Shown here one piece after another: positions 1 through 23,213 of a DNA stretch of 23,213 nt; within the stretch, counting starts at the first letter, position 1; each line of letters opens with the position of its first letter. This DNA comes from a virus. The notes below the pieces were generated by a model that ran no database searches, was not told where the DNA came from, and saw only the letters and a list, made by a program, of their open reading frames with translations. Both the position numbers and the translations under genes were made by a program. The stretch is taken from positions 1 to 23,213 of the IMG/VR virus record IMGVR_UViG_3300005523_000016, one strand, 5' to 3'.

Positions 1-455
1 CATGCAGGTCTTACATAAGTTGCATGGTAATGTGTTGCACCTTCTGTGAGGCCTCTATACTTGTCCCATTTAATAATGCTCCAAGCAATAGTTTGTGCTT
101 CTACCCATCTGTCTTCATTATTTGGATGATCTTTTTTTCCATCACACCACCAACTAAATTGACACTTATTTCTACGTGGATGCCCATTGCTATCATATAA
201 TCCTTCTTTAACAACTTCACAAATTGTTGTTGGAAATCTTGTATCTCTAACACGATTTAACACCACGTCTGCGACTGCGTATTTATCAGCTAAATTGCTA
301 CTTCTAGCCTCAAAATATATGTTTAAAGCTAAACAATGTTCTTGGGGAAAAGTATCTTCAGGAAAAGTAAATTCTTCATGTCCTTGAGCTGTTGCTTCTA
401 GTGCAATCCACCAAAAAAATGTAATAGCTATAAATGCCTTGTAAGTATGTTTCAT
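1..455 (-). CDS. SleB-type cell-wall hydrolase (endolysin), C-terminus cut by window edge
   Basis: The reading frame opens with ATG at 455 and runs off the left edge; 151 codons are visible and no stop is reached. Residues 1-23 look like a signal peptide: a basic start MKHTYK, a hydrophobic stretch and cleavage after ATA before QG. The mature part starts at about residue 40 with CLALNIYFEARSS, then ADVVLNRV, CQFSWWCDGK and TEGATHYHATYV. These are the hallmarks of the hydrolase_2/SleB family, including the Glu of YFEAR that is the usual catalytic acid. Such proteins cleave the glycan part of peptidoglycan, so the likely role is host lysis after Sec export to the periplasm, an inference. A late-type TTAAATAC motif at 470-477 lies just upstream with SD-like GAGG. 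The gene is truncated only by the window, so the full length is unknown. Confidence 0.85.
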   Translation of the reverse strand, partial: MKHTYKAFIAITFFWWIALEATAQGHEEFTFPEDTFPQEHCLALNIYFEARSSNLADKYAVADVVLNRVRDTRFPTTICEVVKEGLYDSNGHPRRNKCQFSWWCDGKKDHPNNEDRWVEAQTIAWSIIKWDKYRGLTEGATHYHATYVRPA

Positions 456-469
456 AATTGCCTCGTTTT

Positions 470-477
470 GTATTTAA
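470..477 (-). promoter_or_regulatory. Candidate T4-type late promoter for the cell-wall hydrolase
   Basis: The minus strand reads TTAAATACAAAACGAGG just before the hydrolase start at 455. The core TAAATA matches the T4 late -10 element (TATAAATA) in 7 of 8 positions, and the flank TAAATACAA recurs upstream of other late-type genes in this window. A lysis gene under late control is expected. Assigned by eye. Confidence 0.5.
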
Positions 478-512
478 TAATTTTTTAACCTACATTTTAT
501 GTGTAGTTTAAA

Positions 513-656
513 TTATGCACTTAATTTTTTTAAAACTGTTGCAATTTGATCAATCAGCCATTTTTCTTCATCACTAGGTACCCAACTTTGTTCAGGTTCT
601 AATGTATCAAATGTTTCCCACATGGCGTCTTGTTCAACTAAATTTTGTGAATCCAT
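513..656 (-). CDS. Small acidic hypothetical protein, 47 aa
   Basis: A 47-codon frame from ATG at 656 to TAA at 513. Its start overlaps the stop of the 120-aa gene as TAATG, the translational-coupling arrangement seen throughout this window, which is the main reason for calling it. The protein starts MDSQNLVEQDAMWETF and is acidic in its first two thirds, with three tryptophans (WETF, SWVP, KWLI) and a basic tail VLKKLSA. No domain is recognised. It would share the transcript that starts at the promoter at 1050-1078. It may not be conserved; coding is inferred from overlap and composition only. Confidence 0.55.
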   Translation of the reverse strand: MDSQNLVEQDAMWETFDTLEPEQSWVPSDEEKWLIDQIATVLKKLSA

Positions 657-1018
657 TAATTACGCCTCATTCTAGCAATGTCTTTAGCATCTTCTTTCTT
701 ATCTGCAAATATAGGAACCATATTAGACTTATGCATAGTAGCAACACCTAGTAGTTGTCGCTCACCTGAATATACATTACGATCTTTTTGTACAGCAACT
801 CCGTCAATTCTATCACTTGTAGGTATTTTGTTACCAGATGGTGAAGAATAATCAGGCATTGGTGCACGATAATCTTGTGTGGGTTTATTCACACCCATTT
901 TCTTGAGCCACTTTTCGTGTTCTGCTTGTGCCTGCTGTAGCTTTTTAGATTTGGATTGTTTCTGTTTACGACTGTATTGTGTTGTGGTCATGTAAGGACC
1001 CACAAGATGCATAGACAT
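656..1018 (-). CDS. Conserved phage hypothetical protein, 120 aa
   Basis: Begins at ATG 1018 behind an SD-like GGAG (ATGGAGTATAAA) and a sigma70-like promoter at 1050-1078. The N-terminal third (residues 15-45) is rich in Lys, Gln and Arg, as in a short basic coiled helix. The C-terminus holds LLGVATMHKSNMVPIFADKK followed by EDAKDIARMRRN. From memory this Met-His-Lys-Ser-Asn box followed by an acidic helix and a final Arg-rich end recurs in small proteins of marine tailed phages; no function is known to me. A later start at Met10 is possible. It is the first gene of a two-gene unit with the 47-aa ORF. Confidence 0.8.
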   Translation of the reverse strand: MSMHLVGPYMTTTQYSRKQKQSKSKKLQQAQAEHEKWLKKMGVNKPTQDYRAPMPDYSSPSGNKIPTSDRIDGVAVQKDRNVYSGERQLLGVATMHKSNMVPIFADKKEDAKDIARMRRN

Positions 1019-1049
1019 ATTTTATACTCCATAAAGTTATACTATATAC

Positions 1050-1078
1050 TTTATAACGTATAATTTTACATTTGTCAA
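1050..1078 (-). promoter_or_regulatory. Sigma70-like promoter, TTGACA-N17-TATAAA
   Basis: On the minus strand the -35 TTGACA lies at 1073-1078 and the -10 TATAAA at 1050-1055, with exactly 17 bp between. It sits in the gap between the 89-aa gene (stop at 1082) and the 120-aa gene (start at 1018), leaving a leader of roughly 25 nt. This suits early transcription by host RNA polymerase. Confidence 0.7.
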
Positions 1079-1081
1079 CCT

Positions 1082-1351
1082 TTACATATTTTGATCAGAA
1101 TTATCCCAGTGATGTAAATTAGACCTATTGCGTGGTTTCGGTAGTTTTTTACCTTGAAGTTGTGCATATTGTTTAGACCAATCTTTTAATTGTTCTAATC
1201 TATTCACCAGCCAATCATAATTATGATCACCTTCTTGCATTATAGAAAGTTGATCTTCTACATTTTGTTGCATTCTATGGATCCAACTACGCATTTCTGC
1301 AATAGTTGTAGCACTTGTAGAATTATGTCTTTCTGGTAACTTATAAACCAT
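1082..1351 (-). CDS. Hypothetical protein, 89 aa, helical
   Basis: ATG at 1351 follows directly on the stop of the nuclease gene (TAA then ATG), so it is probably translated from the same message. Residues 15-65 form a run of polar and hydrophobic heptads (TTIAEMRSWIHRMQQNVEDQ, then YDWLVNRLEQLKDWSKQYAQ), which suggests a helical hairpin or coiled coil. The tail KLPKPRNRSNLHH is basic. I do not recognise a family. Placement behind a nuclease gene could mean a DNA-related role, but that is only context. Confidence 0.7.
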   Translation of the reverse strand: MVYKLPERHNSTSATTIAEMRSWIHRMQQNVEDQLSIMQEGDHNYDWLVNRLEQLKDWSKQYAQLQGKKLPKPRNRSNLHHWDNSDQNM

Positions 1352-1801
1352 TTAGTCCTCTAATTTAACAATACCTTCGCTTAATAAACGTTCTCTGTTT
1401 GCCATATGAGCGGCTTGGACATCATCTTTATTTTGTCCTTCATATTTTACTGCATGACCTTCTTCTATCATAATTTCTGTAGCCATTCGCCAGCTATCAG
1501 TAGGTGCATGATATACACTAAAATCTCCTAAGATACGACCAAATTTGCCTTTCATATCTTCTCCATTTTTGTTTATACGTGTTCTAAGAACCCCACCGTC
1601 ACCTAGTAATTCGGTTAATCTTTTTTTACTTGCTAAACCAAAAGCTTTTTCTGTAAGATCACGTGTTCTTGATTCAGGAGTATCAATGCCCATTATTCTT
1701 ACTCTCTCGTCTTTTAAAACCACACCAAAACCTAAATCAATATCAACATCTACTGTGTCACCATCAACAATTTTAACTACGGTTGCTTTATATTCATACA
1801 T
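1352..1801 (-). CDS. Thermonuclease-like (SNase-family) endonuclease
   Basis: A single SNase domain fills the 149-aa protein. Residues 8-22 hold the opening VVKIVDGDTVDVDID, with the calcium-binding Asp pattern. R35 and E43 (in VRIMGIDTPES) and R89 (in KGKFGR) fall where staphylococcal nuclease has its catalytic Arg35, Glu43 and Arg87, so the active site appears complete. The family cleaves DNA and RNA to 3'-phosphate ends with calcium. There is no signal peptide, so it should act in the cytoplasm, perhaps on host DNA, an inference. SD GAGGAG precedes the ATG. It follows two small membrane-protein genes and is followed without a gap by the 89-aa gene. Similar genes are known in marine T4-like phages. 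Confidence 0.9.
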   Translation of the reverse strand: MYEYKATVVKIVDGDTVDVDIDLGFGVVLKDERVRIMGIDTPESRTRDLTEKAFGLASKKRLTELLGDGGVLRTRINKNGEDMKGKFGRILGDFSVYHAPTDSWRMATEIMIEEGHAVKYEGQNKDDVQAAHMANRERLLSEGIVKLED

Positions 1802-1811
1802 TTATTTCTCC

Positions 1812-1952
1812 TCACTTAATATATTTTTTCATCAATAAATAAATTGCATAACAGGCAAATAAGTATGCCGTTGCTACACCTACATCAACTAAGTGTTCTC
1901 GCATATGATATATAAATTCTATGCCGGCTTGTACATCACCTTGTGTTTCCAT
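1812..1952 (-). CDS. Small single-pass membrane protein, 46 aa
   Basis: ATG at 1952 lies one base after the stop of the 80-aa membrane protein and has a strong SD (GAGGGAG) inside that gene's last codons. The product starts METQGDVQAGIEFIYHMREH and then has a membrane segment at about residues 23-41 (VGVATAYLFACYAIYLLM), ending KKYIK. A short polar N-terminus, one hydrophobic helix and a basic C-terminus is the layout of many small holin or antiholin proteins. With no homology this is only a possibility. The next gene (nuclease) begins 11 nt downstream. Confidence 0.65.
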   Translation of the reverse strand: METQGDVQAGIEFIYHMREHLVDVGVATAYLFACYAIYLLMKKYIK

Positions 1953-1953
1953 T

Positions 1954-2196
1954 TTATTCTCCCTCTATGTCAACTTCCTTCTGTACCATCGAATCCTCCG
2001 TCATCGTCGATTCTTCGCTCATCACGGGGTCCTCGTCTTTTTTTTTGAAAGTAGAATCAAAATCTAGTGCAGTTACAAAGATTGTTACGGCCGCTAACAT
2101 AGGCATAGTATAAACCATTTTTTCTGTGGCAAATGCTACTGCATATGTAGGCAGTAATATAGCAGTTGCTTTAATGATAGCAAGTTTAAAATTCAT
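1954..2196 (-). CDS. Small membrane protein, 80 aa, acidic tail
   Basis: Begins at ATG 2196 behind an SD-like AAGGTAG and a late-type GATAAATAG motif at 2219-2227. Two hydrophobic stretches, residues 5-22 (LAIIKATAILLPTYAVAF) and 30-44 (TMPMLAAVTIFVTAL), suggest a membrane hairpin. A basic KKK and a strongly acidic tail with many Glu, Asp and Met follow. Family not recognised. A holin-type role is conceivable because it is paired with a second small membrane protein, but the lysis hydrolase lies 1.5 kb away, so this stays a guess. Confidence 0.7.
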   Translation of the reverse strand: MNFKLAIIKATAILLPTYAVAFATEKMVYTMPMLAAVTIFVTALDFDSTFKKKDEDPVMSEESTMTEDSMVQKEVDIEGE

Positions 2197-2218
2197 AATC
2201 TACCTTAGTAATATACTA

Positions 2219-2227
2219 CTATTTATC
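2219..2227 (-). promoter_or_regulatory. Candidate late promoter (GATAAATAG)
   Basis: The minus strand reads GATAAATAGTAGTATA, overlapping the stop codon of the dehydrogenase gene and 23 nt before the next ATG at 2196. It differs from the T4 late octamer TATAAATA at one position. It would start a transcript for the small membrane proteins. Confidence 0.4.
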
Positions 2228-2783
2228 TAAGGTTAGCTTTCATAGGATGGTGCCATATTGCCAATTCAAAAATCTGTATATCTTGAGGTTGATCAATACA
2301 ATATTTTACATTTTTAGCTACTATTTCTGGATCCATTTTTTTAAATATACGTAACATTTTTACCATATCAGTATCAGTCCACCCAGCAATAATATTAGTT
2401 ACTCTACACTTTTGATTGCCGTTATTCATAGTAGTCAAACAAGCTTGTTTCACTCTATTGTGTAATTCTTGTTTATTAATTACATAGGATCCAAATTTAG
2501 ATTTAGTTTCAGGATAGTAACTAGAACTGCCTATATTAACTATAGTTTTTTCCTTATATCTCCAGTCTTGCCAAAATAAATTAAATAATTGTAATTGTGC
2601 ATCTTTAGATTGTGCATTATTAATAAAGATATCAAAATCTTTTGCTTCTTCAAATATTATTTCAGGTTGGTTAATATTATAGCCATTACTTCTGCTATAG
2701 CCAATTACATCATGCTCTTGTCCAAGTAGATCATAGATAGCCTGCCCTATACCTTTTGTATGGCCGGTTATTGCTATTTTCAT
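2223..2783 (-). CDS. Short-chain dehydrogenase/reductase-like protein
   Basis: A compact 186-aa Rossmann protein. Residues 1-14 give the NAD(P)-binding start MKIAITGHTKGIG (TGxxxGxG). NNAQ at about 55-58 replaces the usual NNAG. SSS at about 86-88 and SYVINK (YxxxK) at about 99-104 supply the catalytic Ser, Tyr and Lys, and GWTDTDM matches the PGxxxTxM region. The fold and active site are therefore complete although the protein is short for the family (about 250). Its ATG overlaps the stop of the radical SAM gene as ATGA, so the two are co-translated and may act on one substrate. The substrate cannot be told from sequence. Confidence 0.85.
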   Translation of the reverse strand: MKIAITGHTKGIGQAIYDLLGQEHDVIGYSRSNGYNINQPEIIFEEAKDFDIFINNAQSKDAQLQLFNLFWQDWRYKEKTIVNIGSSSYYPETKSKFGSYVINKQELHNRVKQACLTTMNNGNQKCRVTNIIAGWTDTDMVKMLRIFKKMDPEIVAKNVKYCIDQPQDIQIFELAIWHHPMKANLR

Positions 2784-4468
2784 GCTAAGGCCATTTCCTC
2801 ATTTAAGGATCTAACGTGATTAATTAATTTCAATTCAGTGTGGTAATTATCAATCCATTTACGATTACGTTCATACACAGGTTGAGGAACAACTTTTGCT
2901 GTAAGTATTCCAACAGACTCTAAATGATCGTATCCTAAACTACGTAACCGAGGATAAGCCCAAAAGTTTGTGTTATAACTGAAGTGTCTTTCAAATGCTG
3001 TTTTAGGATGATCTATAAGCATTTTTTCCCATTCAAGTGACATTTCTTGTGCGTCATGCAAATCCATTGTATTATGTTTCCAATAATAGTTAGGATAATA
3101 TTCTAAATGGATACCATAAGGATTGTCTGGCTTTCCGGTAAATGCTGGAGATTTACTATCATTGCCATCAGATACAAAAAATAATTCATATTGTATTTTG
3201 TCTAAGACACGTTGCTCTTGAAACCATCTTGCTGTATTACGTAAACTTTCCCTGGTTTCGCCAGGTAGGCCAATAATCATGCTTGCTAATATGAACACAT
3301 CGTCTTGTGCAACTTCACGCATCCATGTAATTATTTCTTTAATTTTCTCTGGATCTAAACCTTTTCCAGCTAATTTACCAGCTGTATGATCTAAAGTTTC
3401 TACTCCTAAAAATACACCTCGACAACCCATGTCAATCATCTTAGGCCACATTTCTGGATATTTATGAAACATATCAGGTCTACAATAGCTTATCCATTCC
3501 ATCTTAAAAGGTAAACTTTTAATTACTTTATGCATCATATTGATCTTTTCTGGACTATCATTAACAGTATCATCAGTAAGCATATATCCAGTAACACCAA
3601 AATTTTCGTAGTTATAGAGTAATTCTTCTCTTAAACAATCTGCATCTTTTATTAATGTTCCTCTAATATCGTAAAAGCAAAACTTGCAACCAAATCTACA
3701 ACCTTTGCTAATTTCTAAAGGCATCCATTCACCATTTTTTATAGCCATATTGTGTTGAAAATTACCTTTCAATACTTTTGCACCAGTTGATGCCATTTTA
3801 GTTTCATTAATAAAATATATTCCATTTTTTTCGTGTACTTTTTTAGGATCAAGTTCACCATTTAAAAATTCTACTATTGTATCTTCAGCATATCCGTTGA
3901 ATACATAATTTATGTATTTTTGAAATGCTGTAGGAAAATTTGCTTCTGGTCTTGTTTTAAAATGTATTTTGTAAAATAAATCTGTGATAGCACCACCTAG
4001 TATAAATTCTATATCTGGATTGATTTCATGGATACCTTCAAACCAATCATGGACTTTTGCGTGTCTTGTAAACCATAAATTAAAGTCTTGAGCTCTTGGA
4101 TTAAATGTATTAAGCAAAAACGTTGTTGATAGACCTATGTAATAAGTATCTTCGTTTATAAAATTTTCTATATATTGGTGGAAGTTTTCTATTTTTGTAA
4201 ACCAGTCAATAACAACACATTCCCAATCAGGGCAGTTTTCATTAATAGAACTGGCTACAGCATATGGACCCATGTACCGGCTCCAAAATGTATACTTGTT
4301 GTTAGTAGAAATCATTTTGACTTCGTACTTTTCGTTAGCTTTTTCAAGATGTTCTAAATGCTGTTGATTAAATTCATCCTCACTTAAATCTTCAAGAGCA
4401 GACTGTGTGGATCCGGTTATGTCATTATCAAAAATATCATTTAGTAGAATAATTCTTTTTTTACCCAT
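2780..4468 (-). CDS. Radical SAM enzyme, possibly with a B12-binding-like N-terminal fold
   Basis: The 562-aa protein has a radical SAM core at about residues 245-450. SKGCRFGCKFC holds the CxxxCxxC cluster ligands C257, C261 and C264, followed by MLTDDTVNDS, GVFLGVETLD and MIIGLPGET, the strand motifs of the family. Residues 65-215 contain YYIGLSTTF and IEFILGGAITD, which resemble the cobalamin-binding-like domain that often precedes this core, but I see no clear DxHxxG B12 motif. The C-terminal 110 residues may be a substrate domain. The gene is first in an operon with the dehydrogenase (4-nt overlap), behind a sigma70-like promoter at 4493-4521. The reaction is unknown; metabolite or modified-sugar chemistry would suit the partner enzyme. 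Confidence 0.87.
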   Translation of the reverse strand: MGKKRIILLNDIFDNDITGSTQSALEDLSEDEFNQQHLEHLEKANEKYEVKMISTNNKYTFWSRYMGPYAVASSINENCPDWECVVIDWFTKIENFHQYIENFINEDTYYIGLSTTFLLNTFNPRAQDFNLWFTRHAKVHDWFEGIHEINPDIEFILGGAITDLFYKIHFKTRPEANFPTAFQKYINYVFNGYAEDTIVEFLNGELDPKKVHEKNGIYFINETKMASTGAKVLKGNFQHNMAIKNGEWMPLEISKGCRFGCKFCFYDIRGTLIKDADCLREELLYNYENFGVTGYMLTDDTVNDSPEKINMMHKVIKSLPFKMEWISYCRPDMFHKYPEMWPKMIDMGCRGVFLGVETLDHTAGKLAGKGLDPEKIKEIITWMREVAQDDVFILASMIIGLPGETRESLRNTARWFQEQRVLDKIQYELFFVSDGNDSKSPAFTGKPDNPYGIHLEYYPNYYWKHNTMDLHDAQEMSLEWEKMLIDHPKTAFERHFSYNTNFWAYPRLRSLGYDHLESVGILTAKVVPQPVYERNRKWIDNYHTELKLINHVRSLNEEMALA

Positions 4469-4492
4469 ACATATACCTTTTATATATATTCA

Positions 4493-4521
4493 AGTATACC
4501 ATATTTTATACTATATTGCAA
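4493..4521 (-). promoter_or_regulatory. Sigma70-like promoter, TTGCAA-N17-TATACT
   Basis: The minus strand carries TTGCAA at 4516-4521 and TATACT at 4493-4498 with a 17-bp spacer, 25 nt before the radical SAM start. A late-type AATAAATAC (4522-4530) abuts its -35 box, so the operon could be read both early and late. Confidence 0.55.
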
Positions 4522-4530
4522 GTATTTATT
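4522..4530 (-). promoter_or_regulatory. Candidate late promoter (AATAAATAC)
   Basis: AATAAATAC on the minus strand, 54 nt before the radical SAM start and adjoining the -35 of the sigma70-like promoter. It matches the TAAATAC core found before the hydrolase, tail fibre and other late-type genes. Confidence 0.35.
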
Positions 4531-4551
4531 TGTGTTTTTTAATTGGAAAAT

Positions 4552-4577
4552 AAAAGAGTGCCCGAAGACACTCTTTT
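4552..4577 (-). terminator. Rho-independent terminator with UUCG loop after the porin-like gene
   Basis: Arms 4552-4560 and 4569-4577 pair (AAAAGAGTG with CACTCTTTT). On the minus strand the stem is closed by C(UUCG)G, an exceptionally stable tetraloop, and ends in a U run. It lies 19 nt past the porin-like stop at 4596. On the plus strand the loop would be CGAA, so the structure is best as a minus-strand terminator. Confidence 0.85.
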
Positions 4578-4580
4578 TAC

Positions 4581-4597
4581 AAATACAAATTGTATTT
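4581..4597. repeat. 17-nt inverted repeat at the end of the porin-like gene
   Basis: Arms AAATACAA (4581-4588) and TTGTATTT (4590-4597) are perfect reverse complements around one base. The minus-strand arm together with the stop codon spells CTAAATACAA, the same string seen in candidate late promoters at 19449-19457 and 20691-20699. It lies between the stop codon and the terminator. Confidence 0.6.
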
Positions 4598-5360
4598 AGA
4601 AACTAAATGATACGTGAGCAGTTGGTGTCCAATCTTCAGCATCAATATTATAATTAATATCAGTACCTAAAGTAATACCAGACACATTATGATCATATCC
4701 TAAACCAATGTTTTGAATTAAATCATCTTTGTCACCGTTTGCATAAACCTTTGCACTTGCAATGGTTGTTACACCTTCAAAACCAAGTTTTTCAAGATCA
4801 GTATCATAAGTTACTGCACCACCAAGACCAGCACCACCAACATTAAAGTCAGCAAGTGATGCTCCGATGATTACATTTTCACTATCAAGATTATAATCAA
4901 CAGCACCAGTAATTTTTCCTATTCCTGCTCCTACTGTATATGAACCTTGTAAGTTGCTTAAATCTGTTACATCTGCAGTAACGTCAGTAAAGCCTAAAGC
5001 AATATTGCCAGCACCCATATTGGCCTGCAAACTGTCACTCATTGCTGGTATTGAAAGAGTATGTTCTCCTTCTGCACCAACCCAAACATCACCTTGTTTA
5101 CCCAAAGATAAACCTACCATGTTTACTGTTGTTCCAATGTGCCATTCGTCAATATCAAAGTCACCGCCAGGTACAGCTTTAAGTTCAATGCTACCGTTTG
5201 CTACATTTCCTGCGGCAATGCCTAATGTGAATTCTGTGGTAGCACCCCAGTTGCCTGCATTCGTTTCAGCAACTGTGGATTTAATCTCTCCCGAGAGGTC
5301 TGCGGCATTTGCTGAACCAGCAAAAATAATAGCCGCTAAAGTAATAAATACCATACGCAT
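4596..5360 (-). CDS. Secreted beta-barrel, porin-like outer membrane protein
   Basis: The 254-aa protein opens with a clear Sec signal peptide, residues 1-19 (MRMVFITLAAIIFAGSANA), with cleavage before ADLSGEIKS. The rest alternates Gly-rich, amphipathic stretches such as TEFTLGIAAGN, NMVGLSLGKQG, YTVGAGIGKITGAVDYNL and QNIGLGYDHNVSGITLG. The chain ends in VSFSF, and a C-terminal aromatic residue after alternating hydrophobics is the insertion signal of Gram-negative barrel proteins. This points to a small porin-type barrel of perhaps 12-14 strands. The start is supported by SD AAGGGA. The gene is a single unit: late-type motif and leader hairpin upstream, UUCG terminator downstream. A phage-made barrel could alter uptake or block superinfection; both are inference. 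Confidence 0.75.
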   Translation of the reverse strand: MRMVFITLAAIIFAGSANAADLSGEIKSTVAETNAGNWGATTEFTLGIAAGNVANGSIELKAVPGGDFDIDEWHIGTTVNMVGLSLGKQGDVWVGAEGEHTLSIPAMSDSLQANMGAGNIALGFTDVTADVTDLSNLQGSYTVGAGIGKITGAVDYNLDSENVIIGASLADFNVGGAGLGGAVTYDTDLEKLGFEGVTTIASAKVYANGDKDDLIQNIGLGYDHNVSGITLGTDINYNIDAEDWTPTAHVSFSF

Positions 5361-5386
5361 ATTTCGATTCCCTTCTTTTTATGCTA

Positions 5387-5423
5387 AAAAGTGGGTTGGA
5401 ATAGTTGTTTCCTTCCCACTTTT
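5387..5423 (-). promoter_or_regulatory. Leader stem-loop upstream of the porin-like gene
   Basis: Arms 5387-5395 and 5415-5423 form a 9-bp stem (AAAAGTGGG with CCCACTTTT on the minus strand), extended by AGGAA/TTCC across an AA/AA internal loop. It starts right after the late-type CTAAATAG, so it would be at or very near the 5' end of the mRNA. Because a U run follows, it could alternatively terminate transcripts arriving from the TauD-like gene. Confidence 0.6.
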
Positions 5424-5431
5424 CTATTTAG
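5424..5431 (-). promoter_or_regulatory. Candidate late promoter (CTAAATAG)
   Basis: CTAAATAG on the minus strand, 64 nt before the porin-like start and directly followed by the leader hairpin. It shares the TAAATA core of the other late-type sites here. Confidence 0.4.
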
Positions 5432-5478
5432 TCCTTAGGAAATTATGATAAGCTAGTATAGAACAAATGTTGTGTTAA

Positions 5479-6399
5479 TTATGCAACAATGTTGTTATTT
5501 TTAGCAATAAAGTTATTGTAATTTGATATTCTAAATGTAATCCTATGCAACACTCTTTTTGCAAGGATTTCTGGATCATTTTGATCTCTTTTGTGTAGTG
5601 TTAGTAATTGATCCATTAACACAATATCGCCTGGTTCATACCAATGCTGATAAATGTATTTTTCCTGAAACATATGATCATATAAGCGTTGGAACAGTGT
5701 TTCATCTTTTGTTATAATTTTACACTTGTTGTTGGTATAAAAATAAATGCCTTTCACACCTGCAATGTTTTGTTGAAGCAACCACATCTTATAAGGTTTG
5801 TCATCTGCTGAATCTTTCTTCATCATTTTTAATTGTGTTTCAGATAACCCTTTAGCCCATACTTCTGGTGTATATTCATATTCACAATAAACACCTTCTA
5901 ATTCTTTTTTGAATGATTCCGATAAATCTGCATAGGCTAAATTTGTATTCAAATAACTTGTGCTGGTGTTTTCACAACCTTCATAACCTTGTAGTGCTAC
6001 ACCATCAGCACGATCCAGTCCATTTAGATTAGCGTGCCAATCCAATATGCCTGAACTGAATATACCTGTTGATATACCTTTTTTATTCTTTTTTGCAGTT
6101 GTTCTTTGTATAGGATATAATTCTTTGTCTTTATTCCATTCAGAGGTAGAAGGAGGCGTTCTTCCAAGATAAAATTCTCCTTCTTTTGTATATATGAATT
6201 GTCTATAATTAGCAATAGTGCCTATACGTTCAATAAAATTTACAAAGTGATACGGAAGACGATTTTGTTTTTTTAGTACCACTATTAAATTATTTTGTAG
6301 TAATTCTTTAATGCCAAGAACATCATCACCACTAATATTTGCAATGTCAACATCATTAACTTTTACAGCTACACCATTATTAATATATTGAAATTGCAT
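5479..6399 (-). CDS. TauD/TfdA-like 2OG-Fe(II) oxygenase with altered metal triad
   Basis: The 306-aa protein follows the TauD/TfdA plan. An N-terminal NNLIVVLKKQ strand comes first, then LDWHANLNG at about 119-127. GVALQGYEGCENTSTSYLNT follows, then AYADLSESFKKELEGV. The C-terminal box EPGDIVLMDQLLTLHKRD (255-272) and KRVLHRITF supply the distal His269 and the Arg that normally binds 2-oxoglutarate. The proximal HxD reads H122-A-N124, so the Asp ligand is replaced by Asn (codon AAT). The family hydroxylates small molecules such as taurine using iron and 2-oxoglutarate. Here the chemistry may differ or activity may be lost. The start has only a weak SD. No partner gene is evident next to it. 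Confidence 0.75.
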   Translation of the reverse strand: MQFQYINNGVAVKVNDVDIANISGDDVLGIKELLQNNLIVVLKKQNRLPYHFVNFIERIGTIANYRQFIYTKEGEFYLGRTPPSTSEWNKDKELYPIQRTTAKKNKKGISTGIFSSGILDWHANLNGLDRADGVALQGYEGCENTSTSYLNTNLAYADLSESFKKELEGVYCEYEYTPEVWAKGLSETQLKMMKKDSADDKPYKMWLLQQNIAGVKGIYFYTNNKCKIITKDETLFQRLYDHMFQEKYIYQHWYEPGDIVLMDQLLTLHKRDQNDPEILAKRVLHRITFRISNYNNFIAKNNNIVA

Positions 6400-6428
6400 A
6401 TTATAATTTATCTTAGTATTTGGTAATG

Positions 6429-6512
6429 TTATTCATTCATGAAAAGATATACAAGACAGGTCAGTAGGAATACTAATGAAATAAAAATAGCAATTATAAA
6501 AAGTATTACCAC
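6429..6512 (-). CDS. Putative 27-aa membrane peptide
   Basis: A GTG start at 6510-6512 overlaps the stop of the 70-aa gene (GTGGTAA), and the frame ends at TAA 6429. The product is nearly one transmembrane helix: MVILFIIAIFISLVFLLTCL followed by VYLFMNE. The unbroken hydrophobicity and overlap with the upstream stop favour a real gene. Against it stand the short length, the GTG start and the lack of a good SD. It would be a single-pass inner-membrane peptide of unknown role. Confidence 0.4.
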   Translation of the reverse strand: MVILFIIAIFISLVFLLTCLVYLFMNE

Positions 6513-6718
6513 TTTTCTGCAAGTTTTTCTTTAAATTGCCTTTGTGAACGGACAGCTCTCATACAATTAAGTATTTTGTTTGATCTTTCAAAGGGCCTTT
6601 CATAACCAAATGATCTTCTATTTTTATCTTGTTCACTTTGTTTTTGAAATTCTGTAAGCAATATTGATTCTATTAACCTATAATCGCTATCATCTAAGTC
6701 TTGTAACCTGTGTAGCAT
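6506..6718 (-). CDS. Hypothetical protein, 70 aa
   Basis: Begins at ATG 6718 behind a strong SD AGGAGG and a possible late motif (AATAAATAT at 6741-6749). The N-terminus is acidic (LQDLDDSDYRLIESILLTEF), the C-terminal half basic (RSFGYERPFERSNKIL, then AVRSQRQFKEKLAEKW), and predicted mostly helical. No family is recognised. The charge split could suit nucleic-acid or protein binding, but nothing more specific can be said. Confidence 0.7.
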   Translation of the reverse strand: MLHRLQDLDDSDYRLIESILLTEFQKQSEQDKNRRSFGYERPFERSNKILNCMRAVRSQRQFKEKLAEKW

Positions 6719-6740
6719 TATACCCTCCTAACACTTTTGA

Positions 6741-6749
6741 ATATTTATT
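6741..6749 (-). promoter_or_regulatory. Candidate late promoter (AATAAATAT)
   Basis: AATAAATAT on the minus strand 22 nt before the ATG at 6718, one mismatch from TATAAATA over the octamer. It overlaps the very end of the 87-aa gene. Confidence 0.35.
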
Positions 6750-7011
6750 AAATAAATTTATCTTTGACTTTTTTTAATTCGTTTTGATCTGCGGTTACCA
6801 ATCCGCCTAGATAATATTTGATTTCATTAGCTAAAATTTCATCATTTGAATAAATTGCCTTACACACATAATTGCTTTTATCAATAAATTCTATTATTTT
6901 ATCTTTAATATGAGATGTTGGCCATTCTATAGTACAATTTGCAGTATCCTCACATATAGATATTACAGTTGGTACCATGCTGTATGGTGTATCAAATTCT
7001 TTTTCAATCAT
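6748..7011 (-). CDS. Hypothetical protein, 87 aa
   Basis: ATG at 7011 lies inside the last codons of the 60-aa exported protein (8-nt overlap), indicating coupled translation. The protein starts MIEKEFDTPYSMVP, contains two Cys in ISICEDTANCTIEW, and ends in a charged helix NELKKVKDKFI. It has no signal peptide or membrane segment. Family not recognised. Confidence 0.65.
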   Translation of the reverse strand: MIEKEFDTPYSMVPTVISICEDTANCTIEWPTSHIKDKIIEFIDKSNYVCKAIYSNDEILANEIKYYLGGLVTADQNELKKVKDKFI

Positions 7012-7186
7012 TTGTTTCTACGTAATCCTCTAAGCAAACAAATCCAACTCCAGGGTCTGCAAGACTTTCATGTTTTAACGCAACTGAATAACAATCCATA
7101 TTACTCGTATAGTAATCAAGAGCTTTTCCTTCGACTACACCATTTGCCAGTATAGATACGGCAACTAAAATATATCCTACAACCAT
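7004..7186 (-). CDS. Small exported or membrane-anchored protein, 60 aa
   Basis: ATG at 7186 overlaps the stop of the Hc1-like gene as TAATG and has SD-like AAAGGA within that gene. Residues 1-21 (MVVGYILVAVSILANGVVEGK) are hydrophobic, as in an uncleaved or poorly defined signal peptide. The short mature part holds two Cys (MDCYSVAL, FVCLEDY) that could form a disulfide in the periplasm. No family recognised; a small secreted factor is an inference. Confidence 0.6.
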   Translation of the reverse strand: MVVGYILVAVSILANGVVEGKALDYYTSNMDCYSVALKHESLADPGVGFVCLEDYVETND

Positions 7187-7365
7187 TACATTTCGTCCTT
7201 TCTTTTTTGAATTTCTGATCTTAAGTCTGGTATAAGTTTTTTTATTTCACTTAATGCTTGTCTAGCTCTAGCGGCACTTACTTTTACACCATTCTTATCA
7301 AAGTTTTCTATTTCTTTAATATATGTTGCAAATGCAAGAGAAATTTGCTCATGCTTATCATTCAT
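7186..7365 (-). CDS. Small histone H1/Hc1-like protein, 59 aa
   Basis: A 59-codon frame from ATG at 7365 (overlapping the stop of the HAD gene by 8 nt) to TAA at 7186. Residues 19-56 read IENFDKNGVKVSAARARQAL then SEIKKLIPDLRSEIQKRK. This matches my memory of a small helical family annotated as histone H1/Hc1-like in Bacteroidota and marine phages, with a KxxAxRARxAL box and a Lys/Arg-rich second helix. A DNA-binding role is plausible but not shown. Overlaps at both ends place it firmly in the operon. Confidence 0.65.
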   Translation of the reverse strand: MNDKHEQISLAFATYIKEIENFDKNGVKVSAARARQALSEIKKLIPDLRSEIQKRKDEM

Positions 7366-7927
7366 TTAGAATAATCTCAGTAACCTGATCCCAACTATAT
7401 GCTCTTCTAACTTCTGGATGGTCAAACCATTTATTATATGGATGATCTATAAGAATGCATTTTAATCCAAATTTTAATCCAGCTACTGCATTTTCAGGCT
7501 TGTCTTCTAACCAATAAAATCCTGTATCTAAATATTGTTCTAAGAAAGCATCTTTATCGCCAAACATATCTACATAGTCAAACTTGTCAAAAGTATTTTT
7601 ACCAAAAGTATATTTTAAATGTCGAGTCCTTGCTTCATTAGAAAATTGATTTGTGCCAATTGCTGTACATATATCAAATTTATAACCGTTTTCAACTAAT
7701 TCAGCAACGCCTTCTTTTGCACCTTCTAGTGTTTCCAAATGTGATAACCAAGGACCTTCATTAAAGTCTTTAACCATTTTTGTTGCTATATCTCTTGATA
7801 TTCCAAAACGCCTATGGATTGCATATCCTTCAGGATTATCTAAAAGATAATCTTCTTGCTCCATCCATGTTTCAAATTGTTTATTCCAATTAAGTAGAAC
7901 TCCGTCTACATCTGTAAGTATTTTCAT
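7358..7927 (-). CDS. HAD-superfamily phosphatase/5'-nucleotidase-like
   Basis: I start this gene at ATG 7927, not at the longest frame start 7954, because an SD (AAAGG) lies between the PAAR stop (7938) and this ATG and the protein then begins with the HAD motif: MKILTDVDGVLLNW, nucleophile D6 and acid D8. Motif II is CTAIGT (T88) and the acidic motif is WLEDKPENA (E141, D142). A basic motif III residue is less clear. The 189-aa size with a helical cap at 20-75 suits a small nucleotidase or similar phosphatase. Its position downstream of ribonucleotide reductase and glutaredoxin suggests a nucleotide substrate, an inference from context. Confidence 0.8.
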   Translation of the reverse strand: MKILTDVDGVLLNWNKQFETWMEQEDYLLDNPEGYAIHRRFGISRDIATKMVKDFNEGPWLSHLETLEGAKEGVAELVENGYKFDICTAIGTNQFSNEARTRHLKYTFGKNTFDKFDYVDMFGDKDAFLEQYLDTGFYWLEDKPENAVAGLKFGLKCILIDHPYNKWFDHPEVRRAYSWDQVTEIILNE

Positions 7928-7937
7928 AAGTGCCTTT

Positions 7938-8288
7938 CTACTGGCCATTTGCAAATACAGTAGATTGTGTCACATTAGTAATTTGTGCTCCACAGCCATA
8001 TGTATCGTCTTTTCTTCCAATTTCTTTATCATTTGCAAACACATTATTACTATGTGTTGCTAATCCTGTTTGATGTGTAGAACATCCTGGGATTGTGTGA
8101 GCTTGTTCGTTATCGCCTTTTCGAACAACTCCTATGCCTTCAACAAATACATCATCACTACCTTGTTCTGTAGCAATATTTTGTGGTGCGGCATCACAAG
8201 CGATACCATCAAGTGGATTTGCATCGCCAACACTAACATGAACTGTGTTGACTACTTCTGCTCCATCTTTTCTTGCTACAAGTGGCAT
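7938..8288 (-). CDS. PAAR-domain spike-tip protein (T4 gp5.4-like)
   Basis: The 116-aa protein has the PAAR-type fold pattern. GVVRKGDNEQAHTIPGCS is followed by glycine/histidine turns THQTGLATHSNNVFANDKEI, then GRKDDTYGCGAQITNVTQST and VFANG. His64, Cys69, His72 and Cys99 are candidates for the metal site that sharpens the tip. In T4-type phages gp5.4 caps the gp5 needle that pierces the outer membrane, so this should be a baseplate component. The start ATG 8288 has SD AGGAAA. It is encoded 1 kb downstream of nrdB in the same orientation, away from other tail genes. Confidence 0.82.
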   Translation of the reverse strand: MPLVARKDGAEVVNTVHVSVGDANPLDGIACDAAPQNIATEQGSDDVFVEGIGVVRKGDNEQAHTIPGCSTHQTGLATHSNNVFANDKEIGRKDDTYGCGAQITNVTQSTVFANGQ

Positions 8289-8296
8289 AAAATTTC

Positions 8297-8587
8297 CTAG
8301 TTCATTGTTAAACCAGTGGTTGCTGTCATATATTGTGATGCCATACCAGGTTCTGTTTTACATACGAATACTATATTATCTTTATTTATTTTTATATTTG
8401 AAGCTGGATCTACAGTATATACCCAAGGACCAAGTCCTATTCCATCTTTAGATGCTACAAGAGCTAATGGTTTAGTAATAGTTATGCCGCCTGTTGTGTC
8501 AGCTTGGAATCGTGCAACTATTTCTTCTCCAGCAGTAGTCCTTATAGTGATAGTATCATTAAGTTTAAAAGGTGTTTCAATCATCAT
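8297..8587 (-). CDS. Conserved phage protein, 96 aa, possible Sm-like beta barrel
   Basis: ATG at 8587 overlaps the glutaredoxin stop (ATGA). The sequence is mostly short beta strands: FKLNDTITIRTTAGEEIVAR, then GGITITKPLALVAS and IKINKDNIVFVCKTEPGMAS. The 'G-E-E-I-V-A-R-F' strand followed by 'I-T-I-T-K-P-L' resembles small Sm/LSm-like barrels encoded by marine T4-like phages, but this rests on pattern memory only. It sits between glutaredoxin and the PAAR protein, and its role is unknown. Confidence 0.75.
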   Translation of the reverse strand: MMIETPFKLNDTITIRTTAGEEIVARFQADTTGGITITKPLALVASKDGIGLGPWVYTVDPASNIKINKDNIVFVCKTEPGMASQYMTATTGLTMN

Positions 8588-8835
8588 AATGTAAATCCTG
8601 TTCCGTTGTAATTTGTACTTTCAACATATGTAATCATTTGTTCATACCCGCCTACTTTGTTACTTCCTACTATAATTTGTGGAAATGTTCTTGCGTTAGG
8701 AAAAGTTTCAAATAATTCTTCTGTGGTAAAGTCTACGTCAAGTTGTTTGTATTCAAATTCTAGACCATGTGTTTCGCACCATGCTTTTGCTTTTGTACAA
8801 CTTGCACACGCAGGTTTACCATATATTGTAATCAT
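8584..8835 (-). CDS. Glutaredoxin
   Basis: The 83-aa protein is a minimal glutaredoxin. MITIYGKPACASC gives the first strand and the redox CxxC motif (C10, C13), RTFPQIIVG the cis-proline loop, and VGGYEQM the conserved GG turn. It would pass electrons from glutathione to ribonucleotide reductase, as T4 NrdC does. The gene overlaps the nrdB stop by 4 nt (ATGA), directly supporting that partnership. The active site CASC differs from the common CPYC; a non-Pro site may shift its redox potential (inference). Confidence 0.9.
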   Translation of the reverse strand: MITIYGKPACASCTKAKAWCETHGLEFEYKQLDVDFTTEELFETFPNARTFPQIIVGSNKVGGYEQMITYVESTNYNGTGFTL

Positions 8836-9935
8836 AAACTAAACCCTTTTAATGAGTCTTTATCTACATCTTGTTTGATTCCTCCAATTACATAAGACTC
8901 TACTTCTGTTTCTTGTGGAGCAACTTGCAATCCTGAACTACTAAGCCAATGTTGTGTCCATGGTAAAGGATTGGTGTTTACTGGTGCATCAAAGATTGCA
9001 TCAAATCCAAGTGCTTTTAATCTTCTGTTAGCAATATATTCTACATATTGATTAAGTAATGTTGCATTTAAACCAATCATTGAGCCATCTTTGAAAAGAT
9101 ATTCGGCCCAATCTTTTTCTTCACTAACGCACTCTCTCCAAAGAGCATAAACTTCTTCAGTAGATTCTTTTGCAATCTTAGCCATGTCAGGATCGTCTTT
9201 TCCTTGAGCCCATAATTTTAAAATATGTGTGCTTAATGCTAGATGTTGTGCTTCGTCACGTGCAATAAGACTAATAATCTTTGCACTACCTTCCATAAGT
9301 TTTAGTTCACCAAAACCAAAAGTACAAGCAAAGGATACATAAAAACGCAAGCCTTCTAAAATATTTACAGTATGCATTGCAAGGTACATTTTCTTTTTTA
9401 CATCATATAATGAACCTTTTCCTTTGTGGAAATAATTATCTGATGCTTCATTAAAAGCATCATAATGTTTTGTTACACTAACAGCTCGTTCAATAATTTT
9501 TTCATCATCTAAAATTGTATCAAAAACTATACTAGGATCAGGATATACATTTTTCATTATATGGGTATAAGATCTACTATGAATAGTTTCAAAAAAGTCC
9601 CAAGTAATAATACATCCTTCTAGTTCTGGAATACTTGCATGAGGAAGAAATGCTAAACACGGGCCACGTCCTTGCACACTATCTAATAATGTTTGATATT
9701 TTAAATTAGCAGTAAATATATGTTTTTGTTCTGGCCTAAAACTTGCATAGTCTGCTCTATCTTTTTGCAAACTTACTTCTTCAGGTCGCCAAAAATATCC
9801 CAACATTGTTTGATTTAATTTATCAAACACAGGAAATTTAAATATATCATATCTTTGTGTGTTTTGATCTTCTCCAAAGAACATATGCTGTTTGGTGAAG
9901 TCTACTTTTTCTTTATTAAATACAGTCTTAGACAT
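8832..9935 (-). CDS. nrdB: Class Ia ribonucleotide reductase, beta subunit
   Basis: The 367-aa protein carries the whole di-iron/tyrosyl-radical site: D85 (KYQTLLDSVQGR), E116 and H119 (WDFFETIHSRSY), radical Tyr123, E194 (NILEGLRF), E228 and H231 (IARDEAQH). These are the counterparts of E. coli D84, E115, H118, Y122, E204, E238 and H241. NTNPLPWTQHWL and the C-terminal tail SYVIGGIKQDVDKDSLKGF serve alpha-subunit docking. It generates the radical used by NrdA to make deoxynucleotides. It has its own consensus promoter (9960-9988) and SD GAGGAAG, and is translationally coupled to glutaredoxin. There is no inserted intein or homing gene. Confidence 0.97.
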   Translation of the reverse strand: MSKTVFNKEKVDFTKQHMFFGEDQNTQRYDIFKFPVFDKLNQTMLGYFWRPEEVSLQKDRADYASFRPEQKHIFTANLKYQTLLDSVQGRGPCLAFLPHASIPELEGCIITWDFFETIHSRSYTHIMKNVYPDPSIVFDTILDDEKIIERAVSVTKHYDAFNEASDNYFHKGKGSLYDVKKKMYLAMHTVNILEGLRFYVSFACTFGFGELKLMEGSAKIISLIARDEAQHLALSTHILKLWAQGKDDPDMAKIAKESTEEVYALWRECVSEEKDWAEYLFKDGSMIGLNATLLNQYVEYIANRRLKALGFDAIFDAPVNTNPLPWTQHWLSSSGLQVAPQETEVESYVIGGIKQDVDKDSLKGFSL

Positions 9936-9959
9936 TATTCTTCCTCAATTTATGTAACA

Positions 9960-9988
9960 ATAATACTTTAAAAAGCATTATGTGTCAA
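9960..9988 (-). promoter_or_regulatory. Sigma70-like promoter for nrdB, TTGACA-N17-TATTAT
   Basis: The minus strand has TTGACA at 9983-9988 and TATTAT at 9960-9965, with a 17-bp spacer, in the 59-bp gap between nrdA and nrdB. It lets nrdB and the genes after it be made independently of nrdA. Confidence 0.75.
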
Positions 9989-9994
9989 GTTTTT

Positions 9995-12298
9995 TTATAT
10001 GGTACAGGCTTCGCAATCTTCTTCTTCTGTTTCCGGAGAAGGAGAAAGTTCTACTACAGGTGTTGCCTCGTCTTCTAATTCACTTGGATCAGTTTTATAA
10101 TCATAAGTGTTTTGATAATAAGAGGTTTTCCATCCCATTTTATAAGTTGTTAACAAATCGTTAATCATTTTGCTCATAGGCACTTCATTGTTTTCAAATT
10201 GCGTTGGATTGTAGGACCAATTACCACTTATGGCTTGATCAAAAAACTTCTGCATCACTGCAACTATATTAATATAACCTTCGTTGCTAGGCATATCCCA
10301 TAAAAGTGTATAATAATTTTTTAAAGTTTGATACTGCGGAACAATCTGCTTAAGAGGCCCTTTTTTGCTTTTCTTAACGGACAAGTATCCTCTAGGAGGC
10401 TCGATTCCATTGGTAGCGTTCGACACAACGGAACTGCTCTCTGAAGGCATTTGTGCAGACAATGTTGAGTGCCGTAAACCGTGTTGTCTAATATCATTGC
10501 GTAAACCATCCCAATCATAGTTTAATACGTTTGGAACAATAGTGTCCACGTCCTTTTTATATGTATCAATTGGCAATACTCCATCACTATATTTAGTTTT
10601 ATCAAAATACTCACAAGCACCTCTTTCCTGTGCTAATTTGTTACTAGCTTTTAACAGATAATATTGGAATGCTTCAGATAAATCATGTACAATTTTCCAA
10701 GCTCTGTCATCATCATAGCCTACATGATTTCTTGCTAGATAATGTGCTAATCCTATATATCCTACACCTAAACTTCTTCTTGCTTTTGTGGAAATTTCGG
10801 CGGCTCTAATAGGATAGTTTTGATAATCAATTATTTCTTCCAAAGCTCTTACAGCTAATTCACATAACTCTTCTAAATCATCTAAAGTTTTTAAAGTTCC
10901 TACGTTTATTGCACTTAATATACATAAAGCAATTTCCCCATTCTCATCGTCTATATGTTCTAATGGTTTAGTTGGTAATGTTATTTCCTGACATAAATTA
11001 CTCATATATACTTTATCTTTAAATGAACTATGTGTGTTACAATGATCCACATTCATTATGTAAATACGTCCTGTTTCAGCACGTTCTTTAATTAAAGCTG
11101 AAAACAATTCCATTGCAGGAATTTTTTTCTTTTTGATACTTGTAGCACGTTCGTATTTTTCGTATAGCTCTTGGAAAACTTTTGGATCATCAAAATAAGA
11201 TTCATAAAGTCCAGGAACGTCTTGTGGTGAAAACAATGTTATGTCTCCGCCAGCTAATAATCTTTCATACATTGTTTTGTTAAGTTGAATAGAATAATCT
11301 AACTTACGTACACGATTGTCCTCTGTGCCTTTGTTATTTTTAAGCACAAGAATATCTTCAATCTCTTGATGCCAAAACGGGAAGTGTGTAGTTGCACTAC
11401 CGCCACGTACTCCATTTTGCGTACAACATCTAACAGTTGCTTCAAACTTTTTTAGGAATGGAATGATTCCTGTATGTGCAACTTCTCCACCCCTAATTTT
11501 AGAGTTTACTCCTCTTATACGTCCTGCATTTATTCCGATTCCTGCTCTTTGCGCCGTATATCTTCCGATCGACATATCACTTGCGAAGATCGAGTCAAGA
11601 GTGTCATTGCTATCAACCAAGACACAAGAGGCAAACTGCCTAACAGGAGTACGCACTCCAGCCATGACTGGCGTTGGGATATTGATTTTAAATAATGAGG
11701 TCGCGTCATAGTATCTCCTTACATAATATAACCTATTTTCTTTTGGATACTGTGCAAATAGTGTTGCCGCGATCATCATATACATGAATTGCGGAGTTTC
11801 ATAAATTTCGCCAGTGCTTCTATCCTGACACAAGTACTTATCTACAACCTGTCTAAGACCAGCATAGGTAAAATTTTCATCTCTTTTGTGTCTAATATAA
11901 CTATCAAGTGTGCTTATTTCTTCTTGTGTATAATAATCAAGTATAGAGGAATCATAAACACCACGTTTTATATTTAAATTAATTATTTCACTTAGAGTAA
12001 TAGCATCATATGCTCCAAAAACATCTTTGTTTACTCCATATGATAACAATCTTGCCGCGGCATATTGGTAGTTTGGTATATCTAAAGATATTAAATCATT
12101 TGCACTGCGTACTAAAATTTCTTGTATTTCTCTTGAACTCATACCATCATAGAACTGTAAATTTGCATTCATTTCTATTTGGCTACTGCTTACCCCAGAT
12201 ACTCCTTCACAAGCAAATGCTACCACCTTATGCATTTTTTCTATATTTAATTCTTCTTTTTCTCCGCTTCTTTTTATGATTGTTATATTTTCACTCAC
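9995..12298 (-). CDS. nrdA: Class Ia ribonucleotide reductase, alpha subunit
   Basis: The 767-aa protein has an N-terminal ATP-cone (residues about 4-90, IKRSGEKEELNIEKMHKVV), so it should be allosterically regulated. The catalytic residues are present: C225 (QFASCVLVDS), N434, C436 and E438 (SNLCQEI), C459 (CILSAINVG), and the radical-transfer tyrosines 727-728 (SYYQNT). The C-terminal EEDCEACTI provides the CxxC (C762, C765) that is re-reduced by glutaredoxin, encoded downstream. It reduces NDPs to dNDPs. The start is GTG at 12298 with SD AGGAG; an ATG is not available nearby. A consensus promoter at 12385-12413 lies inside the upstream gene. The length is typical and no intron or intein is seen. 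Confidence 0.97.
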   Translation of the reverse strand: MSENITIIKRSGEKEELNIEKMHKVVAFACEGVSGVSSSQIEMNANLQFYDGMSSREIQEILVRSANDLISLDIPNYQYAAARLLSYGVNKDVFGAYDAITLSEIINLNIKRGVYDSSILDYYTQEEISTLDSYIRHKRDENFTYAGLRQVVDKYLCQDRSTGEIYETPQFMYMMIAATLFAQYPKENRLYYVRRYYDATSLFKINIPTPVMAGVRTPVRQFASCVLVDSNDTLDSIFASDMSIGRYTAQRAGIGINAGRIRGVNSKIRGGEVAHTGIIPFLKKFEATVRCCTQNGVRGGSATTHFPFWHQEIEDILVLKNNKGTEDNRVRKLDYSIQLNKTMYERLLAGGDITLFSPQDVPGLYESYFDDPKVFQELYEKYERATSIKKKKIPAMELFSALIKERAETGRIYIMNVDHCNTHSSFKDKVYMSNLCQEITLPTKPLEHIDDENGEIALCILSAINVGTLKTLDDLEELCELAVRALEEIIDYQNYPIRAAEISTKARRSLGVGYIGLAHYLARNHVGYDDDRAWKIVHDLSEAFQYYLLKASNKLAQERGACEYFDKTKYSDGVLPIDTYKKDVDTIVPNVLNYDWDGLRNDIRQHGLRHSTLSAQMPSESSSVVSNATNGIEPPRGYLSVKKSKKGPLKQIVPQYQTLKNYYTLLWDMPSNEGYINIVAVMQKFFDQAISGNWSYNPTQFENNEVPMSKMINDLLTTYKMGWKTSYYQNTYDYKTDPSELEDEATPVVELSPSPETEEEDCEACTI

Positions 12299-12312
12299 GA
12301 CTATCTCCTATA

Positions 12313-12732
12313 TTAACTGTACTGTGGTAGTTCTGAATATTGAACTGGCGTTACGGTGCTTGCATTCATAAACCCAACTATGTTATTATAAATGCTAATG
12401 GTTTTATTGTCAACTTCTAATAGGTACACGTACCTACTTTTATCTCGGTCTAGTGTTATATGTATCCCAAAGTCGGACCGAGAAAAGCGATCGGTTAATT
12501 GTAATGTGTAACAAATTGCTAAAATTTTTTTGAATTCGCAGTAGTCATTTTCATATATCATTTCCCATGGATCTGGCCAACGCTCTTTATCATAAGGATC
12601 AATACTTATTTTTGAAGTAGGTACGTTATTCCAAAATTTAAACACAGAGTCAAAAGGATCTTTGTCAACTTCTAGTTGATTACGTAAACCTAGCCAGAGC
12701 TCCATATTTCGATAGTAATTTTCTTTAAACAT
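12313..12732 (-). CDS. Conserved phage hypothetical protein, 139 aa
   Basis: ATG at 12732 lies 1 nt after the tail fibre stop. The protein begins with an aromatic-rich stretch (YYRNMELWLGLRNQL, WPDPWEMIYENDYCEF) followed by a compact ILAICYTLQLTDRF and a beta-rich part (FGIHITLDRDKS, YVYLLEVDNKTISIYNN). I recall similar proteins (PW-EM/I...YC-FKKILAICYTLQLTDRF) in marine T4-like phages, with no assigned function. Its last 100 bases contain the nrdA promoter, so the 3' end serves two purposes. Confidence 0.8.
   Translation of the reverse strand: MFKENYYRNMELWLGLRNQLEVDKDPFDSVFKFWNNVPTSKISIDPYDKERWPDPWEMIYENDYCEFKKILAICYTLQLTDRFSRSDFGIHITLDRDKSRYVYLLEVDNKTISIYNNIVGFMNASTVTPVQYSELPQYS
12385..12413 (-). 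promoter_or_regulatory. Perfect-consensus sigma70 promoter for nrdA
   Basis: The minus strand reads TTGACA (12408-12413), a 17-bp spacer, then TATAAT (12385-12390), matching the bacterial consensus at all 12 positions. It lies inside the 3' end of the 139-aa gene, about 87 nt before the nrdA GTG. No other promoter was found for nrdA. Confidence 0.8.
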
Positions 12733-12733
12733 A

Positions 12734-14344
12734 CTATGCCATATGTCTTAAAGTGAAATCAAATTGATCTGCGTCTGCACCTTCGCCTATTGTTAAATTT
12801 TTGGCATTTATAAGTATACGAGATCCTAACATAGAAGCAGTAAATTCTAATGCTTCTGTTAATGTGGAATTTCCATCATAGATATAATCATCTGAAAAAT
12901 TTACTTCTGATGAACTAATACCTTTATTCCAGTTAAATCTCATAGTACCTCTTCTATGCACAGGACCCGGTGAGTTCTGTGCTGTATATTTGTAATAAAC
13001 TTCTATTGTTCCTGTAGTGCCATCTGCTGGCAAAGCCATAAAAAATGTAGAAGTTAAACGTCCACTAATGCCAGTTGACACTATGTAATTATTAATATAA
13101 TCTTTTGGTCCTTCTACTTCTGGAGGATAAGTTGTTGAATTATAATTTGTATTTACAGTTAAGTCAGCAGTTCTTTGAAAATAATCATTATCACTATGAT
13201 TGCCTACTTTACCAAATTTGATAACACTTACTACAGGATTATGGCTATTTGCATTATCATTTCCTACATATACAAACTTGTTATTTACAGATGAATTTGC
13301 TGTTCCATTATCAATAATTATAGCTTGTTTATTAATATTATCAAAACTTATATTCTCAATTGTGTTGTAACTTGGTCCTCTTATTTGTCCTGCAGATCCA
13401 AGTACTGTGCCAATGCCAAACTTAAATCCATATGCCATGCTATGTATTTTTCCACCATCAAACTGATTATAGCTTGCATCATCATCTGAAAAATAAGCAT
13501 AGGCATAGTTTTCAATATGTATATTTTTAAATATATTATTTTTACAATCTAATGAACCTAAAGATCCACTGCGTAATTTAAAAGCACCATAATCAACTTC
13601 TGTACCATCTCCAAAATTCCAAGTAGCTTTTAGTTTTATATTCCTAAATTCACTATCTCTGCAATTTTGCAGAATAATAGTTCCACCAAACTGGCTATGA
13701 GTAATAGACATATCGCTAATTCTGATGTATTTTGGTTGATTTACGCTTGTGTTTGTACTATCGTCTGAATATGTACCACCGCCTGCACTGGTGCTATTTT
13801 TTGTGTAAAATACACTACTTCCTGTTCCAGTAAGCAATGTTTTACCCATACCATCTCCAACTATGTTAGCATATGGAGGAATATAAATCGGAGAAGTTAT
13901 TAAATATTCTCCAGCAGGAATACTGAGTGTAATATTTTTATTTTCTCCACCTATAGGAGATAAAAATAATTGATCTACAGCTCTCTGTAAAGCATCTGTT
14001 TGATCAGAGCCATCACCTAATGCACCAAAATCTTTAGCACTTACAACATCATCTAGTTTTACTGCAATTGATCTTTTTATAGGCGTGGCTGAAGTTGCAC
14101 CAGTTTGTACATTGTCAGCAGTTCTATAAGTATACTGTCCTACTAATGATAGTATATCACTTTTTGTAGTTAATATTTCAGAATTACCAGTAGCAGGAGC
14201 ACCTTCACTTACACTACCATTACCTATGTACAATTTTTGTTGATCAATAGCCCAACCTAACTCACCACTTGCTAATTGAGGTACACCTGATACATTTGCT
14301 TTACCTCTACGATGTTGAATTCTTGAAATTTGTACAACGGCCAT
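12734..14344 (-). CDS. Tail fibre/tailspike-type protein with beta-helix
   Basis: The 536-aa protein starts with a typical phage fibre N-terminal module: IQHRRGKANVSGVPQLASGE then LGWAIDQQKLYIGNG. Residues about 90-120 contain AKDFGALGDGSDQTDALQRA, the entry of pectate-lyase-3/beta-helix domains. Residues 120-400 show repeating short strands with Asn and Gly turns (RISDMSITHSQFGG, CRDSEFRNIKLKAT, CKNNIFKNIHIENYAY), as in right-handed parallel helices. The C-terminal 110 residues form a separate beta domain. It probably binds or degrades surface glycans during adsorption; no catalytic residues can be named. A late-type CATAAATAC is at 14370-14378 and SD GGAG is present. Confidence 0.85.
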   Translation of the reverse strand: MAVVQISRIQHRRGKANVSGVPQLASGELGWAIDQQKLYIGNGSVSEGAPATGNSEILTTKSDILSLVGQYTYRTADNVQTGATSATPIKRSIAVKLDDVVSAKDFGALGDGSDQTDALQRAVDQLFLSPIGGENKNITLSIPAGEYLITSPIYIPPYANIVGDGMGKTLLTGTGSSVFYTKNSTSAGGGTYSDDSTNTSVNQPKYIRISDMSITHSQFGGTIILQNCRDSEFRNIKLKATWNFGDGTEVDYGAFKLRSGSLGSLDCKNNIFKNIHIENYAYAYFSDDDASYNQFDGGKIHSMAYGFKFGIGTVLGSAGQIRGPSYNTIENISFDNINKQAIIIDNGTANSSVNNKFVYVGNDNANSHNPVVSVIKFGKVGNHSDNDYFQRTADLTVNTNYNSTTYPPEVEGPKDYINNYIVSTGISGRLTSTFFMALPADGTTGTIEVYYKYTAQNSPGPVHRRGTMRFNWNKGISSSEVNFSDDYIYDGNSTLTEALEFTASMLGSRILINAKNLTIGEGADADQFDFTLRHMA

Positions 14345-14369
14345 ATTAACACTCCTAAATACCTTCGTT

Positions 14370-14378
14370 GTATTTATG
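14370..14378 (-). promoter_or_regulatory. Candidate late promoter for the tail fibre (CATAAATAC)
   Basis: The minus strand reads CATAAATACAACGAAGG, 26 nt before the tail fibre ATG. It matches the T4 late octamer at 7 of 8 positions, and its TAAATACAACG flank is identical to that of the site at 20691-20699. Confidence 0.6.
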
Positions 14379-14404
14379 ATGTTTTTTGTTTTGACTAGTC
14401 AGCA

Positions 14405-14427
14405 AAATAGGACCCGTAGGCCTATTT
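14405..14427 (-). terminator. Stem-loop, likely terminator after the HTH gene
   Basis: On the minus strand AAATAGG-CC pairs with GG-(bulged U)-CCTATTT around a UACG loop, another stable C(UNCG)G tetraloop. It lies 23 nt beyond the HTH stop. The trailing U run is short, so termination may be partial. Confidence 0.6.
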
Positions 14428-14449
14428 AAACTAAAGAGATAATTTGCTA

Positions 14450-14695
14450 TTAAGCAAATACTTTTGCTCGGCTTCCGTTTACATCTCGAGCAGTAATACC
14501 ATATCTGGTTTTACCAGTAGTAGCGATTGAAGTCTTAACATTAAGACCAGCCGCTTTAAGTTCACTCATTCTAGCAGGAAGTTGCTGAATGCCAAACCTT
14601 GCTTTAGCATCAGCCGCAGTCAAAGTTTTACCAGTACCTCTTAGATAAGTTTCTAAGAAAGTTTTTTGGTTAGATTTAATTGTAGTAAAAGCCAT
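14450..14695 (-). CDS. Small helix-turn-helix protein, 81 aa
   Basis: The protein reads MAFTTIKSNQKTFLETYLRG, then LTAADAKARFGIQQLPARMS, then ELKAAGLNVKTSIA and TRYGITARDVNGSRAKVF. The middle has the helix-turn-helix pattern TLTAADAKARFGI...LPARMSELKAAG followed by a beta wing (NVKTSIATTGKTRYGI). It resembles the short winged HTH proteins (HTH_39-like, from memory) common in marine T4-like phages. It probably binds DNA and may regulate phage genes. It has SD GGAGG, its own sigma70-like promoter (14727-14755) and a stem-loop terminator, so it is a single-gene early unit, as expected for a regulator. Confidence 0.8.
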   Translation of the reverse strand: MAFTTIKSNQKTFLETYLRGTGKTLTAADAKARFGIQQLPARMSELKAAGLNVKTSIATTGKTRYGITARDVNGSRAKVFA

Positions 14696-14726
14696 TAATG
14701 CCTCCGTTTGTTGTTACAATATACAC

Positions 14727-14755
14727 ACTATAGCAAAGGATTTTATAAAGGTCAA
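14727..14755 (-). promoter_or_regulatory. Sigma70-like promoter for the HTH gene, TTGACC-N17-TATAGT
   Basis: The minus strand carries TTGACC at 14750-14755 and TATAGT at 14727-14732 with a 17-bp spacer, about 30 nt before the ATG at 14695. The preceding poly-A/T stretch (14757-14765) could act as an UP-like element (inference). Confidence 0.7.
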
Positions 14756-14779
14756 CCTTTTTTTTTGAATTTTTGTATT

Positions 14780-15460
14780 TTAATGATGTTTGTCATAATA
14801 TTGATATACTCTATTCCACCATTCTGTTTTCCAATCGTCAAATTCATTTGGCCATAGATCAAATTGTTGGTATTCACCTGCTCTGCTACACATAAAGATG
14901 TGTCCTTCACGTATTTCAGTGTTGTGTATTTCATTATGTGCAATAGCATAAGCCGTTAGTTGTAAGAAATAATCTTCAACCCATTCTAATTTTTTAGGCT
15001 TATTAGTTTGCTTGAAGTCCATTATACAAGGATTTCCTTTGTATACGCCAACTAAATCAGTTGTGCCTGCATATAGTTTTGGAACGTACAAAGGAACTTC
15101 GCTACCCCAAATTTCATCTACATCATCCATTGCATGAACTTTTATTTTTGTAGCCATTGAGTGTGCTTGTTGAGCATATGGATTACCGCCAGGAGTAGGC
15201 CATTCTCCTGTATCAATGTAATCTTCTAAATATTTGTGCATACGTGTTCCAACACCACTTGCCTCTGTGACAATCTCTTGTGCTTTTTGTTCTCCCACAC
15301 GTTTTTTCCATGCAATCAAATGTGTTTTATCTTTTGTTTCGCCTAAAATAGTTGTAACACTTGCAACTGGCGGACCACCTGGAGTTTCATATCGACGTTT
15401 ACCATCAACATTTACTCTTTTTAATTTTTCATATTTGTATTTTTCTATAATTAAGGACAT
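14780..15460 (-). CDS. PD-(D/E)XK (RecB/Cas4-like) nuclease
   Basis: The 226-aa protein has the RecB-family exonuclease layout. VASVTTILG and GVGTRMHKYLEDYID (His75) come first. E121 follows in SEVPLYV, then D135 in AGTTDLVGVY and D148-x-K150 in CIMDFKQTNK. QLTAYAIA (Gln167, Tyr171) is the trailing QxxxY motif. All expected metal-binding residues are present, so it should be an active DNA exo- or endonuclease in replication or recombination. No Fe-S cysteine cluster of Cas4 type is evident. The promoter at 15467-15495 places the predicted +1 on the A of the ATG, and there is no SD, so a leaderless mRNA is likely. No alternative downstream start fits the domain. Confidence 0.87.
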   Translation of the reverse strand: MSLIIEKYKYEKLKRVNVDGKRRYETPGGPPVASVTTILGETKDKTHLIAWKKRVGEQKAQEIVTEASGVGTRMHKYLEDYIDTGEWPTPGGNPYAQQAHSMATKIKVHAMDDVDEIWGSEVPLYVPKLYAGTTDLVGVYKGNPCIMDFKQTNKPKKLEWVEDYFLQLTAYAIAHNEIHNTEIREGHIFMCSRAGEYQQFDLWPNEFDDWKTEWWNRVYQYYDKHH

Positions 15461-15466
15461 TATAGT

Positions 15467-15495
15467 AGTATAAACTATATTATGGTTATTGTCAA
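15467..15495 (-). promoter_or_regulatory. Sigma70-like promoter of the nuclease, TTGACA-N17-TATACT
   Basis: The minus strand has TTGACA at 15490-15495 and TATACT at 15467-15472, with a 17-bp spacer. Only six bases separate the -10 from the ATG at 15460, so transcription should begin at the start codon itself. A 12-bp palindrome AACTTATAAGTT (15494-15505) overlaps the edge of the -35 and could be an operator. Confidence 0.72.
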
Positions 15496-15496
15496 C

Positions 15497-15724
15497 TTAT
15501 AAGTTATCGCCTACATCTGTTGCTCTTTTTGCCATTGTAGATACAGTATCTTGGTCTCCTCCACCCTTAGGCAAACTATCACCAAAACTTATCTTTTCTC
15601 CATCATAGTTACTAACAATATTTTTTATACGATCATCAGCTTTAAAAGCCGCATCAAATGTTTCATAATTAAATTGTGGAATTTCACTATTATCCATCAT
15701 CTTATCTAATTCTTCAAAAGACAT
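15497..15724 (-). CDS. Downstream part of a probable -1 frameshift product (75 aa from its own ATG)
   Basis: From ATG 15724 the frame gives MSFEELDKMMDNSEIPQFNY, then TFDAAFKADDRIKNIV and a Gly-rich tail. The same frame is open upstream to the slippery site at 15796-15802. The 24 extra codons read VTEEVNTDNLYRLLRLIKAE then GIDE, a convincing helical, protein-like stretch that a stand-alone gene would leave unused. So it is probably translated mostly as a C-terminal extension of the 255-aa protein after a -1 shift, giving about 354 aa. Independent initiation at the ATG is possible (AAGG about 10 nt upstream). The function is unknown; the context is structural. Confidence 0.7.
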   Translation of the reverse strand: MSFEELDKMMDNSEIPQFNYETFDAAFKADDRIKNIVSNYDGEKISFGDSLPKGGGDQDTVSTMAKRATDVGDNL

Positions 15725-15792
15725 TTCGTCAATGCCTTCTGCTTTGATAAGTCGTAATAGTCTATAAAGATTATCTGTGTTAACTTCTTCGG

Positions 15793-16560
15793 TTACTTTT
15801 TTTTTGATGCGAGGGTGGTTGCCAGCTTACGTGGGTCTACACTCTCTCTAGTTTCTCTACCTGCAACTTCATCACCGCCAGCCGCTGGTTCAGCCGCCGC
15901 AAAATCATCATCTCCTGCAGGAATTGCGGCATCATCTTGATCAACTGTAGGTTCCATACTTGGATCTACTGCCATATCGTCACCACCCATAGGAGTAGTC
16001 ATTTCGCCTTCGCCAGTAAGCATGGTTACTCCATTACTCAATGCGGCTCTTGTTCCTTCCATTGATGTGTATAATTCGTCTAGGCTTGCTTTAATAGTTT
16101 CTACAAAAGCATTACTTTGCTCTACACCCATTTCATCACGTATTGCATCTGCAAGATCTAACATTGATTCTGTTTTCATTTCTGCAGTATCTTCCATCCA
16201 ACCTGTAACTCTATCTACCATGTCTTTAGCGGCCATAACAATCTCAGCCTGGTCTTCAGCACCTTCGCTAAGTTCTGTTTCTTCTATAATATTGTCACTA
16301 TCAACGTCACCTCTTTCAGATAGTTCGGCGTTTAGAATATCCAAAAATAGTTTTGATTTTTGATAGTCGTCATTTTCAACTACAGCATTAAAATTTTCTT
16401 TCATTTCAATGGCACTTAACTTTGTTCTCAATTTATTTCGAGCATCTTGTAGTTGTTCAATAGTAAAGTTTTCAAGTGAAAGCTTTGAACCAAATCGTTT
16501 TTCTAGGCTTTCATTCAAACTTTTAGCAGTTACTGGTTTTGCAAATTCTGAAATATTCAT
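15793..16560 (-). CDS. Structural-type conserved phage protein, 255 aa, with frameshift site at its end
   Basis: Residues 25-85 contain FTIEQLQDARNKLRTKLSAI and the YQKSKLFLDILNAELSERG box. I recall this from virion-associated proteins of marine T4-like phages; no function is assigned. The middle (100-190) is helical and acidic. The C-terminal 80 residues are a low-complexity, Asp/Ala/Gly-rich linker that ends VDPRKLATTLASKKK. The last codons TCA AAA AAA AAG TAA contain a dnaX-type slippery site right before the stop. SD AGGAA and a late-type GATAAATAC (16589-16597) precede it. Acidic, disordered regions are common in scaffold or core proteins, so a prohead-core role is possible but unproven. 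Confidence 0.82.
   Translation of the reverse strand: MNISEFAKPVTAKSLNESLEKRFGSKLSLENFTIEQLQDARNKLRTKLSAIEMKENFNAVVENDDYQKSKLFLDILNAELSERGDVDSDNIIEETELSEGAEDQAEIVMAAKDMVDRVTGWMEDTAEMKTESMLDLADAIRDEMGVEQSNAFVETIKASLDELYTSMEGTRAALSNGVTMLTGEGEMTTPMGGDDMAVDPSMEPTVDQDDAAIPAGDDDFAAAEPAAGGDEVAGRETRESVDPRKLATTLASKKK
15796..15802 (-). other. Candidate -1 programmed ribosomal frameshift site (A AAA AAG)
   Basis: The minus strand reads A AAA AAG in the zero frame within a run of nine A (15797-15805), immediately followed by TAA. This is the dnaX-type slippery heptamer. Slipping back one base continues into an open frame that joins the 75-aa ORF. No obvious SD-like stimulator or strong downstream hairpin is seen. 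Polymerase slippage on A9 could give the same result. Confidence 0.65.
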
Positions 16561-16588
16561 AACACATTCCTATAGGTTTTATTTAAAA

Positions 16589-16597
16589 GTATTTATC
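16589..16597 (-). promoter_or_regulatory. Candidate late promoter of the 255-aa structural-type gene (GATAAATAC)
   Basis: GATAAATAC on the minus strand starts right after the stop of the 137-aa gene and lies 29 nt before ATG 16560. One mismatch from TATAAATA over eight bases. Confidence 0.5.
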
Positions 16598-16598
16598 T

Positions 16599-17012
16599 CT
16601 ATGAGAAGATAATTTGTTCTAACTGATCAATGGTTGAATCCATATCTAGTTGTGCAACAGATATTCTTGCATCTAAAACATCTTTTTTGAATTCATCATT
16701 AGTAATTTTGTAACTATTTTCATAAAACATAATGTCTGCATCATATTTTCCTACAGAATTATCTAGTTTAATAGCTTTTTGTATATTTTTATCTTCATTA
16801 TATAATTTTGCAATAGCTAATGCTCCGTGTTTAGAATGAGCAGAGCTAATTGCAGTATCTTTTTTACAATCAAATAAAAGATATGTTTTATCTTTTCTTT
16901 GGCGTACTATTACTGGCCCAACACGTATTGCATTACCTGCTTTGTAAGGCAAAGGGTACTTTGTTAATCCTAGTGTAATTAAGGATTTTATTTCACCTAT
17001 TAGATCTTTCAT
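16599..17012 (-). CDS. Hypothetical phage protein, 137 aa
   Basis: ATG at 17012 lies inside the preceding gene (20-nt overlap). The N-terminal part reads KDLIGEIKSLITLGL then AGNAIRVGPVIVRQRKDKTY and LLFDCKKDTAISSAHSKHGA, a beta-rich segment that looks like a small alpha/beta domain. The rest is helical with an acidic end (VAQLDMDSTIDQLEQIIFS). From memory, similar proteins occur in cyanophage-like myoviruses near this structural gene, function unknown. A perfect -35/-10 pair at 17054-17081 would transcribe it separately from the genes upstream. Confidence 0.75.
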   Translation of the reverse strand: MKDLIGEIKSLITLGLTKYPLPYKAGNAIRVGPVIVRQRKDKTYLLFDCKKDTAISSAHSKHGALAIAKLYNEDKNIQKAIKLDNSVGKYDADIMFYENSYKITNDEFKKDVLDARISVAQLDMDSTIDQLEQIIFS

Positions 17013-17205
17013 GATTTATCAAATAACACTTTCCATTATGAAGGACTCTTTTTATTATATCTTTTCTTATTAAATTGTCAAGTATAAATTGTTGTCTTTC
17101 TGCGAATTCATTGTAATCACAAAGGCTTGGTAATTCACGCAACAATGATTCTTCCTCATTTGTTGTGGCCACCATTAGACCGTTTGATATTTCTTTAAAA
17201 TTCAT
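16993..17205 (-). CDS. Conserved phage hypothetical protein, 70 aa
   Basis: ATG at 17205 shares a base with the stop of the 90-aa gene (TAATG). The product reads MNFKEISNGLMVATTNEEES, then LCDYNEFAERQQFILDNLIR and IIKRVLHNGKCYLI. It looks like a small winged-helix-type fold: two helices followed by a beta hairpin (VLHNGKCYLIN). I recall the pattern 'LxxRQQxxLxxLxxRxLLxRVxxxGKxYYI' from marine T4-like phages. DNA or protein binding is possible; no function is known to me. Confidence 0.75.
   Translation of the reverse strand: MNFKEISNGLMVATTNEEESLLRELPSLCDYNEFAERQQFILDNLIRKDIIKRVLHNGKCYLINHERSNR
17054..17081 (-). promoter_or_regulatory. Perfect-hexamer sigma70 promoter inside the 70-aa gene
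   Basis: The minus strand has TTGACA (17076-17081), a 16-bp spacer and TATAAT (17054-17059), both hexamers at full consensus, within the coding sequence. It lies about 42 nt before ATG 17012, so it could drive the 137-aa gene. In an AT-rich genome such a match can arise by chance, but the two full hexamers make this less likely. Confidence 0.6.
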
Positions 17206-17477
17206 TAACCTGGAGTACCTGTTGGATTAGGTGCTCCCATAGTGTTACCCGGTTGTTGCTGTGTTCTTGCTGACTGCATTCGCATTCTTTGTGCATTTGT
17301 TACAGCTTGTTGAGCGGCTTTGATTGCCTCATCAGAAGCTCTCATTTGGGTTTGTAATTGAGTCATTTGATCTTGGATAGCTTGTCTAGCATCTTTTGCA
17401 GATTGTAATTGCACTTGTGCCATTTTTACTGGATCTTCATCGGGTGCTTCAGCAATTTGTAAATCAGTAATTTTCAT
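17205..17477 (-). CDS. Coiled-coil hypothetical protein, 90 aa
   Basis: ATG at 17477 overlaps the previous stop (ATGA). Residues 18-70 are a near-continuous Gln/Ala-rich heptad helix (MAQVQLQSAKDARQAIQDQM, then TQLQTQMRASDEAIKAAQQA), predicting a coiled coil, followed by a Gln/Pro/Gly-rich flexible tail. A structural or assembly-chaperone role is possible. Family not recognised. Confidence 0.75.
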   Translation of the reverse strand: MKITDLQIAEAPDEDPVKMAQVQLQSAKDARQAIQDQMTQLQTQMRASDEAIKAAQQAVTNAQRMRMQSARTQQQPGNTMGAPNPTGTPG

Positions 17478-17737
17478 TTTCTATTCATAGCCTTAACTCT
17501 AATACTGGCTGGATTAATTCTTTTTGTACGTTTTGCTTTTCTCGTCATTTTACTTCCTAATCTAGCCTTAGTTATCTTTAACCTGTTTCTTTTTGCAACA
17601 TCAGGAGGCGCAAAACATTGTGCCACATTTGTTACAGTTCTTCCTTTTCTTGCACCAGAGGTGCATCTGTATTTACGTACAACAGTGTTTCCTCTCTTAG
17701 CATAGACTTGTCTTTCAAACAATTCTCTTAATAACAT
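17474..17737 (-). CDS. Basic conserved phage protein, 87 aa
   Basis: Highly basic: about a third of residues are Lys or Arg. It contains VVRKYRCTSGARKGRTVTNV then CFAPPDVAKRNRLK, with two Cys about 16 apart, and ends RKAKRTKRINPASIRVKAM. The pattern KYRCTSGxRKGR...KRxKxTKRxNPAS recurs in marine T4-like phages from memory. The charge suggests nucleic-acid binding, or an internal virion or scaffold component. ATG 17737 lies 2 nt before the previous stop region, and the next gene overlaps it as ATGA. Confidence 0.8.
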   Translation of the reverse strand: MLLRELFERQVYAKRGNTVVRKYRCTSGARKGRTVTNVAQCFAPPDVAKRNRLKITKARLGSKMTRKAKRTKRINPASIRVKAMNRK

Positions 17738-17738
17738 T

Positions 17739-17981
17739 TTAACCTGCCTGTAATAGTATAACCACTATAGTTGAAAGTAATCCTGCTACAATGGTACCAG
17801 CCGCTCCAATTATTACTTTTATTAAACTTTGTTGTCCGCTTGCCATTTGATCACTTATTTCATCTAACTTTTTTTCAACTTTTCCTAATCTTTTATCAAA
17901 TTGCTCATATCTCATATCGCACTTGTCAACATGGGCTTCTAAGCTTTCTTTTTCCAGATTTGATGATTGTAAAGTCGACAT
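17739..17981 (-). CDS. XhlA/holin-like small membrane protein, 80 aa
   Basis: Residues 8-48 form a charged coiled coil (KESLEAHVDKCDMRYEQFDK then RLGKVEKKLDEISDQM). A membrane segment follows at about 55-78 (VIIGAAGTIVAGLLSTIVVI). Coiled coil then one C-terminal transmembrane helix with a short tail is the layout of XhlA-type lysis proteins. The real family cannot be confirmed here, and a baseplate or tail-associated protein with the same layout is an alternative. SD GGAG precedes ATG 17981. A late-type motif is at 18062-18070, 80 nt upstream. Confidence 0.7.
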   Translation of the reverse strand: MSTLQSSNLEKESLEAHVDKCDMRYEQFDKRLGKVEKKLDEISDQMASGQQSLIKVIIGAAGTIVAGLLSTIVVILLQAG

Positions 17982-18061
17982 TTATACTCCATTTTTATAC
18001 GACAGGAAATAGCCTTTTCGGTGTTAGATAGAATAAATGCCTAAGTGAATCTTCACTATTA

Positions 18062-18070
18062 TTATTTATC
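18062..18070 (-). promoter_or_regulatory. Candidate late promoter (GATAAATAA)
   Basis: GATAAATAATAATAG on the minus strand, made partly of the last codons and stop of the 124-aa gene, 80 nt before ATG 17981. The leader between them contains a small hairpin (AGTGA-AGAT-TCACT). Confidence 0.35.
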
Positions 18071-18436
18071 AAACATTTTGAAAACAATATTTTTACCTTC
18101 TCCTTTTGTTATGAAAACATTTTCTTTAAATTTACTTGTCTCTTCAAGATCTGCTATGAATGGCACTAACATAAAATCGTTTTCTAGCATTTCTATTGTT
18201 AATGCACCTTCGTATGCAATAGAAAAAGTTAGTTGCCATACTCTATTACTTCCTAGATCAGTGTCTTGGTATATTATTATAGGATCATCATCTATAGTAG
18301 GATTCACTCTTAACCCTACTGTATTAATTACAGTCATATAATTTTGTTTTTGTCCATAAGCTATTCTATTTTCTTTTGAAACTTTGATATGATTTGTAAT
18401 ATCAACTGTTGTTTCAATAATAAATTTAGTTTCCAT
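18062..18436 (-). CDS. Conserved phage hypothetical protein, about 124 aa
   Basis: I place the start at ATG 18436 (METKFIIETTVDITN), preceded by GGAT at SD distance and overlapping the sulfotransferase stop by 11 nt; ATG 18448 would add four residues. The chain is beta-rich: TKFIIETTVDITNHIKVS, then MTVINTVGLRVNPTIDDDPI. NRVWQLTFSIAYEGALTIEM and DFMLVPFIADLEE follow. Marine T4-like phages seem to encode similar proteins, from memory, without a function. A virion component is plausible. Confidence 0.75.
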   Translation of the reverse strand: METKFIIETTVDITNHIKVSKENRIAYGQKQNYMTVINTVGLRVNPTIDDDPIIIYQDTDLGSNRVWQLTFSIAYEGALTIEMLENDFMLVPFIADLEETSKFKENVFITKGEGKNIVFKMFDK

Positions 18437-19004
18437 ACTTATATCCATATTCTAATACATCTTTAAAATAAAGATCTCGTACAAAATCTACTAATTCTTT
18501 TGTGTAAAGATCTTTATAGTTATATTCTATATTCTTATTTGTAATTGGTAAAGGAACATGGCAATCCAATTTATCTTGTATTTGTTTAAAATCTTCTTCT
18601 AGATTCTCATAACGTAGTATTTTTGTATGAGTGCCAAACCAATCATGTTGTGGTGTGTCTAAGCTATACCAGGCTCTAGCCCAAAGTAAAAAGGGTTGAA
18701 AAGATAAATTTGATGCTTGTTTACTAACCCGTTTTAATAACCAATCCTTGAAATTTTGATTTCCATGATTTGCAAATAGATACCAACTTGCTAATCTTTC
18801 CCAAGGATTTCTAACTACTCCAAATGTATATGTTGTATTTGGAAAATATGTATTAACTTCAACAATATGTCCATGCTTTTTACCTTCAACTGTTTTAAAA
18901 TTTTCATCTAGCCATTGACTTATACTTGTGCCAGCAGTTTTAGGATTATGAATAAAAGTTATATAATAATCAGGAAGGTAACGCATCTTGTACTTACCAG
19001 CCAT
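18426..19004 (-). CDS. Sulfotransferase-family protein
   Basis: ITFIHNPKTAGTSISQWL at about 15-32 is the 5'-phosphosulfate loop of PAPS-dependent sulfotransferases (PKTAGTS, Lys22). FGVVRNPWERLASWYLF at 61-77 is the 3'-phosphate-binding motif with Arg65 and Ser73. KILRYENLEEDF near residue 130 matches the family's third conserved segment. Such enzymes transfer sulfate from PAPS to sugars or other acceptors, so modification of a glycan or lipid is likely (inference). The 192-aa size suits carbohydrate sulfotransferases. ATG 19004 abuts a terminator; ATG 18986 (MRYLPDYY) is an alternative start closer to the family's usual N-terminus. Confidence 0.83.
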   Translation of the reverse strand: MAGKYKMRYLPDYYITFIHNPKTAGTSISQWLDENFKTVEGKKHGHIVEVNTYFPNTTYTFGVVRNPWERLASWYLFANHGNQNFKDWLLKRVSKQASNLSFQPFLLWARAWYSLDTPQHDWFGTHTKILRYENLEEDFKQIQDKLDCHVPLPITNKNIEYNYKDLYTKELVDFVRDLYFKDVLEYGYKYGN

Positions 19005-19033
19005 AAAAAAAGCGCCACTGTAAAAGTGACGCT
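19005..19033 (-). terminator. Strong terminator after the 111-aa gene
   Basis: Arms 19011-19018 and 19026-19033 form an 8-bp GC-rich stem (AGCGTCAC with GTGGCGCT on the minus strand, one G-U pair) around a 7-nt loop, followed by seven U. It ends exactly at the sulfotransferase ATG (19004). The plus strand also has a T run after the stem, so it may work both ways. Confidence 0.88.
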
Positions 19034-19056
19034 CCTTTTTTTAAAGTAATCTACTC

Positions 19057-19392
19057 TTATGCGTCTGCAATATCGAATAGGTTTGTTTGTAATGCAACAG
19101 TTGCAGATGATAGGTCGATTGAATCGACTGTACCTAACTGACGTACTCTTGCTTGTAGGTCTGCCGCACTTGTTGAGTGCCCATCAACGATAACGCCGAT
19201 GAATCCGTCTGTTCCAGATGAAACGTGCATAAGTGCTTGACACTCTTGCATAACTGCTTCAATAGTTGAACCAATACCGCCTTTTGCCGCTAGTGATGCT
19301 TTACAATCAATTGCGTAAAAGTCTAAGTTTGCTGTTGAATATAGTGTACCATGTGCATGGCCTAAACCATTTGATCTTGTGAATGCCGCCAT
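19057..19392 (-). CDS. Conserved phage protein, 111 aa, own late transcription unit
   Basis: The protein begins MAAFTRSNGLGHAHGTLYST and contains LDFYAIDCKASL, IGSTIEAVMQECQAL, GFIGVIVDGHSTSAADLQAR and a final STVALQTNLFDIADA. Small proteins of this type (MAAFxRxNG at the start, 'VxVEGHxxxAxDLQ' near the end) recur in T4-like marine phages from memory; the function is unknown. Unlike its neighbours it is bracketed by a late-type motif (19449-19457), a leader hairpin, an excellent SD (AAGGAG) and a strong terminator. That suggests high expression, as for an abundant virion protein. Codons look less AT-biased than the neighbours. Confidence 0.85.
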   Translation of the reverse strand: MAAFTRSNGLGHAHGTLYSTANLDFYAIDCKASLAAKGGIGSTIEAVMQECQALMHVSSGTDGFIGVIVDGHSTSAADLQARVRQLGTVDSIDLSSATVALQTNLFDIADA

Positions 19393-19419
19393 TTTTATCT
19401 CCTTAGTTCTCTAAATGAC

Positions 19420-19439
19420 AACCCGTTACTCTACGGGCT
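19420..19439 (-). promoter_or_regulatory. Leader stem-loop of the 111-aa gene
   Basis: On the minus strand AGCCCGT pairs with ACGGGTT around AGAGTA (7 bp, one G-U). It lies about 10 nt past the late-type motif, thus near the mRNA 5' end, and upstream of the SD. No U run follows, so it is not a terminator. Confidence 0.6.
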
Positions 19440-19448
19440 TTCTATATT

Positions 19449-19457
19449 GTATTTAGC
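19449..19457 (-). promoter_or_regulatory. Candidate late promoter (GCTAAATAC)
   Basis: GCTAAATACAATATAG on the minus strand, 57 nt before ATG 19392. The string GCTAAATACAA is identical at 20691-20699. Confidence 0.5.
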
Positions 19458-19475
19458 TTTTAGTGGAAAAATAGG

Positions 19476-20420
19476 TTACTTAAGGCTTCTTTTTGCACGT
19501 TTATGAAGCATTTTGAACTGTTCTATGTAGGCAGGTCCTGCTTTTATAATATCATGCATCATTATAACTAAAGGAAAATACGAACCTGCAATAGCAGAAG
19601 GAATGCTCTGCCCTTTTTGTATAATTTGTAAAAATCTACTTATAAATGGCAAACTTGTTACAGGAACTAATAATCTATAGTATTGAACATTTTCCATACC
19701 ACCAAGATCGGGTATACTAACTTTAGGTTCTGGATCAGTAGCATTAAAATCTTCAAGATTATTATCATTTGTAAACCTAGCAAACATAGGCATAACATCA
19801 CTGTCACTTAGTTTACTTCTAGCCGCAAATAAAAGTCTGGTTATTGTAGTTTTTCTTTCGTTAGGAGTATCAGTACCAAAGGTTGTAAGTCTTCTTCTGA
19901 TAGCTTTATAATGAGGATTTGTTATATCAAGATCTGATTCAATTTGTGCTAATGCCCTGATATCTTTATCAACGACACTATCTCCACTTGCTAATCTTCT
20001 AAGAAAACCGTTTAGATTTCCTATACTGATTACAGTTTTTCTTCTTTCAATAGCGGCGGCATCTGGATTTTTTAATTTGCTTAAGGCTTTTTCGTCACCT
20101 TGTAAAAAATGAAATAAATTATATAAATCTGTTCCGTCTATTCTAAATCTTTTGTATTCTCTAAACATCACAGTTTTATATGCATACTTAGTTGCTTCAG
20201 TTTTATGCTTACGATAAAATCTCATAGCTTGCATACAAAGTATAGAAAGGTATGCTTTTTCTCTACAATCACTAAAAGAGAGTAATCTTTGATTACGTGA
20301 ATCACGTGTCATTCTTGCTTCATGTAAATCTTTTAGAAATGAAAAATTTTCTTTAGTTGGTTCTTCCGTCATGGTATGACCACCTGATATTTCGGCCCAC
20401 TGTTTTGCAGTATATTTCAT
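19476..20420 (-). CDS. Conserved phage hypothetical protein, 314 aa
   Basis: Mostly helical with many basic residues: LHEARMTRDSRNQRLLSFSD, then CREKAYLSILCMQAMRFYRK and HKTEATKYAYKTVMFREYKR. A helical middle (70-210) and a C-terminal hydrophobic stretch (SAIAGSYFPLVIMMHDI) follow. It matches a family I recall from T4-like marine phages ('SxxDCREKAYLSILxMQAMRxYRKHKTEATKYA') without an assigned function; a virion or DNA-associated protein is possible. The ATG at 20420 overlaps the stop of the 85-aa gene (ATGA), so both share the transcript from the late-type site at 20691-20699. Confidence 0.82.
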   Translation of the reverse strand: MKYTAKQWAEISGGHTMTEEPTKENFSFLKDLHEARMTRDSRNQRLLSFSDCREKAYLSILCMQAMRFYRKHKTEATKYAYKTVMFREYKRFRIDGTDLYNLFHFLQGDEKALSKLKNPDAAAIERRKTVISIGNLNGFLRRLASGDSVVDKDIRALAQIESDLDITNPHYKAIRRRLTTFGTDTPNERKTTITRLLFAARSKLSDSDVMPMFARFTNDNNLEDFNATDPEPKVSIPDLGGMENVQYYRLLVPVTSLPFISRFLQIIQKGQSIPSAIAGSYFPLVIMMHDIIKAGPAYIEQFKMLHKRAKRSLK

Positions 20421-20674
20421 CTACGTTTACTTTCTTTTATCTTTTCAACGCCAACAATAAACTTTTTACTTGAGCCTGTTTTGATGCTGTTAATTAATCT
20501 TCTTTCTAAATCCAAAGCTTGGTCAGGTGAATAATCTTTATGTATCTTTTCAAGTAAATTTACGGCACTATCGATTAAATTAGAACCTGTGGTCTGTATG
20601 AAATCATCACTGCGGTTTGTATCTACTCGCAGATTACTAAGTTCTTGTAATATACTCCTAGTGCGTTTTCTCAT
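20417..20674 (-). CDS. Conserved phage hypothetical protein, 85 aa
   Basis: Begins at ATG 20674 behind SD AAGGAA. The product MRKRTRSILQELSNLRVDTN has a basic start, then SNLIDSAVNLLEKIHKDYSP and LDLERRLINSIKTGSSKKFI, helices with a final KIKESKRR. The pattern resembles small helical proteins seen before the 314-aa family in marine phages, from memory. The coupled overlap suggests the two products may form a complex (inference). Confidence 0.78.
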   Translation of the reverse strand: MRKRTRSILQELSNLRVDTNRSDDFIQTTGSNLIDSAVNLLEKIHKDYSPDQALDLERRLINSIKTGSSKKFIVGVEKIKESKRR

Positions 20675-20690
20675 TATTGTTCCTTACGTT

Positions 20691-20699
20691 GTATTTAGC
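20691..20699 (-). promoter_or_regulatory. Candidate late promoter, minus half of a divergent pair (GCTAAATAC)
   Basis: GCTAAATACAACG on the minus strand, 17 nt before ATG 20674. It lies 10 bp from the plus-strand octamer at 20710-20717, so late transcription probably diverges here. Confidence 0.55.
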
Positions 20700-20709
20700 C
20701 TGCTAAAAC

Positions 20710-20717
20710 TATAAATA
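20710..20717 (+). promoter_or_regulatory. T4-type late promoter for the lipase gene (TATAAATA, perfect)
   Basis: The plus strand reads TATAAATATG, an exact match to the T4 late octamer, 23 nt before the lipase ATG at 20741 with SD GGAGG between (20729-20733). Confidence 0.65.
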
Positions 20718-20740
20718 TGTGTATAATTGGAGGTGCATAT

Positions 20741-21505
20741 ATGATTACAAAAATGACATTCAAAGAAAGATCTTTATTATTTGCCAAACTTTCTAAAATA
20801 GCATACAATAATATTGATGAAGCAAAGTCGCAAGCAAAAAAATTAAAATTTACCACAACTGAGTTTTATGATAAAGACGGAGCTCAGGCATATAGATTTC
20901 AAAATAAAGATGATTTAGTTATTGCTTGCCGTGGTACTCAACCAACAGAATGGAATGATATAAAAGCAGACCTCAGAGCAATGCCTGTATTAGCTGAAAC
21001 AGTAAGTAGAGTGCATAAAGGCTTTAAAGCTGAAGTTGACGAACTTTGGCCAATGGTATTAGAAGATTTACAAAGAAAAACAAATCAAAACAAAAAGATT
21101 TGGTTTTGTGGACATAGTTTAGGAGCCGCAATGGCTACAATTATGGCAAGCAGATGTCATTTATACAAAGATATAGCACCTGTAGAAGAACTTTATACCT
21201 ATGGCTCACCAAGAGTAGGCTGGAAAAAATATTGCAGATCCTTAGGTGTAACTCATAGACGTTGGAGAAACAATAATGATATTGTTACAAAGGTTCCTTT
21301 TAACATAATGGGTTATGCTCATGATGGTAAAGAATATTATATCACCAGCAAGAATAGAATAGGAAAGCCAAGTATAGGTGATTGGTGGAATGGTGTATGG
21401 CAAGGATTAAAACAAGGAAGATTTGATTCTATAGGTGATCATGACATTCAAGCTTATTATGATAACATTGATAAAGCTTTATCAGATGTTCCTCCACACT
21501 ACTAA
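20741..21505 (+). CDS. Class 3 (alpha/beta-hydrolase) lipase
   Basis: I start at ATG 20741, 8 nt after SD GGAGG; the ATG at 20717 lies within the promoter octamer. The 254-aa protein has the lipase_3 plan: IACRGTQPTEWNDIKADL (oxyanion RGT at 64-66), WFCGHSLGAAMA with nucleophile Ser126, YTYGSPRVG, Asp180 in RNNNDIVTKVP and His194 in GYAHDGK. The triad is complete, so an active lipid esterase is likely. No signal peptide is seen, so it acts in the cell unless released at lysis. It is the only plus-strand gene in the window, meets the oxygenase gene tail to tail with overlapping stops, and may be an acquired gene used late to damage membranes. Confidence 0.88.
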   Translation: MITKMTFKERSLLFAKLSKIAYNNIDEAKSQAKKLKFTTTEFYDKDGAQAYRFQNKDDLVIACRGTQPTEWNDIKADLRAMPVLAETVSRVHKGFKAEVDELWPMVLEDLQRKTNQNKKIWFCGHSLGAAMATIMASRCHLYKDIAPVEELYTYGSPRVGWKKYCRSLGVTHRRWRNNNDIVTKVPFNIMGYAHDGKEYYITSKNRIGKPSIGDWWNGVWQGLKQGRFDSIGDHDIQAYYDNIDKALSDVPPHY

Positions 21506-22023
21506 GCCATTGGTTTGAATTTTACGTTTTCCATTACCCAATCAATTGGTTCTTCATAAGCAAATTGTAACATATATCTATCATGTTCATTATTTGTTAC
21601 ACTATGAATATATGATCCTGTATTTAATATTACTGCATTGTCTTTATAATGATATGTAAACTTATTATCATCTGCATCATAAAAATCAACTGGAGCAAAC
21701 TTATCAAGTGTTGGTGACAGATACCAACTGACACTACTCCGCTTCCTTGTATATTGTACAAAGTCTATATGTCTTGGAACAGGATCGTATGGCGGATTAT
21801 GTAATAGATAAACATTATGTGGTAAATGGTTAACACACTTTAGCAAAGGTTTAATATCAAGGTATGCAACATTTCTACTTACGCCATGCATAGTCCTTTC
21901 TTTATCTTTCTTTGCATACTGTCCATAGCGAGTGTACTGTGTTTTTTTAGCTATTTTTAGCATTTTTTGTCTAAAGTCTTCGGTTATTGTATGATCTATT
22001 TCAAACCAAAAATCATGTTCCAT
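21502..22023 (-). CDS. 2OG-Fe(II) oxygenase-like protein (aspartyl-hydroxylase type)
   Basis: The C-terminal half has the double-stranded-helix iron motif: PVPRHIDFVQ (H85, D87), SVSWYLSPT, VDFYDADDNKFTYHYKDNAV, then NTGSYIHSVTNNEHDRYMLQ with distal His140 and Arg149 for 2-oxoglutarate. All three iron ligands are present. The family hydroxylates protein side chains or small molecules. The N-terminal 75 residues include basic TRYGQYAKKDKERTMHG. It is the last gene of a chain running from 23213 and overlaps the lipase stop by 4 nt. SD AGGAAG supports ATG 22023. The assignment rests on motif spacing and is less sure than the TauD-like one. Confidence 0.72.
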   Translation of the reverse strand: MEHDFWFEIDHTITEDFRQKMLKIAKKTQYTRYGQYAKKDKERTMHGVSRNVAYLDIKPLLKCVNHLPHNVYLLHNPPYDPVPRHIDFVQYTRKRSSVSWYLSPTLDKFAPVDFYDADDNKFTYHYKDNAVILNTGSYIHSVTNNEHDRYMLQFAYEEPIDWVMENVKFKPMA

Positions 22024-22031
22024 TTTACTTC

Positions 22032-22211
22032 CTATTCTTCAACTTCTATAATTGAAGGCTTACACCAAGCAGAGTAACGTCCGGCCAGTCTATCACTTTC
22101 TTTATTAATCATTTTAGCATACCAGCCACATTTTTGCATACTTGGATATTGTTTTTGTCCTTCGGTTTCTTGTCCATTCATTATCATTAGTATAAAAACT
22201 AATTTTGTCAT
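22032..22211 (-). CDS. Small hypothetical protein, 59 aa
   Basis: ATG at 22211 lies 7 nt past the stop of the 87-aa gene, with AGGAT as SD, and the frame ends at TAG 22032. The start MTKLVFILMIMNGQ is hydrophobic, too short for a clear signal peptide. The rest is polar with two Cys (MQKCGWYAKM, YSAWCKPS). No family is recognised. Fits in the gene chain with short spacings, which supports it being real. Confidence 0.6.
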   Translation of the reverse strand: MTKLVFILMIMNGQETEGQKQYPSMQKCGWYAKMINKESDRLAGRYSAWCKPSIIEVEE

Positions 22212-22218
22212 CTTTATC

Positions 22219-22482
22219 CTATAAACTTATTTCGTTTTCCTCTTGCCAAGATTTTTTGTATAATTCTATAAAGTCATTTTCTTCCATACAAATAACCTTT
22301 TCAATTGGGCGATATCCATTATCTTTAATTACTTGTTGAACAAGTATTGGTACGACTGCTGGATCTGTAATATCTGCTTGACATTGTATTTCTGTTTCAA
22401 ACGTAGGTTGTGTAAAAACATATAGATCTCTTGATCCATCTTGGGATATGCCTGCAAATACTACAATCACTAACCATTTCAT
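22219..22482 (-). CDS. Small exported hypothetical protein, 87 aa
   Basis: ATG at 22482 overlaps the DoxX stop as ATGA. Residues 1-14 (MKWLVIVVFAGISQ) look like a short signal peptide or anchor. The mature part has two Cys (EIQCQADITD, KVICMEEN) that could pair in the periplasm. It ends in acidic and Lys-rich sequence. Family not recognised. Its link to the DoxX-like protein suggests a shared membrane or periplasmic job, an inference. Confidence 0.65.
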   Translation of the reverse strand: MKWLVIVVFAGISQDGSRDLYVFTQPTFETEIQCQADITDPAVVPILVQQVIKDNGYRPIEKVICMEENDFIELYKKSWQEENEISL

Positions 22483-22883
22483 GTCCTATTACCTCTAAGA
22501 GCAAAAAACAAACCACCTACCCAAAGTAGTACATGAAGATTATCATATAAGAGGACATCCCATAAACTTGCAGGTTCGCCAACCCAAATAACTCCAGTCA
22601 TAATACTACAAATTGTTATACCACAAAAACGTGTTAATACATCTCCATAGTCTCGTAATTTACTCCAGTTAGCCATAAGTCCAGCAACTATTAATCCAAT
22701 TCCTGCACCTAGTTCACCATATGCGGCGAACCACCAAACAATATAAGGCAAATCAAAAGACTCTGCTCCTTCTATTGTTACTGGTAATTTTGATATTCCT
22801 TGTTGTATAAAAATTATAGACAATGGTATTCTAAATAACCAATGACTTAAACAAAACTCTGGTATTCTACTCACCCATTTCAT
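22479..22883 (-). CDS. DoxX-like integral membrane protein
   Basis: The 134-aa protein has four likely membrane helices: about 15-33 (HWLFRIPLSIIFIQQGISKL), 46-67 (YIVWWFAAYGELGAGIGLIV), 82-100 and 112-128 (LHVLLWVGGLFFALRG). FIQQGISKLP near the end of helix 1 and YGELGAGIGL in helix 2 match the DoxX family signature. DoxX proteins are small redox-linked membrane proteins of unclear role. Phage copies are unusual, so it may modulate the host membrane (inference). It starts inside the last codons of the phosphoribosyltransferase gene (17-nt overlap). Confidence 0.7.
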   Translation of the reverse strand: MKWVSRIPEFCLSHWLFRIPLSIIFIQQGISKLPVTIEGAESFDLPYIVWWFAAYGELGAGIGLIVAGLMANWSKLRDYGDVLTRFCGITICSIMTGVIWVGEPASLWDVLLYDNLHVLLWVGGLFFALRGNRT

Positions 22884-23213
22884 TTTTTTCTACCTCCGGC
22901 ATTGTGAATAAAGCATTTATATCTACTTTTGCATTTGAAAGTTTACCTACTAATGGTATAGGTTTACGTGCAAAAACTACCCATTTGTAAGCAAACATAG
23001 TTTCTTTTGTTACACAAAATTCTCTAAAACTAGTACCAGTTGTGTAAACGTCATCTACTACTAGCCATGGATGATCACCTTTAGTTACAAATGGTTCCAA
23101 AGCCCATTGTAATGGTAAACCACCTCTAGGAATACCAACTACCTTACTAAAAGGTTCTTTTTGGTAATCCATAATCATAGTTGCAAGAGCCGACCATTGT
23201 TCAGGAGAAATAG
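22867..23213 (-). CDS. Phosphoribosyltransferase-type protein, N-terminus cut by window edge
   Basis: The frame is open to the right edge, so the true start lies outside; ATG 23178 is internal (the visible sequence before it reads ISPEQWSALAT). VVGIPRGGLPLQWAL and WLVVDDVYTTGTSFREF give the type I phosphoribosyltransferase fold with its PRPP-binding loop (VVDDVYTTGTS). It would join or break a base-ribose phosphate link using PRPP; the acceptor is unknown. This fits phage nucleotide metabolism. The C-terminus after residue 80 is acidic and short. Confidence 0.8.
   Translation of the reverse strand, partial: ISPEQWSALATMIMDYQKEPFSKVVGIPRGGLPLQWALEPFVTKGDHPWLVVDDVYTTGTSFREFCVTKETMFAYKWVVFARKPIPLVGKLSNAKVDINALFTMPEVEKNEMGE

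Follow-up and report, generated by a model that had tools for sequence, protein, structure and literature searches.

A predicted phage family of minimal 16-stranded outer membrane porins with a late-type promoter box and a recurrent leader hairpin

The window, that is the whole 23,213-nucleotide stretch of IMG/VR virus record IMGVR_UViG_3300005523_000016 that was analysed, carries on its minus strand a gene for a 254-aa protein that is bracketed by a late-type promoter box, a leader hairpin and an intrinsic terminator (Table 1). A preliminary description, made from the letters alone, had proposed a porin-like outer membrane protein with a Sec signal peptide and a terminal VSFSF, and these elements are indeed found. 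The N-terminus, MRMVFITLAAIIFAGSANA-AD, has its AxA site at residues 17-19, and the predicted signal peptide forms a helix of low confidence in the AlphaFold model. Both the signal peptide and the C-terminal aromatic beta-signal expected of a porin are thus present in the window protein, and they recur in its relatives. An AxA site lies inside the first 20 residues in all 23 family members listed, and none of the 23 aligned members has a cysteine beyond residue 19. A profile search retrieved at least 142 relatives, of which the best 80 were examined; the 77 that were complete, with a stop codon, all end in F-x-F.

Table 1. Features of the porin locus (positions are those of the window).
Feature	Position	Strand	Basis
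Late-type promoter box CTAAATA, a T4-like late box variant	5425..5431	-	Motif; place kept in relatives
Leader hairpin, 10-bp outer and 4-bp inner stem	5386..5424	-	-17.1 kcal/mol, z -4.67; same place in relatives
Shine-Dalgarno-like GAAGGG	5370..5375	-	Read from sequence
Phage porin CDS, 254 aa	4596..5360	-	ATG start
Sec signal peptide, residues 1-19, predicted cleavage between ANA and AD	5304..5360	-	AxA site
21-residue loop between strands 5 and 6, residues 88-108, L3 place	5037..5099	-	DSSP, both models
C-terminal strand with beta-signal TPTAHVSFSF (F-x-F end)	4599..4628	-	Sequence; F-x-F common to relatives
Intrinsic terminator hairpin, UUCG loop, T-rich tail to ~4545	4552..4577	-	-16.4 kcal/mol, z -6.37

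The preliminary description had also placed the gene in a private late transcription unit, and the layout of box, leader hairpin and UUCG-loop terminator that underlies this claim is present and conserved in relatives, the word late being drawn from the T4 type of the box. Taken alone, the hexamer TAAATA is not enriched in the window over shuffled sequences (41 found against 54.9 expected), so that the support for the box lies in its conserved position. The leader hairpin is predicted to lie at or close to the 5' end of the transcript. A generic terminator scan of the window did not list the hairpin downstream of the gene, probably because its T-run lies partly within the stem. On the same strand, the gene that follows, encoding a radical SAM protein (2780-4468), has its own ATAAATA box at 4523-4529, and the porin gene therefore appears to occupy a unit of its own. 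This radical SAM protein has 562 aa and was matched by tblastn in none of the 50,697 phage records; it is followed by a short SDR-like gene (2223-2783), and the pair is kept in some relatives.

Across the family, a T4-type late box recurs at a conserved place upstream of the porin gene. Of 49 relatives, 23 have its strict form, NATAA[AC]TA, at a distance of 55-95 nt before the gene start (200 shuffle rounds gave a mean of 1.6 and a maximum of 7), and 32 have in that interval a looser form that includes the CTAAATAG of the window, the CTAAATA variant (shuffles: mean 2.8, maximum 9). TAA-N-TA is invariant at the box site in 17 aligned leaders, namely those of the 23 members of alignment A1 in which a box is visible. 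The best stem starts between -1 and 8 nt past the box in 27 of the 32 members that have one. Stems with 7 or more pairs are found in the leaders of 46 of 49 members and terminator-like hairpins 3' of the gene in 36 of 49, both being counts without a shuffle control; a recognisable box is absent from 17 of the 49 and a recognisable terminator from 13. When folding was compared with shuffled sequences, z was below -2 in 19 of 23 leaders. Moreover, 14 porin leaders folded with a mean of -16.9 kcal/mol, as compared to -6.6 kcal/mol for 34 other late-box leaders of the same contigs (Mann-Whitney p 7e-6, a value that overstates independence, the porin leaders being mutually related). This comparison covers members with a fitting box; the window and its sister contig L002 were among those left out, since their CTAAATA box lies outside the pattern used.

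The sequences of the stems vary (AAAGGGCAAG, GTGGGCAAGAA and AGGCGATGA are examples), so that what recurs at this place is structure. RNAalifold on a MAFFT alignment of the leaders returned 0 consensus pairs, probably owing to misalignment of stems that differ in sequence, and the conclusion on the hairpin rests on per-sequence folding and position. The hairpin was also considered as a terminator of the upstream gene, a role that may apply to a few T-rich cases; most stems, judged by eye, have no T-run after them.

Structure prediction had been suggested for the proposed barrel, and two AlphaFold models were obtained. The window protein (23-sequence alignment) gave a pLDDT of 82 and a pTM of 0.72, and L036, a relative 38% identical to it (49-sequence alignment), gave 88 and 0.76. 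In both predictions 16 antiparallel strands close a barrel, as in general porins, and general porins are the top matches of both. In VIA, the top match is OmpU, with Z 19.9 for the window model and 20.9 for the L036 model, each at 2.9 A over 230 residues. A Foldseek search of the PDB with the window model placed OmpU first (1.5e-8), followed by the R. blastica porin (5.4e-8), whereas with the L036 model the R. blastica porin was best and its entries filled 7 of the first 9 rows; the TM-scores were modest for both models, at about 0.6. A search of predicted viral structures with the porin model returned weak matches only, some of which are named porins. The secreted beta-helix that would have spoken against the earlier claim, or any other non-barrel fold, is supported by neither model.

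In general porins the constriction loop L3 connects strands 5 and 6, and it is at this place that the single long loop of the phage protein is found. The conservation of this long loop exceeds the average of the remaining loops; the other inter-strand gaps in the window model comprise 2-6 residues. If the usual porin orientation is assumed, conservation is higher in the outward half, loops included, than in the inward one (mean entropy 0.95 versus 1.33), and the outward half carries 28 acidic but 2 basic residues per protein.

The family has so far escaped recognition in databases. Pfam and PHROGs hold no family for the window porin, and searches of NCBIfam and of PDB sequences were equally without a useful family. 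When 49 members were compared with Pfam, one touched OMP_b-brl and one Porin_3, both near 1e-3 and neither convincing, and none matched Porin_4 (PF13609) at E 0.01. No title or abstract on this family was found in open-access PMC among those on T4-like, pelagic or roseobacter phage porins. A single-sequence search of IMG/VR confirmed 44 relatives, and the profile search extended the family to at least 142 contigs. The other 22 members of the 23-sequence alignment share 38-78% identity with the window protein, and dN/dS values of 0.23-0.35 in five close pairs suggest that the gene is under purifying selection. The larger alignment, A3, comprises 44 of 48 non-redundant proteins and 5 others; L058, L068, L110 and L115 were omitted by eye as near-duplicates. 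The window itself belongs to a virus record and the relatives lie on viral contigs, one of them with a T4-type gp23, so the porin is phage-encoded. In GTDB genomes, 110 candidate stretches fit the pattern and none was confirmed as a relative. Judged by sequence, the window gene is a member of an unrecognised family that is confined to phages in the databases searched.

A link to host porins emerges at the level of profiles. The preliminary description had called for homology searches against host porins and other phage genomes: the first of these revealed a remote relationship, but tblastn with the window protein and one relative as queries matched none of the 50,697 phage records. Profile-profile comparison with 19 Rhodobacteraceae porins of the Porin_4 type gave 97.2% at full length and, for the mature parts only, 90.6% (E 1.3e-6, 132 columns). 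Among the controls, reversal yielded 0.3 and 1.1%, none of eight column shuffles exceeded 0.2%, and the four block shuffles lay at 2.6-34.6%, which indicates that generic strand repetition accounts for some of the signal. The host set represents 19 of 23 loci, as L221, L223, L230 and L235 gave no ORF by the rule used. The phage proteins have a median length of 263 aa as compared to 331 aa, and are thus some 70 aa shorter. Their acidity is not special, since the Rhodobacteraceae porins contain on average 13.9% acidic and 4.0% basic residues versus 15.3% and 1.0% in the phage family. The phage family is therefore taken, from these profiles, as a remote and shortened relative of the general porins of the host. 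A recent capture of a host gene was rejected in view of the GTDB result; when 61 genomes from the family to which the HIMB11 genome belongs were searched with profile A3, no more than scraps appeared, in 5 of them (best E 0.049), and an initial search of two genomes for host relatives returned nothing.

Several observations bear on the phages, a group of large uncultured marine viruses, and on their hosts. The T4-type gp23 encoded on the 230-kb contig of L020 shares 66% identity with the gp23 of PA5oct-like Pseudomonas phages, and the NrdB of the window 65% with that of Pelagibacter phage Mosig. A permuted tmRNA was detected with Rfam in the flanks of 17 of 23 loci, lying at most about 4 kb upstream of the porin gene; 16 of the 17 match the alpha_tmRNA model (one cut by the contig end), L024 matches the beta model, and none was found in the window. 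Examples are located at L033:4243-4566, L016:4082-4428, L017:5488-5869 and L029:4580-4980, and their predicted tags include sequences such as ANDNYAPEMALAA. The 134-kb viral contig L025 carries ctaC, ctaG and ctaD (149-3052; Pfam COX2, CtaG_Cox11 and COX1); COX1 is present in one of 28 contigs, and L025 may be chimeric. Its COX1 is 82% identical to that of Planktotalea (Rhodobacteraceae). The alpha-type tmRNAs and this COX1, together with the gp23 and NrdB data, indicate that the hosts of the family are probably Alphaproteobacteria, at least in part Rhodobacteraceae, an assignment that does not extend to the window's own clade, whose GC content is 33%. The URO-D of sister contig L002 is uninformative on the host, as its full-length matches share 28-37% identity and 14 of 15 alphaproteobacterial genomes match.

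Other genes near the family porins were also recorded. Immediately upstream of the porin gene lies that of a cupredoxin of the plastocyanin/azurin family (L008:5427-5855, L025:5324-5761), the N-terminus of which is signal-like, and the cluster of this cupredoxin occurs in 20 of the compared loci; three phage records match, all of them cyanophage plastocyanins, and the protein may be a respiratory counterpart of the electron-transfer genes of cyanophages. A Hydrolase_2 cell-wall hydrolase with an N-terminal signal-like stretch, a candidate exported endolysin, is also encoded (L008:10335-10817, L025:10437-10973), and its cluster likewise occurs in 20 of the compared loci. Elsewhere in the window are genes for a tail-fibre-like protein with an Mtd_N and a pectate-lyase-like domain (12734-14344, minus strand), a sulfotransferase (18426-19004, minus strand) and a class 3 lipase (20717-21505), the last on the plus strand, opposite to most others.

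The explanation that best accounts for these data as a whole, and that we consider reasonably probable, is a phage-specific outer membrane porin, produced late from a single-gene unit, with short loops and permeable to solutes, that dilutes the porins of the host. The protein, with about 235 mature residues, would be exported by Sec and then inserted by the host BAM machinery as a 16-stranded barrel of the general-porin type. Its residence in the outer membrane is very probable and its pore activity likely. The unit would probably be read late by phage-modified host polymerase. Placing a hairpin at the extreme 5' end is an established way of making an mRNA stable, as in the ompA leader; by analogy, the hairpin at the transcript start probably shields the mRNA from 5'-end-dependent decay, which is proposed to result in the synthesis of much porin, and the chances that it does stabilise the mRNA appear evenly balanced. 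Once in place, the porin would form an open, cation-favouring channel that keeps or raises solute permeability, and would dilute host porins, the large surface loops of which are receptors of other phages. As to the main benefit for the phage, solute supply is quite conceivable, while receptor hiding or superinfection exclusion is a rather weaker candidate, as is any other benefit.

The protein may alternatively be an auxiliary nutrient porin that takes no part in exclusion and by which the phage takes control of the import of a limiting solute. This tentative possibility agrees with the general-porin fold and the L3-type loop retained in both models, with the metabolic genes near family porins (cupredoxin, cox genes, URO-D, DoxX and aldolase) and with the viral OmpL that, according to PMC8115048, lies beside amtB in marine Bacteroidetes viruses; however, the immediate neighbours in the window, TauD-like and radical SAM genes, suggest no solute, and no transporter was recognised adjoining the window porin. 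Somewhat doubtful is a role in surface remodelling, in which the short-loop barrel would replace or mix with host porins and so deny rival phages their receptors or keep progeny off cell debris. Its loops of at most 6 residues except for the L3-type one, in a protein about 70 aa shorter than the host family, would fit such a role, and porins are also carried by temperate coliphages, with nmpC reported in P7 (PMC6906374) and NmpC in a defective E. coli K-12 prophage (PMC11148124). Yet late expression is late for exclusion, and the higher conservation of the presumed outward side suggests a positive binding role instead of a mere absence of loops. A virion or lysis component, that is an exported barrel that aids release or rides in the particle, is improbable despite the Hydrolase_2 gene found within a few kb at many loci, since a Sec signal peptide is unusual in T4-like virion proteins and, at the loci inspected, the genes around the porin are nrdA/nrdB/glutaredoxin, nuclease and metabolic ones, with no structural gene recognised adjoining it.

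Returning to the short-loop porin that dilutes those of the host, a broader and distinctly speculative scenario, which we regard as unlikely in its entirety, is that large T4-like phages of marine Alphaproteobacteria domesticated a general porin of the host into a minimal short-loop form, delivered late and in bulk from a hairpin-stabilised mRNA, by which, with infection still under way, receptor-bearing porins are swapped for a receptor-poor pore. If this were true, the outer membrane itself would be remodelled by a virulent phage. The family suggests that phages manage outer membrane permeability and surface identity during infection, and the short-loop barrel may serve as a useful minimal 16-strand porin.

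The general 16-stranded porins of R. blastica (1PRN), R. capsulatus (2POR) and V. cholerae (OmpU, 6EHB) resemble the phage porin in their 16 strands, in having a long loop between strands 5 and 6 and in a structural match over the full length; they differ in having 289-320 residues, as compared to about 235 in the mature phage protein with its otherwise very short loops, and identity in the structural alignments listed is 8-18%. The Porin_4 porins of Rhodobacteraceae likewise have a C-terminal F and a signal peptide, and their profile similarity to the phage family exceeds that of shuffled controls, whereas the phage proteins are shorter and have no Pfam match at E 0.01. Among phage-carried porins, Lc of PA-2 is a further coliphage example, and the coliphages that carry NmpC or Lc are temperate. 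In these coliphage cases (NmpC of P7 and the K-12 prophage, Lc of PA-2), too, the outer membrane of the host receives a general porin from a phage; the present family, compared by description and not by sequence, differs in being found in phages only, in its T4-type late box and in its conserved leader hairpin. OmpL is likewise a marine virus-encoded porin, predicted to be functional by its authors, but in the account of PMC8115048 it is linked to glnK-amtB and Flavobacteriales, unlike the window family, again a comparison by description and not by sequence. The earlier cases cited here concern temperate coliphages and one group of marine Bacteroidetes viruses, as compared to at least 142 viral contigs in the present family. 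Phage-carried porins such as NmpC and OmpL are thus already known, and what is new is a phage-dedicated family of minimal 16-stranded porins with a conserved leader.

Follow-up and report, generated by a model that had tools for sequence, protein, structure and literature searches.

A conserved slippery site probably directs -1 frameshifting in a virion-type gene of uncultured jumbo phages

Introduction

Does a phage gene that stops directly after a run of adenines also continue, one base back, into a second protein? This question is raised by a 23.2-kb fragment of an uncultured phage (IMGVR_UViG_3300005523_000016, positions 1-23,213; hereafter the window), for which a sequence-only reading had proposed that a programmed -1 frameshift joins a structural-type gene to a C-terminal extension hidden in another frame. 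Frameshifting of the -1 kind is known in phage structural genes, but the cases that we found do not include this gene family. Our searches of the open-licence literature for a frameshift either in this gene or in jumbo or T4-like phages also returned no description, which agrees with the suspicion voiced in that reading that the case had not been described.

Results

Layout of the junction

Direct reading of the minus strand, on which all features of the junction lie, revealed that the zero-frame gene (15793..16560, 255 aa) ends in ...GCA TCA AAA AAA AAG TAA. The slippery run AAAAAAAAAG (15796..15805) comprises nine A's at 15805-15797 and a G at 15796, its last seven bases form the dnaX heptamer A AAA AAG (15802-15796), and the zero-frame stop TAA (15793..15795) stands immediately 3' of it. 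The -1 frame extension (15497..15796) begins with GTA at 15796-15794 (GTA ACC GAA GAA GTT AAC...) and runs for 99 codons to a stop at 15499-15497, with its first ATG at codon 25 (15724-15722), such that 24 codons (15725..15796) lie between the slip site and that ATG. The predicted products are a short form of 255 aa and a fusion of 354 aa, and these positions and lengths, from the gene end to the two products, are as the sequence-only reading had given them. A gene for a PD-(D/E)XK-type exonuclease (PHROG 298; 14780..15460, minus strand) is the downstream neighbor.

Elsewhere in the window, three host-type enzymes were recognized on the minus strand, namely a radical SAM protein (2780-4468), a TauD-family dioxygenase (5479-6399) and a sulfotransferase (18426-19004). 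A class 3 lipase at 20717-21505 (PF01764, 1.6e-19) is the sole recognized gene on the plus strand, all other recognized genes being on the minus strand.

Conservation of the slip site and the open frame

Homologs of the 255-aa protein were collected from viral contigs with five queries, identical copies were dropped, and the junction was readable in 137 distinct loci, the window counted among them. The frameshift-type family consists of uncultured phages of jumbo type, most of them marine. Within the clade, two contigs (G002 and G003:C57) are 335-358 kb long and carry a T4-type Gp23 capsid gene more than 200 kb from the frameshift locus on the same contig, which marks these as T4-type jumbo phages. 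One locus on a 335-kb contig (L090) was found inside a Neomarinimicrobiota MAG bin and another (L091) inside a Rickettsiales bin, placements that are either binning errors or a hint of the host.

An in-phase A AAA AAN heptamer was kept in 132 of the 137 homologs at 0-12 nt before the zero-frame stop (0 nt in 89 of the 132, 3-12 nt in the remainder). In every one of these 132 the -1 frame was open, for 98-129 codons, with no counter-example. The last base of the site was usually G and sometimes A or C, and the run measured A9 in 118 homologs, A10 in 6, A8 in 6 and A6 in 2, with both A6 variants retaining the heptamer (GGA AAA AAG). Codon phase was held too, the run ending at codon position 2 in 123 of the 132. 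Of 87 non-redundant homologs, 78 had the codons AAA AAA AAG, where lysine usage across the gene would lead one to expect 0.15, and the codon preceding them is variable (TCA, CCA, TTA, CGA) yet has A at its third position in 79 of the 87, which argues that nucleotides, and not amino acids, are selected at this site. Judged from these sequence comparisons, conservation of the site is confirmed to lie far beyond chance.

Variants of this arrangement were seen in several loci. Four of them (L067, L340, L180 and L061) possess a second slippery run in the zero frame, 48-57 nt upstream of the main site, that looks like a duplicated slippery cassette and at which a -1 slip would be halted two codons later by a stop. 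L040 and L053 have what looks like a further duplicated cassette, with TCAAAAAAAAAG occurring again 23 nt downstream of the main site and within the -1 frame, where a second slip would exit that frame. The zero-frame gene of L013 (3001-4182) has an N-part of 394 aa, much longer than in its relatives, with an insertion that sits before the slippery site; the site and the extension are intact.

Selection on the extension

Substitution patterns point to purifying selection on the extension, with a dN/dS of 0.138 over 45 independent pairs, while the same DNA read in the two shifted frames gave 1.26 and 2.46. For the first 24 codons of the extension the ratio was 0.20, and for the codons preceding the first Met it was 0.19 (from the same 45 pairs). 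Across frameshift-type homologs the first Met falls anywhere from codon 10 to codon 93, a variation so wide that no independent start is conserved in the -1 frame, and the ratio of 0.20 indicates that the 24 pre-ATG codons are coding without a start of their own. Purifying selection combined with a wandering Met is the signature of a C-terminal part that is reached from upstream. The sequence-only reading had looked for conservation of the A-run, the -1 frame and the pre-ATG codons under purifying selection, and this is what the homologs revealed; its argument that the pre-ATG stretch is reached by frameshifting is likewise supported, by the selection that precedes the first Met and by the lack of a conserved start.

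RNA structure around the site

Across the family, predicted RNA structure was enriched in the 90 nt that lie 3' of the slip site (15706..15795 in the window, minus strand). The mean dinucleotide-shuffle z was -1.6 at the site versus about 0 to -0.5 from 60 nt onward, and the synonymous-permutation z was -1.84 +- 0.16 over the first 90 nt versus -0.09 to -0.38 past 120 nt. One subgroup of 28 sequences (KAAGVAAL) has two predicted hairpins 3' of the slip site, a proximal hairpin at a distance of about 11 nt (GTAGATAG...CTATCTAC) and a distal hairpin at about 50 nt (AAAGCGGCC-GGAGT-GGCCGCTTT). Compensatory changes, in which both partners of a pair differ, amounted to 22 cells in this subgroup versus 8.1 +- 2.0 in shuffles (0 of 500 reached 22) and 0-5 cells in slid controls, and the two covarying pairs of the distal stem (GC/AU; CG/AU/UA) connect third codon positions of the -1 frame. 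Stems also occur in other members: L354 has an A AAA AAC site and, 10 nt downstream of it, a stem of very high predicted stability (about -27 kcal/mol), and L165 (A10) has a similar proximal stem. The window's own copy folds moderately over these 90 nt, at -15.5 kcal/mol with a synonymous z of -1.6, and shows no significant hairpin at 0-60 nt (synonymous z +1.1). Upstream of the site, no enriched or conserved position of a Shine-Dalgarno-like stimulator was found across the family. The family-wide excess of structure and the one covarying subgroup point to a 3' stimulatory RNA element at the level of the family.

Loci without the A-run

Five of the 137 loci (L006, L007, L008, L011 and L043) have no A-run and instead possess a stop/start overlap, TAATG, from which the second part opens with its own Met (MKISDIINEGISPK in most). 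In the N-part tree these five form one clade (support 100/99) that is sister to the frameshifting L005 and L020, and this marine clade is nested within the frameshifting one. Because the TAATG loci form a single nested clade, frameshifting appears to have been lost once, with the stop-start overlap in its place. Homologs lacking the A-run, which the sequence-only reading had regarded as evidence against frameshifting, do exist, but they are these five, which share one nested origin and a TAATG start.

Counterparts in isolated phages and identity of the two parts

Searches by tblastn with the window protein and with that of L034 against isolated phages gave no match, and the link to isolates was found via the exonuclease neighbor and phage GAP32. 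In GAP32, 121Q, RaK2, Munch and XaC1 the two parts are separate adjacent genes whose order matches that of the window, the exonuclease gene again comes next, and the second gene encodes 107-116 aa from its own ATG (PHROG 15050 for GAP32). The frameshifted form itself is carried by no known isolate.

The N-part matched PHROG 14154 ('virion structural protein') in 38 of 39 members (best 3.9e-17), and a blastp search of a small set aligned it with GAP32_293 at 30% over 174 aa (1e-9). No family was returned for it from Pfam, NCBIfam or PDB folds. The protein is acidic (pI 4.2), and its AlphaFold2 model is helical with a disordered acidic linker. The extension has a predicted winged-helix-like domain and a conserved C-terminal tail, DTVxxMAKRATD. 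Its putative isolate counterpart is GAP32_294 (PHROG 15050), a homology that is weak by sequence and drawn partly from gene order: isolate C-parts and marine extensions matched weakly (56% probability in hhalign; 4e-6 to 6e-4 in an hmmsearch of five sequences), both end in V-x-x-MA-x-x-A, and PHROG 15050 was not among the matches when the marine extensions were scanned directly against PHROG. The AlphaFold2 model of the extension is winged-helix-like at a pLDDT of 70, and since this model is of moderate quality and the fold-search matches were weak (best E 0.04), we treat the winged helix only as a lead.

RefSeq records give the isolate counterparts of the N-part and the C-part alike a virion structural label ('structural' in 121Q), which bears out the description of the gene as structural-type in the sequence-only reading. 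The virion proteome of phage phAPEC6 contains gp182c, of 12.33 kDa (PMC7247149). The C-part of 121Q, gp28, has an identical mass of 12.33 kDa, and by mass and gene order gp182c would be its counterpart.

Proposed mechanism and alternatives

We consider it very probable that a programmed -1 ribosomal frameshift at this locus yields two products, one of 255 aa and a fusion of 354 aa whose added C-terminal domain is winged-helix-like. Most ribosomes would read TCA AAA AAA AAG and halt at the adjoining TAA to give the 255-aa acidic virion-type protein, and a fraction would slip back one base on the run (the in-phase A AAA AAG, with A AAA AAA before it), continue with GTA ACC GAA... and append 99 residues comprising the winged-helix-like domain and the conserved tail. 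In many lineages a downstream RNA hairpin probably raises the slippage rate. The frameshift would set the ratio of plain to extended protein, whereas isolated relatives make two separate virion proteins. That slippage occurs, the rate at which it does so, its ribosomal nature and the entry of both forms into virions are what we infer from these patterns. Our further suggestion is tentative and more doubtful than the frameshift itself: the slip rate may fix a minority of virion copies that carry the winged-helix domain (possibly DNA- or protein-binding), a packaged stoichiometry that in isolated relatives is set by two genes, and the conserved A9, longer than the minimal A6, might let RNA polymerase slip as well, both routes feeding the same product.

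A run of nine A's is of a length on which RNA polymerases can slip, and it is conceivable that a polymerase adds an A to some transcripts, such that the fusion is read in frame by a ribosome that never shifts. The run reaches at least nine A's in 124 of the 132 homologs, which exceeds what the heptamer needs, and the third-position A of the preceding codon is kept as well. However, A9 would be explained as well by selection for the tandem overlapping heptamers A AAA AAA and A AAA AAG, the -1 frame is still open in the two homologs with A6 and a G and in the six with A8, such that a homopolymer of about nine A's is not universal, the codon phase of the run is held, and downstream RNA structure with compensatory changes fits a ribosomal stimulator. 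On the strength of the A6 and A8 variants and the RNA structure, we regard polymerase slippage as unlikely to be the main route, while on A9 it may contribute.

The sequence-only reading had also likened the pair to the G/GT strategy of tail assembly, though in a different family. As a functional analogy this stands, since here too a -1 frameshift would fuse two adjacent ORFs and leave the long form in the minority, the arrangement known from lambda G/GT. That the gene actually is a tail-assembly-chaperone pair, a tape-measure scaffold absent from virions, we consider improbable. HMM and hhalign comparisons gave no significant match to T4 gp26 or gp51, which we take to be the T4 chaperone candidates, nor to 18 other T4 proteins, and the only match to Pfam TAC families was a chance-level one (E 0.064, in 1 of 39). 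The neighbors are the exonuclease and small genes rather than tube or tape-measure genes, and a sheath search for the tail genes of these phages was negative. Absence from virions would also disagree with the virion labels on isolate homologs of both parts and with the equal masses of phAPEC6 gp182c and the 121Q C-part.

Slightly less probable still is that the second part is made only separately, through reinitiation or an internal start, with no fusion. It does have a gene of its own in isolates and an own start in the five marine loci with TAATG, but in the frameshift-type homologs the first -1 Met is unconserved and the codons before it are under purifying selection, and the A-run is present where the junction has no start codon and absent where TAATG exists. 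A sequencing or assembly error in a metagenomic homopolymer, or a decayed gene, whose frames a one-base insertion would join into one continuous A10 frame, is refuted by the comparative data, as 132 distinct sequences, drawn from many samples, share one phase, the A10 homologs end in a stop as well (TCA AAA AAA AAA TAA), A8 homologs are phase-compatible and the A6 variants have no long homopolymer.

Discussion

With a programmed -1 ribosomal frameshift as the preferred reading, a gene family found in >100 distinct uncultured phages would be added to the few phage structural genes in which -1 frameshifting is conserved, and automated annotation would be truncating or splitting a virion-type protein in these genomes. 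The family also offers a natural experiment, in that one virion protein pair occurs as separate genes in isolates, as a probable frameshift fusion in the majority of the marine clade and, in one lineage that would have lost the frameshift, as a stop-start pair at TAATG. Because these three gene arrangements exist in nature, the value of covalent linkage and of the ratio between forms is directly testable.

Among known systems, the pair of PHROG 14154 and PHROG 15050 in GAP32-, 121Q-, RaK2- and Munch-type phages shares its parts with this locus: both appear homologous, their order is unchanged and the exonuclease gene again follows, but in isolates they are separate ORFs with their own ATGs and a junction without a comparable A-heptamer slip site. 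Frameshifting of the dnaX type uses the same heptamer in the same phase with a nearby stop, and a downstream stem-loop is predicted in many lineages here as well. Unlike in dnaX, a slip here would give the longer product, as the zero frame stops at once, no conserved upstream Shine-Dalgarno-like element was found in the family, and the gene is of a phage virion type.

The lambda G/GT pair likewise consists of two adjacent ORFs that a -1 slip fuses into a minor long form, but we found no homology to it, the genomic setting differs, and the homologs here carry virion labels where G and GT are absent from mature virions (PMC5009743). A 2022 paper cited in PRFect (PMC10885494) deals with tail chaperones of T4-like phages whose production relies on a mechanism other than frameshifting. 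The nearest functional parallels, closer than G/GT, would by analogy be T7 gene 10 (10A/10B) and the major head protein of phage A2, both cited as cases of -1 frameshifting (PMC5009743, PMC10885494). There, as proposed here, a -1 slip extends the C-terminus of a part of the structural-protein copies. The T7 and A2 genes encode major capsid proteins, whereas in our phages the T4-type gp23 capsid gene is separate, the protein in question belongs to an unrelated family, and what frameshifting would add to it is encoded by a gene of its own in isolated relatives.
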